DNA from: Halanaerobium saccharolyticum subsp. saccharolyticum DSM 6643
GTDB taxonomy: Bacteria; Bacillota; Halanaerobiia; Halanaerobiales; Halanaerobiaceae
Direction of reading: 5' to 3'
Length of the DNA: 64,000 nucleotides
Assembly: GCF_000350165.1 (NCBI RefSeq)
Contig: NZ_CAUI01000023.1
Span: 62,001-126,000 of the forward strand
How positions within the stretch are numbered: the first letter of the stretch is position 1; each line of letters starts with the position of its first letter. Shown piece by piece: positions 1 through 64,000 of this stretch. Position numbers and translations under genes: made by a program. The notes beneath the pieces were generated by a model. The model was not told where the DNA came from. It made no database searches and saw only the letters and a list, made by a program, of their open reading frames with translations.

Positions 1-1726
1 CCTGTTTCATCCTCTTTTTACCCTCTTTTTGCTTTTCTAATAACTTACGCTTACGACTGACATCTCCACCATAACATTTCTGCAAAACATCTTTGCGTAC
101 AGCAGGAATATTAACCCGAGCGATGATTTTACCACCTACTGCAGCTTGAATTGGAACTTTAAACATATGACGGGGAATAACTTCTTTCAATCTTCTTACA
201 AGTGCATTACCTTCCTGATATGAATGTTCATCATGTACAATTGTGGATAATGCATCTACAACTTCTTTATTTACTAAAATGTCGAGTTTGACAAGCTTGG
301 ATACCTTGTATCCTTTTAATTCGTAATCTAAAGTTGCATAGCCTCTAGTTTTTGATTTCAACTGGTTAAAAAAGTCCGTAATAATTTCACTTAAAGGCAT
401 TTCATATTTCAAATTTACCCGATCCTGATCTACATATTGCATATCTTTAAATTCACCACGGTTGTCCTGACAAAGCTCCATCGCTTGACCCACATATTCT
501 TCAGGCAGATGAACTTCTGCAATCACAAAGGGCTCTTTAATTTTGTCAATTTCACTCTGTTCAGGAAAAGCAGCTGGATTTTCTATTTTTAATTCTTCAC
601 CATTCTTTTTGATAATCTGATATTCTACACTGGGAGCGGTTATCACAAGATCAAGATCATATTCTCTTTCTAATCTTTCCTGTATAACTTCCATATGCAG
701 CAGACCTAAAAATCCACAGCGAAATCCAAAACCTAAAGCTTCTGAAGTTTCAGGCTCAAATGTAAAGGAAGCATCATTTAACTGCAGTTTTTCTAAAGCT
801 TCTTTTAAAACCTCATAATCAGCATTGTCAGTTGGATAAAGTCCACTAAAAACCATAGGCTGTACCTTTTTGTAACCAGGCAGAGCTTTTTCTGCAGGGT
901 TTTTCTTTAGAGTAATTGTGTCACCCACCCGACAGTTTCTTACGTCCTTAATACCTGAAATAATATACCCTACTTCACCAGAAGTTAATTCATCTTTTTT
1001 CTGCATAGCAGGTCCAAAAAATCCAACCTCATCTACTTCATAACTTTTTTGGTTGGACATCAATAAAATTTTATCCCCTTTTTTAACAGAGCCATTCATA
1101 ACTCTAACATAAGCAATTACTCCTTGATAAGAATCATAAAGAGTATCAAAAATCAGTGCTTTTAATGGCTGATTTTCTCCATTATATGGAGCTGGAACAC
1201 GCTCAATAATTGCATCAAGAATCTGATCAATGTTTGTTCCATTTTTAGCACTGGCTAAAATTGCTTCATCTGGATCAATACCTATATCTAATAGCTGCTC
1301 TTTAACTCTTTGAGGATTGGCAGATGGTAAGTCGATTTTATTTATTACTGGTATAATTTCTAAATCATGCTCTAAAGCTAAATAAATATTGGCCATTGTC
1401 TGGGCTTCAACACCCTGAGCTGCATCAATAACCAAAATAGCACCCTCACAAGCAGCCAAACTTCTTGATACCTCATAGGCAAAGTCAACATGGCCGGGAG
1501 TATCAATTAAATTCAGCTCATAACCCTGGTGTTCAATTGTCACCGCTTGAGCTTTAATAGTAATTCCTCTTTCTCTTTCTAAATCCATCTTGTCTAAAAC
1601 TTGTTCCTGCATTTTACGATCAGTAATCGTTCCTGTATATTCTAACATACGATCAGCAAGAGTTGATTTCCCGTGATCAATATGAGCGATTATGCAAAAA
1701 TTCCTTATATTATCAGTTTGCAACAA
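1..1726 (-). CDS. lepA: Elongation factor 4 (LepA), 3' end outside window
   Basis: Ribosome-associated GTPase that back-translocates or rescues stalled ribosomes. About 575 residues are visible of a family length near 600, and the C-terminus (reading [18 protein letters not shown]) runs off the window edge. The N-terminus reads [19 protein letters not shown], with the G1 P-loop. The switch II region is DTPGH-like, and NKIDLP lies further on. The start is TTG: two TTG codons at 1726 and 1723 follow AAAGGAGGA, so either could be used. A promoter is visible upstream, and rpsT diverges from it. This order, rpsT divergent from lepA, is common in Firmicutes. Identity is secure; only the exact TTG is uncertain. 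Confidence 0.96.
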
Positions 1727-1790
1727 AACTTCCTCCTTTATACTTTAATCATTTCTGAAGTACAATAAATTTAATTTACATATCAATTTA

Positions 1791-1819
1791 ATTATATTAC
1801 ACTTAGAGTTATTAATCAA
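1791..1819 (-). promoter_or_regulatory. Predicted sigma-A promoter of lepA
   Basis: Reading the minus strand, TTGATT (1819-1814) is followed after 17 bases by TATAAT (1796-1791), about 65 bases before the lepA TTG start. This is near consensus for the housekeeping sigma factor. Confidence 0.65.
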
Positions 1820-2019
1820 TTTTCTTTTTTGGCAAATCCCTCTCTGCATTTAATTTAATAATTCATCACCATTTTAAATGCTAATTAATAAATCTAGTGG
1901 CTGCCAATTAACTTTTTTAATTTAGTTCTTGCATTTTAGATTACAACATGTTAAAATTGAAATGTTGCAAATTAAGTCTGAGAGTATAAATACTTACTTT
2001 TAAGAGGGGGTGAAGTTAG

Positions 2020-2280
2020 ATGCCTATTATTAAATCTGCTAAGAAAAGAGTTAAGACTACAGAAAAGAAAACTGCTCAAAATCGCGAATGGAAAAATAGA
2101 TTAAAAAATGCGATTAAAGATATGGAAAAGGCAGTTGAAGCAGGGGAAAAAGAAGCTGCTGCAGAACAGTTAAAAGAGACTAAAAAGGTCATCGATAAGG
2201 CTGTAACAAGAAATATTATTCATAAAAACAATGCAGCCCGCAAAAAATCCCGCCTCACAAAGATGTATAATAATATGTAA
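2020..2280 (+). CDS. rpsT: 30S ribosomal protein S20
   Basis: Primary 16S rRNA-binding protein of the small subunit. The 86 residues match the family length, and the basic helical composition and N-terminus MPIIKSAKKRVKTTEKK are typical, with the conserved KGxIHKNNAARKKSRL-like region near the C-terminus. The ATG follows AAGAGGGGGTGAAGTTAG. It is a monocistronic plus-strand gene, divergent from lepA and convergent with holA, and it ends in a strong terminator. An inverted repeat (CAACAT at 1943 and ATGTTG at 1962) lies in its upstream region, but no control function can be claimed. Confidence 0.97.
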   Translation: MPIIKSAKKRVKTTEKKTAQNREWKNRLKNAIKDMEKAVEAGEKEAAAEQLKETKKVIDKAVTRNIIHKNNAARKKSRLTKMYNNM

Positions 2281-2328
2281 TTTCAAATTACAAAAAAGAT
2301 CTAAAAGATAGCTATCTTTTAAATTATT

Positions 2329-2358
2329 AAACTCATCCAAATGGATGAGTTTTTTTAT
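2329..2358 (+). terminator. Rho-independent terminator of rpsT
   Basis: AAACTCATCC and GGATGAGTTT pair around an AAAT loop and are followed by a T run. A second perfect palindrome, AAAAGATAGCTATCTTTT at 2303-2320, lies just before it. Confidence 0.85.
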
Positions 2359-2404
2359 TTGCTCAAAAAAATTCAGCTACTGCTAATTAAATGTTCTTTC
2401 TTAA

Positions 2405-3412
2405 TTAATAAACAATCGATTTAATAATAATCATTTCTAGGGCTGTGTTTTGATCAGGATAATAGCCGGTTAAAAAATGATAATTGGCTCTCAGTATTTC
2501 TTCTAAAATCTTTTCTAGTTCTTTCTGGGTGAAATTGCGGCTTCTCTGCATTGCTTTTTTTACCGGATAAGGATGTTTACCCAATTTAGAGGCAATTTTT
2601 TTATTATTATTTGTATACTGACTATAAAATTTAACCTGCATTAAAAGTTCAATTTGATTTTTAAGCATTGTTAATAAATACAAAGGATAAACGCCCTTAT
2701 TCAGCATCTCTTTTAAAGTTAAAAGTGCCTGAGCTGTTTTTTTATCACCTATTAAATCTAAAAAATTAAAAATCTCTTCATCTTCAATAAATTTTTCTCT
2801 ACTTATAATTTCTTTAATATCATAATATGAAATCTTATCTTTCTCAGGATAACGAGTTACTATTTTTTCGATTTCACTATTTAATATTTCTAATTTATTA
2901 CTAAACATATTTTCCAACATTTTGATACTTTTTTTATCAATTTTTTTATTATACTCTTTAAAATGATTAATGATCCACTTATCCAAATCACGATAGCGCG
3001 GTGTATCAAACTCCAGATATTCTACAACTTCTTTCAAAGTCAGGTAAAACTTCTTTCTTTTATCAATTTTATTAGCTGTTAAAAAAACTAAAGTAGAACT
3101 TTGATTAATATTCTCGAAAATCTCTAGCAGCTTCTCTTTTTCTCCTTTGTTTAAAGAATCTCCTTCTTCTAAATGAGAAATAATAAATCTTTTCTCTGCT
3201 CCCATCGGGGGAGTCTGAACTGCATTCTTAAGTCTTTTAAAATATTCATCACCGTAATTTACATAGGAAAGATTAAAATCTCTAATTTCTTCTGGTACAA
3301 ATTTAACTATAAACTCTTTTTTGAATTTATTTCTTAAATATGAGTTCTCAGCATAAATATAATATGCTTTTTTTGGTTTTTTCTCTTTTTTTATAAAATC
3401 TTCTACATCCAT
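2405..3412 (-). CDS. holA: DNA polymerase III subunit delta
   Basis: Clamp-loader subunit that opens the beta sliding clamp. The 335-residue product has the delta layout: an N-terminal region of the AAA+ fold (KKAYYIYAENSYLRNKFKKE), a middle region with the SSTLVFLTANKIDKRKKFY segment, and a helical C-terminal domain ending in NTALEMIIIKSI. The longest frame begins at 3430, but the ATG at 3412 has GAGGTG eight bases upstream and gives MDVEDFIKKEK, so it is preferred. The gene lies about 105 bases downstream of comEC on the same strand, the usual comEA-comEC-holA order in Firmicutes. Confidence 0.9.
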   Translation of the reverse strand: MDVEDFIKKEKKPKKAYYIYAENSYLRNKFKKEFIVKFVPEEIRDFNLSYVNYGDEYFKRLKNAVQTPPMGAEKRFIISHLEEGDSLNKGEKEKLLEIFENINQSSTLVFLTANKIDKRKKFYLTLKEVVEYLEFDTPRYRDLDKWIINHFKEYNKKIDKKSIKMLENMFSNKLEILNSEIEKIVTRYPEKDKISYYDIKEIISREKFIEDEEIFNFLDLIGDKKTAQALLTLKEMLNKGVYPLYLLTMLKNQIELLMQVKFYSQYTNNNKKIASKLGKHPYPVKKAMQRSRNFTQKELEKILEEILRANYHFLTGYYPDQNTALEMIIIKSIVY

Positions 3413-3518
3413 TTCATTACACCTCAACAATCTTTAACTATTTATTCTTCTTATTGTAGTTTAACATATTTAAGAGCAGCTCTCCAGTCTTAAAAAATCT
3501 TTAGCTATTTAAAAATAT

Positions 3519-5846
3519 TCATCTAAAAGTATTCACCAAAATTTTATTACCATCAGAGATGAATTTTATCATTCCACTTTTGTCAGTTCGGAAATATTTT
3601 ATTGATTTTTTATTATATCTTTCTATAACTTCAGCGGAAGGATGGCCAAAATTATTTCTCCCAACAGAAATAACAATTATTTTTGGTTTTATCTTGTTAA
3701 GAAACATTTCTCCACTAGAAGTTTTGCTGCCGTGATGACCTGCTTTTAATACATCAACTTCTGCTAAATTATATTTATTTATTATTCGAACTTCTCCTTT
3801 TTTAGATAAATCACCAGTAAATAAAAAAGTGTTTTCTTTATGTGTTAACAAAAAAACTATAGAATTTTCATTCCTATCTTCGTTTAAATTATTATCATCC
3901 GGATTTAAAATATCAATTCTACAGTCAGCAATATTAAATGTCATTCCTGAACTCAAAAAATTAAATTTAATTTTATTTTTTTTAATTTCTTTTTCTAAAA
4001 TATTATGCAGTTCTGTTTTTTCTTTAAACGATGGAATTAGAATCTTCTTAATATCTTTTCTTTGAAATAAATGCGGCATTCCTCCTGCATGATCAGCATC
4101 AAAATGACTGATCATTAAATAATCGAGACTGCTAATCCCCTGATTATTTAAAAATGAAATTATATTATATTCAACATTTCTACCATCATTACCTGGAGGC
4201 CCTGTATCAACAAGCATATTTTTGCCATTTGGAAATTTAATAAAAATACCATCTCCCTGGCCAACGGCAATAAAATTTACTTCTAATTCGTTGGACACTG
4301 GTTTTATAAAAAATGAAATAATAATTATAACTAGAAAGACTGGGATAATTTTCTTCCAAAATAAATAATTTTTGGCTTTTATATAAATATATCTTTTTTG
4401 ATAAAGATAAGGTAAAGAAAACAAGAACAAATAATAAAAGATAATTATTACTAGTTCAGGCTTTGCAATAACTAAAGGTTTGTTTTGAATTAAAGTCATA
4501 AATTCTAAACCCTTAAATAAAAAATTAAGACCTATTTTTATTATGAGCGCTAAAGGCTGAAAAAAACTTAAACTAAATATAGATAATAAAACTAAAATAA
4601 AAATAAAAGGTAATAATATTGTAATATATGGAATCAACCACAGATTTGTAATTAAAGCTATATACGCATATTCATTAAAATAATAACTTGCTATTGGCAG
4701 TGAAGCCAGTTGGGCAGACAAAGAAACTGCTAAAACAGGAGAAATATAACTACTTAAAAGGGGTGTTAAATAGTATAAAGATATAACTAAAATATAAGAA
4801 AGTTGTAATGAAACGGTAAATAATGATAAAGGATCTAAAATCAAATTAATAATCAATGTTATAGAAATAATATTTAAAAAATCCCCTTCTCGATTAAACT
4901 CAGATGAAAAAAGAAATAGAAGCGCCAGCATTGCAGCTCTAATAATTGAAACTGCTGCCCCGACCAAGATGATATAATTTAATGTAAAAAAACTAAGTAA
5001 GTAGAGTGCATATCTTTTTTTAGAACAAATTTTAAATAATACAAATGAAAAACATAAAATAATTATTCCCATGTGCAAACCAGATATAGCAAGCAGATGA
5101 CTTGCACCTGCATTTCTAAGTAAAATTTCTTGTTTATAACTTAGATACTCTTTTTCTCCCAGTAAAATAGATTTTATAAAAGCAGCATTTTCTTTATTAA
5201 ACAAAGCATTTATATTGTTTAATAATTCTTTTTTAAATGAGATTATTTTATTTTTGATTGAATTACTTTTCTTGATTAACCTTAATTGTTTTGTATTCCA
5301 ACCCTGTAAATAAACACCTTTATTTTTCAGGTATTTAGAATAATCAAAGCCGCCGGGATTAAGAGCAGCTTCAGGCTCTGACAATTCTAATTCTAGAAAA
5401 ATTAAATCACCATCACTTAATTTTTTCAGTTTTTCAGAAGTAATTAAAATTTTTCCATACTTGACCTGCTGTTTATTAATAATATATGGTTTTAAATAGA
5501 TTTTATTACTTTCTAAGTCACCAATATCAAATAATATTTGAGCAAGCACTTTGCATGAACCACAATCAGAAAAATTTATGATAGAAAATTTACTTTGATA
5601 TTTATATTCTTGATAAGCATATAAAATAGACCCTAGAATAAAGCAAATAATTATTAATAAAATAAAAATTGATTTCTTAGAAAAATTGAATTCATAAAAT
5701 AAATATAAAAGTAAATAGATAAACTCAATTATTATCATTATTTTTAAAATATTAAGATGCTCATAAATTATCAAAAAATAACTACTAAATAATCCCGCTG
5801 CTAAAGCAATAGCCATCATAAAAGCTGGACGTCTTGTAATTTTCAT
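3519..5846 (-). CDS. comEC: ComEC/Rec2 DNA-uptake channel
   Basis: Inner-membrane channel that carries single-stranded DNA into the cell during transformation. The 775 residues include a hydrophobic N-terminus with a small soluble domain, then the Competence domain (ASHLLAISGLHMGI near residue 250) with many membrane segments. A C-terminal metallo-beta-lactamase-like domain follows, with SHFDADHAGG near 585, GDLSKKGE and KAGHHGSKT near 685. The metal-binding HxDxDH motif is intact. Its start overlaps the comEA stop by four bases (ATGA), indicating translational coupling. Length and domains are complete, with no sign of decay. Confidence 0.95.
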   Translation of the reverse strand: MKITRRPAFMMAIALAAGLFSSYFLIIYEHLNILKIMIIIEFIYLLLYLFYEFNFSKKSIFILLIIICFILGSILYAYQEYKYQSKFSIINFSDCGSCKVLAQILFDIGDLESNKIYLKPYIINKQQVKYGKILITSEKLKKLSDGDLIFLELELSEPEAALNPGGFDYSKYLKNKGVYLQGWNTKQLRLIKKSNSIKNKIISFKKELLNNINALFNKENAAFIKSILLGEKEYLSYKQEILLRNAGASHLLAISGLHMGIIILCFSFVLFKICSKKRYALYLLSFFTLNYIILVGAAVSIIRAAMLALLFLFSSEFNREGDFLNIISITLIINLILDPLSLFTVSLQLSYILVISLYYLTPLLSSYISPVLAVSLSAQLASLPIASYYFNEYAYIALITNLWLIPYITILLPFIFILVLLSIFSLSFFQPLALIIKIGLNFLFKGLEFMTLIQNKPLVIAKPELVIIIFYYLFLFSLPYLYQKRYIYIKAKNYLFWKKIIPVFLVIIIISFFIKPVSNELEVNFIAVGQGDGIFIKFPNGKNMLVDTGPPGNDGRNVEYNIISFLNNQGISSLDYLMISHFDADHAGGMPHLFQRKDIKKILIPSFKEKTELHNILEKEIKKNKIKFNFLSSGMTFNIADCRIDILNPDDNNLNEDRNENSIVFLLTHKENTFLFTGDLSKKGEVRIINKYNLAEVDVLKAGHHGSKTSSGEMFLNKIKPKIIVISVGRNNFGHPSAEVIERYNKKSIKYFRTDKSGMIKFISDGNKILVNTFR

Positions 5847-6484
5847 TTTATAATTATCTCATCTTTAATGTTCTCAAGTGTTTTTTCTCCTATTCCACTT
5901 ACATTTAGCAAATCTTCTTTTTTGATAAAAAATTTGATTTTATTTCTATACTTTATTATTGCTGCAGCTTTTGAAGGACCAATACCGCTTAATGTTTCAA
6001 GCTTTGTCTGATCTGCTTGATTGATATTTATCAACTGATTATTTGATGAACTAGAGTTATTATTTAATATTTTATCACTGCTTTGAGATCCAGACTCACC
6101 TACAGAATTTAATTCTATATTTTTTTCTACAATTAATGGGATAACAACTTTCTGTCCATCATAAAGTTTTTCTGCAAGATTAATTTTTTCTAAATCCGCC
6201 TGATTTTTTAAACCACCAGCCGCCTTAATTAAGTCTATTAGTCTTTCTTTATTATTTAATTTATAGACTCCTGGATTTATAACTCCCCCACTTAAATGGA
6301 TAATTATTTGGTCATTATTTTCTTTTTCTGATTTATTCTCTACCTTTTTATTCTCTAATGAGTTGAAATTAGAAGCAACATTTAAAAGTTCTTCATCTTT
6401 TTTATCTTGATTATAATAGCTTAAAAATAATAGGGCCAGAATAATAACAAAAATCATAAAATTTTTAGGATTAATTTTAAACAT
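5843..6484 (-). CDS. comEA: ComEA-type DNA receptor, SLBB plus helix-hairpin-helix
   Basis: Membrane-anchored DNA-binding protein that hands transforming DNA to ComEC. After the ATG at 6484 (preceded by TAGGAGGTG) come 213 residues: one membrane segment (FMIFVIILALLFLSYY), a charged linker, an SLBB-like domain (IIHLSGGVINPGVYKL, then AAGGL and GQKVVIP), a Ser/Asn-rich linker, and a C-terminal double helix-hairpin-helix (LETLSGIGPSKAAAII and LLNVSGIGEKTLENIK). An upstream in-frame start at 6511 lacks a ribosome binding site. It is the first gene of the comEA-comEC pair, separated from udk by a terminator. Confidence 0.92.
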   Translation of the reverse strand: MFKINPKNFMIFVIILALLFLSYYNQDKKDEELLNVASNFNSLENKKVENKSEKENNDQIIIHLSGGVINPGVYKLNNKERLIDLIKAAGGLKNQADLEKINLAEKLYDGQKVVIPLIVEKNIELNSVGESGSQSSDKILNNNSSSSNNQLININQADQTKLETLSGIGPSKAAAIIKYRNKIKFFIKKEDLLNVSGIGEKTLENIKDEIIIK

Positions 6485-6552
6485 TAAAACACCTCCTAAA
6501 CTATTATTCAAGATAAATTTTATATTTCCTGTAATTTTTTTACAATTAATGC

Positions 6553-6580
6553 AAAAAAATATAGCAGCCTCAGCTGCTAT
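6553..6580 (-). terminator. Terminator after udk
   Basis: On the minus strand ATAGCAGC and GCTGCTAT pair around TGAG, followed by ATTTTTTT. It separates udk from the com pair. Confidence 0.85.
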
Positions 6581-6584
6581 TAAT

Positions 6585-7199
6585 TTAAATTTGTCTTAAA
6601 TGATCTTTGATTTTCTTAATAATTAAATCATTTGCTATTTCATTTAATCCTCCATGTGGAATAATAATATCCGCCTGATACTTACTTGGCTCAACATATT
6701 TTTGATGCATTGGTTTTACTGTTCTTAAATATTGACTTTTAACAGATTCAAAAGTTCTATCTCGCTCTTTAATATCTCTGCTAATTCTTCTCAACAATCT
6801 AATATCTGCATCAGTATCAACATATATTTTTAAATCAAACAGCTCTTTTAGCTTCTCATAATGAAAAAGCAAAATACCTTCAACTATGATTATTGGTGCT
6901 GGTTTAACTTTTTTAGTCTTATCTAAACGTTCATTAGTTTTATAGGAATAAACCGGTCTCTCTATAGCCTTTCCGATTTTTAACTCTTTGAGCTGCTTAA
7001 TTAATAAATCAGTTTCAAAAGAATCTGGATGGTCAAAATTAATTTTGTGATCTGCTACCTTAAAATGACTTCTATCATAATAATAATAATCGTGTTTTAA
7101 AATTGTAACTTTATCTTGAAAAGAATCTTTTAATATTTTGGCAAGTGTTGTTTTCCCAGAAGCAGTTCCTCCTGCTATTCCAATTAAAAGTGAACTCAT
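6585..7199 (-). CDS. udk: Uridine kinase
   Basis: Cytosolic pyrimidine-salvage kinase that phosphorylates uridine and cytidine to UMP and CMP. The 204 residues match the family. The P-loop GIAGGTASGKTT is near residue 7, HDYYYYD near 36, NFDHPDSFE near 54 and RRISRDIKERDR near 137. The start ATG at 7199 is 59 bases after the stop of the small zinc-knuckle gene on the same strand. A terminator follows the stop codon. Confidence 0.93.
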   Translation of the reverse strand: MSSLLIGIAGGTASGKTTLAKILKDSFQDKVTILKHDYYYYDRSHFKVADHKINFDHPDSFETDLLIKQLKELKIGKAIERPVYSYKTNERLDKTKKVKPAPIIIVEGILLFHYEKLKELFDLKIYVDTDADIRLLRRISRDIKERDRTFESVKSQYLRTVKPMHQKYVEPSKYQADIIIPHGGLNEIANDLIIKKIKDHLRQI

Positions 7200-7258
7200 A
7201 CGTTTAACCCCTTTTATAAATTATTATCTTAAACCTTAAAATAAATGTTTTAATTTAT

Positions 7259-7471
7259 TTAATTATTATCCCTTAAATCTGAAAGACATTCTTGACAGAT
7301 ATAATTATCTTTATATGTATTTAAATTAGATTTGGCTCCACAAAAAACACATTGATGATCAGCAGAACTATGTTCTGAACTAGCTTCATCATCACCATAT
7401 ATTCTTTTTCTTAAATCTTTAATCATTTCCCTTTCAGCATTTAAACTTTCATTTGTTTTTTTATTTTTCAT
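7259..7471 (-). CDS. Small ClpX-like zinc-knuckle protein, unknown function
   Basis: A 70-residue acidic protein. The N-terminal half is helical and charged (NAEREMIKDLRKRIYGDD). The C-terminal half carries two CxxC pairs, CVFCGAK at about 41-47 and CQECLSDL at about 59-66, 15 residues apart. The spacing and sequence resemble the zinc domain at the N-terminus of ClpX, where CSFCG and CDECI occur (the gene at 24707 in this window), but no ATPase follows. It lies 18 bases downstream of the patatin gene and 59 bases upstream of udk, so it may be co-transcribed. A role as an adaptor or metal-binding protein would be a guess. Confidence 0.7.
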   Translation of the reverse strand: MKNKKTNESLNAEREMIKDLRKRIYGDDEASSEHSSADHQCVFCGAKSNLNTYKDNYICQECLSDLRDNN

Positions 7472-7489
7472 AAAAAATAAATCCTCCCA

Positions 7490-8686
7490 TTAGATAAATA
7501 ATTTCTCAGCAATTTCCAAAATTAAATCTTCTTTTAACTGTTTAGGCAGCAAACTACTCGTTTTAATAAACGCTGGAAGCTTCCTAGTTAAATCCTTGTC
7601 TTTTTTCTGATAGTTTTCTCTAACAAGCCTTAATAATTCTTCAAAAGTATAAATCTTATATCTATCAATTTTTAAATAAGCTGCTAATTCTTCTAACAAT
7701 CTAGTTACAATTACTGTATAATTTGATTGATAATCAATTTCTAATAAATTAACTAATTTCGGAATTGAATTTTCAAAAAAAGAACGAAGATATGGTTCTT
7801 CAGCAAGTGAAAGTTGTTTTAATAATCTTTTTATAGTTTTTTTATCAAGATTTAATAAATAATTAATAAAAAAACCTTCATCTTTTTTTATATTCAAGTA
7901 ATATTTATTCCCATCCAAATTTTTGAAATATTTCATTGTATCATAATAACCCATCTTAATATTTTTCCGAGCATTTTCTTGATCAAAATTAAGCATTCTT
8001 CCTAATTCTTGGCTGGGATTAATAAAAATCATTTCTTTATCATCATCAATCTGCTTTTCTATATTTCCTAAGCCATAAGTTCTAATTGCAATAATTTTTT
8101 TATAACCTTTATTCAAAAGAGTATTTAATGGTAAATTATCATAAAAACCACCATCAACTAAAATTTTACCATCTATTCGCTGCATTTTAAAAGCGGGCAA
8201 ATAGGAACTAGCCATAATATAATCGATAACTTTTCCCTGAGGGATATCATCAATGAATAATTCTAATGGTTTTAAATCACTTAATGATAAAGTAACAATA
8301 GCAAAATCTATCTCAGAATTCCTTAATTTTTCTTCATCAATATTATTTTTTAAAATTTCCTTTAGAAAAGAATTATCTAAACCTCGATTTTGTAGAACCT
8401 CTTTAGCTTTTTTAATAAAATAAGAAATATTATCCTGATTAATACTTAAACTTAAAATTTCAGATAGATACTTATCTTCAATATCTAGCACTTTAGAAGT
8501 AGAAATGTTATACCAGTAATCATAGGCAATATCAAGTTTGTTTTGCACAAACATGGCACCATTCATTGCCCCAACAGAAGTACCTGCCACAGCTTCTATT
8601 TCAACATTTAATTCTTCTAAAGCTTTTAAGGCTCCAATATGATAGGCGCCCTTAGCTCCTCCACCTTCAAGTACTAATCCATACAT
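7490..8686 (-). CDS. Patatin-like phospholipase
   Basis: Serine acyl hydrolase acting on lipids or acyl esters. The oxyanion loop GGGAKGAYHIGAL is near residue 8, the nucleophile elbow GTSVGA near 39 and the catalytic Asp in VDGGFYDNLP near 175, so the Ser-Asp dyad is complete. The roughly 200-residue extension after the patatin core (398 in all) is helical, has no recognised domain, and contains LNLDKKTIKRLLKQLSLAEE. There is no signal peptide, so the protein is probably cytosolic or membrane-peripheral. TAGGAG precedes the start. The substrate is unknown. A 20-base palindrome lies just upstream. Confidence 0.88.
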   Translation of the reverse strand: MYGLVLEGGGAKGAYHIGALKALEELNVEIEAVAGTSVGAMNGAMFVQNKLDIAYDYWYNISTSKVLDIEDKYLSEILSLSINQDNISYFIKKAKEVLQNRGLDNSFLKEILKNNIDEEKLRNSEIDFAIVTLSLSDLKPLELFIDDIPQGKVIDYIMASSYLPAFKMQRIDGKILVDGGFYDNLPLNTLLNKGYKKIIAIRTYGLGNIEKQIDDDKEMIFINPSQELGRMLNFDQENARKNIKMGYYDTMKYFKNLDGNKYYLNIKKDEGFFINYLLNLDKKTIKRLLKQLSLAEEPYLRSFFENSIPKLVNLLEIDYQSNYTVIVTRLLEELAAYLKIDRYKIYTFEELLRLVRENYQKKDKDLTRKLPAFIKTSSLLPKQLKEDLILEIAEKLFI

Positions 8687-8701
8687 ATAAATTCTCCTAG
8701 T

Positions 8702-8721
8702 TTAAGTTTGACTAAACTTAA
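8702..8721. repeat. Perfect palindrome upstream of the patatin gene
   Basis: TTAAGTTT and AAACTTAA are perfect 8-base arms around GACT, immediately before the patatin ribosome binding site and about 80 bases after the galM stop. It has no T tract in the transcribed direction, so an operator or leader hairpin is as likely as a terminator. Confidence 0.5.
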
Positions 8722-8801
8722 TAAAAGAAACAGCAAACAATTAAAAACCAAAGCAATATTGTTTTTCATCAAGTGAATTTAACTATATTTTAATAAATTC
8801 C

Positions 8802-9881
8802 TTAAATTAAGTCAAAGTAAAATTCAGTTATTGTTCTGTATTTTTCCCCTGGTCTTAAAATAGTTGTTGGAAAATTTTTATGATTTGGAGAATCGGGAAA
8901 ATGTTGAGTTTCTAAACATAACCCACCCCTTTTTCTATATTTTTTGTTATCTTTAGCAGTTTCACTTGTAGAAATTCCATTACCAGAATAGAATTGAATC
9001 CCTGGCTCTGTGGTCCAGACTTCCAATTGTCTTCCACTCTGAATTTCTATTACTCTAGCTGCAAGTTCTAAATCATTATCTTCTTTATTTAATATCCAAT
9101 TATGATCATAACCGCCTGTAATATTTAACTGTTCAGTATCTACATCAATTTCTTTTCCAAGTTCTCCAATTACAGTAAAATCAAAGGGAGTATCCTCTAC
9201 AGCTTTAATTTCACCGGTAGGTATCATTCCTTCATTGACTGGAGTAAAGTAGTCTGCATTGATGTATAATAGATGATCTTCTATATTACCTTCCCCATGC
9301 CCTTTCAAATTAAAGTAGCTGTGTTGGGTTAAATTAACTACGGTGCTCTGATCTGTTTCAGCTCTATATTCTACTCTCAATTTATTATCCTCACTTAGAG
9401 TATAGTAAACAGCTACTTTTAAATTACCTGGAAAACCACTTTCTTTATCTTGGCTTAAATAAGTTAATTTAAGTCCTTTTTCGCCATCAAGTACTGTTTC
9501 CTTTGTCGTCCACAATTGAGAATTAAAGCCCTCTTTTCCTCCGTGCAGACAACAGGGATGGCCAGCAGGTTCTTCATTAATATCCAACTGATATGAATTA
9601 TCTTCAATTTCAAATTTACCTTCTGCAATTCTATTCCCATAACGACCGATCAAGGCTCCAAAATAATTGGGATCATCAAAATATTGTTCTAACTTATCAT
9701 AACCTAAAACTATATCCTCTAAATTTCCATCCCGATCCGGAACAAAAAGCCTGACAATAACTCCACCATAATTTGTTATTTCTACCCTCATCCCATTCTC
9801 ATTTTCTAAAGTATATAAATCAGCAGTTCGACCATCTTCTAGTTTCCCAAACTTTTTTTTGCTGATACTTATTTCACTCAT
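8802..9881 (-). CDS. galM: Aldose 1-epimerase (mutarotase)
   Basis: Interconverts alpha and beta anomers of hexoses, feeding galactose and glucose catabolism in the cytosol. The 359 residues contain IGRYGNRIAEGKF near 79, the first active-site His in PCCLHGG near 110, the second in NLTQHSYFNLKG near 190, and the catalytic Glu in CLETQHFPDSPNH near 324. GGAGG lies seven bases before the ATG at 9881; the TTG one codon upstream is too close. No sugar operon surrounds it, so it may stand alone. Confidence 0.94.
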   Translation of the reverse strand: MSEISISKKKFGKLEDGRTADLYTLENENGMRVEITNYGGVIVRLFVPDRDGNLEDIVLGYDKLEQYFDDPNYFGALIGRYGNRIAEGKFEIEDNSYQLDINEEPAGHPCCLHGGKEGFNSQLWTTKETVLDGEKGLKLTYLSQDKESGFPGNLKVAVYYTLSEDNKLRVEYRAETDQSTVVNLTQHSYFNLKGHGEGNIEDHLLYINADYFTPVNEGMIPTGEIKAVEDTPFDFTVIGELGKEIDVDTEQLNITGGYDHNWILNKEDNDLELAARVIEIQSGRQLEVWTTEPGIQFYSGNGISTSETAKDNKKYRKRGGLCLETQHFPDSPNHKNFPTTILRPGEKYRTITEFYFDLI

Positions 9882-9965
9882 CAAATAACCTCCAGTTTTT
9901 ACTCTAAAACTAAGCTATTAAATTAAAATCTATATTATCTACTTCATTTTTTAAAGAAAGTAAAA

Positions 9966-10012
9966 TCAAAAAAGACAGCACAATCTTAAAAGAATCTGAT
10001 AAGTACTGTCTA
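9966..10012 (-). terminator. Terminator after the UPF0210 gene
   Basis: On the minus strand AGACAGTAC and GTGCTGTCT pair around a 20-base loop and are followed by TTTTTT. It ends the UPF0237-UPF0210 transcript ahead of galM. Confidence 0.75.
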
Positions 10013-10041
10013 GATATTTGACAATCGAATTTAAAATAACT

Positions 10042-11400
10042 TTAATTTTTTAAGCTCTGCAGCGGAGCAGGAATACGTCCACCTCTAGCAATAAAATCAC
10101 TACTTGAAAAATCACTTACTTTCATAATTGGAGCTCGACCAAATAAGCCTCCATAAACTACTTCTTCACCTACATCTTTACCTGGGACGGGAATAACTCT
10201 AACAGCAGTTGTTTTATGATTGACCATCCCAATAGCAGCTTCATCAGCAATAATAGCTGAGATTGTATCTGCGGTTGTTTTTCCAGGCACTGCAATCATA
10301 TCCAGACCAACTGAACAAACTGCAGTCATTGCTTCTAGTTTTTCAATACTTAAAGCACCTTTTTCCACAGCTTCAATCATACCAGCATCTTCACTAACTG
10401 GAATAAATGCTCCACTTAAGCCTCCAACGTGTGAAGAAGCCATTACTCCACCTTTTTTAACTGCATCATTTAATATAGCAAGTGCTGCTGTTGTTCCATG
10501 AGCTCCAGCAACTTCTACTCCCATTTCTTCTAAAATTCGAGCAACGCTATCGCCAACTGCTGGTGTAGGTGCTAGAGATAAATCAACGATACCAGCAGTT
10601 ACACCCAGCTTTTCTGAAGCTTCTTTTGCAACCAGCTGACCCATTCGAGTAATTTTAAAAGCTGTCTTTTTAATAGTTTCTGCAACAATATCAAAGGGTT
10701 CTCCTTTTACCGTGGTTAAAGCCGCTTTAACTGCCCCTGGCCCAGAAATACCAACATTTATCATGCATTCTCCTTCACCAACCCCATGAAAAGCTCCAGC
10801 CATAAAAGGATTGTCTTCAGGAGCATTAGCAAAAACAACTAATTTACTGGCTGCCACACCTCCGTTATCAGCTGTAAGTTCTGCACATTTTTTAACAACC
10901 TTGCCCATTTGTGCTACAGCATCCATATTCAAGCCAGCTCGGGTAGTTCCAATATTAACTGAAGAACAAACCCTTTCAGTTTGAGCTAGCGCTTCAGGAA
11001 TTGAGCTGATTAATTTTTTGTCGGCTTCTGTCATTCCTTTATGTACTAAAGCAGAAAAACCACCAATAAAATCAACTCCAACCTCTTTTGCTGCCTTATC
11101 AAGAGTTTTAGCAAATTCTATGTAATCATCATCTTCACTGGCTGCCGCTATCAGTGAAATTGGAGTTACAGAAATTCTTTTATTAATAATTGGAATATCA
11201 TATTTAACTTCAATTTCCTCAGCAGTTTTAACTAAATCACCAGCATAATTTATAATTTTATTATAAATTTTCTCTCTGGCTTTTTCACCATTACTATCTG
11301 CACAATCACTAAGTGAAATCCCCATAGTTACTGTCCGTATATCTAATTTCTCTTCTTCCAACATCCTTATTGTTTCCATTATTTCATATGTATTTAACAT
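10042..11400 (-). CDS. UPF0210 / DUF711 family protein
   Basis: A 452-residue conserved cytosolic protein of the PFL-like DUF711 family. Typical features are an N-terminal [26 protein letters not shown] segment, many small glycine-rich loops ([27 protein letters not shown]-like) and a C-terminal [14 protein letters not shown]. The biochemical function is not established. The gene lies about 60 bases after an ACT-domain gene, a pairing conserved across Firmicutes, which suggests small-molecule control. The product is of normal length with no defects. Confidence 0.9.
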
Positions 11401-11462
11401 TAACTCACTTCCTTTCTAGCTAACAAAAAAATCTACTTTTAATCTAAAATAACTTATCGTGC

Positions 11463-11732
11463 TTAAATCCGGTGCATTGAACGGAATATATCTTCATGCT
11501 GCAGTCTAATAGATACTCCCAATTTTTCTCCTTTTTGAACCAATTCCTTTTTCAATTCTTCTAAAGGAATCTCAAGTGCTTCCAGACTCACAAGCATTGT
11601 CATAGTAAAATAGTCATCAAGAACTGTTTGATTAATATCTAAAATATTAACTTTTTCAGCTGCCAAAAGAGTACTTACTTCAGATATTATTCCAATTCGA
11701 TCAACACCAATAACAGTAATTATAGCTTTCAC
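11463..11732 (-). CDS. UPF0237 ACT-domain protein
   Basis: A stand-alone ACT domain (89 residues) that probably binds an amino acid or similar ligand. It begins MKAIITVIGVDRIGIISEVS, the family signature, then EKVNILDINQTVLDDYFTM. The GTG at 11732 follows GGAAAGGAAG at good spacing and gives the family's usual N-terminus; the longer frame from ATG at 11750 would swallow this site. It precedes the UPF0210 gene, and the two are likely a functional pair. The ligand is unknown. Confidence 0.9.
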   Translation of the reverse strand: MKAIITVIGVDRIGIISEVSTLLAAEKVNILDINQTVLDDYFTMTMLVSLEALEIPLEELKKELVQKGEKLGVSIRLQHEDIFRSMHRI

Positions 11733-12021
11733 ATAAATCTTCCTTTCCATATTATATAATTATTGTAAAACTCTATCAAATTAACTTATTAAATTATAAT
11801 TCTTAACATTTATCTTATCACTTATTTTATTTCTTTACAACAATAAACATACTTAAAATTCAGCATCTAAGCAAAAATTATAATGCCTTGACCAAAAGCT
11901 TTTTAAAGGAATTAAGAAAATTATAGTGAATATATTAAATAAGAAAATAAATAATTTAAGTATATATTAAATTTTATCTAAACTAAATGTTTTAATAAAA
12001 ACTCAAAAGGAGTGAAATATA

Positions 12022-13014
12022 ATGAAGGTATTATTTATTGGTGGAACAGGCACAATTAGTCAAGCAGTATCAGAACTTGCAGTCGAAAAAGGAATAGATT
12101 TATATTTATTTAATCGAGGCAATAATAATCATCTAGCCCCTAAGGAAACAAAAATAATTGAAGGCGATATTCGAAACCAAGAAGAGGTAAAGAAAAAGCT
12201 TCAGGGACATAAATTTGATGCTGTAGTTGATTGGGTTGCCTTTAGTCCAGAACATATAAAAAATGACATTGAAATTTTTAGAAATAAAACTGACCAATAT
12301 ATTTTTATTAGCTCAGCTTCAGCTTATCAAAAACCACAAACCAGTTATTTAATAGATGAATCAACCCCCCTTGCCAATCCATATTGGGAATATTCACAGA
12401 AAAAAATTGCATGTGAAAATATTTTAATGGCTGAATACAGAAAAAATGACTTTCCAATAACTATAGTAAGACCCTCACATACTTATGGAAAAACATCTAT
12501 TCCAGCTGCTATTAATAGTTCTAAAGCTCCCTGGACTTTAATAGATAGAATGCGGAAAGGGAAAAAAGTACTGGTACATGGTGATGGCAGTTCGCTCTGG
12601 ACAATGACCCATAACAGTGACTTTGCTCAAGCTTTTATAGGTTTAATTGGTAATATCCAAGCTATTGGACATGCTTTTCAAATTACTTCTGATGAAAGTT
12701 TAAATTGGAATCAAATATATAAAGCTATAGCATCAGCAGCAGGAGTAGAAGATTTAAAATTAGTACATGTTGCTTCTGAAAAAATTGCAGAATATGATGA
12801 TATTTATATCGGAAAATTACTTGGAGATAAAGCTGCAAGTGTTGTTTTTGATAATTCTAAAATCAAACGCTTTGTACCTCAATTTAAAGCGGTTACACCT
12901 TTTGCAGAAGGGGTAAAAGAATCGATTGAATGGTTTGATGCTCATCCTGAGCTGAAAACTATTGATCAAAAGTGGAATGATTTGATGAATAAAATTATTA
13001 GAGAAAATGAATAA
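12022..13014 (+). CDS. SDR-family NAD-dependent epimerase/dehydratase
   Basis: An extended short-chain dehydrogenase acting on a nucleotide sugar or similar substrate. The Rossmann motif FIGGTGTISQAV starts at residue 5, followed by LFNRGN and the acidic EGDI. The active-site Tyr-Lys pair is YSQKK near 122, preceded by the SSASAY serine segment. The 330-residue length is normal, and VRPSHTYG near 147 resembles family members near the chloroplast stem-loop-binding group. AAAGGAG precedes the ATG. It is a plus-strand monocistron among minus-strand genes at the edge of the accessory patch. The substrate cannot be read from sequence. Confidence 0.85.
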   Translation: MKVLFIGGTGTISQAVSELAVEKGIDLYLFNRGNNNHLAPKETKIIEGDIRNQEEVKKKLQGHKFDAVVDWVAFSPEHIKNDIEIFRNKTDQYIFISSASAYQKPQTSYLIDESTPLANPYWEYSQKKIACENILMAEYRKNDFPITIVRPSHTYGKTSIPAAINSSKAPWTLIDRMRKGKKVLVHGDGSSLWTMTHNSDFAQAFIGLIGNIQAIGHAFQITSDESLNWNQIYKAIASAAGVEDLKLVHVASEKIAEYDDIYIGKLLGDKAASVVFDNSKIKRFVPQFKAVTPFAEGVKESIEWFDAHPELKTIDQKWNDLMNKIIRENE

Positions 13015-13040
13015 TATACATCTGAGAAATAACTGCTAAA

Positions 13041-13097
13041 TAAAAACCCCCTTTTTGATAGAAAAGTTTTTATTATTCGCTCTTCTACCAAAAGGGG
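13041..13097 (-). terminator. Shared hairpin between two convergent genes
   Basis: CCCCTTTTTGATAG (13048-13061) pairs with CTACCAAAAGGGG (13085-13097). On the minus strand the stem is followed by GTTTTTATTT, so it best terminates the 53-residue gene. It also sits 33 bases after the epimerase stop and may act both ways. Confidence 0.6.
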
Positions 13098-13114
13098 ATC
13101 ATTTCTTTGTTGTA

Positions 13115-13276
13115 TTAGTCATTATTTTGTTCTGCTATTTTTTCAATCTCTTCAATTGACCTCAGTATACCATCAGCAAAACCATTATTAAAATTTAATT
13201 TATTATTATCCATTCTATAATTCTTTTCAATTTCTTTTAAATTTTTGATTAATAAATCAACATTAATATTTACCAT
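13115..13276 (-). CDS. Small 53-residue protein, unknown
   Basis: A short gene read on the minus strand from ATG at 13276, preceded by AGGGGGTG at ideal spacing, to TAA at 13115. The product starts MVNINVDLLIKNLKEIEKNY and ends SIEEIEKIAEQNND. It looks like two amphipathic helices joined by a turn containing NNGFADG, with net acidic charge. It is followed by a hairpin with a T tract, so it has all the marks of a real transcription unit. No homologue is recognised. It neighbours the 13622-14448 cassette but runs the other way. Confidence 0.6.
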   Translation of the reverse strand: MVNINVDLLIKNLKEIEKNYRMDNNKLNFNNGFADGILRSIEEIEKIAEQNND

Positions 13277-13621
13277 GACTACACCCCCTAATTTTTTAAA
13301 TTTTCTAATTAAAGTATCTATACATTATATTTTAAAGTTCATAATTTTCTTACTTTAATTATATAATTCAATAATATCATAATCAAGCCCTTAGTCTATT
13401 TTATACTAAAAGTTGAAATGAAAATACTTTCTGGGGTTATAAGCTCAATTGTAAGGAATTCCGTCTCTTACTGATATTTGAAACAAATATAAAAATTAAT
13501 ACAAACATGAAAATAAATTAAAGAATTGCAAATATTCATAAAATTATGAAGGATTAAAGAATAAGATCGCGAATATAATATATATATGTATTAATTTAAT
13601 GTAAAAAAGGGAGGTGAGAAT
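13277..13621. other. Intergenic stretch with a tRNA-like fragment
   Basis: AT-rich region without a convincing reading frame. It contains a TATAAT-like box at 13574-13579 that could serve the plus-strand cassette, though no good -35 is seen. It also contains a 16-base segment resembling the 5' end of the tRNA-Arg gene 1.4 kb downstream (13432-13447). Confidence 0.4.
13432..13447 (+). repeat. Degenerate copy of the 5' end of tRNA-Arg(CCU)
   Basis: TGGGGTTATAAGCTCA matches TGGGGTTATAGCTCA at 14821-14835 with one inserted A. After a gap ATTCC also recurs (13458-13462; tRNA 14853-14857). The two copies bracket the two-gene cassette. The match is short and could be chance. Confidence 0.4.
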
Positions 13622-13909
13622 ATGCCTATGACAAATCCTGTTGCTATGGCCTCCTATATCACAGCTATGGGAGAAGCAGCCAGGCAAGCACAAGTTAATA
13701 TGTCGCGTGGAGCAAACCCAATGATAATTAAAGAATTTCGTTTTAAGGCGAATATTGATGTTGAAATTAATGTTGAAGCTGATTCAAGTTTAAATTTTGA
13801 TATAAAATTGTGGTCTTTATCTCGTAAATTATCTGTTGGATATAAAGCAGAATGGGGACTTGAAATAGAATGCAAAATTATTCCTACTGTTACTGCTGAT
13901 ACAGAATAG
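13622..13909 (+). CDS. Cassette protein A, possible Trypco2-like beta domain
   Basis: A 95-residue protein of unknown function. An Ala-rich helical N-terminus (NPVAMASYITAMGEAARQAQ) leads into alternating beta strands: EFRFKANIDVEINVEADS, FDIKLWSLSRKLSVGY and WGLEIECKIIPT. This helix-then-beta plan, with paired FxxxxxxxVE strands and a last strand ending in P, resembles the trypsin-co-occurring (Trypco2) domain of bacterial conflict systems, from memory of the family. The ATG follows AAGGGAGGTGAGAAT. It is 17 bases upstream of cassette gene B. No catalytic residues are evident, so it is probably a structural or adaptor protein. Confidence 0.6.
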   Translation: MPMTNPVAMASYITAMGEAARQAQVNMSRGANPMIIKEFRFKANIDVEINVEADSSLNFDIKLWSLSRKLSVGYKAEWGLEIECKIIPTVTADTE

Positions 13910-13932
13910 AATGAAATTAAAGAGGTGTGAAT

Positions 13933-14448
13933 ATGAAGAAAAATGAACTTCTTCTCGACGAGTTAATAAAAATGTTTCAATTATCTCTTCATAAGGCTTC
14001 TGAACGATTACAAAATGAGGAAAAAGGCGATTTGCGTTATACAGTAACTAATTGTAATGTAGAGTTGTCTGCAGCAGTTCAAGGAGATAAAGAAAATAGA
14101 GAACCCCGCTTGCGATTGCCTACTTTTACTGAGCTCGCTGAAGGTAAAAACACTAATTATTCACGAATTTCTCTTGGGTTTTCTCCTATACCTTTTAATC
14201 CAAAAAAAACAGATCAAGTAATAAATTCACCAAGCAGGCCAACTGCAAGTGATTCTTTGTCGAGTATTATTGATAAATTAAAACATGAAGATAAAGATAT
14301 TGTTATTGAAGCTTTAAACGAATTACAGCATCTTGATACAATTTTACTAAACATTTTAAATGAATTAAAAAGACTAAGAAAACATTCGAACAAAAAAATT
14401 CAAAAAAGCGCAAAAAAGATTATTGAGCTAATTCAAAATTTAGATTAA
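13933..14448 (+). CDS. Cassette protein B, Trypco2-like domain plus HEAT-like tail
   Basis: A 171-residue protein with no certain homologue. The N-terminal helix ELLLDELIKMFQLSLHKASE is followed by strands GDLRYTVTNCNVELSAAVQ and SRISLGFSPIP, the same plan as protein A. A Ser/Pro linker (around 95-108) leads to a helical tail, DIVIEALNELQHLDTILLNI and KKIQKSAKKIIELIQNLD, like one or two HEAT repeats. The ATG at 13933 follows GAGGTG; the GTG at 13927 lies inside that site. A terminator follows. Co-directional with A and tightly spaced, so the two are likely co-expressed. No protease or NTPase, the usual Trypco partners, is encoded next to it. Confidence 0.6.
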   Translation: MKKNELLLDELIKMFQLSLHKASERLQNEEKGDLRYTVTNCNVELSAAVQGDKENREPRLRLPTFTELAEGKNTNYSRISLGFSPIPFNPKKTDQVINSPSRPTASDSLSSIIDKLKHEDKDIVIEALNELQHLDTILLNILNELKRLRKHSNKKIQKSAKKIIELIQNLD

Positions 14449-14494
14449 TTTTCTTGCTCTCGTCGAGAAAAAAACTCTTTTTATAAGAAAAACC

Positions 14495-14529
14495 GGGACA
14501 TCTTATTTTCTAGATCTCCCTATTTTTTT
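14495..14529 (+). terminator. Terminator after the two-gene cassette
   Basis: GGGACATCT pairs with AGATCTCCC (one mismatch) around TATTTTCT, followed by TATTTTTTT. Confidence 0.75.
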
Positions 14530-14701
14530 GTCAGATTAATTTATTTAAAATAATTTTTTCCATACTTTTAAATATATCATTTTTCAGCTATGCTATAATT
14601 CACTTTGGATCACTTAATAATATTATTATTTCATAAAAAATTCTTTAAAGCCTCCAACCATTTCGAGGTACTAAAATTGCTCTAAATACGCTGACATATC
14701 A

Positions 14702-14730
14702 TTGACACAATTTATTGTGAATGATAATAT
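14702..14730 (+). promoter_or_regulatory. Promoter of tRNA-Arg(CCU)
   Basis: TTGACA at 14702-14707 and TAATAT at 14725-14730 are separated by 17 bases, about 92 bases before the tRNA. The rest of 14530-14821 shows nothing else. Confidence 0.7.
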
Positions 14731-14821
14731 ATTACTAATCGGTAAGAAAAGAGTTTATTGCACAAACCTTTGTAAAATCGGTTGCACATGACTTGCAATT
14801 ACTGCTTTCCCAACATTTTTT

Positions 14822-14898
14822 GGGGTTATAGCTCAGCTGGATAGAGCAACAGATTCCTAATCTGTAGGCCGGCGGTTCAAATCCGCCTAACCCCACCA
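14822..14898 (+). tRNA. tRNA-Arg(CCU), CCA encoded
   Basis: Complete cloverleaf. Acceptor GGGGTTA pairs with TAACCCC, D stem GCTC/GAGC, anticodon stem ACAGA/TCTGT with loop TTCCTAA (anticodon CCT), T stem GGCGG/CCGCC with TTCAAAT loop, then ACCA. It has its own promoter and terminator. Arg-CCU genes are frequent integration sites, and the flanks here carry possible relics. Confidence 0.96.
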
Positions 14899-14932
14899 CT
14901 TAATATCCTTGTTATATAAGGAATTAGAATCT

Positions 14933-14967
14933 AAGTCTACCATTTATTTGGTCGGGCTTTTTTTGTT
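14933..14967 (+). terminator. Terminator of tRNA-Arg
   Basis: AGTCTACC pairs with GGTCGGGCT (G-U pairs, one bulge) around ATTTATTT, followed by TTTTTTTG. Confidence 0.65.
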
Positions 14968-14970
14968 TTT

Positions 14971-14989
14971 GTAGCCATTTTGTAGCCAT
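14971..14989. repeat. Tandem GTAGCCAT, possible relic of an integrase tail
   Basis: GTAGCCATTTTGTAGCCAT holds two copies of GTAGCCAT three bases apart. Read on the minus strand it is ATGGCTACAAAATGGCTAC, a wording I associate with the 3' ends of tyrosine-integrase genes beside tRNA sites. No integrase gene remains, because the EAL gene starts its 3' end at 15019. Confidence 0.3.
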
Positions 14990-15018
14990 GCGTTTTGATT
15001 TTAATTTATATAAAAAAA

Positions 15019-16359
15019 TCAAGTGCTAGAATTTTTTTTAAGATTATTAAGGATAACAGTTATTTTAGAAGCAGACATTGGTTTATAAAAATAATATCCC
15101 TGAATATAATCACATTCTATTTTTCTTAATATTTCCAATTGTTCTTTTGTTTCTACTCCTTCAGCAATAACTTTCACGTCAAATTTATGAGCAAGATTAA
15201 TCACTGATTCAACTATTAATCTGCTTTTTTCTTTATAAATATTATCTATGAATATTTTATCTAACTTTAATAAATCAAATGGTGACTTACCAAAATAACT
15301 CAAAGATGAATACCCTGTACCAAAATCATCTAAACTAATAAGAAACCCCATCCGTTTTAACTCATTCATTACATCTGTAGAAACTTCTTTAAAAGATCTT
15401 TCCGTTATTTCAAATTCTATTTTTTTGTTTGCAATAGAATAAGAACTTGATATTTTTTTTATTATCTTAATTATATTAGGATCATTAAGTTCTATTTCAG
15501 ACATATTTATACTAATTACTATATCATCAAAACCTATTTTTTCCCATTCTTCTAGTTGTTTAAATGTTTGGTCTAAAACCCAAACCCCTATTTTTTTTAT
15601 CATTCCAGTTTTTTCTGCTATAGATATAAATTCATCAGGCTGAATTATACCCTTATTACAATGATTCCATCTTATTAAAGCCTCGAATGAAACAATTCTT
15701 TCAGAGTATGTATTAACCTTTGGTTGAAATTCCAAAAATAAATCTTCATTATTTATTGCTTGTATTAAATCTTGATGTAATGACTCAAACTCTACTTTAT
15801 CTATAAAAAGTTTTTTATTATATATTTTATAATTATTTTTCCTCTTATCAACTAGATACATTGCGTGTTGAGCTTTTGATAACAAACCTTGTGGCTTTTC
15901 TGCGTGGTCTGGAAAAACTGAAATTCCAATATTAACTTTTAATAAATAATCAAAATTTATTTCGGTTAAGTATTCTTTAATCTCAAATAAAAATTTCCTG
16001 GTTTGGTTTTTTAATCTTTCATAAATATTATCTTTATCCATCGAAAGCAAAATCAAAAATTGGTTTCCATTAAAAACTGACATTTCTTCAATTTTTAAAG
16101 AAGAATCTAAAATAACATCTCCCATTTTTTTGATAAATTTATTACTATTTTCAAAACCAATAATATTGCTAAAATCTACAAAATTATTAAATTTCAAGTA
16201 TAGAATAATTATTTTTTCTGTTCCATTTCTTTCTTTAATTCTTTTATTTAATTCTTTAAAAAAATACTTTTCATTATTTAAACCAGTAATATTGTCATGA
16301 TAAGCAAGATAATGCGTTTTTTCGAAATCATAGTTTTTATTCTTTCTTTCATCATCCAT
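15019..16359 (-). CDS. Degenerate-GGDEF plus EAL protein, likely c-di-GMP phosphodiesterase
   Basis: A 446-residue cytosolic protein that probably hydrolyses cyclic di-GMP. The N-terminal GGDEF-like domain has GNQFL in place of the GGDEF loop and should not make c-di-GMP. The EAL domain is complete: FEALIRW near 214, NMSEIEL near 284, EITER near 317, DDFGTGYSSL near 345, KLDKIFI near 368, AEGVET near 397 and QGYYFYKPM near 417. No sensor or membrane segment is present. The ATG at 16359 follows GGAGGATAAG; the upstream TTG overlaps that site. It lies between tRNA-Arg and the polyprenyl synthase gene. The substrate domain is confident; regulation by GTP binding to the dead GGDEF domain is a family possibility. 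Confidence 0.9.
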   Translation of the reverse strand: MDDERKNKNYDFEKTHYLAYHDNITGLNNEKYFFKELNKRIKERNGTEKIIILYLKFNNFVDFSNIIGFENSNKFIKKMGDVILDSSLKIEEMSVFNGNQFLILLSMDKDNIYERLKNQTRKFLFEIKEYLTEINFDYLLKVNIGISVFPDHAEKPQGLLSKAQHAMYLVDKRKNNYKIYNKKLFIDKVEFESLHQDLIQAINNEDLFLEFQPKVNTYSERIVSFEALIRWNHCNKGIIQPDEFISIAEKTGMIKKIGVWVLDQTFKQLEEWEKIGFDDIVISINMSEIELNDPNIIKIIKKISSSYSIANKKIEFEITERSFKEVSTDVMNELKRMGFLISLDDFGTGYSSLSYFGKSPFDLLKLDKIFIDNIYKEKSRLIVESVINLAHKFDVKVIAEGVETKEQLEILRKIECDYIQGYYFYKPMSASKITVILNNLKKNSST

Positions 16360-16392
16360 TTTCTTATCCTCCAAAATTAGTCAAATAATATA

Positions 16393-17367
16393 TTAAAAAT
16401 TACGATCCATCTGCACTTCAATAAGTTTTTTTAACTTTCTTTTAGCTTTATTTTCAGGTAGTTGAGCTAAATATTTTTTGACTCTGTTAACAAATACTAC
16501 TAGAATTTTTCGGCTTTCTTTAAGCACCCCTGCATTCTTAACATCCGATATGATATTTTTAGCTACTTTATCATCTAAAGTACTATTATTATAAGCAGAA
16601 TATTTGTCTCTATATATTTCCTGCTCCATCAATAAAATCACAGGTAAAGTAACTATTCCTTCCTTTAAATCTTGGGCCATTACCTTTCCTGTTTCCCTCT
16701 CATCTCCCTCGAAATCTAAAAGATCATCTTGAATTTGAAAAGCCATGCCAATTTCTAATCCTAGTTTATATAATATACTAAGTTGTTGTCCTCTAATTCC
16801 ACTAACATAAGCTCCCAAATAACTACTTAATGCAAATAATAAAGCAGTTTTATGCCTTATCCTCCTGTAATAATCCTTTATTCCAATTTGAAGATCAAAA
16901 CGTTTTTCAGATTGTTCAATTTCTCCTTCACATAAAAGACGTACATTCTTGTTCATTTTCCGCAAAGTTGCTGTATCAAGATATTCGAAAAAGATATCAA
17001 AAGTCCTGGATAATAAAAAATCACCAATGAAAACAGCTTCTTTTTTACCAAATTTTTTTTGAGCAGTTTTTTTACCACGCCTTAGTTCTGCATTATCTAT
17101 AATATCATCATGAACAAGTGAAGCCATATGCAGCAGCTCAATTCCGCTTCCCAACTGCAGCAATTTTTCTTTATCATAATCTCCAAAAGAAGCAGCAAGA
17201 AACATTAAAAAAGGCCTCAGTTTTTTACCGCCACCACTGATTAAATCCTCCACAGCCTGATTAATTATTGGTCGTTTAGATTTTGTGATATCAATGATAT
17301 TTTCATTTAATTCACTGCGTATTTTTTGATAAAGCTTATCTTCAATTAGCAATCTCTTCACCTTCAA
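16393..17367 (-). CDS. Polyprenyl diphosphate synthase
   Basis: Trans-prenyltransferase that elongates farnesyl or geranylgeranyl diphosphate to a longer chain (heptaprenyl or octaprenyl class). The 324 residues contain both aspartate-rich motifs, VHDDIIDNAELRRG near 90 and FQIQDDLLDFEGDE near 215, plus GGGKKLRPFL near 50. Chain length cannot be set from the motifs alone. Its start region overlaps the apbE 3' end by 26 bases; starts at TTG 17367, GTG 17361 and TTG 17352 are all possible and none has an ideal ribosome binding site. The context of ApbE and an NDH-2 gene suggests quinone side-chain synthesis, though cell-wall lipid carrier supply is also possible. Confidence 0.88.
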   Translation of the reverse strand: MKVKRLLIEDKLYQKIRSELNENIIDITKSKRPIINQAVEDLISGGGKKLRPFLMFLAASFGDYDKEKLLQLGSGIELLHMASLVHDDIIDNAELRRGKKTAQKKFGKKEAVFIGDFLLSRTFDIFFEYLDTATLRKMNKNVRLLCEGEIEQSEKRFDLQIGIKDYYRRIRHKTALLFALSSYLGAYVSGIRGQQLSILYKLGLEIGMAFQIQDDLLDFEGDERETGKVMAQDLKEGIVTLPVILLMEQEIYRDKYSAYNNSTLDDKVAKNIISDVKNAGVLKESRKILVVFVNRVKKYLAQLPENKAKRKLKKLIEVQMDRNF

Positions 17368-18409
17368 TTATATTAAAATCAGAATCTTTAATAGTTACAA
17401 TTTCTTTTAAGCCAGAAGAAAGATAAACATCCAGTTCTTCTGTGATAAACATAGCATAAACATTTTCCATGTTTTCAATAAATTTCATTCCTTTTTCTAA
17501 CCCCATTACATAAATAGCTGTAGAAAGTGCATCAGCATCAAATGAATTTTCACTAATAATGCTTACACTTAAAAGATTATTATCCGCAGGATAACCAGTT
17601 TTGGGATCTAGAATATGATGATACAGCTTTCCGTTCTCCTCAAAATATCTTTCATAATTTCCAGAAGTAACAATAGTTAAATCAACAGCATCAACTACTG
17701 CCATTACATTACCTCGACCTTGTCTTGGATCTTGAATTCCAATTTTCCAAGGGGAACCATCTACTTTATCACCAATTACAAGTACATTTCCACCAAGATT
17801 TACAAAAGCATGTTCAATATTATATTTCTGCACAATTTTTTTAACCTCTTCAGCCGCATATCCTTTAACTATACCACCAAGGTCTATTTTTACTCCCTCT
17901 TTTGTAATCTCAGCAGAATTATCAGCTAAATCAAGATGATTATAGCCGGTATTGGCTAAAGCTGTTTCGATTTCAGCCTGCTCAGGAACAGCCGCATCTT
18001 CTGTTCCAATTCCCCAGAGCTCAACCAGAGCCCCAATAGTTGGATCAAAATCTCCGTCAGTTAATTTTGCATATTTTAATGCCTTTTCTAAAACAATTAT
18101 ACTTTCATTATCTATTTCAATTTCTGTTTTTGAATTGTTATTTAATTTATAAATATCACTTGTTTCAATAGTCTTACTCATTAATTTTTCAATTTCTCTA
18201 ATCCGTTCCATGCTCTCTTCAACAGCAATCTCTGCATTTTCTCCATGTGCCCGCATCTGAACTAAAGTATCCATCAAAAAAGCATTCTCTTTTGCCTGTG
18301 GCATTTCTTCACCATTATTCCCACAGGCTGTTAAAATCAATAAAAACACTAAAAGTATACCCATTAAAATTATCTTTCTTGATAAAATTATTTTTTTTGT
18401 ATTAAACAT
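17342..18409 (-). CDS. apbE: ApbE, FAD:protein FMN transferase lipoprotein
   Basis: Extracytoplasmic enzyme that attaches FMN to Thr/Ser of flavoproteins such as Rnf or Nqr subunits. The 355 residues begin with a lipoprotein signal (GILLVFLLILTAC, lipobox LTAC). The core follows: ENAFLMDTLVQMRAHG, DPTIGALVELWG, KIDLGGIVKGYAAEE, VTSGNYERYF and HHILDPKTGYPA, with the Mg-binding residues present. GGGTGGGAAGTG precedes the ATG at 18409; the upstream GTG at 18469 lacks a site and would spoil the signal peptide. It overlaps the polyprenyl synthase gene. Confidence 0.93.
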   Translation of the reverse strand: MFNTKKIILSRKIILMGILLVFLLILTACGNNGEEMPQAKENAFLMDTLVQMRAHGENAEIAVEESMERIREIEKLMSKTIETSDIYKLNNNSKTEIEIDNESIIVLEKALKYAKLTDGDFDPTIGALVELWGIGTEDAAVPEQAEIETALANTGYNHLDLADNSAEITKEGVKIDLGGIVKGYAAEEVKKIVQKYNIEHAFVNLGGNVLVIGDKVDGSPWKIGIQDPRQGRGNVMAVVDAVDLTIVTSGNYERYFEENGKLYHHILDPKTGYPADNNLLSVSIISENSFDADALSTAIYVMGLEKGMKFIENMENVYAMFITEELDVYLSSGLKEIVTIKDSDFNIIEGEEIAN

Positions 18410-18564
18410 TCTATCACTTCCCACCCATATTATAAATTTCAATTTATTATTATTAAAATATTTTTTCACAAATTTAACTTAACTAATCATCTTAATCCCG
18501 GGTAAATCACTTACATTTTATCATAAATACTTAAAATTGCAAAGAGCAAACCTGAGTGTTTTAC

Positions 18565-18592
18565 TTGCATTTTTATTTCTATGTGCTATAAT
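18565..18592 (+). promoter_or_regulatory. Predicted promoter of the NDH-2/DoxX gene
   Basis: TTGCAT (18565-18570), a 16-base spacer and TATAAT (18587-18592), 130 bases before the start codon. The 18410-18722 gap between divergent genes holds little else. Confidence 0.55.
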
Positions 18593-18722
18593 TATAGTGT
18601 GAAAAAAATAACTCATAACTTTGTTTTATAAAATATCAAAAATTATATATTTAATTTTAATAAAATTGTTTATGACAGAATAAATATATAAAATGAAGAT
18701 GAATATTTAAGGAGGTAAAAAA

Positions 18723-20501
18723 ATGAGTAATAATATTATTATACTTGGAGCAGGATATGGGGGAGTAACTGCTGCCCAAACTCTCCACAAAAAATTAAAA
18801 AAATACCCTGACTCTACAATTACCCTCATTGACAAGAATTCCTATCATACCCTTTTAACAGAATTACATGAGGTAGCAGGTAATAGGATTGAAGAAGATG
18901 CACTTAAAGTTGATTTAGAAAGAATTTTTTCTTCAACAAGGGTTAATATAGTTCAGGATAAAATTAATGATATCGATTTTGAAAATCAGATTTTAAGTTC
19001 TGCGGATCATCAATATACCTATGATTATTTAATTATGGGGGCCGGCAGCAAGCCGAGTCACTGCGGAGTTGAAAATGTAAATGAACACGCCTTTACATTA
19101 TGGTCTATGGATGATTCAATGAATATTAAAAAACACATTGAAAATTGTATGCAGGAAGCAAGAATGACTGATGATCCAGTTAAAAGAAAGGAACTTCTTT
19201 CATTTGCAGTTGCTGGGGGAGGTTTTACCGGAGTTGAAATGGTTGGTGAATTAATTGATTGGCTTGATGATTTTAGTAAAAAATATAATATATCTCGCGA
19301 TGAAATAGAAATTTATAACTTCGAAGGTCTTGATAAAATACTTCCGTCTCTCAGTGATGAAATGGTCGACAAGGCAATGAATTACATGAGAGATAATGGA
19401 GTCAATGTTAAAACCGGTGAATTTGTTGATCGATTAGAAGAAAACAAATTAATTTTAAATGATGGCAAGGAAATCAAAGCCGGTACCATTATCTGGACTT
19501 GTGGTGTACAGGCAGCTGATTTTGCTGCAAACTCTGGCTTAGCTACTGATCGTGCAAATAGAATTAAAGTCAATAAATATCTGCAAACCGAAGATTATTC
19601 CAATGTATATGCTATAGGTGATAATGCAGCAGCTCCCTGGAAAGATGATCAGATATTACCTGCATTAGTAGAATCAGCTCAACAGACAGGTGAATGTGCT
19701 GCTGAAAATATTGTAGCCGAAATCAAAGGCGGTTCCAAAAAAGAGCTCGATCCAAATTTACATGGTGTAATGGTTTCAGTTGGAAGCCGTTATGCTGTAG
19801 CTGAAGTAATGGGCTTATCTTTGTCTGGAATTCCAGCTATGTTTATGAAACACTCAGTCAATATGTTCTATCGTTTTGAAATAGGTGGTATTAAAGAAAC
19901 ATACAGTCTGATTACTGAATATATGAAAGAGCAGGCATCTCACAAAGGATTATTAGCACAGTTATTTGGCTTTGTCAGTGAGACATCAAGGTCACTCTGG
20001 TTAGTTCTCTTACGTGTTTTTGTTGGAATTATGTGGCTTTATGAAGGTTATACTAAAGTGAGAGATGGCTGGTTATGGAGTGGAGATTATTTGGTTTCTG
20101 GAGCTTCTGCCTCACCGATTGGTGACTATGCTGTAGGCTGGTATGTCTGGTTAAATGAGGCAATAATCTTTAAGTACCCTCTATTCTTCCAGATTGTAGT
20201 AACACTAAGTATGATTGGAATTGGCATTTCCTTAATCTTTGGTTTATTTGCAACACTTGGTGCCTTAGGTTCAGCTGGATTTTCAGTTAACTTTTTACTG
20301 GCAGGTCAGTATGCCCACTGGTCCAGTGACTGGCCCGGACACTTTAGTCCTTTATTCTGGTTCTTATTTGGCTCTATTGCTTTAATTGGCTCGGGACGTT
20401 CCTTCGGACTTGACTACTATGTTCTACCCTGGCTTAAAAGTAAAATCTGGAGCAGACCGAAAAATAAAGATCAGGATCTAAGAAAAGTAATTAAAAAATA
20501 G
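18723..20501 (+). CDS. Type II NADH dehydrogenase fused to a DoxX-like membrane domain
   Basis: The first ~400 residues are an FAD-dependent pyridine nucleotide-disulfide oxidoreductase of the NDH-2 type: FAD-binding GAGYGGVTAAQTL at 8, NADH-binding AVAGGGFTGVEMVGEL near 163, and AIGDNAAAPW near 300. The last ~180 residues have about four membrane segments of DoxX type (LRVFVGIMWLYEGYTKVRDGW, FQIVVTLSMIGIGISLIFGL, FGSIALIGSGRSFGLDYY). NDH-2 passes electrons from NADH to a quinone without pumping ions. The fusion anchors it in the membrane and may form a quinone or sulfur-species module. GGAGGTAAAAAA precedes the ATG. Length 592 against about 400 for plain NDH-2. Confidence 0.9.
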   Translation: MSNNIIILGAGYGGVTAAQTLHKKLKKYPDSTITLIDKNSYHTLLTELHEVAGNRIEEDALKVDLERIFSSTRVNIVQDKINDIDFENQILSSADHQYTYDYLIMGAGSKPSHCGVENVNEHAFTLWSMDDSMNIKKHIENCMQEARMTDDPVKRKELLSFAVAGGGFTGVEMVGELIDWLDDFSKKYNISRDEIEIYNFEGLDKILPSLSDEMVDKAMNYMRDNGVNVKTGEFVDRLEENKLILNDGKEIKAGTIIWTCGVQAADFAANSGLATDRANRIKVNKYLQTEDYSNVYAIGDNAAAPWKDDQILPALVESAQQTGECAAENIVAEIKGGSKKELDPNLHGVMVSVGSRYAVAEVMGLSLSGIPAMFMKHSVNMFYRFEIGGIKETYSLITEYMKEQASHKGLLAQLFGFVSETSRSLWLVLLRVFVGIMWLYEGYTKVRDGWLWSGDYLVSGASASPIGDYAVGWYVWLNEAIIFKYPLFFQIVVTLSMIGIGISLIFGLFATLGALGSAGFSVNFLLAGQYAHWSSDWPGHFSPLFWFLFGSIALIGSGRSFGLDYYVLPWLKSKIWSRPKNKDQDLRKVIKK

Positions 20502-20543
20502 ACTATAGATTAAATGATTCTTAATTTCAAAAGTTAATATGAA

Positions 20544-20577
20544 AAAAGCAGGAGGTAAATTAAACCTCCTGCTTTTA
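20544..20577. terminator. Bidirectional terminator
   Basis: AAAAGCAGGAGGT and ACCTCCTGCTTTT are perfect arms around AAATTAA, with T or A runs on both sides. It lies between the convergent NDH-2 and methyltransferase genes. Confidence 0.9.
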
Positions 20578-20629
20578 TAATTTAAGTGTTTTTTTTATTC
20601 TTCAGCTGCAAAAGTTCTTTTAAGAAATA

Positions 20630-21556
20630 CTAAAATAAATATTTTAAACTAACTAAAAGATGATCTATTCTGTTTTTTGCATCAAAATATAATTTCTTAA
20701 GCTGCCCTTCATTATTCTGCAGCCTTTTTTTATTTAAGCTAGCAGTAAAGTAAAGTCGATCAGAATTATTCTTGCCCTTAGCAAAGCTGAAGGCGTTATA
20801 AACATCTACCGCCTTAAAACCACTATTTTTTAGCAGTCTTAAAATGGTCTGAATCTTATACCCACGCTCACTGTGAATCTCTTCAAAACAGGGAAGCTCA
20901 TCATTATTCGGACAAATCTTTAATTTAACCTGCCATAAATTTTCTTTCTCATTTACAATGTCTTCCCAAAAACATTCATAGCTATCTCCCTCAATAACAA
21001 ATGATTTTTCTTCAATTGTCCTAATTCGACCAAGAGAATTCATATCAAAAATAAAAAGTCCATCTTTAGTTAAAGATGATGCCGCACTCTCAAAGCAACT
21101 CTGCAGTTGATCTATGTCAGTCAAATAATTAAAACTATCAAAAAAAGATACTATTAAATCAAATTTATTTTCAAAATAAAAATCTGTCATATTTTGAGCT
21201 GTAAAATCAATTGTGAGTTTTCTCTGCTCATTCTGCAAAAAATAACTCATAGTATTTTTTTGAAAAGAAAAATCATTTAAATCCTGATTATTCTGTAGTT
21301 TAAGTTCTAATTTTTCTGCTGCTCTTGAAATCATCGCTGATGACAAATCAAGCGCGGTAATCCTATTTAGAGACTGCAGCTCAATTAGTTTTAATGTCAT
21401 ATTAGAAGTTCCCGAAGCAAGTTCTAAGACTGACTCTGGTTGATGATTATAAAATTTTAGAATATCATTTAAATACCTGAACCAGTATTGATAAGGAACA
21501 TTTTTCATTACATCATCATAGATTTCAGCAAAATAGGTGGTATAGCTGTGTTCCAT
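20630..21556 (-). CDS. Class I SAM-dependent methyltransferase, substrate unknown
   Basis: A 308-residue cytosolic methyltransferase. SAM-binding motif I VLELASGTSNMTLKL is near residue 42, the acidic end of strand 2 in ITALDLSSAM near 70, and motif IV-like FDLIVSFFDSFNYL near 128. A strand-rich C-terminal insert (SYECFWEDIVNEKENLWQV) resembles small-molecule methyltransferases of the type-11/type-25 groups. TAGGAG precedes the ATG, and that site lies inside the frameshifted 3' end of engB, only two bases after its extended stop. It is the last gene of lon-engB-methyltransferase. Confidence 0.8.
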   Translation of the reverse strand: MEHSYTTYFAEIYDDVMKNVPYQYWFRYLNDILKFYNHQPESVLELASGTSNMTLKLIELQSLNRITALDLSSAMISRAAEKLELKLQNNQDLNDFSFQKNTMSYFLQNEQRKLTIDFTAQNMTDFYFENKFDLIVSFFDSFNYLTDIDQLQSCFESAASSLTKDGLFIFDMNSLGRIRTIEEKSFVIEGDSYECFWEDIVNEKENLWQVKLKICPNNDELPCFEEIHSERGYKIQTILRLLKNSGFKAVDVYNAFSFAKGKNNSDRLYFTASLNKKRLQNNEGQLKKLYFDAKNRIDHLLVSLKYLF

Positions 21557-21558
21557 TT

Positions 21559-22160
21559 TTAGCTCCTATCTTTTGACAACTGCATTAAAAAATCTAAATA
21601 TTGATAAACTTCTTTACTTCCATCTCCATTCTGAGCAGAAAAGAAAGTAAAATTATCTTCTTCTGTTAAATTTAACTCTTTATAGATTAGTTTTTTTGTT
21701 TAGCTTTCTTATTATTTGAAATTTTATCTACTTTAGTAGCAACAATTAAATAACTTAAGCCACTTGCCTGCAGCCATTCAACCATCATTTTATCGTCTTT
21801 AGTAGGCTTATGACGAGAGTCAATTATTTGTACTACTCCAATTAAATTTTCCCGATAATTTAAGTAAGTATCAATTAACTCCGCCCAGTCATCTTTTACT
21901 TTTTGAGGCACGTTGGCAAAACCATAGCCTGGTAAATCAACTAAATAAAATTTATCATCCACATTAAAATAATTCAAACATTGGGTTCTACCAGGAGTAT
22001 TACTGGTTCGGGCTAATTTTTTTTGTCTGGTTAACCTATTGATCAAAGATGATTTTCCGACATTTGAACGACCACTAAAGGCTACCTCAGGCTGCTGCAG
22101 CCTGGGGCAGTCTTCATATTTATATACACTTTTATAAAATTCAGCATTAGTGATCTGCAT
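21559..22160 (-). CDS. engB: Ribosome-biogenesis GTPase EngB (YsxC), in-frame reading needs a -1 shift
   Basis: Essential GTPase for 50S subunit maturation. The zero frame encodes G1 GRSNVGKSS near 28, NTPGRTQ, G3 DLPGYG and G4 TKVDK, then stops at TAA (21687-21689) after QKN. A -1 shift at the heptamer A AAA AAC (21690-21696) continues with LIYKELNLTEEDNFTFFSAQ, the missing C-terminus with its G5-like SAQ, ending at 21559. The joined product is about 200 residues, the family norm. The ATG at 22160 follows GAGGATGA and overlaps lon by 14 bases. One missing A from sequencing or mutation would look the same; an essential gene argues against a true null. Confidence 0.85.
21687..21697 (-). other. 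Slippery A7-C run with zero-frame stop in engB
   Basis: The minus strand reads CAA AAA AAC TAA in the zero frame. The A AAA AAC heptamer fits the X XXY YYZ pattern for -1 slippage, and a run of seven A also allows polymerase slippage. No clear upstream Shine-Dalgarno-like stimulator is seen; downstream only a GTTAAATTTAAC palindrome is found (21665-21676). Confidence 0.6.
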
Positions 22161-24498
22161 GATTCTCATCCTCTAGTAGTAAAATATCCATTACTTGATC
22201 CATATGAGAAACAAATGTAACATCTAAATCTCTAGTAATTTCTTTTTCTATTTCTTTAAAATTATTCTCATTTTTTTTCGGTAGAATAAATTTATTTATT
22301 CCTGCTCTACGACCAGCAAGAATTTTTGTTTTTAAACCACCAATAGGAAGTACTCTTCCTCTTAATGAAATTTCCCCAGTCATTGCATAATCCCCACTAA
22401 CTTTGCGGCCTGTTAAAGCTGAAGCTAAGGCAATTGCAATTGTAATACCAGCTGAAGGGCCATCTTTTGGGACTGCTCCCTGAGGTACATGAATATGAAT
22501 ATCGAATTTTTTATAAAAGCCATCACTTAAATTTAATTCATTCTGTTTTGAACGAACATAACTTAAAGCTGCTTGAGCCGACTCTTTCATTACATCACCT
22601 AAAGAACCAGTTAAAGTCAGTTCACCTTTTCCTGGTACTACTGCAACCTCAATATCTAAGATATCTCCACCTGCCTGATTATAAGCAAGACCAGTTGCAA
22701 CTCCTATTCTATCTTCAAGATTACTTTTTTGATGTTCATAATCAGCTAGTCCCAAATATTTCTCAACACTATTAACCGCAACCAGAGCTTTCTTATCTCT
22801 TCCTTCCACAAACTCTTTAGCTATCTTTCTTGTAATAGCAGCTAATTTTCGTTCTAGATTTCTAACTCCTGCTTCTCTAGTGTATTCTCTGATAACTTTT
22901 AAAATAGCATTAGAAGAAATATTAATTTTTTCTGCTTCAAGGCCATGATCTTTATATATTTTGGGAAGCAGATGCCTTTCTGCAATTTTAAGTTTTTCAT
23001 CTTCTGTATAACCAGGAATCTCAATTAATTCCATTCTATCTAAAAGCGGAGCTGGAATTGTATGAGCAACATTTGCAGTTGTTACAAATAGAACCTGAGA
23101 AAGATCAAATGGTACTTCCAGATAATGATCACCAAATTCTTTGTTTTGCTCTGGATCTAAAACTTCAAGTAGAGCTGAAGCAGGATCACCTCTGAAATCA
23201 GAACTCATCTTATCAACCTCATCTAATAAAAAGACGGGGTTTTTGCTGCCTGCATCACGCATAGCATTTATAATTCTACCAGGACGAGAACCGATATAAG
23301 TTCTTCTATGTCCTCTAATTTCTGCCTCATCTCTAACTCCACCTAGAGAAAGACGGACAAAATCTCTGTCTAGTGCTCGAGCAATTGAACGGCCAAGAGA
23401 TGTTTTACCTACACCAGGAGCTCCTACAAGACATAAAATAGGACTCTTTTTTGCTGGAGCCATTTTTCTAACAGCAAGATATTCTAAAATTCTTTCTTTA
23501 ACATCTTTAAGCCCATAATGATCTGCTTCTAAAATTTCTTCAGAATTTTTAATATCTATTTCGTCTTCCTTAACTTTATTCCAAGGTAGATCTAAAATAC
23601 AATCCAAATAATTGCGGATAACTGTAGCTTCAGGCGACATATTTGGTGTGCGATCTAACTTTTCTATTTCTTCTTCTACCTTTTCTTCCACATTATCAGG
23701 TAGTTCTGCTTTTTCAAGTTGTTCGAAATACTCTGCTATCTCATCAGTAGAACTTTTATCTTCATCTAATTCATCTTGAATAACCTTCATTTTTTCTCTT
23801 AAATAATATTCTTTTTGATTTTTTTCTACTTTTTTCTTAACTCTATTATTAATATCCTGCTCAATCTTTAAAACTTCAATCTCATCCTGAAGCAGGCTTA
23901 ACATTTTTTCTAAACGTTCAACAATATCAGTTGCTTCTAATAATTCCTGCAGCTGTGGGTATTTCAATTCTACCTGTGAAGAAATAACATCTGCTAAACG
24001 TCCAGGTTCTTCAATATTGCTGGCTGACATAATAGTCTCAGCCGGTAAGTTTCGATTATATTTAATATACTCTTCAAATTCTTTAATTACTGTTCTCATT
24101 AAAGCCTTTATATCTTTGCTAACTTCTATTTTTTCTTCTGGACGGCTTTGTACTTCAGCCAGAAAGTATTCTTCTGTATCAATATATTCAATAACTTCAG
24201 CTCTTTCTATTCCTTCTACAACAACTTTAATCATTCCATTGGGAAGTTTAACAAGCTGTTTCACTTCCGCAATTGTTCCGAATTGATAAATATCATCTAA
24301 TTCAGGCTCTTCAATTGTTTCATCTTTTTGAGCAGCTATTATTATTTTCTTTTCTTCCATCATTGCTTCCTCTAAAGCGGCTATAGATTTATCTCTACCT
24401 ACCAGAAGAGGAATTACCATATGGGGAAAAACAATTACACCACGAGAAGCTAGTAAAGGCAGTTCCATTACTTCTTTAATTTCATTATTATCGACCAT
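22147..24498 (-). CDS. lon: ATP-dependent protease Lon
   Basis: Cytosolic AAA+ serine protease that degrades misfolded and regulatory proteins. The 783 residues comprise the LON substrate-binding domain (LPLLASRGVIVFPHMVIPLLVGR at the N-terminus), a coiled-coil region, an AAA+ module with Walker A GAPGVGKTS near 358 and Walker B PVFLLDEVDKM, and the protease domain with catalytic Ser in DGPSAGITIA near 680 and the Lys downstream. The start follows GAGGTGAATTCTA. It precedes engB, as in Bacillus, and lies 210 bases downstream of clpX with a terminator between them. Confidence 0.97.
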   Translation of the reverse strand: MVDNNEIKEVMELPLLASRGVIVFPHMVIPLLVGRDKSIAALEEAMMEEKKIIIAAQKDETIEEPELDDIYQFGTIAEVKQLVKLPNGMIKVVVEGIERAEVIEYIDTEEYFLAEVQSRPEEKIEVSKDIKALMRTVIKEFEEYIKYNRNLPAETIMSASNIEEPGRLADVISSQVELKYPQLQELLEATDIVERLEKMLSLLQDEIEVLKIEQDINNRVKKKVEKNQKEYYLREKMKVIQDELDEDKSSTDEIAEYFEQLEKAELPDNVEEKVEEEIEKLDRTPNMSPEATVIRNYLDCILDLPWNKVKEDEIDIKNSEEILEADHYGLKDVKERILEYLAVRKMAPAKKSPILCLVGAPGVGKTSLGRSIARALDRDFVRLSLGGVRDEAEIRGHRRTYIGSRPGRIINAMRDAGSKNPVFLLDEVDKMSSDFRGDPASALLEVLDPEQNKEFGDHYLEVPFDLSQVLFVTTANVAHTIPAPLLDRMELIEIPGYTEDEKLKIAERHLLPKIYKDHGLEAEKINISSNAILKVIREYTREAGVRNLERKLAAITRKIAKEFVEGRDKKALVAVNSVEKYLGLADYEHQKSNLEDRIGVATGLAYNQAGGDILDIEVAVVPGKGELTLTGSLGDVMKESAQAALSYVRSKQNELNLSDGFYKKFDIHIHVPQGAVPKDGPSAGITIAIALASALTGRKVSGDYAMTGEISLRGRVLPIGGLKTKILAGRRAGINKFILPKKNENNFKEIEKEITRDLDVTFVSHMDQVMDILLLEDENHADH

Positions 24499-24599
24499 TA
24501 GAATTCACCTCAATCTATTATATTTAAGTACTTTAAATACTTATAATTAATTCTACTTGTATATTTCGGGATAACTAAAATTTAACCTCCAATTTTATT

Positions 24600-24652
24600 C
24601 AAAAAAACGAAAGAGATAATACCACTCACTCATTAGGAGTAATATTATCTCT
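24600..24652 (-). terminator. Terminator between clpX and lon
   Basis: On the minus strand AGAGATAATA and TATTATCTCT form a long stem around a 21-base loop, then TTCGTTTTTTTG. It implies that lon has its own promoter. Confidence 0.8.
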
Positions 24653-24706
24653 AAATCTAATACAGCTTAATTAAAATTAAACAGTTAAATTTTTAACTTT
24701 TGGCTG

Positions 24707-25978
24707 TTAGGCGCTTTCTTCCTCTTCTAGATGTTTTTCATCAATCTCTAGAATTGGATCAGCATTTTCTTCTATAACTTCCTTAGTAATAATACACTTT
24801 CTAATTTCAGGTCTTGATGGTAAATCATACATTATATCTAAAACAGTATTTTCAACAACTGATCTTAAACCTCGAGCACCAGTATCACGCTCTAAAGCTT
24901 TAGTCGCTATTGCCTTTAATGCTTCATCAGTAAATTCTAGCTCAATATCATCCATTGCAAAGAATTTTTCATACTGTTTAATTAAAGCATTTCTGGGTTC
25001 CTTCATAATCCGAACCATATCTTCTTCCTCAAGTTGATCTAAAGTAACCTGAACTGGCATTCTACCAATAAATTCAGGAATTAAACCATAGTGTAATAAG
25101 TCTTGAGGTTGAATATGCTTTAGAGTATCTCCAATGTTTTTATTATCCTCTTTAGTTTTGATATCAGCACCAAAACCCATTACTTTTTCGCTGATACGGG
25201 AGTCAATCAATTTCTCCAGACCATCAAAAGCTCCGCCAGCAATAAAGAGAATATTTGTTGTATCTATTTGAATAAATTCTTGATGAGGGTGTTTACGTCC
25301 ACCCTGTGGTGGGACACTGGCAACAGTACCTTCTATAATTTTAAGAAGTGCCTGCTGTACTCCCTCTCCAGAAACATCTCTAGTAATAGATGTGTTTTCT
25401 GATTTGCGTGCAATTTTATCGATTTCATCAACATAGATAATACCCTTTTCTGCCTTTTCTACATCATAATCAGCAGCCTGAATTAACTTCAATAAAATAT
25501 TTTCTACATCTTCACCTACATATCCGGCTTCCGTCAAAGAAGTAGCATCAGTTATTGCGATCGGTACATCTATAATTTTAGCCAGAGTTTGAGCCATTAA
25601 CGTTTTACCACAGCCTGTTGGTCCAACCATCATAATATTACTTTTTTGTAATTCAACATCATCAATCATCATATTTGAATTAACTCTTTTATAATGATTA
25701 TATACAGCTACAGATAAAGATTTTTTTGCTCTATCTTGACCAATTACATATTGATCTAGATATCCTTTAATTTCTTTTGGTTTTGGAACACTCTCAAATT
25801 CAAGTTCCAATTCCTCATCTAATTCTTCTTCTACAATTTCATTACAGAGTTCTATACATTCATCACAAATATAGACTCCTGGACCAGCTACTAATTTTTT
25901 CACCTGATCCTGGCTTTTACCACAAAAGGAACATTTAAGTTCCCCATCTTCGTGATCGTGATCGCCAAATTTGAACAT
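24707..25978 (-). CDS. clpX: ClpX, ATPase subunit of the ClpXP protease
   Basis: Unfoldase that feeds tagged proteins, including tmRNA-tagged ones, to ClpP. The N-terminal zinc domain (CSFCG near 16, CDECIELC near 38) is followed by Walker A GPTGCGKT near 117, Walker [12 protein letters not shown] near 180, the pore loop GYVGEDVE, and sensor-2 [12 protein letters not shown] near 370. The 423 residues and acidic C-terminus are normal. AGAGGTGATATA precedes the ATG. It follows clpP by 21 bases. Confidence 0.97.
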
Positions 25979-25999
25979 TATATCACCTCTTGGGCTAAA

Positions 26000-26596
26000 T
26001 TACTTTTCACTTAATTCATTGCGTGTAATTACTTCATCAATTAATCCATAATCTACAGCTTCTTCTGCAGTCATGAAATAGTCTTTCTCTACATCTTGAG
26101 CAATTTTTTCTGGACTTTGACCTGTGTGGTCACTCAGAATATTGTTAAGCAATTCTCTGATTCTCATTAACTCTTTAATATGAATTTCAGCTTCAGTTGC
26201 CTTACCTTGAGCTCCACCAGCTGGCTGGTGAATCATAACTCTTGCATAAGGAAGAGCATAACGCTTACCTTCTGCACCAGCTGCAAGAAGTAGAGCACCT
26301 GCACTTGCTGCCTGTCCCATACCAATTGTAACAACATCAGGTTTGATATACTGCATTGTATCATACATTGCCAAAGCAGCAGTTACTGAACCACCTGGAC
26401 TGTTAATATATAAATAAATATCTTTATCTGGATTATCTGCCTCTAAAAAGAGCAGCTGAGCAATAACAGTATTTGCAACATCATCTGTTACTGGTGAACC
26501 CAAAAATACAATTCTATCTTTTAAAAGTCGGGAATAGATATCATATGATCTTTCCCCACGATTTGTTTGTTCTACGACCATTGGGATTAGACTCAT
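26000..26596 (-). CDS. clpP: ClpP, proteolytic subunit
   Basis: Tetradecameric serine peptidase working with ClpX. The 198 residues carry catalytic Ser98 in [16 protein letters not shown], His123 in [13 protein letters not shown], and an Asp near 172. AAAGGAGG precedes the ATG. The order tig-clpP-clpX-lon is the classic proteostasis block. Confidence 0.97.
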
Positions 26597-26713
26597 TGAT
26601 TAAAACCTCCTTTGATTTATTGCTGCCAAATAGATTAAATTATATCTGGCTCATAACTATTATATATAACTTTATACTGAAAAACAGTTATTGTTTAACA
26701 ATATAATCAAATT

Positions 26714-27994
26714 TTAGTTGTTTTCTATTAAAAATTCAATTGTTTTTTGTCTTCTAATATCTTCTTTTAATTGATCTAACTGTCCCTGCATCTGAAGAAT
26801 AGCTTTAATCTTTTCTGGCTCCTGATCATGCATTTCTGCAATTTCATCAACCTCTTCATCTATTTCTTCTTCACTAACTTCAATATCTTCAATATCAGCT
26901 ATAGCTTCAAGTACAAGTAGTTCTTTAGCTCGATCAGAAGCTGTTTCTCTGTTATCTTCTCTCCAGCTTTCTTCGTCCATACCCATATATCCAAGATAAT
27001 CTTCTACTTCTAAACCTTGTTGTGAGATAGACTGAGATAATCTCTCAAACATTTGATCTAGCTGTTCATCGACTAAAGTATCTGTCATATTCACTTCAGC
27101 ATTTTCGCTTGCTTTTTTAATTAATTTTTCTCTAAAATTATTTTCAACAGAAGTTTCTTTTTGTTCAGCTATTTCTTCTTTTATACTAACTCTCAATTCA
27201 TCCATAGTTTCATAATCACTTGCTTCAACAGCAAAATCATCATTTAACTCTGGTCTCTGCTTAACTTTAATTTCTTTTAGAGTTACCTCAAAAGAGGCAT
27301 CAGCAGCAGCTAAATCTTCTGCTTGATAATCTTCTGGGAATGTTACTTCAACTGTTTTTTCTTCCCCTACCTTCATTCCAATTAGTTGTTCTTCAAAGCC
27401 TGGAATAAAGCTTCCAGATCCAATTTCTAAACTATATTCTTCCGCCGAACCACCTGGAAATTCTTCACCATCAACATAACCAGTGAAATCAATTATTGCA
27501 AAATCACCTTCCTGCAGTTCTTCGCGATCTGCAGTCATTAATTGGCTGTGTTCATCCTGCATTTTTTCTAAGCGCTGAGAAATTTCTTCCTCTTTTACTT
27601 CTGCATCTTCTTTTTCTATACCTAAACCTTTATATTCACCAAGTTCAACTTCAGGTTTAACTTCTACTATTGCAGTAAATGTAGCAGCTTCTCCTTTAGA
27701 TATATGGAAATCCTCAATATCAGGTTGTGCTATAGGCTCAATATCAGCTTCTTCTATAGCTTCACTATATCCCTGTGGAATTAAAATATCTAAAGCATCT
27801 TTGTGCAGAACTTCTTCACCAAATCTCTGCTCAATAATTTTACGTGGTGCTTTCCCTTTTCTAAATCCAGGTATTTCAACGTCTTTAACTACCTGACGAT
27901 ATGCTTGTTCTAGAGCTTCATCCACTCTTTCGCTCTCTATTTCAATTTCCAATTTAACTTTATTACCTTCTAATACTTCTTTCTTTACTTCCAT
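26714..27994 (-). CDS. tig: Trigger factor
   Basis: Ribosome-bound chaperone with peptidyl-prolyl isomerase activity. The 426 residues begin with the ribosome-binding domain containing VEIPGFRKGKAPRKIIEQRFG (the GFRxGKxP signature near 42), then the FKBP domain (EGDFAIIDFTGYVDGEEFPGG near 150) and a helical chaperone domain. It is strongly acidic, fitting a halophile-type proteome. AGTTAGGGGGAATATTA precedes the ATG. It is the first gene of the block, about 115 bases after tRNA-Leu. Confidence 0.96.
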   Translation of the reverse strand: MEVKKEVLEGNKVKLEIEIESERVDEALEQAYRQVVKDVEIPGFRKGKAPRKIIEQRFGEEVLHKDALDILIPQGYSEAIEEADIEPIAQPDIEDFHISKGEAATFTAIVEVKPEVELGEYKGLGIEKEDAEVKEEEISQRLEKMQDEHSQLMTADREELQEGDFAIIDFTGYVDGEEFPGGSAEEYSLEIGSGSFIPGFEEQLIGMKVGEEKTVEVTFPEDYQAEDLAAADASFEVTLKEIKVKQRPELNDDFAVEASDYETMDELRVSIKEEIAEQKETSVENNFREKLIKKASENAEVNMTDTLVDEQLDQMFERLSQSISQQGLEVEDYLGYMGMDEESWREDNRETASDRAKELLVLEAIADIEDIEVSEEEIDEEVDEIAEMHDQEPEKIKAILQMQGQLDQLKEDIRRQKTIEFLIENN

Positions 27995-28056
27995 TAATAT
28001 TCCCCCTAACTTATATTTAGATAAAACTTTTAAAAAACTCTCTATATGTTAATAAT

Positions 28057-28086
28057 CCCCGATCTGGCACCGGGCCAATATCGGGG
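28057..28086. repeat. GC-rich hairpin between tRNA-Leu and tig
   Basis: CCCCGAT (28057-28063) and ATCGGGG (28080-28086) pair, with a further inner GG/CC pairing. The stem stands out in AT-rich sequence. On the minus strand it lies between tRNA-Leu and tig and is followed by ATTATTAACA, not a clear T tract, so a weak terminator or processing element is possible. Confidence 0.5.
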
Positions 28087-28107
28087 GTCAATGACAGAAT
28101 TATTAAA

Positions 28108-28193
28108 TGGTGCGAAAGGTGGGACTCGAACCCACACGGGGATTACCCACTAGATCCTAAATCTAGCGCGTCTGCCAATTCCGCCACTTTCGC
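28108..28193 (-). tRNA. tRNA-Leu(UAG), CCA encoded
   Basis: Minus-strand class II tRNA. Acceptor GCGAAAG pairs with CTTTCGC, anticodon stem CTAGA/TCTAG with loop TTTAGGA giving anticodon TAG, long variable arm (GGGTAATCCCC), T arm GTGGG TTCGAGT CCCAC, then ACCA. It precedes tig. Confidence 0.96.
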
Positions 28194-28403
28194 ATGATAA
28201 ATAATGCTGTGAGTGAAAATTCTTTTTTTCTTTTTCACAAAAAGCACATATAATGTTAGCATAGCTTTTTACTCTTGTCAAGGATTTTTTAGAAATTAGT
28301 TAATAAAAATTAAAATCTTGTAATATAACCCCTGAATTAAAATTTCCATCTTTTCTATTATATAATAAATTAAATAAAATATCCAGTAAAATTAAAATTT
28401 AAT

Positions 28404-28817
28404 TTATTCTTTTTCTATCTCTATTGTTTTAGATTCTAATTCTTTCCATCTGCGAAAATTATCTAGCTCCTGTGAGAGCTGTCTAAAAGCCAATATAAAT
28501 ACTGCTGCATCATCTGTAAAACCAATTCCAGGTAAAAAATCAGGGATTAAATCTGTTGGCAAAATTAAATAAGCCAAACTGGCTACAACCCAACCCACTG
28601 CTGCATCATTCAAGCTAAAATTACCCTTGGAGTACTCACTTAACATTTCAAGTAACTCACTTACTTTATCAATAAAAGGAAGTTTATAATTATGGGAATC
28701 AAGAAAATTACGAGTTTTATCTAAAATTTTACTAACGCTTTCATGTCCGGTCCCCCACTTACTTGTTAGACGACCTAAAAAAGCAAGTAGATCATTATCA
28801 TTAAAATCTTTTTTCAT
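28404..28817 (-). CDS. DUF1232 (YkvA-like) membrane protein
   Basis: A 137-residue conserved protein. The DUF1232 core is near 70-105: VASLAYLILPTDLIPDFLPGIGFTDDAAV, a hydrophobic helix followed by the P-D-IPD turn. The N-terminal 60 residues are a soluble helical region. Function is unknown; some relatives sit near stress or transport genes. GGTGGTGAAAAC precedes the ATG. It lies 60 bases downstream of a TetR regulator on the same strand, which may control it. Confidence 0.85.
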   Translation of the reverse strand: MKKDFNDNDLLAFLGRLTSKWGTGHESVSKILDKTRNFLDSHNYKLPFIDKVSELLEMLSEYSKGNFSLNDAAVGWVVASLAYLILPTDLIPDFLPGIGFTDDAAVFILAFRQLSQELDNFRRWKELESKTIEIEKE

Positions 28818-28878
28818 GTTTTCACCACCATTTTTATAAATAGAATTTCCTTAAAAATTAATAATTAAGCTATTGATA

Positions 28879-29511
28879 TTATTTTTCAGGCTTCATTAAA
28901 GATAAATCTACTTTTCTAGACTGAACATTCAAAGTCCGATTTAACAGTTCTTCTACAGCAGCAAATTTATCAATATACATCTCTTCAGTTGTAAATTTAG
29001 CATAATGTCTGTGTAAAAAGTTATCAATACCCATAAATAGTATTTCAGTAACCTCTTCTGGGTAATCAGTCTCGAATTCTCCTCTTTCCACACCCTCTTT
29101 TACTATTTCAGTAAATATAGGCATAAATTTATTCCAAAATTCTTTATTTCTTTCTTTCATAAATTTTGCATTTTCATCAATTTTAAAGAACTCATAGACT
29201 TTAAAATTACCTCTTCTACTAAAGATCAATCTTAAAATTATTTTTTCAAGTTTTTCTAATGAACTCATGTTTTTATTTTCTAAAACATGTCTTGCTTTCC
29301 TTTCGGTTTTTTTATATCTCTTTTCTAATAAGGAAGAAATAATATCTTCTTTTGTATCAAAATAATAATAAAATGTACCCTTAGCTACACCAGCATGTTC
29401 TGCTATGTCTTTTACAGTAGTTTTTTCAAAACCTTCTTCTATAAATAATTTTTCTGCTTCATTTAAAATTGTATTTCGTCTTTTTAGTGATTTTTTTGTT
29501 TGCTTTGCCAC
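28879..29511 (-). CDS. TetR-family transcriptional regulator
   Basis: A 210-residue one-component regulator. The N-terminal helix-turn-helix reads ILNEAEKLFIEEGFEKTTVK then DIAEHAGVAKGTFYYYFDTK; the C-terminal ligand domain is helical. GTG at 29511 has GGGGG at good spacing; ATG at 29526 and the longer frame to 29565 have no site. An inverted repeat 24 bases upstream is a probable autoregulatory operator. The target may be the DUF1232 gene or itself. The inducer is unknown. Confidence 0.88.
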   Translation of the reverse strand: MAKQTKKSLKRRNTILNEAEKLFIEEGFEKTTVKDIAEHAGVAKGTFYYYFDTKEDIISSLLEKRYKKTERKARHVLENKNMSSLEKLEKIILRLIFSRRGNFKVYEFFKIDENAKFMKERNKEFWNKFMPIFTEIVKEGVERGEFETDYPEEVTEILFMGIDNFLHRHYAKFTTEEMYIDKFAAVEELLNRTLNVQSRKVDLSLMKPEK

Positions 29512-29534
29512 TCTTTTTACCCCCATTTGTATTT

Positions 29535-29549
29535 TTGACCAATAGTCAA
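29535..29549. promoter_or_regulatory. Candidate TetR operator
   Basis: TTGACCAATAGTCAA is a perfect 5-base inverted repeat with a 5-base spacer, just downstream of an extended -10 (TGCTATAAT on the minus strand, 29572-29564). A related half-site, TACTAGTCAA, lies at 29651-29660. Confidence 0.5.
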
Positions 29550-29676
29550 CATAGAGTGAATACATTATAGCATAACTTTTTATTAAATTAAAGAGAGAAT
29601 ATAATAACTCTTTAGTTTTATCTTGATTTAATTATATCTAGTTTAAGAGTTACTAGTCAAGATTATTAAATTTAAA

Positions 29677-29704
29677 CATAAAAAAATCACCTTTTCAGGT
29701 GATT
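29677..29704 (-). terminator. Terminator of the four-tRNA operon
   Basis: On the minus strand AATCACC and GGTGATT pair around TGAAAA, followed by TTTTTTATG. It lies 12 bases after tRNA-His. Confidence 0.85.
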
Positions 29705-29715
29705 AACATTTAAAA

Positions 29716-29793
29716 TGGGGTGGATGATGGGGCTTGAACCCACGGCCTCAGGAGCCACAATCCTGCGCTCTAGCCAACTGAGCTACATCCACC
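29716..29793 (-). tRNA. tRNA-His(GUG), CCA encoded
   Basis: Cloverleaf on the minus strand with the extra G-1 pairing C73 typical of tRNA-His. Anticodon stem CAGGA/TCCTG, loop TTGTGGC, anticodon GTG. T arm GTGGG TTCAAGC CCCAT. It is the last gene of the Pro-Gly-Arg-His unit. Confidence 0.95.
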
Positions 29794-29815
29794 ATATTTG
29801 GTTTTAATTTTAAAA

Positions 29816-29893
29816 TGGCGCGCCCGACAGGATTCGAACCTGTGGCCTACGGATTAGAAGTCCGTTGCTCTATCCGGGCTGAGCTACGGGCGC
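29816..29893 (-). tRNA. tRNA-Arg(UCU), CCA encoded
   Basis: Minus strand. Acceptor GCGCCCG/CGGGCGC, anticodon stem ACGGA/TCCGT, loop CTTCTAA, anticodon TCT, T arm ACAGG TTCGAAT CCTGT, then GCCA. Confidence 0.95.
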
Positions 29894-29899
29894 ATAAAA

Positions 29900-29976
<77 letters not shown>

Positions 29977-30001
29977 TCAAAAAATGTTCTATAATTTAAA
30001 A

Positions 30002-30078
30002 TGGTCGGAGCGAAAGGATTTGAACCTTCGACCCCCTGCTCCCAAAGCAGGTGCGCTACCAAACTGCGCCACGCTCCG
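30002..30078 (-). tRNA. tRNA-Pro(UGG), CCA encoded
   Basis: Minus strand. Acceptor CGGAGCG/CGCTCCG, anticodon stem CCTGC/GCAGG, loop TTTGGGA, anticodon TGG, T arm GAAGG TTCAAAT CCTTT, then ACCA. It is the first gene of the unit, 50 bases after the promoter. Confidence 0.95.
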
Positions 30079-30129
30079 ACGTGTTTTGTGCCGCAAAAAT
30101 TAATAACTTTTTTCGCGACGACAATTAAT

Positions 30130-30158
30130 AGTATATATGAAATGCCGCTTTCGGTCAA
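30130..30158 (-). promoter_or_regulatory. Promoter of the four-tRNA operon, within a hairpin
   Basis: On the minus strand TTGACC (30158-30153), 17 bases, TATACT (30135-30130). The -35 box sits at the edge of the loop of an inverted repeat: AATGCCG with CGGCATT, extended by TTTC/GAAA. Confidence 0.7.
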
Positions 30159-30217
30159 AAAAGAAAACGGCATTTACATGCTTTTAGATTAAATTAAATA
30201 ATTAATACTCTTTTTTA

Positions 30218-30817
30218 CTACTTGTATCTCTGTTTTATTTCTCTTTTCATTTTCTTTAAAGCTCGGCCTCGATGGCTAATTTTATTCTTTTCTTGTTGGC
30301 TAATTTGGGCCATAGTTTTATCGTATTCAGGTAAATAAAATATAGGATCATAACCAAATCCATTTTCTCCTGCTGGTTCTTTAGCTATAATTCCCGGACA
30401 TTGACCTTTTACAGTAATTTCTATATTTTTAAATGGATCTACAAGTGCAATTACTGATATAAAAGCAGCCCTTCTTTTTTCTATTGGCTGTCCATTTAAT
30501 AATTCTAATATTTTCAAGTATTTTTCTTGATCAGTTAAGCCTTCACCGCCAAATCTTGCTGAATAAATACCAGGGGCACCATCTAAATAGTCCACTGAGA
30601 GTCCAGAGTCATCTGCTAAAACTATTTCATTTAGCTCTTGAGCCCGCTGCCTAGCTTTTTTTAAAGCGTTTTCTTTATAATTCTTTCCATCTTCAATAAC
30701 TTCTGGAAGTTCTAGCTCTGAATCTAGACCAACAAACTTAAAATCTAAATCTGAAAAATAAGCTTTAATCTCTTCTATTTTATGCTGATTTCCACTTCCA
30801 ATCACTATTTTTGGCAT
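30218..30817 (-). CDS. rdgB: XTP/dITP diphosphatase (RdgB/Ham1)
   Basis: House-cleaning pyrophosphatase that removes dITP and XTP from the nucleotide pool. The 199 residues begin MPKIVIGSGNQHKIEEI (substrate motif SGNxxK), with VLADDSGLSVDYLDGAPGIYSARF near 64, ENGFGYDPIFYLP near 147 and HRGRALKKMK near the end. The ATG at 30817 starts one base after the rph stop (30819), so the genes are coupled; a TTG start at 30829 is less likely. Confidence 0.94.
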   Translation of the reverse strand: MPKIVIGSGNQHKIEEIKAYFSDLDFKFVGLDSELELPEVIEDGKNYKENALKKARQRAQELNEIVLADDSGLSVDYLDGAPGIYSARFGGEGLTDQEKYLKILELLNGQPIEKRRAAFISVIALVDPFKNIEITVKGQCPGIIAKEPAGENGFGYDPIFYLPEYDKTMAQISQQEKNKISHRGRALKKMKREIKQRYK

Positions 30818-30818
30818 C

Positions 30819-31538
30819 TTATTCGCCAACCAATTCTAATTTTTGCTCTTCTATCAGCTCTAAAATACCTTTTTCAGCCAGATCATATAGCTGATCTAAC
30901 TCATCTCTAGTAAATGGATGTTCTTCTGCTGTTCCCTGGATTTCAATAATTTCTCCAGCCTCTGTCATTGCAATATTCATATCAACCTGAGCCTTAAAGT
31001 CCTCTTCATAACATAAATCAAGCATTGGAGTCCCATCAACAATTCCCACACTTGTTGCTGCCATGAATCCTTTAAGTGGACTTTCTTCTAATTTCCCTTC
31101 ATCTAACATAAAATTAATAGCGTCGACTAAAGCAACATAGGCACCTGTGATTGAGGCTGTTCTAGTTCCTCCATCAGCTTGTAATACATCACAATCAACC
31201 CAAATGGTTCTTTCTCCCATCTTATCAAGATCAATGATAGCTCTTAAACTTCTACCAATTAAACGCTGTATTTCTTGAGTTCTACCACTTAATTTTCTTT
31301 TTGCTGCTTCTCTAATATTTCTATCTTGAGTTGCTCTTGGTAATAAGGAGTATTCTGCAGTCAACCACCCTTTATTTTGACCTCTTAAAAAATAAGGAAC
31401 ACTATCTTCAATTGATACATTACATAAAACCATTGTGTCACCAGTTTCTACAAGGACTGATCCTTCAGCATATTTAGTATAATTTCTTGTAATTTCAACA
31501 TCTCTTAATTGATTAACTTTTCTTCCATCTGTGCGCAT
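30819..31538 (-). CDS. rph: Ribonuclease PH
   Basis: Phosphorolytic 3'-5' exoribonuclease that trims tRNA and rRNA precursors. The 239 residues carry [51 protein letters not shown] near 76, [10 protein letters not shown] and [15 protein letters not shown] near 121 (the phosphate-binding GGTR). GGGAGGCAAATAAATT precedes the ATG. It lies between murI and rdgB, the conserved Firmicute order. Confidence 0.96.
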
Positions 31539-31557
31539 AATTTATTTGCCTCCCATT

Positions 31558-32391
31558 TTAATCATTAGTAAATATATTTTCTTCTTTGAAATTTAATTCT
31601 TTCAAATTTAAAAACTTACGACCGTGATCTAAAAACCTTTTTGAGATTCTATTTTTATCACTTACAATAAATTTGTGTTGATTTGAGTTATTATTTGTTT
31701 TTTTAATCAATCCCATTTTATTTAACGTATTTTTAACTTCTAAAGCCATTTCATGAGCAGGATTTATTAATTGAACATTCTCTCCCATTGTTCTACTCAA
31801 AACCGGGGTTAAATAAGGGAAATGAGTACAGCCAAGAATTAATGAATCTACATCAGCTTCTATCAAGGGTGAAAGATAATCTCTAGCAGTTTTTCGAACT
31901 TCATTACAATTAAATTTACCTTCTTCTACTAAATCAACAAATCTAGGACATGCTTTAGCAAAGAGCTGAATCTCTGCATTGATTTTCAAAATCTCAGTCT
32001 GATAAGATTCACTATTTACTGTACCTTCAGTCCCAATGATCGCAATTTTTTGATCACTGCTTAACTCTACTGCTCTAGCAGCAGCACTTTTAATCATTCC
32101 AAAAATAGGAATATCAAATTTATTTTTTACATAATCTAAAGCTGCTGATGTTGCTGTATTACACGCTATTACAACAGCTTTAACATTTTTATTCTTTATT
32201 AAATATTGTATTATTTCTTCTACATACTCCCTAATTAAATTTAAATCTTTTGGTCCATATGGGAGATGCATTGTATCTCCGTAATAAATTATATTCTCCT
32301 CTGGCATTAATCTAAAAATTTCTCGAGCAACTGTCAGGCCACCAACACCTGAATCTAATAACCCTATTGCTCTATTTGAACCTTTCAACAA
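31558..32391 (-). CDS. murI: Glutamate racemase
   Basis: Makes D-glutamate for peptidoglycan by deprotonating L-glutamate with two cysteines. The motifs GLLDSGVGGLTVAREI near 10, YYGDTMHLPYG, VVIACNTATSAA (first Cys) near 75 and LILGCTHFPYL (second Cys) near 188 are intact. The start is TTG: AGGAG precedes TTG at 32391 by six bases and TTG at 32388 by nine. The upstream neighbour encodes the GerMN protein. Confidence 0.94.
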   Translation of the reverse strand: MLKGSNRAIGLLDSGVGGLTVAREIFRLMPEENIIYYGDTMHLPYGPKDLNLIREYVEEIIQYLIKNKNVKAVVIACNTATSAALDYVKNKFDIPIFGMIKSAAARAVELSSDQKIAIIGTEGTVNSESYQTEILKINAEIQLFAKACPRFVDLVEEGKFNCNEVRKTARDYLSPLIEADVDSLILGCTHFPYLTPVLSRTMGENVQLINPAHEMALEVKNTLNKMGLIKKTNNNSNQHKFIVSDKNRISKRFLDHGRKFLNLKELNFKEENIFTND

Positions 32392-32412
32392 AACCAACTC
32401 CTATCTAGAATA

Positions 32413-32952
32413 TTAATTACTTACAGTTAGTTTTTGATTGTACATCAAGGGCTGGCTTAAGTCAAGATGTCCAACAAGTGTTTCTACCTCTTCTCCCTCA
32501 AGTAATATTTTGACACTTTCAACTTCATCTAAAGAAGTGTAAGTATTTACAATTGAGTAAATAGTCATTAGTTCCCCTGTACTTCCACCCCAATGATTAT
32601 TTCTAAGTTCAAGACTAAAATTTAGTTTCAAATTGTTCCCTTCTATTTGATAATCTAATAACTTGCTCTCTTCTGGTATAGTCCTTACTAATTCCTTTTC
32701 CGTAGGTCCAGCCTTAAGTTCTTTAAATAATTGAAGATACAAATCACCTTTTTCGTCTAAAACTCTTTCTTCAACCTTTAGATAATTAGCATCAACTGAG
32801 GAAAAATAAAGTTTTGCTTTATTTTCTACAAAGTAATTATTATAAAAGAAGAAAAATAAATATAAAAGAGCTGCAGTCAAAAGTAAAATTCTTAAAACAA
32901 GTAGCAATTTTCTTTTTTTATCACCTGTAATTTTTTTCTTTTTTGCAGCCAT
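32413..32952 (-). CDS. GerMN-domain membrane protein
   Basis: A 179-residue protein with a basic N-terminus (MAAKKKKITGDKKRKLL), one membrane helix (LLVLRILLLTAALLYLFFFF) and an extracytoplasmic GerMN domain: AKLYFSSVDANYLKVEERVL, LFKELKAGPTEKELVRTIPE, then VKILLEGEEVETLVGHLD. In spore formers GerM acts in engulfment and germination; here it sits with an amidase and murI, so a peptidoglycan role is likelier. GGAGG precedes the ATG at 32952, one base after the amidase stop. Upstream in-frame starts lie inside the amidase gene. Confidence 0.88.
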   Translation of the reverse strand: MAAKKKKITGDKKRKLLLVLRILLLTAALLYLFFFFYNNYFVENKAKLYFSSVDANYLKVEERVLDEKGDLYLQLFKELKAGPTEKELVRTIPEESKLLDYQIEGNNLKLNFSLELRNNHWGGSTGELMTIYSIVNTYTSLDEVESVKILLEGEEVETLVGHLDLSQPLMYNQKLTVSN

Positions 32953-32953
32953 T

Positions 32954-35209
32954 TTACTTGCCTCCATTCTCTTCCAAATAATCAAGTATTCCATCCACTA
33001 TCAATGAAGCTGCTTTTTTTTGAAAGACCTTAGTTTTGAGAAATTGTTCTTCTTTAGGATTACTCAAAAAACCGACTTCTATTAGAGCAGAAGGCATTTT
33101 AGTATATTTGATAACATAAAAATTGCTATCTTTTATACCACGATCAATTAAACCAAGATTTCTACCTAACTTGTCATGTATTTTTTCAGCTAAAAATCGA
33201 TTTTGGTTATTACTACTTTGATTATAATATGTTTCTACCCCACCAGTATGAGAATTGTTAAATGAATTTGCATGAATACTAACAAAAATATCCGCTTTTC
33301 TTTGATTAGCAAATTTAACCCTTTTTTGTAAAGAATGAAATTCATCAGAACTTCTAGTTAATAGGACATCTTGATTTTCCGAAGCTAAAAGCGCTGCTAT
33401 TTGCTTAGCAATAGCCAAATTTGGAACTTTTTCTTCTAAACCATTAATACCTATTGCTCCTGGATCAAAGCCACCATGACCAGCATCAACGACAATTAAA
33501 TGTCTTCCGATTTCTTTTTTCCTTTCTTCTTCGTCTTTAAAATATTCTTTAGCCAGTGCTATCTTAATTCCATGTCCTTCTGCATAACTCTGAACCTTAT
33601 GGCTATAGTATTCATTAAGTTCAAAAACTAATCTAGTAACCTCTTTACCTTCAAGTTGATAATTGCTATTTCTTATATCTTTTATCAAAGAAGTTTTTTC
33701 AAATTCTCCTAATTTATCTAAATTATTTAGAGTGTTTTGGAAATCTACAACAATACGGTGAGGATAATTAAACTTTTTCACCTCATAAACAGCCTTAGAA
33801 TCCATAAGAATATCTAAGTATTGATAGTCTTGATTGTCTTCAGTCTCTATTTTAGCAAATTTATTTTCTAAGTTAACTGTATAATAATACAGACCATTTT
33901 TTTGTTCTTCAACAAAATTGTAACCAGTTAATTCCTCTAAATCTGCTACTATTCTTACAGTCTGCTCATCAAATCGAGCTGTCCTAATGTTTTTAATCAA
34001 ATTATTATCAATTTCTACTTTATCCAGTATTCCCTTACCTCTATTAACATGATAAAGATTCATAACTAATCTTGGAGGTGTTTCAAGTAAAAACAGCTCA
34101 GGATTTAAGGCTGAAGAAGATGTAAAACTGAAACTTCCCTCTGCATATTCTAAATTAGAAATTTCTGAGCGCTGCCCTGGTTTAAATGTTAAAATATTAT
34201 TTTCTTTTCGCTGAAGAGGTTTAAAGATATCTCCATTTGCCATAGTTGCTTCTATTCTTAAAACAACAGGGTCTAAATCATGCTGAGTGACTTTAATATC
34301 TTTTATAAGCGAATTATCCTCAATATCTAAGTCAAAATTACCTATAACTACTGACGGAATGTCAATAACCATTTTTTTAGTATCAGAAAAATATTTTGTT
34401 CTAGCATCGGGAATTTTCCCAGTTGCTTCAACACTTAAAAGATTATTCTTATTAATTCTAATATCTTTTAATTGTGGTAAAAATGTTAAAACCAAAGAAT
34501 CTTCATGTTCATATATTCCACCATCAATCTGAAAAGGAATTGGAGTTCTGCTTTTAATTATGAGTCTCAACAAAGCTCTATCAGGAACATTTACAACTTT
34601 AAGATAATAATTATTATTAGAAATATTATCACTAAACTCTTGATTAATCTCAGCCTTATCTATTTCAATAATTATTTCAGTTCCATCCTCACTGTGCAAA
34701 ACTCTATAGGGAGTTATTTCATCCATTTTAATCTGAAGCTGATTACCATCTTCCTGCCATGATACGCCATTTATTGTGGTTTCTGGTTGAAAAATATATA
34801 ATTCTTCATTATCACGTTGATACTCTAATAAATATCCAAATGCCTCTATAGACTTAACAAGAGGAATATAAGCTTGATTTTTTATCAGCTGTAATCCAGC
34901 CTTGGTTCTCAGAGCATCATTACCGATCTGGATATAACGACTATTAGCCATCATTTTTATTGTAACAGACTGTGATTCCATCTCTAATGACTTCAAGGCC
35001 GGTCTCCATGTTAAATCTGCATCAAGTAATTCTGCTAGGTCCCTTGCTCTAATTAAAAGCTCACCTTCGCGGCTGACAGTTTTAATCTCTGAAGTTATAT
35101 CCTTACTATTAAAAAATATTGTATTTTGTGCAGATGCAGTATTAATTATTAAAAAAGTAAATATTAGTACAAATGAAATTATAATTTTTTTATTATTTAA
35201 AACTGACAA
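32954..35209 (-). CDS. N-acetylmuramoyl-L-alanine amidase with AMIN-like domains
   Basis: A 751-residue exported zinc amidase that cuts the peptide stem from peptidoglycan. A signal peptide (IIISFVLIFTFLIINTASA) is followed by a copper-amine-oxidase-like N-domain (ITSEIKTVSREGELLIRARD), several beta-rich AMIN-type repeats that locate the enzyme on the wall, and the C-terminal Amidase_3 domain. Its zinc ligands are in VVDAGHGGFDPGA, the Glu in EKVPNLAIA, the His in VSIHANSF and the catalytic Glu in ALIEVGFLSN. AAGGAGGAGG precedes TTG at 35209; the longer frame to 35248 has none. Multiple AMIN copies make it longer than usual. Confidence 0.92.
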   Translation of the reverse strand: MSVLNNKKIIISFVLIFTFLIINTASAQNTIFFNSKDITSEIKTVSREGELLIRARDLAELLDADLTWRPALKSLEMESQSVTIKMMANSRYIQIGNDALRTKAGLQLIKNQAYIPLVKSIEAFGYLLEYQRDNEELYIFQPETTINGVSWQEDGNQLQIKMDEITPYRVLHSEDGTEIIIEIDKAEINQEFSDNISNNNYYLKVVNVPDRALLRLIIKSRTPIPFQIDGGIYEHEDSLVLTFLPQLKDIRINKNNLLSVEATGKIPDARTKYFSDTKKMVIDIPSVVIGNFDLDIEDNSLIKDIKVTQHDLDPVVLRIEATMANGDIFKPLQRKENNILTFKPGQRSEISNLEYAEGSFSFTSSSALNPELFLLETPPRLVMNLYHVNRGKGILDKVEIDNNLIKNIRTARFDEQTVRIVADLEELTGYNFVEEQKNGLYYYTVNLENKFAKIETEDNQDYQYLDILMDSKAVYEVKKFNYPHRIVVDFQNTLNNLDKLGEFEKTSLIKDIRNSNYQLEGKEVTRLVFELNEYYSHKVQSYAEGHGIKIALAKEYFKDEEERKKEIGRHLIVVDAGHGGFDPGAIGINGLEEKVPNLAIAKQIAALLASENQDVLLTRSSDEFHSLQKRVKFANQRKADIFVSIHANSFNNSHTGGVETYYNQSSNNQNRFLAEKIHDKLGRNLGLIDRGIKDSNFYVIKYTKMPSALIEVGFLSNPKEEQFLKTKVFQKKAASLIVDGILDYLEENGGK

Positions 35210-35228
35210 GGAAACCTCCTCCTTATAT

Positions 35229-36797
35229 TTAGATGTTGTTAATGTCACTAAATTCCAATTCGATTTTATTTAAAAGACTATCTGCATAATAGCTTTCTAA
35301 TTCTACATTTTTTTCATCTATTGTTTCAATTGGTAAACAAACATTAAATCGACTGTATATACCATATATACTATCTAAAGTTATTTCTCCCCCATGCATC
35401 TCTATAATTGATTTTGCAAGTGAAAGTCCTATGCCACTGCCTTCTCTTTGTTTATTGAATTTTTGATCAACCTGTCTAAACTGTTCAAAAATTATATTTT
35501 GATTTTCCTTTTTTATTCCAATACCTGTATCTCTGATAGATATTATTATATTTTTATCCTTTTTTTCTATTGTTAATAAGATTTCATCACCCTCCGAAGT
35601 AAATTTTACAGCATTAGAAATTAAATTTAAAATTACTCTTTCTATATTAAATGGATCACAGGCCATTATTTGAGAACTAACTTCACTCTCAAAACGAAAA
35701 TTTCTGTTTTTAGTTTCTAAATAATCTTTTGTACTATCAGCAACAGATTCCACAAGTTTTATAACATCTAAATTACCTCGATTAAGTTGAAAAGTATTAA
35801 CATCAATTTTAGTTATATCTATTAGATTATTAACTAAACGCAGCAGCCTAAATCCATTGTTTTTAATTGAAGATAAATACTTATCAAATTGATAAGTATC
35901 ATCAGAAAGAGTATTTTTAAGCTTATATTCTAATAACTGCAGACTAGAAAAAATTAAATTTAGTGGGGTTTTTAACTCATGAGAAATGTTAGCAAAAAAC
36001 TGAGTTCTCAATTCACTATATCTTAGTTCTTCTTTTTGACTTTCAACTCTTTTCTGTATATTAATTTTTTCAGTAATATCTTGCGCAATAGATATAATTT
36101 CAAGTATTTTATTATTTCTATCTTTAATCAGAGCAGTATTCCACTCACAAAAAAGTTCACTGCCATCTTTAGCTATATTTTTATTTATATTATAGCTTTC
36201 TTCTCCTTCAAAAACATTTTCTATAAGCTCTGTAATATCAGAATAAGATTGTTCTTCTACAATTATATTAAAGTTTTTATTTATCACTTCTTCTTTTTTC
36301 CAGCCAAATATTTCTTCTGCTTTATCATTCCAATCAATTATATTTGTTTCCCTGTTTGAAACTACAAATGCCAAAGGTGCTTTTTTAAAAATACTTCTAT
36401 ATCTTTTTTTGTTTTTATAAAACTTTTTTTCTTTTTCAAGTTCAGCAGTAATATCTTCTGCTAAACAAAGCAAAAAGTCAACTTCACCTTCTAAATTATG
36501 ATGAGGAATAGTATCTACTTTTATTATTTTTTGTTCATCCCCTATTTCAATCTCAATTTCAGCGGTACTACGCAAACCGTTTTCAAAAATTTCCTCATTA
36601 AATTTTTTTACAGCTGGAATTTTATGATCGTCTAAAATAACTGATATTGGCTTCCCTTCAATCTCTGAAATATTTAAAGAACAAAATTCAGCCATTTTTT
36701 CATTAACAGCTCCAAAATGGGTGGGATCAATCAAAAAGTAGGAAATTTTATTCAAATTATTAAAAAGAAAATCAAATCGCGGTGAAATTTTATTCAT
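35229..36797 (-). CDS. Cytosolic PAS-PAS sensor histidine kinase
   Basis: A 522-residue kinase with no membrane segment. PAS 1 lies at about 8-115 and PAS 2 at about 130-245 (IFKKAPLAFVVSNRETNIIDWN, then the PAC-like SIAQDITEKINIQ). The phosphoacceptor His is in FFANISHELKTPLNLIFSSL near 275. The ATP-binding N box NLISNAVKFTSEG, G1 DTGIGIK and G2 EGSGIGLSLAKSI are intact. No response regulator is encoded nearby, so the partner is elsewhere or the kinase is an orphan. GGGAGGGATAAC precedes the ATG. It lies between an ABC exporter and the amidase. Confidence 0.92.
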   Translation of the reverse strand: MNKISPRFDFLFNNLNKISYFLIDPTHFGAVNEKMAEFCSLNISEIEGKPISVILDDHKIPAVKKFNEEIFENGLRSTAEIEIEIGDEQKIIKVDTIPHHNLEGEVDFLLCLAEDITAELEKEKKFYKNKKRYRSIFKKAPLAFVVSNRETNIIDWNDKAEEIFGWKKEEVINKNFNIIVEEQSYSDITELIENVFEGEESYNINKNIAKDGSELFCEWNTALIKDRNNKILEIISIAQDITEKINIQKRVESQKEELRYSELRTQFFANISHELKTPLNLIFSSLQLLEYKLKNTLSDDTYQFDKYLSSIKNNGFRLLRLVNNLIDITKIDVNTFQLNRGNLDVIKLVESVADSTKDYLETKNRNFRFESEVSSQIMACDPFNIERVILNLISNAVKFTSEGDEILLTIEKKDKNIIISIRDTGIGIKKENQNIIFEQFRQVDQKFNKQREGSGIGLSLAKSIIEMHGGEITLDSIYGIYSRFNVCLPIETIDEKNVELESYYADSLLNKIELEFSDINNI

Positions 36798-36833
36798 GTT
36801 ATCCCTCCCAAATATCAAGGCATTATCTCAAAT

Positions 36834-37766
36834 CTAATTGTTTAAATTCTTAAAAACCTGCTGTAAATCAGCTTCATTTTTATTGAAATCAATTAATTTT
36901 AATTTCTTTGAAACAAAAGCTGCTTTCTTAAAAAGATCTTGATTAATCTTTAATCTCAAAATTATAATTTCTGAATCCAAACTGTAATAATCAGCTTCTG
37001 TTAAAATTTTTTCCAAATATTTTTTCAGATCTGAATTTTTTATATTTTGATTGTTTATAAACTTAATTTCTAAATGTTTTTCTTTAAGATTATTTTTGAA
37101 AGCTGAAGGCTTATCAACTGCAATGACCCGGCCTTCATTGATAAATGCTACTCTATCACAAAGCCTATCAGCCTCTTCTAAATAATGAGTACTTAAAACT
37201 ACTGTCTTATCTTCTTTTTTGAAATCAAGAACCTTTTTTCTTATTATTTCTGCAGAAATTGGATCTAAACCACCGGTCGCCTCATCTAAAATTAAAATTT
37301 CGGGATCTGACAATAATGCTCGACAAATCATTAATCTTTTTTTCATACCTTTAGAAAAGTTTCTAACTTCTTTTTTTGAAACATCCTGGAGCTCAAATTC
37401 GGAAAGCAGCGCTTCAATTTTTTCATTATTTATATTATTAATTCCCGCAAATAATTTCAAATTATCCATTGCATTTAACCTAATATATAAATTACTTTCT
37501 TCAAAAACAACAGCAATTTTCTCTTTTATCCAAACAGGAATTCCTTTATTAATTTCTGCTCCCATAATTTCAACAGTTCCAGAATCAGAATTTAAAAGAC
37601 CGGTTAAAATCTTAATTGTAGTACTTTTACCTGCACCATTAGGACCCAAAAGACCCACAATTTCTCCTTTTTCAACCTGAAGATTAATCCCCTGTAAAGC
37701 TTTAAAACCTGAAAAACTTTTTTTTAGTTCACTTATATTGATTATTTTTTCATTCATTCTCATCAT
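36834..37766 (-). CDS. ABC exporter ATP-binding subunit
   Basis: A 310-residue ATPase of the ABC-2 (drug/lipid export) class. Walker A GPNGAGKSTT near 40, signature FSKGMKKRLMICRALLSDPE, Walker B EILILDEATGGLDP near 160 and the switch His in VLSTHYLEEADR near 195 are all present. A C-terminal ~80-residue tail follows. Nearby ATG codons at 37766, 37763 and 37757 leave the start uncertain. It overlaps the upstream secreted-protein gene by 17 bases and pairs with the permease at 38240. Confidence 0.93.
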   Translation of the reverse strand: MMRMNEKIINISELKKSFSGFKALQGINLQVEKGEIVGLLGPNGAGKSTTIKILTGLLNSDSGTVEIMGAEINKGIPVWIKEKIAVVFEESNLYIRLNAMDNLKLFAGINNINNEKIEALLSEFELQDVSKKEVRNFSKGMKKRLMICRALLSDPEILILDEATGGLDPISAEIIRKKVLDFKKEDKTVVLSTHYLEEADRLCDRVAFINEGRVIAVDKPSAFKNNLKEKHLEIKFINNQNIKNSDLKKYLEKILTEADYYSLDSEIIILRLKINQDLFKKAAFVSKKLKLIDFNKNEADLQQVFKNLNN

Positions 37767-38247
37767 CTCTATTTAAAGCTTTATCATCATCTAAAGCATT
37801 TTGATAATCCCAAAAAATTTGAAAATCATCATTAATTTTTCTCACATAAACCATCTTCTCAGAATTTTTTTCTCGACTACCAAAATGATTGAATTTTAAT
37901 AAATATTCCACCTGCAGCATATAATAATTTCCAAAATCTACTGCATAATCGAATTTATCTTTGACCTCCTTAAATTCAATTTCTTTAGCATCACCGACTT
38001 TAATATCAGTATATTCGAGATCATATTTTTCAAAATTTTCCTTTTGAAAATCCAAATAAATCTTTTTTTCCAGTTCTCTTTTTAATTCTGCTGCAAAATT
38101 ATTATACACTTCAGAAAAATTTTCTTCAGAATAGTTTTCATAAATATATTCTGTAAAAGCTTTAGGGCTGTCAAATCCTTCTGTCTGAGCCAAAGGTGAT
38201 AAGAATAATATAACAAATATAGTAAAAAATATAGTTTTTTTATTCAA
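37750..38247 (-). CDS. Secreted accessory protein of the ABC exporter, unknown
   Basis: A 165-residue protein with a signal peptide (TIFFTIFVILFLSPLAQT) and a mixed alpha/beta mature part (SPKAFTEYIYENYSEENFSE, then DFGNYYMLQVEYLLKF and DDFQIFWDYQNAL), shaped like an NTF2-like or lumazine-type ligand domain, though I do not recognise a family. TTG at 38250 or 38247 is used as start. It is translationally overlapped on both sides, by the permease (38240) and the ATPase, so it very likely works with them. Confidence 0.75.
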   Translation of the reverse strand: MNKKTIFFTIFVILFLSPLAQTEGFDSPKAFTEYIYENYSEENFSEVYNNFAAELKRELEKKIYLDFQKENFEKYDLEYTDIKVGDAKEIEFKEVKDKFDYAVDFGNYYMLQVEYLLKFNHFGSREKNSEKMVYVRKINDDFQIFWDYQNALDDDKALNRDDENE

Positions 38248-39301
38248 CAAGAGAATCAGCCTTTCTTATATAAAGCATAATAATTAAATAAAAAATAAAA
38301 GAAAATAATATTAAAGACGATATTTCCATAAATAAACTACTATTTTGACCTTGATAAACCAAAACTTTATCTAAAGCCTGATAAAGGTAATGAGTAGGAA
38401 AAAATAAAGCAAGTCTCTGAGTTAATGGAGAAACATCTGCTACTAAAGCTGGAAAAATAATTGGGAAATAAATAACTGTTGATATTGATCTAGCAGAAGA
38501 TTGACTATCAGTAAAAAGACTAATAATTAACCCCAAACCACTAAATACAAAAGATGCTATGGTAATTATTATAAAGGCTAAGAATAATCTTTTAAAGCTA
38601 ATTGCTAAAACTCCATTTAAAGACCCCATTAATATTGATGTGATTAAAGACAAAATCCAGGCAAATAAGGTTTTAGCTGCAATTATTTGATAAATATTTA
38701 CCTTAGTTACCAGCAAAGCAGCTAGTGTTTTGTTGTCTTTTTCTTCAGATAAAGAGGCAGAAATTAGCATTAGACCAATCATTGTAATTGTAACAGTTAA
38801 CCAAACTGGTAAAATAGAACTACTTACCTTAAAATCTGCAGCAGCTTGAAATTTAAAATCTGGGCCACTATCTATATTATGATATGTAGTTAATAAATCC
38901 GAAATATTTTCTTTTAAAATAAAAAAATTAACTGTATCTCTACTGTCTAAATAAATTTGATATTTTTTTTCTAAACTTTCTTGCCGTGGTTTATAATGTA
39001 TTACAGCATCAATACTACCAGCTGCTGTAGCAGACTTTCCAGCTTCTATATCTTGAAATTCCTGAATAGAAAAGTTTCTAAAATTTTGATTAATAAAACT
39101 TTGGAATTGTTCTGTATCCTGCCCACTAATCCCAAGTTCAAAATTTCTAATTAACTGTTGAGAGCTGACTAACGAAAACATTAAAGAAGCAAAAAGTGGT
39201 AGTAAAATTATCATAACTGCTGTTCTATTTTTAAGTGATTCTTTTAAATCTTTTTTTATTAATAAAAATATAATCTTTAGACTTTCTTTAAAATTTGACA
39301 T
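38240..39301 (-). CDS. ABC-2 type permease
   Basis: A 353-residue membrane component. An N-terminal helix (AVMIILLPLFASLMFSLV) is followed by a large extracellular domain of about 130 residues, then five hydrophobic segments (LPVWLTVTITMIGLMLISAS, ILSLITSILMGSL, IITIASFVFSGLGLIISLF and others). This is the NatB/YhaP-like layout. AGGAGAGTA precedes two ATG codons; the second at 39301 has better spacing. It is the first gene of the exporter set. Confidence 0.88.
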   Translation of the reverse strand: MSNFKESLKIIFLLIKKDLKESLKNRTAVMIILLPLFASLMFSLVSSQQLIRNFELGISGQDTEQFQSFINQNFRNFSIQEFQDIEAGKSATAAGSIDAVIHYKPRQESLEKKYQIYLDSRDTVNFFILKENISDLLTTYHNIDSGPDFKFQAAADFKVSSSILPVWLTVTITMIGLMLISASLSEEKDNKTLAALLVTKVNIYQIIAAKTLFAWILSLITSILMGSLNGVLAISFKRLFLAFIIITIASFVFSGLGLIISLFTDSQSSARSISTVIYFPIIFPALVADVSPLTQRLALFFPTHYLYQALDKVLVYQGQNSSLFMEISSLILFSFIFYLIIMLYIRKADSLVE

Positions 39302-39343
39302 CATTACTCTCCTATTAGTTTATATTTATTTTTCTGATTTTAT

Positions 39344-39377
39344 GAAAAATAAGGGAGAAATATAATATTCCTCCCTT
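39344..39377 (-). terminator. Terminator of the 23-residue gene
   Basis: On the minus strand AAGGGAG and CTCCCTT pair around a 13-base loop, then ATTTTTC. Confidence 0.65.
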
Positions 39378-39387
39378 AGATTTTTTC

Positions 39388-39459
39388 TTATGGAGCCATT
39401 CTATCAAAAAAGTAAACAAGGGCCCAAACTATTACTATAATCCCTACTATTTCTGCCAT
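39388..39459 (-). CDS. Membrane microprotein, 23 residues
   Basis: ATG at 39459 is preceded by AAAGGAGGTTTTTCTT, one of the best ribosome binding sites in the window. The product starts MAEIVGIIVIVWALVYFF and ends DRMAP: one hydrophobic helix of about 15 residues with acidic and basic ends. A terminator lies 11 bases after the stop. It stands between the divergent ABC permease and chrA genes. No homologue is recalled. Such single-helix peptides often bind membrane complexes, but no partner is shown. Confidence 0.65.
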   Translation of the reverse strand: MAEIVGIIVIVWALVYFFDRMAP

Positions 39460-39633
39460 AAGAAAAACCTCCTTTCAATTTCATAAATAATTAAAGTCTA
39501 TATATATCTATTCTCTAAAAAAATTTATTATCCTCTTTATTAAGGCCGTTTAATGGGATATTATCAATTATTTTACTTTTTTTAGCTATGCTTTTTCTAA
39601 TGTGTTATAATATTAGCGGAGGTTGAAACTACA

Positions 39634-40218
39634 GTGAAAAAAATAATTAAAATTTTCTTCATTTTTTTTAAAATTGGATCTTTTACTTTTGGGGGTGGCT
39701 ATGCAATGCTGCCAATTATAAAAAGAGAACTAGTTGATAATCTTGGCTGGATCCAAGAAAAAGACATTTATAATTATTACGCAATTGGTCAGAGTACACC
39801 TGGAATCATTGCAGTTAATACCGCCACAATGACTGGCTATAGCCTGCAGGGAGTTAAAGGTGCTCTAGCAGCAACTACTGGTTTTATTTTGCCTTCTCTT
39901 ATTATTATAACCTTTATTGCTTCATTTTTTAAGCGTTTTCAAGAAATTAGTATTTTTCAACACGCATTTACAGCTATCCAAATTGCTGTAGTTGCTTTAA
40001 TAATTGATATTGTTATAAAGATGTGGCAAAAATCTGATAAAAGTAAATTTAGTTTCCTTTTATTTATACTTGCATTTTTACTACTGGTTTTATTTGATAT
40101 ATCACCAGTGTTTGTTATCTTAGGTTCAGCAGCCGCCGGTGTTTTGATTCAATATTTACGTGGTAATTTACAAACCGCTTATGAAAATTATCAGAATCAA
40201 ATTAAGGAAAGTGATTAA
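39634..40218 (+). CDS. Chromate-transporter (ChrA) half protein, N-type
   Basis: A 194-residue membrane protein of the CHR family. It opens FFIFFKIGSFTFGGGYAMLPIIKRE, the family signature, then GWIQEKDIYNYYAIGQSTPGIIAVNTATMTGY, with about five hydrophobic stretches. Short CHR proteins come in pairs that form one transporter of chromate or another anion. GGAGG precedes a GTG start by 11 bases. It is followed two bases later by its partner. Confidence 0.85.
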   Translation: MKKIIKIFFIFFKIGSFTFGGGYAMLPIIKRELVDNLGWIQEKDIYNYYAIGQSTPGIIAVNTATMTGYSLQGVKGALAATTGFILPSLIIITFIASFFKRFQEISIFQHAFTAIQIAVVALIIDIVIKMWQKSDKSKFSFLLFILAFLLLVLFDISPVFVILGSAAAGVLIQYLRGNLQTAYENYQNQIKESD

Positions 40219-40220
40219 TT

Positions 40221-40784
40221 ATGATATATTTAATACTATTTTTAGAATTTTTCAAAGTAGGCCTTTTTGCTCTAGGTGGTGGCCTAGCAGCGCTTCCTTT
40301 TCTGCAGGATTTAATAGTAAAATATGGCTGGATGACTGCTGAAGAGTTATTAAATATGATTGCTGTCTCAGAATCAACTCCTGGAGCAATAGGGATTAAC
40401 ACTGCAACCTTCATCGGCTTTAATACTGCTGGTATTGCAGGAGGTGTCATAGCTACAATTGGACTCGCTGCTCCCTCAGTAATTATTATAATAATTATAG
40501 CTCATTATTTTCAAAAATTTAATCAGCATCCACTGGTTGAATCTGCCTTTAGTGGTATTAGACCTGCAGTAGCAGGATTAATTGCCTCTGCTGCTTTTGA
40601 ACTAGCAAGTGGTGGAATTTTTGACTTAAATAAACTTCAGTTAAATAATAATCTAAAAAATTTCTTTGATTATAAATCATTATTATTATTAATTATTATA
40701 CTTGTTTCTATCAGGAAATTCAAAAAACACCCGGTAATTTATATAGCAGCTGCAGCTATAATCGGAATTATTTTTGAATTTTAA
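40221..40784 (+). CDS. Chromate-transporter (ChrA) half protein, C-type
   Basis: A 187-residue partner of the preceding protein, with the same signatures: FFKVGLFALGGGLAALPFLQ and AVSESTPGAIGINTATFIGF, then hydrophobic segments. The duplicated half-size arrangement suggests a heterodimer in the membrane. AAGGAAAGTGATTAATT precedes the ATG. The substrate may not be chromate; many family members are of unknown specificity. Confidence 0.85.
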   Translation: MIYLILFLEFFKVGLFALGGGLAALPFLQDLIVKYGWMTAEELLNMIAVSESTPGAIGINTATFIGFNTAGIAGGVIATIGLAAPSVIIIIIIAHYFQKFNQHPLVESAFSGIRPAVAGLIASAAFELASGGIFDLNKLQLNNNLKNFFDYKSLLLLIIILVSIRKFKKHPVIYIAAAAIIGIIFEF

Positions 40785-40816
40785 TATCAAAATTAATTCT
40801 TATCACAACAAAAGGG

Positions 40817-40845
40817 TTGAAAATAATACTTTTTTATATTATAAT
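40817..40845 (+). promoter_or_regulatory. Promoter of the GntR-nagB operon
   Basis: TTGAAA (40817-40822), 17 bases, TATAAT (40840-40845), a near-consensus sigma-A promoter. Confidence 0.8.
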
Positions 40846-40857
40846 TGGTATAGTCCA
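40846..40857. promoter_or_regulatory. NagR/DasR-type operator
   Basis: TGGTATAGTCCA is an imperfect inverted repeat (TGG/CCA ends) matching the known NagR box shape. It abuts the -10 box, so binding would block initiation. Confidence 0.7.
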
Positions 40858-40889
40858 CATGTTGTATATTCCTTATCAGGAGGTAAAAT

Positions 40890-41621
40890 ATGAAAGAAAT
40901 TAATAAAAATAGCCCCCTACCACTTTATTATCAATTAAAAGAAAGCATTTTAAAAGCAATAAAAAACGAAGAAATTGTGGTTGGCGAAAAAATCCCCTCA
41001 GAGCGAGAACTAGCAGAATATCATAATATTAGCAGAATGACTGTCAAAAAGGCAGTTGATATCTTAGTCAATAATGATTATTTAATTAAAAAACAGGGTA
41101 GAGGAACTTTTGTTTCTAATTATAAAGAAAGTTACAGCATCTCACCCCTTTCAAGTTTTACTAAAGAAATGGAAAAAAAGGGATTAAACTACAAAAATAA
41201 AATTTTGGATTTTTCTAAAATTAAAGATAAAAAAATAGCTAAAAAACTTAATTTTAAAGAAAATGATGAATTTTTCAAATTTGAAAGATTGAGATTGATA
41301 GAAAATAAACCATTTTTACTAGAAAAAACTTATCTTTCAACTAAAAAAATTGCTAATCTAAAACAAGAAGACCTTAAAAATAATTCTCTTTTTAAACTTA
41401 TTAAAAACAAATATAATATTAAACTCAAAAATGCTGAAGCGGAAATTGAAGCAGTCATTTTAAATGATCAGGTTGCAAAAAAAATGAAAGTTAAAGAAGG
41501 AATGCTGGGCTTATATTTTGAACAAATAAGCAGGGATGAAAATGATGAAATTATAGAATATACTTCTGCTTATTATAGAAATGATAATTATAAATTTAAA
41601 TTTAAATTTGATTTAGAATAA
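40890..41621 (+). CDS. GntR/HutC-family regulator of amino-sugar use (NagR-like)
   Basis: A 243-residue repressor. The N-terminal winged helix-turn-helix reads SERELAEYHNISRMTVKKAV then LIKKQGRGTFVS near 60-75; the C-terminal UTRA domain (from about 95) binds a sugar phosphate. GGAGGTAAAAT precedes the ATG. Immediately downstream is nagB, and the promoter carries a NagR-type box, so glucosamine-6-phosphate or GlcNAc-6-phosphate is the likely inducer. nagA is not in the window. Confidence 0.9.
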   Translation: MKEINKNSPLPLYYQLKESILKAIKNEEIVVGEKIPSERELAEYHNISRMTVKKAVDILVNNDYLIKKQGRGTFVSNYKESYSISPLSSFTKEMEKKGLNYKNKILDFSKIKDKKIAKKLNFKENDEFFKFERLRLIENKPFLLEKTYLSTKKIANLKQEDLKNNSLFKLIKNKYNIKLKNAEAEIEAVILNDQVAKKMKVKEGMLGLYFEQISRDENDEIIEYTSAYYRNDNYKFKFKFDLE

Positions 41622-41663
41622 TAACAAAATTACTTGTTATGAAAATTAAAAGGATGTGTTAAA

Positions 41664-42434
41664 ATGAGAATTATTGTAGAAAAAGATTATCAAGCAATGA
41701 GCAAAAAAGCGGCCTTAATGGTTGCAAGTCAAATCACTTTAAAAACTGATAGTAATTTAGGTTTAGCAACAGGAGCTACTCCTCTAGCTATGTATGAGAA
41801 GTTAATTGAAATGTATAAACAAAATGAAGTTGATTTTAGTGAAGTCCAAAGTTTTAACCTTGATGAATACTGTGGACTAAAAGCAGAACATCCAAATAGC
41901 TATCACTATTATATGTACGATAACTTCTTTAACAAAATAAACATAAAAAAAGAAAATATTCATATTCCAGATGGAAGTGCAGAAGATTTTAATAAGGAAT
42001 GTAGAGATTACGAAGAATCTATCAAAAAAGAACGTGGAATCGATCTACAAATTCTAGGTATTGGATCAAATGGACATATAGGTTTCAATGAACCTGCTGA
42101 AAGCTTAAATGTAGCAACTGAGGTTGTAGATCTAACCGAGGAAACTATAGCAGCCAACAGCCGATATTTTGATAGCAAAGAAGAAGTACCTAAAAAAGCT
42201 ATTTCCATGGGGATGGCCACTATTTTAAAAGCTGATAGAATTGTACTGCTGGCAAGTGGAAAAAATAAAGCTGAGGCAATAAAAGATACTGTTAGTGGTA
42301 AAATTTCAACTAAAGTTCCAGCATCTTTACTTCAAACTCACCCTGAAATAACTGTTTTGCTTGATCAAGAAGCTGCTTCTTTAATCAGCAAAGAAGAACT
42401 ATCAGCTGATTGTCACTTCATAATTTGTGACTGA
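41664..42434 (+). CDS. nagB: Glucosamine-6-phosphate deaminase
   Basis: Converts glucosamine-6-phosphate to fructose-6-phosphate and ammonia. The 256 residues contain GLATGATPLAMYEKLIE near 32, FNLDEYCGL near 69 (catalytic Asp), GIGSNGHIGFNEPAE near 130 with the active-site His, and the lid-region ILKADRIVLLASGKNKA. AAAAGGATGTG precedes the ATG. Its 3' end overlaps the convergent DUF503 gene by 33 bases. Confidence 0.95.
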   Translation: MRIIVEKDYQAMSKKAALMVASQITLKTDSNLGLATGATPLAMYEKLIEMYKQNEVDFSEVQSFNLDEYCGLKAEHPNSYHYYMYDNFFNKINIKKENIHIPDGSAEDFNKECRDYEESIKKERGIDLQILGIGSNGHIGFNEPAESLNVATEVVDLTEETIAANSRYFDSKEEVPKKAISMGMATILKADRIVLLASGKNKAEAIKDTVSGKISTKVPASLLQTHPEITVLLDQEAASLISKEELSADCHFIICD

Positions 42435-42683
42435 AAATTCAGGAAAAGATTCAATAAAGTTTAGATATTTATCCATTCTACTCTGTAAATAATTATAGTC
42501 ATTTCCAACCACTGCTACCCCAATTACTGCAGTCTGAATATAATCTTGGGCATCTACTTCTGCTGCAGAAAAATCAAATTTATTTCTGCTTTTCTGCAGC
42601 AGACTTTTTATAATATTTCTTTTGTCTTTTAAAGTAGCCGCGCCAGGTAAATATAATTTTATTTCACAGCTTGCAATTAACAT
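42402..42683 (-). CDS. DUF503 (YlxP-like) protein
   Basis: A 93-residue protein of the DUF503 family, starting MLIASCEIKLYLPGAATLKD then KRNIIKSLLQKSRNKFDFSAAEV. YlxP-type proteins are linked by context to ribosome maturation in Bacillus. Here it is the last gene after mscS, and it overlaps the 3' end of nagB on the opposite strand. AAGGAGAATTAAAAG precedes the ATG. Confidence 0.88.
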   Translation of the reverse strand: MLIASCEIKLYLPGAATLKDKRNIIKSLLQKSRNKFDFSAAEVDAQDYIQTAVIGVAVVGNDYNYLQSRMDKYLNFIESFPEFSVTNYEVTIS

Positions 42684-42725
42684 CTTTTAATTCTCCTTAT
42701 TTAAGTTTTTGCTATTTTGATTCAA

Positions 42726-43838
42726 TTAACTTTTATTCTCTTCAAAATTCAACTCCTGAATATTTTTAAAATTACTATTTAAATTTTCTTTATTACCAAA
42801 ATGAATAGTTTGGGTTGGAAAAGCAAAATCAACTCCCAATTCTTCCATTTTTTCTTTTAATTTAAAATTAATTTCTTGTTGAATCCCCATATAAACCTTA
42901 TAATCACTATCTTTAACATAATAAACAACCTGAAATAGCAAACTAGATGCTGCAAATTCTGCAAAGTGAGCTCTATCAAATTCTGTTTTATCAATATTTT
43001 TAATAGTCTCTTCTATTATTCCGGGAACTTTTTTTAATTTACTCAATGGAGTATCATAGGTCAAACCAAAATTAAAATTAATTCTCCTTTGTTGCATTCT
43101 TTTGTAATTATTTATTCTGGAATTAACAAGATCTGTATTAGAAATTATAAGCTGTTCACCACTTAAACTTCTAATTCTTGTTGTTTTCACCCCAATATGC
43201 TCGATTGTTCCTCTATATTCTCCTGTAATAATAAAATCCCCTATATCAAAAGGTTTATCAAAAAATATTGTAAAATAATTAAATAAATCGGTTAAAATAC
43301 TTTGAGCAGCAAAGGCAATCGCAATACCACTAATTCCAAGACCAGTAACTAAACCTGTTATTTGTATATTTAGATTATCCATTACAAAAATTAAAGCAAT
43401 AGTCCAAATTAAAATTTTAATTAAAAATAAAGTAACATTTAAAACTTTAAGCTGTTCGTCATTTCTTTCTTTTTTTCCCCAATATTTTTTTATGCTATAA
43501 CTTATAATATCGCTCAATGATAAAACTACTAAAATCACAGTTAAAATCATTAAAAAATAATTAACAAAATTGTCAAGTTGGGATATAATTGTTAGCTGTC
43601 TGAAGGCAAAATAAATAGCTAACAAATATAGCAGCGGATAAATTCTCTTTTTTATTAACTTTTTTAAAAACTGAGAAAAAGATCTAGAAAATTTTTTAAT
43701 TAAGATATCCATTTTTTCTAATAAAAATTTATCGAAAAGTCTAATAGTAAAATAAACTATTATTAAAAAACTAAAAGCTAAAATATAGTTTTCTATACTA
43801 TTATTTAAAAATATTGTTGTTAATTCAACTTTCTGCAT
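42726..43838 (-). CDS. MscS-family mechanosensitive channel
   Basis: A 370-residue membrane channel that releases osmolytes on hypo-osmotic shock, important to a halophile. About four membrane segments lie in residues 15-185. The pore-lining TM3 region reads GLVTGLGISGIAIAFAAQSILTDLFN near 163-188, followed by the beta domain FDKPFDIGDFIITGEYRGTIEHIG. GGAGGGATTTTA precedes the ATG. It lies 26 bases after the diguanylate cyclase gene on the same strand. Confidence 0.92.
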   Translation of the reverse strand: MQKVELTTIFLNNSIENYILAFSFLIIVYFTIRLFDKFLLEKMDILIKKFSRSFSQFLKKLIKKRIYPLLYLLAIYFAFRQLTIISQLDNFVNYFLMILTVILVVLSLSDIISYSIKKYWGKKERNDEQLKVLNVTLFLIKILIWTIALIFVMDNLNIQITGLVTGLGISGIAIAFAAQSILTDLFNYFTIFFDKPFDIGDFIITGEYRGTIEHIGVKTTRIRSLSGEQLIISNTDLVNSRINNYKRMQQRRINFNFGLTYDTPLSKLKKVPGIIEETIKNIDKTEFDRAHFAEFAASSLLFQVVYYVKDSDYKVYMGIQQEINFKLKEKMEELGVDFAFPTQTIHFGNKENLNSNFKNIQELNFEENKS

Positions 43839-43864
43839 TAAAATCCCTCCTGAAAAATATTACA

Positions 43865-45277
43865 TTATCTATCTTTATTTTTCATTTTTTTCTTTTCTTC
43901 ATACATAGCACGATCAGCTTTATTAATTAATTGATCTAAACTCTTTTTATAATCAGAACTATATTCTGCTGATCCATGACTGACTGAAATTTCATAATCC
44001 TTATCATTAGATTTTGATAACTGTTTAAGCTTTTCTCTAACTCTATTCCATATTTTTTCAGCAGCTTCTTTATCACTCTGGGGTAATATTAAAAGAAATT
44101 CATCTCCGCCCAGTCTTACAACCATATCATTTCTTCTTAATGAATTCTGCATAACATTACTTACCTGCTGTAAAAGCTTATCTCCTTCTTGATGTCCAAA
44201 ATTATCATTAACTGATTTCAAATCATTAACATCAATAAAAATAACTGAAAGAGTAAAATTATTTGCTTCAGCTAAATTCATTTCCTCCTGTAAATAATCT
44301 AAACCAGCCCTTCTATTTAAAACCTCAGTTAATAAATCAGTAGATGCATATTTTCTTAAACGCTGCTCATTGTCTTTTCTCTCACTGATATCCCTGAAAA
44401 TAATCACCTTACCCTGATTTTCTACTACTTTTGCTGCAGAAAATTCTATTGGAATTGAATTGTTGTTTTTTGAGATTAAAATTGCTTCTTGATTATTAAT
44501 TTCTTCTTTTTTTTGAAAGAGAGAAGCTAAATCAATCTCAATATCCTCCTCAACAGCTGAGTTTTCTTCAGTTATCAACTCTAAATCATGACCATTATTT
44601 TTTTTTATGGAAACCTTAAAAATATCCCTACATTTTTTACCTTTAGCATCATCTAATGACCACCCCAGCATCTTCTCTGCTTTAGAATTCAAATAAACAA
44701 TATTATTCTTATAATCTGCTGTTATTACACCTTCTGCGATGCTGCTTAAAGTAACTCTATATTTTTCTTTCTCTGCTTTTAATTGCAAATTTTGTTTGTT
44801 CAATTGACGCTGCAAATTAACTAATTTGTTATTTAATCGGCTCATCTCATTATATATTTCTTCATCTTTAGCTGGTATGTTTTTATTTTTATTTTCTTTG
44901 ATGTTAGATCTTAAACTGTTAACATATTCATTATTAATTTTCATTAATTCTTCGTAATATTTAATCATATCTTCTGATTGATTGGCAGCTATTATAATAT
45001 TATCAGAATCAAGATTATTTAAAACTGTTAAAATATATGATTCAGTTTTTCCAATTAAATTAAGGTCCATTTCTCTTCCAAAAACCACATCATCTTTTTC
45101 AGCCTCTTCTAATAAAGAAAAGTATTTTTTTAAACTTCCTTCATCTATATAATTACTGAAATTCTTATTTTTTAAATTAAGCTTTTCTTTTAGTGAATTA
45201 AAAACTATTTCTTTTATTTGTCCTTCTTCATCAATTTTTAAAATAAGACCATGTGTTAATCTGTCTCTGCTAATCAT
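43865..45277 (-). CDS. PAS-GGDEF diguanylate cyclase
   Basis: A 470-residue cytosolic enzyme making cyclic di-GMP from two GTP. An N-terminal sensor-like part (about 1-100), a coiled coil (about 110-165, rich in Asn/Gln), a PAS domain (about 170-300, GVITADYKNNIVYLNSKAEKML) and a GGDEF domain. The active loop RLGGDEFLLILP near 405 is intact, with an RRND I-site five residues ahead, so product inhibition is expected. The start overlaps the stop of the CarH-like gene by four bases, implying coupled translation and a shared signal. Confidence 0.93.
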   Translation of the reverse strand: MISRDRLTHGLILKIDEEGQIKEIVFNSLKEKLNLKNKNFSNYIDEGSLKKYFSLLEEAEKDDVVFGREMDLNLIGKTESYILTVLNNLDSDNIIIAANQSEDMIKYYEELMKINNEYVNSLRSNIKENKNKNIPAKDEEIYNEMSRLNNKLVNLQRQLNKQNLQLKAEKEKYRVTLSSIAEGVITADYKNNIVYLNSKAEKMLGWSLDDAKGKKCRDIFKVSIKKNNGHDLELITEENSAVEEDIEIDLASLFQKKEEINNQEAILISKNNNSIPIEFSAAKVVENQGKVIIFRDISERKDNEQRLRKYASTDLLTEVLNRRAGLDYLQEEMNLAEANNFTLSVIFIDVNDLKSVNDNFGHQEGDKLLQQVSNVMQNSLRRNDMVVRLGGDEFLLILPQSDKEAAEKIWNRVREKLKQLSKSNDKDYEISVSHGSAEYSSDYKKSLDQLINKADRAMYEEKKKMKNKDR

Positions 45278-46323
45278 AATAATGAATCAGCCACCTTTAC
45301 TGCTTCTTTTGCGTCAGCAGCAAATCCATCAGCTCCAATTTTCTGCCATAAATAATTACTCTGCATAAAAATTCTTCCTCCAACCATAATTTTTAGTTTT
45401 GATAATTTGTCATTTTTATGAATTAGCTTTATTAAATTACTAGTTTTTTCCAGCTGTCTTGGTAGAGTAACTGAAAGAGCTAATAAATCAATTTCTTTTT
45501 CTTTCAAAATATTTATAATTTCTGCTGGTGGAGTATTTGATCCTAAATGAATAGTATCCCATCCATTCAATTCTAATAAATCAGCAACCATTCTAATTCC
45601 TAGCTCATGCAGTTCAGCACCAATACAGGTAGTTAAAGCTTTTTTCCCTTTCTCAAAAGAAGTAAAAATTTTAGGATATAATTGTGACATAGCAAGTTGA
45701 GTGACAGAAGTTGCATAATGCTCTTGTGCAACACTTATTTGGTTAAGCTGCCAGAGTCTTCCTATTTCATATTGTGCAGGTTGGAAAATTTTTAAGTAAA
45801 TATCTTCTATTAATATATCACTCTCTGCTAAATCTAAAATTAAACTAACTGCTTTTTCTCGTTCCATGTTCATTAATAAACTAAGATATTTATCTGTTTC
45901 TTTATGCAAAAAATTATCTTCTTTTATAAAGGACTCATAATGATTTTTAGAAGAATTGATACTCACATCTGCGGCAGTTAAATAACTTTTAATAATAGCA
46001 AACTCTTTTTTGTCTAAATTTCTTTCTAATACATTTGTTGTTGCTATTAAATAATTTTTTAAAAGTTTAGCTTCTATTCCTCGTTCTTTTAAAACTATGT
46101 ATAGCCACCTGTAGTAATTTGAAAAAATATTAACCTCGTCCACAAATAACGCTTGGGCAAGATAGTTTAAAATATCAGAAATGTGATCCTCACTTTTTTG
46201 AATTTGAACTTCATTATAGTAATCTTTTAATTCTGGCATTAGTAAAAGCGGCTCTTCCACTATTTCTTTTATCAAATTGTCCTTATTATTCATAACAAAA
46301 TCTTTTATTTGCTTTCTTGACAT
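45274..46323 (-). CDS. CarH-like cobalamin-binding sensor without HTH
   Basis: A 349-residue protein in two parts. The N-terminal ~150 residues are helical, unlike the MerR domain of CarH. From about 160 comes a four-helix cap with LWQLNQISVAQEHYAT, the W-x9-EH motif of B12 photoreceptors. Then a Rossmann B12-binding domain follows: AELHELGIRMVADLLELNGW (E-x-H-x-x-G, as I recall for Thermus CarH), LHLGSNTP-like, LSVTLP and VGGRIF. The His that follows W in CarH is Gln here. The lower-ligand His is kept. It is probably a cytosolic adenosylcobalamin-dependent light or B12 sensor acting on the coupled GGDEF enzyme. GAGGAG precedes the ATG. Confidence 0.85.
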   Translation of the reverse strand: MSRKQIKDFVMNNKDNLIKEIVEEPLLLMPELKDYYNEVQIQKSEDHISDILNYLAQALFVDEVNIFSNYYRWLYIVLKERGIEAKLLKNYLIATTNVLERNLDKKEFAIIKSYLTAADVSINSSKNHYESFIKEDNFLHKETDKYLSLLMNMEREKAVSLILDLAESDILIEDIYLKIFQPAQYEIGRLWQLNQISVAQEHYATSVTQLAMSQLYPKIFTSFEKGKKALTTCIGAELHELGIRMVADLLELNGWDTIHLGSNTPPAEIINILKEKEIDLLALSVTLPRQLEKTSNLIKLIHKNDKLSKLKIMVGGRIFMQSNYLWQKIGADGFAADAKEAVKVADSLL

Positions 46324-46391
46324 ACAAATCTCCTCATTTCTCCTACTATATATATATTAAAGATTTTGAGGTGATTTCCTGCATTTATAAA

Positions 46392-46422
46392 TAAAAAAAG
46401 AACCCATAATAGTTAGGTTCTT
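46392..46422 (-). terminator. Terminator of ssrA
   Basis: On the minus strand AAGAACC and GGTTCTT pair around TAACTATTATG, followed by TTTTTTT. Confidence 0.85.
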
Positions 46423-46446
46423 GGTTTATAAATCATTATATAATTT

Positions 46447-46802
46447 TGGTGGAGGTGGTGGGAGTCGAACCCACGTACTAAATGGCTCACCCAGTAGTTT
46501 CTACAAGCGTAGTTCAGCATTTAGTCTTACAGTAAGCACTCCGCTGAACTGGATTACTTACTGCCAGCCTGTTAAATGTCCCTTCTTCTTACAGACATCA
46601 GAAGAAGGTTAGCCTGTTTTGTATGACACCTAAGACGACTCCACAGACAGGATCCGCTCAGGCGTTAACTGCCTACGCGGCAGCTAAAGCGTAATTATTA
46701 TCGTTTGCAGATAATTTTATTTTCCCAGTGTTTAACGAGTGAAAGGAACTCCTCGGCTTGCTTCTAAAAGGTTCACCATCCAGGCGAAGCCAGAACACCC
46801 CC
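46447..46802 (-). ncRNA. ssrA: tmRNA (SsrA)
   Basis: Rescues stalled ribosomes. The 5' GGGGGTG pairs with 3' CACCTCC followed by ACCA, and the T arm is GTGGG TTCGACT CCCAC, giving the tRNA-like part. The mRNA part at 46708-46673 encodes the tag ANDNNYALAAA then TAG. Its promoter and terminator are visible, and smpB lies just upstream on the same strand. One-piece form, 356 bases. Confidence 0.96.
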
Positions 46803-46833
46803 TGAATAGCTCAAATCTATCTTTTGCATAATT

Positions 46834-46862
46834 ATTATAACTTAAAGGTCAGGAAATGTCAA
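46834..46862 (-). promoter_or_regulatory. Promoter of ssrA
   Basis: On the minus strand TTGACA (46862-46857), 17 bases, TATAAT (46839-46834): full consensus. It places the start site about 25 bases ahead of the mature 5' end and directly after the smpB stop. Confidence 0.85.
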
Positions 46863-46868
46863 ATTTTT

Positions 46869-47351
46869 TTAATAATCTCCTTTTTGACGGCGATTAAAAG
46901 CTTTTTCTATTTCCCTTTTTGCTGTTTTCTCAGCTATATCTCTTCTTTTATCATGCTGCTGTTTACCCTTAGCCACTGCCAGTTCCACTTTACAGAGGTT
47001 TTTCTTTAAATAAAGAGTTAAAGGAACAAGGGTATAACCTTTTTGAGTTGTATAACCAATGAGTTTTCTAATTTCACTTTTGTTAAGCAGTAATTTTCTC
47101 TTTCTCTCTGGCTCATGGTTATAGCGATTTCCTTCTTTGTAGGGACTGATATGCATATTGTGCAAATAAACTTCTCCATTTTGCACCAAAGCAAAACTAT
47201 CTTTTAAATTTACCCGATGATTACGAATTGACTTAATTTCAGTACCTTTAAGTATAATCCCTGCCTCATATACTTCCTCTATATAAAAATCATGTCTGGC
47301 TTTTTTATTTCTAGCTATAATCTCTATATCTTTATCCTTAGCTTTAGCCAT
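46869..47351 (-). CDS. smpB: SsrA-binding protein SmpB
   Basis: Binds tmRNA and places it in the empty ribosomal A site. The 160 residues contain [40 protein letters not shown] near 40, [13 protein letters not shown] and the basic C-tail [27 protein letters not shown] precedes the ATG at 47351, chosen over the start at 47360. It lies between rnr and ssrA. Confidence 0.95.
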
Positions 47352-47381
47352 GACTACCACATCCTTAATCTATTATTTCTA

Positions 47382-49529
47382 CTAATCTATTTTTTCAATT
47401 AATTCAAAGTCAAGTTCTCTTTCATCTCTATTTACTTTAGTAACTTTAATTTTAACTTCATCACCAATTCTATAAATCTTTTTAGTTCTTTCTCCAATTA
47501 AGTGATATTTTTCTTCATCATAGTGATAATAATCATCACGAAGATTTTTAATATGAACCAAACCTTCTACAGTATTTTCTAATTCTATAAACATTCCAAA
47601 ACCAGTGATTCCACTTATAATACCTTCAAATTCTTCTCCAATTTTATCTTCCATAAATTCAATTTTCTTTAAATCAACTGAATCTCTTTCAGCATCCATT
47701 GCTCTTCTTTCCTGCAATGAACAGTGATCTGCAATTTGGGGAATCTGATTATCTAATTCATCCTGACGCTCTTCACTTAAATAACCTTCAGTAATTGTTT
47801 CTTTGATTATTCTATGAGCGGTGAGATCCGGATAACGTCTAATTGGAGATGTGAAATGACTATAATGAGTAATTCCAAGGCCAAAGTGTCCAATATTTTT
47901 CTCAGAATAAACTGCTTTTTTAAGTGAACGAAGCATTACTGTTTCAATTATTTTTTCTTCTTTTGTTCCTCTTACATCCTCTAAAATTTCTTGTAGAGCC
48001 CGGGGATGAACCCCATTTTTTACTCCTTTTAAACGATAACCAAAATTATGAATAAACTCATTAAATTGCTGCATTCTATCAAGATCAGGCTCTTCGTGTA
48101 CTCTGTAAATGAAAGGCATCTCACGCCATGACATTTCCGCAGCAACAATTCTATTAGCAGCAATCATGAATTCTTCAATTAACTGCTCTGCTTCTCTATG
48201 GCTTCTTTTCTTTAAATTAATAGGATGTCCCTCTTCATCAAGTTCTACTTTAACTTCAGTAAAATTAAAGTCCATACTACCTTCTTCAAAACGATTGCGG
48301 CGCAGTCTATCTCTTAATTCATTCATCATTTCAAGTTCTTCTACAAAGTCGTCATATTTTTCTCTTTCAGAACTCTGTTCATCATCTAAAATATTTTGTA
48401 CTTCATCGTAAGTTAAACGGTGGTTAGAATTAATAACTGATTTTGTAATTTTATGATCTATAATTTCAATTCCATGTTTTCCTCTTAATCTATATTCTAT
48501 AAAAACTGACATAGTTAAACGATCTACTTGAGGGTTTAAACTACAGATGCCATTAGATAATTTTTTAGGAAGCATCGGTATTACTCGATCAACAAGATAA
48601 ATGCTGGTCGCACGTTTATATGCTTCATTGTCCAATGGACTCTCTTCTCTTACATAGTGACTTACATCAGCAATATGAACTCCCAATCTATAAACATCAT
48701 TACTTACCTTTTCTAAAGAGACTGCATCATCTAAATCTTTGGCATCGGCACCATCAATAGTTACCAGTTTTAAATTCCTTAAATCTTCTCTTTCATCATC
48801 TTTTTCAACTATATTTTCATTTACCTGATCCGGTATATTTTCAATTTCCTTTAAAACTTTATCTGGAAATTCTCCTGGCAAGTCAAGTTGACGAATGATC
48901 GCTTCAATATCAACACCAGCATCATCTTTATCACCCAGTATCTCAACAATTTCTCCTTCAGGATTTCTATTTTTTTCAGGCCAGCGGGTTATTTTTGCTA
49001 CCACTTTTTGACCATTTTGAGCATCATTTAAAGCTTCGGGTGGAATAAAAACATCATTACATATTCTTTTGTTATCTGGTATTAAAAAACCATAATTTTT
49101 ATATTTTTCTAAATTACCCACAATTTCTTTATTAACTCTTTCTACAATTTCGGCAACTTCTCCAGCCTGACTTTTACCTCTATTGGAACGAACCGGTCGC
49201 ACAAACACTTTGTCATTATGCATTGCCCCGTTCATATTAGCTGAAGAAATATATATATCATCTTTCTCAGGCTCATCTGGAATTAAAAAAGCATTACCTG
49301 AAGCAATTTTTTCAATTCTACCACCAATTAAATTAAATTTTTCAGGTACACCATATAGGCCTTGAGAATTTTTGAATACTTGTCCTAATTTAATCAAATC
49401 ATCCAGTAAATCTGAAAACATCTGCTGCTGTTCTTTTGCTATGTCAAACTTATTGAAAATTTCTTCTTTACTAAGTGGACGATGTACATCTTCTCTTAAC
49501 TTTTTTAATAATTCACTTCTAGCACTCAT
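47382..49529 (-). CDS. rnr: Ribonuclease R
   Basis: Processive 3'-5' exoribonuclease of the RNB family; it degrades structured RNA and works with tmRNA. The 715 residues run: helical N-domain, two cold-shock domains (about 65-220), the RNB catalytic domain with TIDGADAKDLDDAVSLEKV near 260 and HYSHFTSPIRRYPDLTAHR near 545, and a C-terminal S1 domain (GEEFEGIISGITGFGMFIEL near 630). GGGGATGATTATTA precedes the ATG. It forms secG-rnr-smpB-ssrA-like order with insertions. Confidence 0.96.
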   Translation of the reverse strand: MSARSELLKKLREDVHRPLSKEEIFNKFDIAKEQQQMFSDLLDDLIKLGQVFKNSQGLYGVPEKFNLIGGRIEKIASGNAFLIPDEPEKDDIYISSANMNGAMHNDKVFVRPVRSNRGKSQAGEVAEIVERVNKEIVGNLEKYKNYGFLIPDNKRICNDVFIPPEALNDAQNGQKVVAKITRWPEKNRNPEGEIVEILGDKDDAGVDIEAIIRQLDLPGEFPDKVLKEIENIPDQVNENIVEKDDEREDLRNLKLVTIDGADAKDLDDAVSLEKVSNDVYRLGVHIADVSHYVREESPLDNEAYKRATSIYLVDRVIPMLPKKLSNGICSLNPQVDRLTMSVFIEYRLRGKHGIEIIDHKITKSVINSNHRLTYDEVQNILDDEQSSEREKYDDFVEELEMMNELRDRLRRNRFEEGSMDFNFTEVKVELDEEGHPINLKKRSHREAEQLIEEFMIAANRIVAAEMSWREMPFIYRVHEEPDLDRMQQFNEFIHNFGYRLKGVKNGVHPRALQEILEDVRGTKEEKIIETVMLRSLKKAVYSEKNIGHFGLGITHYSHFTSPIRRYPDLTAHRIIKETITEGYLSEERQDELDNQIPQIADHCSLQERRAMDAERDSVDLKKIEFMEDKIGEEFEGIISGITGFGMFIELENTVEGLVHIKNLRDDYYHYDEEKYHLIGERTKKIYRIGDEVKIKVTKVNRDERELDFELIEKID

Positions 49530-49587
49530 TAATAATCATCCCCAATCTTTTTGTGATAATGGGCTTTTTGAATTTCTGTTTTATATT

Positions 49588-50139
49588 CTAAAGTCCTAAT
49601 TCATCAGAAATATTCTGCATTGAAGTTAGAGAAAGTTTTATAAATTCTTTTAGCTCAAGATCCATTTCTTTACAGGAAGCAATAACATCTCTATCAGCAC
49701 CTTTAGCAAAAGAACTATCCCCATATCGATTTAAAACAAATTCAGTATCCAGTGCATTTAATTTTTTTTCGGGGTGAATTAAGGCTGAGGCTACTATTAG
49801 CCCTGTTAGTGGATCTGATGCATATAAGGCTTTAGCCATTAGAGTTTCTCTGGGAAGTTCGTGCATTCCATTATGTGCTCTAACTGCATCAACAATTTTA
49901 GGTTCTATACCCATTTCAGCCAGCATATCTGCTCCAATTTGACTATGCTTTTCTGGCTCGTCAGAAGTCTCTTCATAATCAATATCATGCAGTAAACCAG
50001 CTAATCTCCATTTTTGTTCATCCTTATCAAAATAATTCGCTAATTTAGCCATCACCGCCTCAACTGCCAGACAGTGTTTGCGTAAATTTTTCTGCTTAAT
50101 ATTTTCTTCCATCAATTCAAGAGCTTCATTTCTCTGCAT
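49588..50139 (-). CDS. HD-domain hydrolase
   Basis: A 183-residue metal-dependent phosphohydrolase of the HDIG type. His-Asp residues are in RKHCLAVEAVMAKLA, GLLHDIDYEETSDEPEKH near 48-65 and AVRAHNGMHELP near 90, the usual metal ligands. The substrate is unknown; relatives act on nucleotides or small phosphoesters. AAGGAGGACTTTTA precedes the ATG. It is between the thioesterase gene and rnr on the same strand. Confidence 0.87.
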   Translation of the reverse strand: MQRNEALELMEENIKQKNLRKHCLAVEAVMAKLANYFDKDEQKWRLAGLLHDIDYEETSDEPEKHSQIGADMLAEMGIEPKIVDAVRAHNGMHELPRETLMAKALYASDPLTGLIVASALIHPEKKLNALDTEFVLNRYGDSSFAKGADRDVIASCKEMDLELKEFIKLSLTSMQNISDELGL

Positions 50140-50197
50140 TAAAAGTCCTCCTTAATAATTATTTTAGATTTATGTAATAAATATTTTTAATTATAAT

Positions 50198-50602
50198 TTA
50201 AGCTTCCATAAATTTAGCTTCAGCCTTAGCCTTTAAATTACCTTCTTCATCAAAAATTTTTGCCTCTGTATAATAAACATTAGCAATAGAACTTTTTTTA
50301 GAGCCTTTATATTCCCCAATTATTTCTAATTTTTTACCGATTTCTACTGCAGTTCTATATCTGACATTAAGTTCAGCCGTAAAAGCCTGTATGTCTTTAA
50401 ATCCAATAACATAGGCCATTGCCTCATCCAACAGAGTTGCAATTAATCCCCCATGCATTATACCATCATATCCCTGATGATTTTCACCTGGAGTAAATTC
50501 TCCTCGAACTGTATTTTCATCGGTTTCTTTAAATTTTAACCCTAATGAGATTGGATTTTCCTGCCCACAAGCAAAACACATTTTATCATCTACTTCAGTC
50601 AT
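50198..50602 (-). CDS. PaaI/YbgC-like hotdog thioesterase
   Basis: A 134-residue acyl-CoA thioesterase of the 4HBT hotdog fold. CFACGQENPISLGLKF near 8, then the active-site segment HQGYDGIMHGGLIATLLDEAMAY near 43. The leading CFACG is common in this subgroup. The substrate is unknown. AAAGGTAG precedes the ATG at 50602. It lies about 60 bases before the HD gene. Confidence 0.88.
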   Translation of the reverse strand: MTEVDDKMCFACGQENPISLGLKFKETDENTVRGEFTPGENHQGYDGIMHGGLIATLLDEAMAYVIGFKDIQAFTAELNVRYRTAVEIGKKLEIIGEYKGSKKSSIANVYYTEAKIFDEEGNLKAKAEAKFMEA

Positions 50603-50620
50603 AAACACACTACCTTTCTA

Positions 50621-50659
50621 AAAGAAAACCCTCCAAGTAGTATAAACTACAAGGAGGGT
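50621..50659 (-). terminator. Terminator after the pyrophosphatase gene
   Basis: On the minus strand ACCCTCC and GGAGGGT form a stem with inner GTAGT/ACTAC pairing, then TTTTCTTTT. Confidence 0.85.
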
Positions 50660-50686
50660 AATTAATCCTTTACTACTATATTAATT

Positions 50687-52639
50687 TTACATGAATAACG
50701 GAGCAAATACAAGTGAAACAATAGTCATCAATTTAATTAAAATGTTTAAGGATGGACCAGACGTATCCTTAAATGGATCTCCTACTGTATCACCAACAAC
50801 TGAAGCAGCATGAGTATCTGTACCCTTACCACCGAAAGCTCCTGATTCAATATATTTTTTAGCATTATCCCAGGCTCCACCGGAGTTAGCCATCATAATA
50901 GCTAATAAGACACCGGAAGAAAGTGCTCCACCTAAAAGACCACCAAGTGCCTGTACATCCCAGATTCCAACTACTACTGGAACTACAACAGCTAAAAGAC
51001 CTGGTAAAATCATTTCTTTTAGAGCAGCGGTTGTACTGATATCAATACATTTTTTGTGATCAGGTTTTTGAGTACCTTCCATAATACCTGGCATTTCTTT
51101 AAACTGTCTTCTTACTTCTTCAATCATTTCTCCTGCAGCCTTACCTACAGCCTCCATAGTAATAGCAGAGAATAGGAATGGAAGCATAGCTCCCAGGAAG
51201 AGTCCAATAATAACCTGAGGATTAGTTAAAGAAATTGACTCTAAGCCAACTGCCTGTGAAAAAGCTGCAAATAATGATAATGCTGTTAAAGCAGCAGAAC
51301 CAATTGCAAAACCTTTACCCATTGCAGCTGTTGTGTTACCAACAGAGTCTAATTTATCAGTAATATCTCTAACAGAAGAATCAAGTTCTGCCATTTCAGC
51401 AATTCCACCTGCATTATCAGCAATAGGACCATAAGCATCAACAGAAAGTGTAATACCTGTTGTAGAAAGCATACCTACAGCAGCCATTGCGATACCATAA
51501 AGTCCAGCAAAATTATAAGCTAGGTATATAGCAACTGTAATAACTAAAATTGGAAGTGCGGTACTTCTCATACCAACAGATAAACCACTAATTATGTTAG
51601 TTGCTGTACCAGTCTGTGACTGACGAGCAATATGTTTTACAGGCCCATAATGTTCAGAAGTATAATATTCAGTAATTCTACCAATTAAAGTTCCGGCAAC
51701 TAAACCAGAAATGATTGCTATAAAAATACCAATTTGACCGGTCAAAGAAGTTACTAAAAAATATGCTCCAACAATAGTAATACCTGCAGCGCTCATTGTT
51801 CCTCTTTCTAAAGCCTTAGCAGGATTCCCACCTTCTTTAGCTCTTACAAAACGAGTACCAATAATAGCAGCAATAATTCCTAAAGCTGCAATTAACATCG
51901 GCAGTAAAACATGATCTACACTTAAAGCAGCTCCTAAAGTCATAGCAGCTACAATTGAACCAACATATGATTCAAATAAGTCTGCTCCCATACCTGCAAC
52001 ATCACCAACATTATCACCAACATTATCAGCGATAACAGCAGGGTTGCGAGGATCATCTTCAGGAATTCCAGCTTCTACTTTACCAACTAAGTCAGCACCA
52101 ACATCAGCAGCTTTAGTATAAATACCACCACCAACACGGGCAAATAAAGCAATAGAACTAGCTCCAAAAGCAAAACCTCTAATAAACTCTACATTATGAG
52201 AAAAGAACATATATAAAATTCCAAGTCCTAAAGTTCCTAAACCTACAACAGACATTCCCATCACAGTTCCACCAGAAAAAGCAACCTTTAATGCTGCATT
52301 TAATCCTGATCGAGCTGCATGAGTTGTTCTAGCATTTGCCTGAGTCGCAATCTGCATTCCAATAAATCCAGCTAAAGCAGAGAAAAATGCACCTAAAATA
52401 AATGAAGCTGCATACTGCCATCCCAGACTAGGTACAACTGTCATAATAACCGCTACAACTGCAACAAATACTGAGAGCATCTTGTATTCACGACCTAAAA
52501 ATGTCATAGCCCCCTCATTGATTGCATCTGATAGCTCTGCCATTCTTTCTGTTCCCATACTTTCTTTTTTAACTTTTCCAGCAAGAATAAAAGCAAAAAT
52601 TAACGCGATTATACCTGCTAAAGGTGTATAAAAATTCAT
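50687..52639 (-). CDS. hppA: Membrane-bound ion-pumping pyrophosphatase, K+-dependent type
   Basis: Couples PPi hydrolysis to Na+ or H+ export. The 650 residues have about 16 membrane helices. Substrate motifs [20 protein letters not shown] near 168 and [20 protein letters not shown] near 207 are intact. [18 protein letters not shown] near 435 carries the Ala that marks K+-dependent enzymes (Lys in K+-independent ones). Glu in ADLFESYVG is the position used by Na+ pumps, but the family rule is not absolute, so the ion is not settled. AAGGAGGTTGGTGC precedes the ATG. Confidence 0.95.
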
Positions 52640-52826
52640 GCACCAACCTCCTTATTAATTAATTTTTTTAATTTCTTATAAATGCTAATTTTTTCAGCAT
52701 CTTATTTTGGTATATATTGCATATAAATTTAATGAAATTTTTTTATTATATTAAATAATTTATTATTATAAATACTTTTTCACTTAATTATATAATTATT
52801 AAACAATTCTTACTTAATTATCAAGT

Positions 52827-53048
52827 TTAAAATATAGCTAGAATCAGAGAATTAATCATAAATAATACTGCAGCAATAGTTGTTGCTTTACTGATCTTAT
52901 CTTCCATCTTCTTTCCAGACTTACCAAAAAAAGTGGTAGCACCACCATCAATTGCCCCAGATAAACCAGCACTTTTTCCTGATTGCAGCAGAACACCTAC
53001 AATGACTCCAATTGCTATAATAAAATGTAAAATCTTAAGTACAAACAT
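52827..53048 (-). CDS. secG: Preprotein translocase subunit SecG
   Basis: Small membrane subunit of the SecYEG export channel. The 73 residues have two helices (ILHFIIAIGVIVGVLLQ and TTIAAVLFMINSLILAIF) with the conserved KSAGLSGAIDGGATTFFGKSG loop between. GGAGGTGAGATTAAA precedes the ATG. It has hppA downstream and an RND gene upstream. Confidence 0.95.
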   Translation of the reverse strand: MFVLKILHFIIAIGVIVGVLLQSGKSAGLSGAIDGGATTFFGKSGKKMEDKISKATTIAAVLFMINSLILAIF

Positions 53049-53208
53049 TTTAATCTCACCTCCAAATAGTTAAGTAAAATATTGCTAAATATCCATAATT
53101 CAGCACAAGTTTAATTTTAACATATTAACACCAAAAATACAATAATTTATAGCCAAAAATCATAATCTGTTATTTATAATATCCATATTTTTAAGTTATC
53201 AAAAGACA

Positions 53209-56200
53209 TTATATTTTTTTTGAAGCCTCTTCTTTATCAATACCATAGATTTTAGAAATAATTATTTCTTTTAAATCAGTCAAAAGCGAATAAAAGATCG
53301 GAATAATAAATAAGGTCAAGAAAGTTGCAAAACTCAATCCACTTACAATTACTATTCCTATTGGTTGAGATAATTCAGACCCTTCTCCAATTCCTAAAGC
53401 AATAGGAATTAAAGCTAATATTGTTGTTAAAGCAGTCATCATAATCGGTCTAAATCTTACTGTTCCTGCGGTAATTATAGCTTCAAGCTTTTCTTTACCA
53501 TTTCTCCGCAGTTGATTAATATAATCAACCATAACTATTCCATTATTTACTACGATTCCAGCAAGAGTTATTAATCCAATCAAAGAAGCTACCGAAATTA
53601 TATTTGAGCTAATATAAAGCGCAAATATAACCCCAATAATTGCCAGAGGTATAGTAAACATAATTATAAAAGGGTGAATTAATGATTCAAACTGTGAGGC
53701 CATTACCATATAAATTAAAATAATCGATAGCAAAAATGCATAAGCTAAACCAGTAAATGATTCATTTATATCTTCAAATTGCCCTTCATAACTAATTTCA
53801 TAGCCTTCAGCTAATTCAAAATCACTTAGTTCCAGTTGAATATCATTCACTACACTACCCAAATCTCTATCAAATAGATCTGCAGTTATTTCAGCATAAC
53901 GCTGTTGATTAATTCTTAATATTTCAGCAGGACCTTCTACTAGCTCAAATTTTGCAATTCTAGTCAGTGGAACTTTTGTTCCTTGATTATTAATTACATT
54001 TAAATTAGATAATGAATTTAAAGAATCATAATCTTCTTTATCAACTCGAACTCTGATATTATATTCTTCCCCATCAACTTCATACTTAGTATTAACTGTT
54101 CCGCTAATAGCGTTTCTAATTGAAACAGCTATTTGTCTTAGATTAATAGAGAATCTTGAAGCTATTGCTCTATTTATTTTGACCTGTAGTTCTGGTCTGC
54201 CAACTTCAAAACTATCTTCTATTTCTCTTAAACCCTCAATATCTTCTATTTCTGTTACAACTAAGGCACTATATTCTCTTAATTTCTGAAAATCATTACC
54301 TTTAATCTTTATATTAACCGGTTTTTCTTGTCCTCCCATACCACTCTGGCTGGCAACAGTTAAATTAAGATCAGGAATTTTAACATTTGCTCTAACTTCC
54401 TCCATAATATCATCTATAGACCGGTTTCGCTCTGATATATCTACTAAATCTACGTTGATTGAACCACTATTACCACTGCTTATACCCTGCATCATATCAG
54501 TTGTGCCAACAGTTGTCATTATTATTTCAACCTCAGGTATCTCATCTAATATTTTTTCTATCTCAAACGCCGCTCTATTTGATTCTTCTAAAGAAGTACC
54601 AACCGGTAAGTTATAAGAAATTGAAAATGATCCCTGATCTGCTCCTGGCATAAATTCAAAACCAATCTTTGGCACCAGCATAAAACTTGAAACTAAGGCA
54701 ATTATCAAAATCAAAACAACCACCCAGCGATGTTTTAACGATTTTTTTAAAAGCTTTTTATAAGTACGAATAATAATCCCTTGCTTTTTCTGTCTTTTAA
54801 ATTCTTTCGGGCTCAGTTTCAATATTTTTGAGGAAAGCATTGGAATTAATGTTAAAGCAACAACTAATGAGGCTAAAAGTGAAAATGCTACTGTAAATGC
54901 TAAATCTTTAAATAGTCTTGCTGCTAACCCTTCTACAAATAGTACCGGCATAAAAACCACAACAGTTGTCATTGTTGAAGCAACGATAGCCATCGCTACT
55001 TCTGAACTTCCTTCTTTAGCTGCTTCAATTTTACCTTCTCCCATACTTCTATATCTATATATGTTTTCCAAGACCACAATTGAATTATCTACAAGCATTC
55101 CAACACCTAAAGCAAGTCCACCTAACGAAATAATATTTAAATTAATTTCTGCAAAATACATTAAGACGAAAGTTGATATTATAGAAACAGGGATAGCTGT
55201 TCCAATAATAATAGTACTTCGTAAATTTCTTAAAAATAAGAATAAAATTATTACTGCAAGTATTCCACCTAATACAGCATTCTGACTTACATTATCTATA
55301 GAGTTTTGAATAAATTCGGACTGATCAAACCCTAGAAAAATATTTAAAGAATTATAATCTTCATTTATTTCTTCCATTTCAGCTCTTACTCTATTTGCTA
55401 CTTCTACAGTATTAGAGTCAGTCTGTTTTTGAATATAAAGAACAACACTATCTTTTTGATTAGAGCGAGAAATTGTAACAGGATCTGCAAAGCCATCTTT
55501 AACCTCTGCAATTTCTGCTAATTTTAACCTTCCTCTAGTACCAACTGGGATATTTATATTTCTAATATCATCTAAACTATTAAATTTACCAACAGCTCTA
55601 ACTAATAAATCTTTTTTACCCTGCTTAATTTCTCCAGCAGAAATATTTAAATTTTCATTTATCAAAATATTGTTCACTGTGTCAAGATCAAGATTATAAA
55701 AATTCAATTTTTCTCTTTCTAAAGAAATTATTATCTCGCGCTCGAGTCCTCCCTGAATATTTACCTGAGCTACACCAGGTAACCTTTCTAATTCCGGAGC
55801 AATATTATCTTCTATCTCTTTTTTTAATTGATATAACTCTAAATCATCAGAACTTAAACCATAAATCATAATTGGCAACATTGCAGGATCAAATTTAAAA
55901 ATCAAAGGGCTATCTGCATCATCTGGTATTACAGCATTGCTAATTATATCAGTTTGTTCTCTTAAATTTTGCACAGCAAAATCCATATCAGTTCCCCAGT
56001 TGAATTCGACAACAACTGTGGACTGCCCCACTGAGGAAATTGAACTTATACTTTTTACCCCTTCTACAGTAGAAATAGCACTTTCTATAGGCCTTGTTAA
56101 TAAATTTTCAATTTCTTCTGAGCCAACCCCTTCATATGTTGTAACTATTGCAGCACCAGGAAAAGTAATATCTGGATACAAATCTATTTTCAAATTAGAA

Positions 56201-56286
56201 AAAGATACAAGTCCAATTATAACAATTAATAAAATCAACATTGCTGTAGTTACAGAACGAGAAATAGCAAAATCAGAAATTTTCAT
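53209..56286 (-). CDS. RND-family efflux transporter
   Basis: A 1025-residue proton-driven pump of the AcrB/heavy-metal/multidrug superfamily. Twelve membrane helices are arranged in two halves with large periplasmic loops: ISRSVTTAMLILLIVIIGLV at the start, GGLALGVGMLVDNSIVVLEN in TM4 (single Asp then Asn), and ITLAGIVVNNGIVMVDYINQ near 945. No membrane-fusion protein or outer-membrane partner is encoded beside it. In a diderm cell such partners could be elsewhere. GAAAGGAAAAACAAA precedes the ATG. Confidence 0.93.
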   Translation of the reverse strand: MKISDFAISRSVTTAMLILLIVIIGLVSFSNLKIDLYPDITFPGAAIVTTYEGVGSEEIENLLTRPIESAISTVEGVKSISSISSVGQSTVVVEFNWGTDMDFAVQNLREQTDIISNAVIPDDADSPLIFKFDPAMLPIMIYGLSSDDLELYQLKKEIEDNIAPELERLPGVAQVNIQGGLEREIIISLEREKLNFYNLDLDTVNNILINENLNISAGEIKQGKKDLLVRAVGKFNSLDDIRNINIPVGTRGRLKLAEIAEVKDGFADPVTISRSNQKDSVVLYIQKQTDSNTVEVANRVRAEMEEINEDYNSLNIFLGFDQSEFIQNSIDNVSQNAVLGGILAVIILFLFLRNLRSTIIIGTAIPVSIISTFVLMYFAEINLNIISLGGLALGVGMLVDNSIVVLENIYRYRSMGEGKIEAAKEGSSEVAMAIVASTMTTVVVFMPVLFVEGLAARLFKDLAFTVAFSLLASLVVALTLIPMLSSKILKLSPKEFKRQKKQGIIIRTYKKLLKKSLKHRWVVVLILIIALVSSFMLVPKIGFEFMPGADQGSFSISYNLPVGTSLEESNRAAFEIEKILDEIPEVEIIMTTVGTTDMMQGISSGNSGSINVDLVDISERNRSIDDIMEEVRANVKIPDLNLTVASQSGMGGQEKPVNIKIKGNDFQKLREYSALVVTEIEDIEGLREIEDSFEVGRPELQVKINRAIASRFSINLRQIAVSIRNAISGTVNTKYEVDGEEYNIRVRVDKEDYDSLNSLSNLNVINNQGTKVPLTRIAKFELVEGPAEILRINQQRYAEITADLFDRDLGSVVNDIQLELSDFELAEGYEISYEGQFEDINESFTGLAYAFLLSIILIYMVMASQFESLIHPFIIMFTIPLAIIGVIFALYISSNIISVASLIGLITLAGIVVNNGIVMVDYINQLRRNGKEKLEAIITAGTVRFRPIMMTALTTILALIPIALGIGEGSELSQPIGIVIVSGLSFATFLTLFIIPIFYSLLTDLKEIIISKIYGIDKEEASKKI

Positions 56287-56371
56287 TTTGTTTTTCCTTT
56301 CAAAAGCCTCTAGATAGTATAAGTCAATTATATTTTATTATTATAAAAGATTCAAGTAAAGTTAATTTTTT

Positions 56372-56410
56372 TTAAAAAAAGACCAAGTAGAGAATTAACT
56401 CCACTTAGCC
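56372..56410 (-). terminator. Terminator after eno
   Basis: On the minus strand GGCTAAGTGGAG pairs with CTCTACTTGGTC (mismatched) and is followed by TTTTTTT. Confidence 0.75.
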
Positions 56411-56442
56411 TTTTAATTAGTTAATATTATTTTTTATTAATT

Positions 56443-57747
<1,305 letters not shown>

Positions 57748-57787
57748 TTATAATTTTACAGTGAAACTATTTTTAGTTTTATTTTAA

Positions 57788-57810
57788 CAGAGACAGCAAA
57801 ACTGTCTCTG
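57788..57810. repeat. Perfect hairpin between gpmI and eno
   Basis: CAGAGACAG and CTGTCTCTG are 9-base arms around CAAAA. No clear T tract follows on the minus strand, so it is a weak terminator, an attenuator or an RNA-processing site. Confidence 0.6.
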
Positions 57811-57863
57811 CTTATTAATTATTTATAACTTAAGCTTTAATTAGCTTTACTTAAGAAGAGTTA

Positions 57864-59405
57864 CTAATTTTCGATGATTAGTGATTCGCCTGTCATTTTT
57901 TCTGGTTTTTCAATCCCCAAAATTTCTAACATTGTTGGAGCTAGATCAGCCAATTTACCAGAAGCTATACCTTTATCTTTTGGACCACCTATATAATAAA
58001 GTGGAACAAGGTTAGCAGTATGAGCTGTAAATGGAGATCCATCATCTTCTTTCATCTTTTCTCCATTACCATGGTCAGCTGTAAGTAAAGCCTGGCCTCC
58101 CTTTTCTAAAATAGCTGGTACTATTTTAGAAAGACAGTCATCTACAGTTTCTACAGCTTTAATAGCTGCATCCATAAATCCAGTATGTCCAACCATATCT
58201 ATATTAGCATAGTTTAAAATAATCACATCGTATTCTTCTGCTTCAATTTTTTCTAATAACTTATCTGTTACTTCATAAGCACTCATTTCAGGTTGCATCT
58301 CATAAGTCGCAACCTGCGGTGAAGGAATTAAAATTCTATCTTCACCTTCATTAGGTTCTTCAACTCCACCATTGAAGAAGAAAGTAACATGAGCATATTT
58401 TTCAGTTTCAGCAATTCTCAGCTGCTTTAAACCTTCACGGCTTAATACGTCACCAAGTCCATCTTCAATTTCTACCGGTTCAAAAGCAACTGGTAAATCG
58501 AATTCTTCATCATACTCTGTCATAGTTACATAGTATAAATCTTCAGGATGTTCTGGCTCACGCTCAAAGCCATCAAAGCCATCAATAGTTAAAGCCTGAG
58601 TAATCTGACGAGCTCTATCGGCTCTGAAATTAAAGAAGATTACTGAGTCGTGATCATTCATTGGTCCCACAGGCTCACCATTTTCGGTGATCACTGTTGG
58701 TATCACAAATTCATCTTCTACATCTTCTTCATAAGAAGCTTCTACAGCTTTTACAGCATCTTCCGCTATATTTCCTTCTCCCAGAACTAACATATCATAG
58801 GCTTTTTTGGTTCTCTCCCAGCGGTTATCACGATCCATTGTGTAATAACGGCCGCTGACAGTTGCAATTTTACCAGTACCTACTTTATCCAACTCTTCCT
58901 GCAATTCTTTTAAATAACCTGTACCGCTGGAAGGCGGAGTATCTCTACCATCTAAAATCGGATGGATATATACTTTTTCTAAACCAGCTCGATCAGCCAT
59001 CTCAATTAAACCAAAGAGATGTTTGATATGACTATGAACACCACCATCTGATAAAAGACCAATTAAATGTAGTGCACCGTCATTTTCCTTTGCATGATCT
59101 ACTGCTTTTTTAAGTGCTTCATTTTCAAGTAAATGTTTTTCTTCTACAGCCTTATTTATTCTTGTGAAATCTTGATAAACTATCCGGCCAGCACCAATGT
59201 TTAAGTGCCCAACCTCAGAGTTACCCATTTGACCCTCCGGTAGGCCAACTTCCTCTCCGGATGGTTTTAAAATTGAATGTGGATACTCTTTGTTTAATTT
59301 ATCCAAAAAAGGAGTATCTGCCTGATAGACAGCATTCCCTTCTGCATTTTCATTAATTCCCAGCCCATCTGCAATAATCAGGGCCAGTGGTTTAGGTCTT
59401 GCCAT
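57864..59405 (-). CDS. gpmI: 2,3-bisphosphoglycerate-independent phosphoglycerate mutase
   Basis: Interconverts 3- and 2-phosphoglycerate using two metal ions and a phosphoserine. The 513 residues contain [15 protein letters not shown] near 9, the Ser nucleophile in [16 protein letters not shown] near 60, [11 protein letters not shown] near 150, [17 protein letters not shown] near 183, and [10 protein letters not shown] plus [10 protein letters not shown] near 400-445. AAGGAGG precedes the ATG. It follows tpiA by 27 bases. Confidence 0.97.
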
Positions 59406-59432
59406 AATAATCCTCCTTATAATCTTCCTTAT

Positions 59433-60197
59433 TTACTTATAGATTTCGGCAGTTTTTAAAATAATCTCAGAGAAAGAATCAGCTTCTAAGCTGGCTCCAC
59501 CAACTAAAGCACCATCAATCTCTTCTTGCGCCATAATTTCTTCTACATTATGTGGCTTTACACTACCGCCATATTGAATTCTAATCTTATCAGCAGCATT
59601 AGGATATTCTTTTCTAATGTTGTCTCTAATAATTCCGATAACCCGATTAGCTTCCTCAGCAGAAGCAGTCTCACCTGTACCAATTGCCCAGATTGGCTCA
59701 TAAGCAATTACGATGTCTTCTACTTCTTTTTCGCTCACTCCTGCCAGAGCAGAATCAACCTGGAAGTTAACCTTTGCTTCTATTTGATCAGCTTTTCTCT
59801 CTTCTAAAGTTTCTCCAACACAGACAATTGGCTTCACACCATGAGAAAGTGCAGAAATAACTTTTTTATTTACTTCATAATCACTTTCACCAAAGATTTC
59901 TCTTCTTTCAGAGTGACCAACAATAGTATATTCGATCTCACTATCAGCCAACATTTTAGCAGAAATTTCTCCAGTATAAGCACCAGAGTCCTTCCAGTAA
60001 ATATTTTCAGCACCTGTTACAATATCACTACCTGCAGCAGCATCTTTAACTGTTGTTAAGCATAGCGCTGTAGGACAGATACCCATTTCAACATTATCGA
60101 CACCTTCAACTTTATCTTTTAAAGAAGTTATCATTGATTCAGCTTCTTCAACATTTTTATTCATTTTCCAATTTCCACATATAAATGGTTTACGCAT
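59433..60197 (-). CDS. tpiA: Triosephosphate isomerase
   Basis: Interconverts glyceraldehyde 3-phosphate and dihydroxyacetone phosphate. The 254 residues begin MRKPFICGNWKMNKN (catalytic Lys), with VGHSERREIFGESD near 95 (His), IAYEPIWAIGTGETA near 166 (Glu) and IQYGGSVKPHN near 210. GAGGGGGAATATTAAA precedes the ATG at 60197; the longer frame is less likely. Confidence 0.97.
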   Translation of the reverse strand: MRKPFICGNWKMNKNVEEAESMITSLKDKVEGVDNVEMGICPTALCLTTVKDAAAGSDIVTGAENIYWKDSGAYTGEISAKMLADSEIEYTIVGHSERREIFGESDYEVNKKVISALSHGVKPIVCVGETLEERKADQIEAKVNFQVDSALAGVSEKEVEDIVIAYEPIWAIGTGETASAEEANRVIGIIRDNIRKEYPNAADKIRIQYGGSVKPHNVEEIMAQEEIDGALVGGASLEADSFSEIILKTAEIYK

Positions 60198-60255
60198 TTT
60201 AATATTCCCCCTCAAATTTTTGCTAAAATAAACAATGACTTGATTCGATTACTAA

Positions 60256-61440
60256 TTACTCAACATCGTCTAATGCAGCAACACCTGGAAGTTCTTTACC
60301 TTCAAAGAACATTAGTGAAGCTCCACCACCAGTAGAGATATGACTCATCTTATCTGCAACACCAGCCTGATTAATTGCAGCAGCAGAATCGCCGCCTCCA
60401 ATTACTGAATGTGCATCAGATTCAGACAGTGCCTTTGCTAATTCAACAGTACCGTGAGCAAATTTCTCCATTTCAAATACACCTAAGGGTCCGTTCCAAA
60501 TAACTGTTTTAGCAGATTTTACAATTTCTTTGTAGTTCTCTAAGCTTTGAGGGCCACCACAATCAAGAACCTGCCACCCTGCTGGAATTTCATCCGCAGC
60601 TACAGTTTGAGTGTTTGCATCATTTGAAAAATCATCAGCAATTACAACATCAATTGGAAGTACTATATCTACTCCCTTTTCTTCAGCTTCAGCCATTAGT
60701 TCTTTAGCTAAATCTACTTTATCAGCCTCAACCAAAGAATCTCCAACTTCATAACCTTTTGCAAGTAAGAATGTATTAGCAATCCCACCAGCAACAATTA
60801 ATTTATCTACTTTATTGATTAAGTTTTTGATTACATCAATTTTATCAGAAACTTTAGCTCCACCCATAATTGCCACAAAAGGACTTTCCGGGTTTTCCAT
60901 TACTTCTCCTAAAGCATTTAATTCTCTCTGCATTAAAAACCCTGCTGCAGCTGGTAAAAATTCTGTGACTCCAACTGTAGTTGCATGAGCTCTGTGAGCA
61001 GCACCAAAAGCATCATTTACATAAAGATCAGCAAGTGAAGCTAATTCTTTTGCAAATTCTGGATCATTTTTCTTTTCTCCAGCGTGAAAGCGGCTGTTTT
61101 CTAATAACATAACTTCTCCATTTTCTAAACTATCAGCAGCTTTTTTAACTTCTTTGCCAATGCTGTCATCCGCTTTTTTAACTTCTTTGTTTAATAAATT
61201 AGCCAGCGCTTTAGCAACTGGATCCATTTTCAAATCATCTTTAGGCTCTCCACCTGGGCGGCCTAAATGAGAAATCAGAAGAACTTTTGCCTCTTCTTTG
61301 ATTAAATACTCTATGGTAGGTAGTGCAGCTTTAATCCTTGTTTTATCCCCAACAACACCATCTTTAAGTGGAACATTAAAATCTACTCTAACTAATACTT
61401 TTTTTCCTTTAAAGTCCATATCTTTAAGTGTTTTCTTCAT
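60256..61440 (-). CDS. pgk: Phosphoglycerate kinase
   Basis: ATP-producing glycolytic step. The 394 residues contain [13 protein letters not shown] near 13, [11 protein letters not shown] near 55, [10 protein letters not shown] near 148, [12 protein letters not shown] near 193 and [13 protein letters not shown] near 347. GGAGGTATAAAAA precedes the ATG. An intrinsic terminator and a possible promoter lie upstream, so it may be partly independent of gap. Confidence 0.97.
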
Positions 61441-61488
61441 TTTTTATACCTCCATTATTAATTAGCAATTACTAATTTGATCTGACAA

Positions 61489-61517
61489 GTATTAAAAACT
61501 TTATAAAAATTAAGCAA
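61489..61517 (-). promoter_or_regulatory. Possible internal promoter of pgk
   Basis: On the minus strand TTGCTT (61517-61512), 17 bases, TAATAC (61494-61489), just after the gap terminator. Confidence 0.4.
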
Positions 61518-61529
61518 AAAAATTTGTTT

Positions 61530-61570
61530 AAATTAAAATTTCAGGGGCAGGCAAAAGCCCGCCCTGAAAT
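61530..61570 (-). terminator. Terminator between gap and pgk
   Basis: On the minus strand ATTTCAGGGCGGGC and GCCTGCCCCTGAAAT pair around TTTT, followed by TTTAATTTAAAC and a later T run. It has the strongest stem in the cluster. Confidence 0.75.
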
Positions 61571-61585
61571 AATTTTTAATATTAC

Positions 61586-62584
61586 TTACAGCATTAATGT
61601 TAAGTCTATAACTCTATTTGTATAGCTTAACTCATTGTCATACCAGGAAATAACTTTAACCATATTGCCATTAACTACCATAGTTGATTGCGCATCAATC
61701 ATGGAAGATTCGAACTGTCCCATAACATCTCTGGAAACTAATTCATCTTCTGTGTAGCCTAAAATACCCTTCATTTCTCCTTCTGCTTTCTCTTTAAACA
61801 TTGCATTTACTTCTTCAACTGTTACGTCTTTTTCTAAAGTAAATACTCCGTCAACACAGGATCCATTTGGTACTGGAACTCTGATAGCCATACCATCAAT
61901 TTTACCATCTAACTCAGGCATTACTTTTGTTGTTGCAATAGCAGCACCTGTAGTTGTTGGAATGATATTTTCAGCAGCTGTTCTACCTCTTCTAGTCTTG
62001 CTAGCTGGCATATCTAAAATAGCCTGGCTGGAAGTATAACCGTGAACTGTAGTAATTAAACCTTTTTCAATTCCAAATTCATCATTTAATGCTTTAGCTA
62101 ATGGAGCTAAACAATTTGTTGTACATGATGCATTAGATACTATTAAATCATCATCTGAAAGATCATCATTATTAACACCTAATACAATAGTACTATCAAT
62201 TTCATCTTTAGCAGGCACTGTTAAAATAACTTTTTTTGCACCGGCTTCTATATGTTTCATTAATTGTTCTTTATGGCGGAATACACCTGTTGATTCGATT
62301 ACAACATCAATGTCGTTTTCGCCCCATGGTAATTCTGCAGGATCTTTAACAGCAGATACTTTAATCTTCTTACCATTAACAACTAAGTCTCCATCGTTAA
62401 CTTCTACTGTACCATCAAAACGACCATGTACAGAATCATACTTAAGTAAGTAAGCTAGGTTTTCTACACTAACTAAGTCATTGATTGCTACAATTTCAAT
62501 TTCCTCAGTATCTCTACCTTCTACCAGTCTTAAATATCCTCTACCAATACGTCCAAATCCATTAATTGCTACTTTTTTTGTCAT
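61586..62584 (-). CDS. gap: Glyceraldehyde-3-phosphate dehydrogenase
   Basis: NAD-dependent oxidation and phosphorylation of glyceraldehyde 3-phosphate. The 332 residues begin MTKKVAINGFGRIGRGYLR, the catalytic Cys is in SNASCTTNCLAPLAK near 150, the His in TVHGYTSSQ, and SWYDNELSYTNRV is near 312. AAGGAGGAATAAAATA precedes the ATG at 62584, giving the standard N-terminus. It is 93 bases downstream of cggR. Confidence 0.97.
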   Translation of the reverse strand: MTKKVAINGFGRIGRGYLRLVEGRDTEEIEIVAINDLVSVENLAYLLKYDSVHGRFDGTVEVNDGDLVVNGKKIKVSAVKDPAELPWGENDIDVVIESTGVFRHKEQLMKHIEAGAKKVILTVPAKDEIDSTIVLGVNNDDLSDDDLIVSNASCTTNCLAPLAKALNDEFGIEKGLITTVHGYTSSQAILDMPASKTRRGRTAAENIIPTTTGAAIATTKVMPELDGKIDGMAIRVPVPNGSCVDGVFTLEKDVTVEEVNAMFKEKAEGEMKGILGYTEDELVSRDVMGQFESSMIDAQSTMVVNGNMVKVISWYDNELSYTNRVIDLTLML

Positions 62585-62677
62585 TATTTTATTCCTCCTT
62601 ATAAGATGATGAATCATTTAAAAATTAATTTACTTAACAAAAATTTAAAAAAAGAAAGTTTCTATAAACTGCTGATT

Positions 62678-63727
62678 TTAGTTTGCCAGCCTGTTTTCGG
62701 CCTCACCTCCCTTAAGAGAGATAATTTTTCGGGCAGTAATTTCATCAGTAATTAAAATATCCTGGTATTTTGAAGAAACTGCAGAAATTATAGCTTCTGC
62801 CTTATTTTCTCCACCTGCAACAACAATTACTTTACTAATTGCCTGCAGATCATTCAGGTTTAAACCAACACTTGTTGTAGAGTAGATTATTTCACCTTCA
62901 GAATTAAAGTAAAAACCAAAAGCTTCTCCGACAGCACCTGCCTTGAGAAGATCTTTGATTTCATTTTCCTTCATTCCTCTACGGGCTGCCATATCAGCAG
63001 CAGTACCCACTCCATGAATTAAAATGTTAGCTTGTTTTAAAATCTCTAAAGTTCTTTTGATAGTTGGTTCTTTAGTTACATGATAAATATTTTCTTCAGC
63101 CATATTGTCAGGAATATGAAGCAGATGATAGCTACCACCAAGTTTTTTTGCAATTTCAGCTGCAATAGTATTAGCTTGTATCTCAACATCTTCGCTTAAT
63201 CCGCCTCGACCGGGAACTACAGTTACATCTTTAGGCTCAGTGCTGTATGTCATCTCAGAAGCTACTTCAGCTAGTGTTGTCCCACCAGTTACTGCAAGTA
63301 TATCTCCATTTCTAATTTCTCTCTGTAAAAGTTGTGATGCCATACGTCCAATTTCGGCTTTTAAATCTCCACTTGGAACAGCTCCGTTAACCAAGTTAAC
63401 TGTTTCTATCCCCAATATTTTTTCTAATCTGTTTTCTAAATAACTGATATCTCTCAGCTCTTTAATGTACTCATCTACTTCCATCAGAAAATCTTCTCCA
63501 ATTCTTGTTATTCGAGTACCTGCTGGGCTAATAGTTATTAAAGCTTTTTTTTCAAAAAATTCTAAATCATTGCGGATTGTTCTTTCACTCAAACCAAGTA
63601 TTTTAGCTAAAGCTCTTCTTCCAATTGGCTGATTATAATAAATACCACGTAAAATGTTATATCTTTGTTGAGCAGTTTTTACAATTTCTGGTACAATTTT
63701 TTGCTGAATTTTAAACAATTTATTCAT
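62678..63727 (-). CDS. cggR: CggR, central glycolytic genes repressor
   Basis: SorC/DeoR-family repressor that is released by fructose-1,6-bisphosphate. The 349 residues carry an N-terminal winged helix (RRALAKILGLSERTIRNDLE) and the sugar-binding domain (VTGGTTLAEVASEM near 168, VPGRGGLSEDVEIQANTIA, HGVGTAADMAARRG near 262). CGGAGGTTAAAC precedes the ATG at 63727. The longer frame to 63850 would translate through the operator and is rejected. It heads the operon that includes gap. Confidence 0.93.
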   Translation of the reverse strand: MNKLFKIQQKIVPEIVKTAQQRYNILRGIYYNQPIGRRALAKILGLSERTIRNDLEFFEKKALITISPAGTRITRIGEDFLMEVDEYIKELRDISYLENRLEKILGIETVNLVNGAVPSGDLKAEIGRMASQLLQREIRNGDILAVTGGTTLAEVASEMTYSTEPKDVTVVPGRGGLSEDVEIQANTIAAEIAKKLGGSYHLLHIPDNMAEENIYHVTKEPTIKRTLEILKQANILIHGVGTAADMAARRGMKENEIKDLLKAGAVGEAFGFYFNSEGEIIYSTTSVGLNLNDLQAISKVIVVAGGENKAEAIISAVSSKYQDILITDEITARKIISLKGGEAENRLAN

Positions 63728-63743
63728 GTTTAACCTCCGAGCT

Positions 63744-63779
63744 GGAACGTTTTTGTCCAAATGGAACATAATTGTCCCG
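63744..63779. promoter_or_regulatory. Tandem CggR operator
   Basis: On the minus strand two GGAC-type/GTTCC units occur: CGGGAC-N6-GTTCC, four bases, GGAC-N6-GTTCC. In plus coordinates GGAAC at 63744-63748 and 63763-63767 and GTCC at 63755-63758 and 63774-63777 repeat every 19 bases. The spacing matches the known Bacillus CggR site. Confidence 0.8.
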
Positions 63780-63848
63780 GGACAGCAAAAAACAAAGCTG
63801 ATATTTAAATCAGCAGCAAGCTTATATTTATTTTTAACTTCCATATAC

Positions 63849-63876
63849 ATTATATCATCTTTTAAGATTAATTCAA
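63849..63876 (-). promoter_or_regulatory. Promoter of the cggR-gap operon
   Basis: On the minus strand TTGAAT (63876-63871), 16 bases, TATAAT (63854-63849). The start site falls about 60-100 bases before the operator, as in Bacillus. The -35 box overlaps the whiA stop codon. Confidence 0.7.
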
Positions 63877-64000
63877 GTTAAATTTTGAGCAATTTTTTTA
63901 ATCCTCCGCAAACGATGATTAACACCCGATTTACTAAGATCAATAATTTCTCCTAATTCTTTCAATGAAGCATATGGGTTTTCTCTTCTAAGCTCTGCTA
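63873..64000 (-). CDS. whiA: WhiA-family protein, 3' end only
   Basis: Only the last 41 residues or so are in the window: [20 protein letters not shown], then [20 protein letters not shown] and TGA at 63875-63873. This is the C-terminal helix-turn-helix of WhiA, a conserved DNA-binding protein linked to cell division. The start lies beyond position 64000. The order whiA-cggR is common in Firmicutes. Confidence 0.9.

Follow-up and report, generated by a model that had tools for sequence, protein, structure and literature searches.

A one-base A-tract loss in engB of Halanaerobium saccharolyticum, most likely in the sequence rather than in the cell

The engB locus

In the window, a stretch of 64,000 nucleotides from Halanaerobium saccharolyticum subsp. 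saccharolyticum DSM 6643, the GTPase gene engB (ysxC) is encoded on the minus strand in two reading frames that together extend from 22169 to 21559. The zero frame (21687..22169) comprises 160 codons and a TAA and encodes the GTPase core up to the motif TKVDK, which we take to be the G4 motif. It ends with CAA AAA AAC TAA, so that the heptamer A AAA AAC stands in the phase X_XXY_YYZ known from programmed -1 frameshifting and is directly followed by the stop codon. The A tract in this segment (21687..21697) consists of seven A residues with a C on either side. The -1 frame (21559..21690) contributes a further 43 codons, reading LIYKELNLTEEDNFTFFSAQNGDGSKEVYQYLDFLMQLSKDRS up to a TAA at 21559 and including the SAQ motif. 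The in-phase heptamer before UAA and the 43-residue C-terminus had both been described in the initial annotation, and all of its sequence details that were checked are correct.

The 160-residue product matches the NCBIfam model TIGR03598 (GTPase_YsxC) with 220 bits (cut-off 124), but the match covers only positions 1-151 of 186, so that about 35 model positions are absent from the zero frame. From structural considerations, the lost part would be the last core strand together with the G5-like SAQ motif. A complete GTPase domain is thus not encoded in a single frame, which stops at residue 160 compared to 195-204 codons in relatives, and the break is real in the assembled sequence. A split gene with a separate start for the C-terminal piece was rejected, as no ATG, GTG, or TTG occurs in the -1 frame ahead of the lost core strand.

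The upstream gene (22147..24498, minus strand), presumably encoding a Lon protease, overlaps the start of engB. Downstream, a gene for what we take to be a methyltransferase-like protein (20630..21556, minus strand) begins with an ATG just past the stop codon of the -1 frame, and its AGGAG ribosome-binding site sits inside the coding end of engB. A strong terminator-like hairpin with 13 pairs lies 3' of this gene (20544-20576, minus strand) and probably marks where the lon-engB transcription unit ends.

engB in related genomes

A search for EngB in 61 genomes gave matches in all of them, some low-scoring ones being other GTPases. Within the genus, engB is present in all but one of 12 genomes, the exception being an 83% complete genome (G003) with no EngB match. 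For comparison, 29 EngB loci from other genomes were used, including those of 10 of the 11 other Halanaerobium genomes. The engB genes of close relatives had been named beforehand as a check in the initial annotation, and the outcome is uniform: at 29 of 29 loci, and in 10 of 10 within Halanaerobium, the frame runs without a break over the same length, with 195-204 codons to the stop. This is one half of the result that the initial annotation had named as refuting its reading. The two-frame arrangement occurs at none of the 29 loci, including the ten from the genus, and is therefore not conserved. The closest species, H. congolense, has an intact frame and shares 99% identity in residues 1-159 of EngB.

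Alignment with the relatives shows that the frame of the gene under study is broken by one base at its A7 tract. At the same position, the ten Halanaerobium relatives have A8 (four genomes), A7 followed by G (two), A6 (three), or CAG AAG AAG (one), and the frame is open in each case. Both the heptamer and the UAA behind it arise when one A is lost from an A8 Lys-Lys tract that is followed by CTA A. Because a single lost A yields both, a phased heptamer with a stop is not independent evidence of recoding; the heptamer is a by-product of the broken frame.

No second EngB copy was found in the same genome, where the remaining matches align with parts of the query at 29-46% identity and resemble other GTPases. 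A search for a second sequence of the same species, using a gapped pattern that spans the engB junction, gave no stretches in viral_contigs.

The heptamer and its surroundings

The motif A_AAA_AAC has been described as a good frameshift motif in eukaryotes that is inefficient in bacteria, as represented by E. coli (PMC4066793). The 90 nucleotides downstream of the engB junction fold with -14.6 kcal/mol compared to a mean of -13.8 for shuffled sequences (z -0.28, pseudoknots left out), and 71 of 200 shuffles fold as well. A Shine-Dalgarno-like site upstream of the heptamer was not seen by eye. These results agree with the initial annotation, which had seen neither a strong stimulatory structure nor such a site. 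Its title had stated that engB requires a -1 slip at a textbook heptamer, and this wording is not supported: the motif is inefficient in E. coli, that form is absent from all 29 relatives, and it follows from the lost A.

The programmed +1 site of prfB served as a control. Each of the 11 genus genomes with a prfB above the family cut-off carries CTTTGA, preceded by a nearly invariant context, compared to 1 of 11 with the engB arrangement. A GAGTGA-type sequence precedes CTTTGA in all 11 genus genomes (L176-L186). Both genes are related to translation and carry a recoding-type site, but only that of prfB is shared across the genus.

Selection on the C-terminal frame

Purifying selection persists in the -1 frame. 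For its 43 codons, dN 0.091 and dS 0.79 were obtained relative to H. congolense and dN 0.101 and dS 0.87 relative to H. kushneri, compared to dN 0.081 and dS 1.02 between these two species, both of which have an intact gene. The respective values for residues 1-159 are dN 0.005 and dS 0.74, dN 0.019 and dS 1.09, and dN 0.016 and dS 1.35. No relaxed selection on the C-terminal frame is visible in dN/dS, although 43 codons have little power. Either translation of the C-terminal frame ended only very recently, or it continues, or the organism does not carry the lesion.

One-base losses elsewhere in the genome

Frameshifts were surveyed in stretches covering 1.222 Mb of the 2.87 Mb genome against 1.35 Mb of H. 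congolense stretches, and multi-frame pairs caused by tandem paralogues were removed by an overlap rule. Among 535 H. congolense ORFs covered to at least 75%, five looked frameshifted. Two of them were upstream or spurious ORFs, while the other three were one-base losses, all in A/T tracts, in engB, murQ, and a membrane protein gene, corresponding to about 0.6% of the conserved ORFs. In the reverse direction, 531 ORFs gave three candidates, two of which were upstream artefacts and none of which was judged genuine; a small 92-aa ORF (G0_C14b 132600) was left out. The difference between three losses here and none in H. congolense is not significant.

In murQ (G000:C5 near 463600; L192, L200), one base is lost in an A tract close to the 3' end, which is reduced from A6 in H. 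congolense to A5; G001, G004, G006, and G011 read through at this site. The membrane protein, which is poorly conserved and has about 543 residues, is encoded on G000:C5 near 329500 (about 87500 within the stretch 242001-680000) and shows a one-base loss at A7T7 relative to H. congolense.

The candidates rejected against H. congolense include a 237-aa ORF (G6_C3 22446) with a mismatch in an upstream extension and a spurious 108-aa ORF (G6_C1 81082) with two gaps. Against H. kushneri, a 515-aa ORF had its mismatch in a tRNA-like upstream extension, and an 85-aa ORF (G5_C45 75938) was a candidate only before overlapped ORFs were removed. In the reverse direction, mismatches of a 327-aa and a 147-aa ORF lay in upstream extensions. 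Three internal-stop candidates proved to be start-region differences; the internal-stop rows G6_C3 59262, G6_C3 79014, and reverse G0_C14a 30102 fell outside the examined set.

A tracts in coding sequences

Runs of A were counted in 949 ORFs of the genome (1.05 Mb) and compared with expectations from synonymous-codon shuffles. A7 runs are over-represented (957 seen, 804 expected, ratio 1.19), and A8 runs are below expectation (209 vs 253). A9 runs are avoided 18-fold (4 vs 73), and runs of at least ten are absent (0 vs 50). The in-phase heptamer A_AAA_AAC occurs 103 times, with 93 expected; in a smaller sample of 725 ORFs it was found 78 times, and only 1 of the 725 ends in AAAAAACTAA. Strong avoidance thus starts at nine, and neither A7 nor the in-phase heptamer is avoided. 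By this measure, the A7 tract of engB is not long enough to be considered prone to transcriptional slippage in this organism. For T runs in the same genes, avoidance sets in at a length of seven or eight.

Avoidance of A runs from nine has also been reported for many bacteria (PMC1088944). In E. coli, motif avoidance and slippage efficiency were described as uncorrelated (PMC4066793), so the counts presented here are supportive and not decisive.

Origin of the lesion

None of the other genomes examined has the lesion, which affects one base within an A tract; the C-terminal frame has not decayed. The reading to which we assign a probability of about 0.6 is an undercall or assembly error in one genome, with no programmed frameshift. 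According to this explanation, the assembled engB would have lost one A from a former A8 (Lys-Lys) tract through a homopolymer undercall or an assembly error, and the gene would otherwise be normal, single-copy, and intact-looking. The survey revealed only losses, and these only in homopolymers, which is the pattern left by undercalls, although replication slippage leaves the same. The authors of GeneTack expected singleton frameshifts validated by BLAST to be mostly sequencing errors (PMC3711429). Depletion of YsxC has been reported to be lethal in B. subtilis, where the protein is essential (PMC12560758), which makes a true engB null unlikely; together with the lack of a second copy in the genome, this tips the balance toward an error, and we infer that the base is not missing through a mutation in the living strain.

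Several observations stand against an error. Errors of the Illumina type are rare in A8 tracts, and the number of A8 runs in the 949 sampled ORFs, approximately 209, gives no cause for general concern. The genome is not rife with frameshifts, and a rate of about 0.6% could also be reached by real mutation. In addition, one of the three losses affects murQ, a dispensable gene that may be a true pseudogene. The assembly consists of 23 contigs of up to 900 kb, fewer than in nine of the other eleven Halanaerobium genomes; at a guess, this low number could reflect another method of sequencing.

The runner-up to a sequence error is a real deletion that arose very recently by replication slippage in the culture that was sequenced; adventitious slippage of ribosomes or RNA polymerase on A7 would then produce full-length EngB at a low level sufficient for growth. 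This is a possible, if tentative, explanation. A/T tracts are mutational hot spots, the C-terminal frame is undecayed, and the stop directly behind the heptamer could prolong the pause. The precedents are essential genes with a tract frameshift that is rescued by leaky expression, among them dnaG, dnaX, and pth in Blochmannia (PMC3017870). As in engB, such essential genes of Blochmannia and Buchnera carry one indel in an A/T tract, with an intact downstream frame and no rate acceleration. In contrast to engB, with its A7 tract in an A9-avoiding genome from a genus whose relatives are cultured or free-living, they belong to endosymbiont genomes with many coding A runs of at least nine (PMC3017870). 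An oligoA frameshift in a vital gene is also known from chloroplast atpB of Oenothera I-iota, but that is an insertion in a stretch of 11 A from which full-length protein was detected, while deletions were poorly corrected, one- or two-A deletions in an E. coli reporter giving only about 5% activity (PMC8254509). Furthermore, a study covering the whole transcriptomes of E. coli and Buchnera found no case of a transcription error restoring a frame (PMC5574713). Because of this and the low atpB activity, rescue at the engB tract would be weak. A7 is short, given that avoidance begins at nine in many bacteria (PMC1088944), and in this genome A7 is over-represented and the in-phase heptamer is not avoided.

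It is unlikely that the A7 tract is both real and fixed and that adventitious slippage at so short a tract is the sole source of the essential EngB, so that decoding errors would throttle ribosome assembly. Still harder to accept is a functional 160-residue EngB or a dispensable engB in this strain: the sequence is complete as far as the G4 motif and agrees with relatives at 99%, but the last core strand and the SAQ motif would be missing on structural grounds, only one incomplete genus genome is without the gene, and the C-terminal frame is still constrained.

Regulation of EngB by programmed -1 ribosomal frameshifting is highly improbable and was rejected, since conservation is expected of a functional recoding site and this one is not conserved; apart from the in-phase heptamer and stop, shared with dnaX and IS3-family sites, and the use of A_AAA_AAC by some insertion sequences despite its low efficiency (PMC4066793), engB has the low-efficiency AAC version of the motif and no stimulator was found. 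The initial annotation was therefore right to lean away from this possibility. Among the listed papers that mention frameshifts together with EngB or YsxC, which include PMC8895040 and PMC4014445, titles and abstract openings gave no report of EngB recoding. engB is not a recoding system.

Implications

If A7 were real and fixed, a bacterium that is not an endosymbiont would tolerate a frameshift in an essential gene although its A tract is shorter than the lengths regarded as slippery. Most likely, however, engB represents an ordinary one-base A-tract loss that is unique to this genome and resides in the sequence rather than in the cell. More probably, the case is thus a caution: one A lost from a Lys-Lys tract yields a 'textbook' heptamer with a stop behind it, and at broken ORFs this combination is evidence of recoding only when it is accompanied by conservation.

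Follow-up and report, generated by a model that had tools for sequence, protein, structure and literature searches.

What does a B12-binding protein do when its gene runs into that of a diguanylate cyclase, and to which family of sensors does it belong? The locus lies in a 64,000-nucleotide stretch of Halanaerobium saccharolyticum DNA, the whole of which we call the window, and the original prediction described it as a CarH-like B12 photosensor module coupled to the cyclase. Our analysis of the sequence instead argues, with a probability of roughly 0.7, that the two genes form a photocobilin signalling pair whose sensor would switch the cyclase in trans through a helix in the partner protein.

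Results

The gene pair and its surroundings

Both open reading frames lie on the reverse strand where they had been placed (Table 1), and the stop of the sensor gene and the start of the cyclase gene share the four bases ATGA at 45274–45277, exactly the overlap that was predicted. Just upstream are smpB and the tmRNA gene (46447–46802), and a terminator-like hairpin separates the latter from the pair. The tmRNA encodes the tag ANDNNYALAAA and has a perfect TTGACA-17-TATAAT promoter match upstream (46447–46862). On the other side, the MscS-type channel gene is possibly a third gene of the operon, co-transcribed with the pair; its position is conserved in the genus, including in species whose sensor pair is decaying.

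The source genome carries two cobalamin adenosyltransferases and a MetH-type protein, all of which show that it uses cobalamin, and a scan of the genome contigs with the sensor protein returned only the MetH-type match. A search for heme-copper oxidase found none in the genome, which fits an anaerobe and makes the predicted anaerobic setting plausible.

Table 1. Features of the sensor–cyclase locus (window coordinates).
Feature	Position	Strand	Evidence or remark
Photocobilin-type B12 protein, 349 aa, globin–cap–B12	45274..46323	-	ORF, Pfam, PDB sequence matches, AlphaFold model
N-terminal bilin-type globin (photoglobin), residues 1–135	45919..46323	-	Profile and model matches to photocobilins and phycobiliproteins
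His47 at the SasPcob Asp270 column	46183-46185	-	Sequence alignment/profile
Trp73 at the SasPcob Trp296 column	46105-46107	-	Sequence alignment/profile
Four-helix cap (B12-binding_2), residues 140–222; G188xxW191, Q192, E201-H202	45658..45906	-	Pfam, alignment of relatives
Rossmann B12-binding domain, residues 223–349; H239 lower ligand, G261xxxP265	45277..45657	-	Pfam, alignment, fold match
Partner diguanylate cyclase, 470 aa	43865..45277	-	ORF, Pfam
Partner N-terminal domain, residues 1–105	44963..45277	-	No Pfam assignment here; weakly PAS-like in relatives
Partner helix, residues 139–172, EEIYNEMSRLNNKLVNLQRQLNKQNLQLKAEKEK; proposed docking/coupling element	44762..44863	-	Profile searches
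Cyclase PAS domain, residues 171–300	44378..44767	-	Pfam
GGDEF catalytic domain, residues 305–468; RxxD I-site and GGDEF motif intact	43874..44365	-	Pfam, motifs
MscS-type mechanosensitive channel gene	42726..43838	-	26 bp past cyclase stop, same strand; Pfam, genus-level synteny
Terminator-like hairpin	46398..46422	-	Between tmRNA and B12 gene

Relationship of the sensor to photocobilins, CarH and methyl carriers

Against all PDB sequences the sensor matched the photocobilins SasPcob (103.5 bits, E 1e-28) and AbPcob (83.9 bits, E 1e-22), with CtMerR (57.5 bits), a corrinoid protein (56.5 bits) and CarH (33 bits, E 4e-7) lower. Thus, a photosensor-type module does stand beside a cyclase, as predicted, but its nearest relative is a photocobilin and not CarH. 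Pfam assigned a B12-binding_2 cap to residues 143–214 (E 2.9e-15) and a B12-binding domain to residues 227–341 (E 4.5e-20). The AlphaFold2 model of the whole sensor had a mean pLDDT of 91.9 and a pTM of 0.88; its B12 part superposed on 8J2W with a Z of 26.4 and an rmsd of 1.8 over 208 residues, compared with a Z of about 20.6 for CarH (the comparison with 8J2W was made domain by domain; aligners follow chain order).

SasPcob aligned in two stretches, its B12 part with sensor residues 146–345 and its C-terminal globin with residues 29–100, and the domain order of the window sensor is therefore swapped: globin, cap, B12, the reverse of the B12-then-globin order in crystallised photocobilins. Because the founding photocobilin paper already includes members in which the B12 domain is N-terminal and others in which it is C-terminal (PMC10979010), the swapped order marks a sub-group; it neither excludes the protein nor is new. 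Architecture and adenosyl pocket, as read from sequence comparisons and model, support membership of the window sensor in the photocobilins.

The pocket itself is well preserved. The sensor contains W191-x9-E201H202 and E237-L-H239-E-L-G242, which correspond to the predicted W-x9-EH cap and E-x-H-x-x-G signatures, and across 24 relatives G188, W191 and G242 are invariant while E201, H202, E237 and H239 are nearly so. W191, E201-H202 and H239 align with Trp61, Glu71-His72 and His108 of SasPcob. Three motifs of the SignatureFinder light-responsive signature (GxxW, EH, GxxH, GxxxP) are present as GRLW, EH and GSNTP; the fourth reads AELH (A236), so the full set of four is incomplete, with the lower His kept. 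The residue that follows W191 is Gln192, confirming the earlier remark that the CarH His is replaced here and that the photoadduct chemistry may differ. The remark is informative, since SasPcob also has Gln at this position and its lit state is water-ligated, not bis-His (PMC10979010), which gives altered photochemistry a solved precedent.

We rejected CarH membership: no MerR-type Pfam match was found, the N-terminus is a globin, Gln192 stands at the His132 position, and photocobilins score far better. The NCBIfam models MtgC (56.4 bits) and MtbC (51.9 bits) scored slightly above CarH (44.3 bits), all three far below cut-off, so a better match to methyltransferase corrinoid proteins than to CarH, which the original prediction had named as evidence against itself, was in part observed. 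Three results answer this objection: the photocobilin match, conservation of the W/EH adenosyl pocket, and the tree, in which methyl-transfer B12 domains form a separate, fully supported clade (100/99) and the window sensor, other globin-B12 proteins, HTH-B12 proteins and photocobilins all fall outside it (how the photosensor-type groups branch relative to one another is poorly resolved, and the tree includes some long rows). The same clade and the far better photocobilin match led us to reject a corrinoid methyl carrier or a MetH-type B12 domain. With no MerR or other DNA-binding domain found by Pfam in the sensor, and no methyltransferase gene beside it among the open reading frames and Pfam assignments of its neighbours, a methyl carrier or a CarH-type transcription factor is very improbable.

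Elsewhere, in three proteins (L049:7668-8582, L052:7883-8779 and L053:5825-6700), a CarH-like cap and B12 domain are joined to a DNA-binding domain of the XRE/HTH_3 type; these are putative analogues of CarH in which the DNA-binding part is of another kind.

The globin domain and the question of bilin

The N-terminus had been described as an unrelated helical region in place of the MerR domain. It is unrelated to MerR, but sequence profile and model identify it as a known domain, the photocobilin globin. Its profile matched SasPcob (8J2W) with E 3.9e-9, AbPcob with 4.2e-6 and allophycocyanin weakly, with 0.006. Modelled alone, the domain reached a pLDDT of 86.9; Foldseek placed photocobilins best (8J2X; E 3e-3) and phycobiliproteins next, and VIA-align gave Z values of 17.6 for smURFP, 17.2 for a phycobilisome core subunit and 16.2 for 8J2W, all higher than chance matches between helical bundles usually score.

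At the Asp270 column, 13 of the 14 aligned proteins have Asp, genus orthologs included; His47 occurs in the window alone. The biliverdin-contacting Asp is not strictly defining for photocobilins, since the founding member AbPcob lacks it: AbPcob has His in this column and binds biliverdin weakly, at about 20% occupancy (PMC10979010). We found no heme oxygenase in the source genome, in any tested genus member or in most relatives; among the relatives tested, it was present only in four large genomes of one family. ChuW/HutW was below cut-off everywhere searched, and the TIGR04107 matches, which were far under the 400-bit cut-off and look like HemW/HemN relatives, were rejected as a bilin source. 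Because His47 replaces the Asp that holds biliverdin and no heme oxygenase was found, the window sensor is likely a B12-only photosensor whose globin would no longer need a bilin. A globin role without any tetrapyrrole, by analogy with RsbR, was also considered.

Alternatively, the protein could be a dual-chromophore photocobilin that gains red-light sensitivity from a bilin imported or made by an unrecognised route. Its fold is of the bilin-binding class, Trp73 occupies the Trp296 column, and the Asp persists in relatives even though heme oxygenase is missing from most of their genomes. However, His47, the weak biliverdin occupancy of AbPcob with the same residue (PMC10979010), and the failure to find heme oxygenase, or ChuW/HutW over cut-off, make a second chromophore improbable in the window sensor. 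Two sister loci (L066, L067) keep the biliverdin-holding Asp in genomes with no detected heme oxygenase or ChuW.

An apparently anaerobic lineage with no bilin synthesis and no obvious light biology would also suit a pair that senses AdoCbl supply, that is, B12 status, and not light; the apo and AdoCbl forms would set cyclase activity, and photolysis would be incidental. The cobalamin use documented by the two adenosyltransferases and the MetH-type protein is consistent with this, as is the finding that AbDPcob in the dark is less active with AdoCbl than as apoprotein (PMC10979010). In contrast, the W/EH pocket, the published mark of light-responsive B12 domains, is strictly kept, and the methyl-transfer B12 domains of the same genomes belong to another clade. 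We consider B12 status rather unlikely as the signal and retain light as the preferred input.

The partner cyclase and a helix common to photocobilin partners

In the partner, Pfam identified a PAS domain at residues 183–299 and a GGDEF domain at 311–468 (PF00990, E 3.3e-42); the RLGGDEF motif is intact, and the RxxD inhibitory site, RRND, lies five residues upstream. By motif and domain the protein is thus a predicted diguanylate cyclase, in agreement with its earlier description as an active-site-complete PAS-GGDEF protein. Its N-terminal domain is common to some of the cyclase and kinase partners of photocobilins (21 proteins compared).

Full-length sensor relatives, at 34–39% identity, turned up when 398 genomes of the phylum were searched. 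The next gene on the same strand, in these relatives and in the genus, encodes either a GGDEF protein or a HisKA-HATPase-REC (mostly Hpt) hybrid kinase, and such a partner adjoins the sensor in 17 of the 19 sampled genomes with a globin-B12 gene. The two genomes with no partner are G052, where the motifs are degenerate, and G268, where globin and B12 domain are in separate open reading frames. In G268 (L055:7754-8833) consecutive reading frames encode a 122-aa globin, with the Asp kept, and a 229-aa B12 module with no output partner beside them, which reflects either a natural fission or a frameshift.

Both kinds of partner, cyclase and hybrid histidine kinase, contain a 34-residue helix that fits the pattern SxLNNELxNxxRxLxKKNxxL and lies a short way ahead of the following domain; it scored above threshold in 16 of the 17 partners and has diverged in one (L027). 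When applied to 26 genomes, the helix profile (A3) gave exactly one match in 19/19, always beside a photocobilin, and none in 7/7 genomes without an intact pair. Across the 398 genomes there were 18 matches, 16 of them beside photocobilins. A match in G321 (L110:5248-7470) is a GGDEF gene with an IS605 OrfB/TnpB-like reading frame upstream, in the place of the photocobilin; one in G011 was rejected as a false positive, a coiled coil in a methyltransferase-like protein.

Because most helix-positive genes were in the training set of the profile, the informative results are its near-absence elsewhere in genomes rich in other GGDEF and kinase genes, the untrained matches (for example G024, G163 and G403) and cross-training. 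With 4000 sequences assumed, a profile trained exclusively on kinase-partner helices retrieved the window cyclase at E 2.9e-9. A profile built from cyclases outside the genus recovered some but not all of the kinase partners, down to E 8e-7.

Since the helix and the N-terminal domain are common to cyclase and kinase partners, as expected if the sensor docks there, the PAS-like domain and helix may constitute a receiver module ahead of different outputs. We give roughly even odds to a broader proposal: that standalone photocobilins with an N-terminal globin address interchangeable outputs, a cyclase or a phosphorelay kinase, via a dedicated receiver of PAS-like domain and 34-residue helix that is otherwise unused in these genomes, and so form a light-controlled protein–protein switch. 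The adjacency of sensor and partner could also reflect co-regulation only.

Evolution of the pair within the genus

Orthologs with 62–63% identity occupy the same place, downstream of smpB and rnr, in G403, G400 and G405, and stand upstream of MscS where the contig reaches that far. The pair is under purifying selection, with a dN of about 0.27 against a saturated dS of 1.1–1.4. Synteny in other species of the genus and purifying selection establish that the sensor–cyclase pair is not due to chance. It is also dispensable and often lost, since several species of the genus lack it or have it broken: G400 has a deletion in the cyclase, G402 has lost the first 188 sensor residues, G404 has internal deletions, the G405 copy, in a poor assembly, is interrupted by a stop, and G398, G227 and G363 yielded no counterpart. 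A second globin-B12 and GGDEF pair, about 30% identical, occurs at a different chromosomal place in G399, G401 and G406 (L070-L072).

The broken and missing copies, together with the His47 change unique to the window, would be expected if the module were decaying and its function already lost in the source genome. We think this quite improbable, because neither window gene is broken, every catalytic and adenosyl-pocket residue is present, and dN is far below dS.

Discussion

Proposed mechanism

In the signalling pair that we favor, AdoCbl would be bound between the cap and Rossmann domains with His239 as the lower ligand, and the conserved residues suggest that Trp191 and Glu201-His202 hold the adenosyl group. 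Green light would cleave the Co-C bond. The Gln at residue 192, shared with SasPcob, predicts a lit state ligated by water or hydroxide and not bis-His, with the Glu-His helix shifting modestly. The N-terminal bilin-type globin is predicted to pack against the B12 module. Two features make it more probably a structural relay than an antenna for red light: His47 replaces the Asp, and the genome has no recognised bilin pathway. Sensor state would then be communicated in trans, with the N-terminal domain and 34-residue helix of the partner as the route, so that the co-translated cyclase would make more or less c-di-GMP.

This reading builds on observed domain identities, residue conservation, operon pairing, near-exclusivity of the helix and purifying selection; the AxxH in place of GxxH (A236) and the loss or breakage of the module in several genus species count against it. 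Published experiments found a more than tenfold rise in activity when the AbDPcob cyclase loaded with AdoCbl is illuminated; they also showed standalone photocobilins contacting the isolated AbDGC domain and activating it in trans (PMC10979010). Those trans effects were obtained in non-native pairs, with opposite signs with and without biliverdin, and the available part of the account names no contact interface (PMC10979010).

The 2024 description of photocobilins demonstrated enzyme control in trans in artificial pairs only (PMC10979010). The locus and its relatives provide natural sensor–effector pairs and a short, highly specific candidate interface, and therefore the trans mechanism becomes directly testable and possibly transplantable into optogenetic tools. 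They also raise the question of why lineages with no recognised biliverdin route retain a bilin-type globin pocket.

A literature search with the letters of the helix returned unrelated matches only. In the literature covered, which did not include the 2022 photoglobin paper, we could not find an earlier description of a naturally occurring split pair in which the partner has a dedicated helix found almost nowhere else. The photoglobin paper reportedly analysed gene neighbourhoods.

Comparison with known systems

As far as the accessible text of the sources goes, the photoglobin family (Schneider et al. 2022, via PMC10151467 and PMC10979010) and the BBAG-2 bilin-binding globins likewise combine a non-heme bilin-type globin with B12 domains and signalling outputs, whereas the partner helix is unmentioned in those portions of PMC10151467 and PMC10979010. 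CarH/LitR proteins share the cap and B12 fold (Z about 20.6), W-x9-EH and ExHxxG with the window sensor, which differs in having no MerR domain, Gln in place of His132 and a match about 70 bits weaker than that to the photocobilin.

AbDPcob, a fusion of photocobilin and diguanylate cyclase whose activation by light has been demonstrated (PDB 8J2Y; PMC10979010), is alike in sensor, in output class and in having His at the biliverdin Asp position. However, it is one fused chain with another domain order, whereas the window pair consists of two proteins, the cyclase having a PAS domain and the partner helix. SasPcob of Saccharothrix syringae (PDB 8J2W/8J2X; PMC10979010) resembles the window sensor in its CarH-like cap and B12 domain, its bilin-type globin, its Trp, Glu-His and lower His, and its Gln at the CarH His132 position; it is also standalone and acts on a cyclase in trans in vitro (PMC10979010). 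In contrast to SasPcob, whose globin is C-terminal and carries Asp270 where the window protein has His47, the window sensor begins with its globin and has its own cyclase in the same operon.
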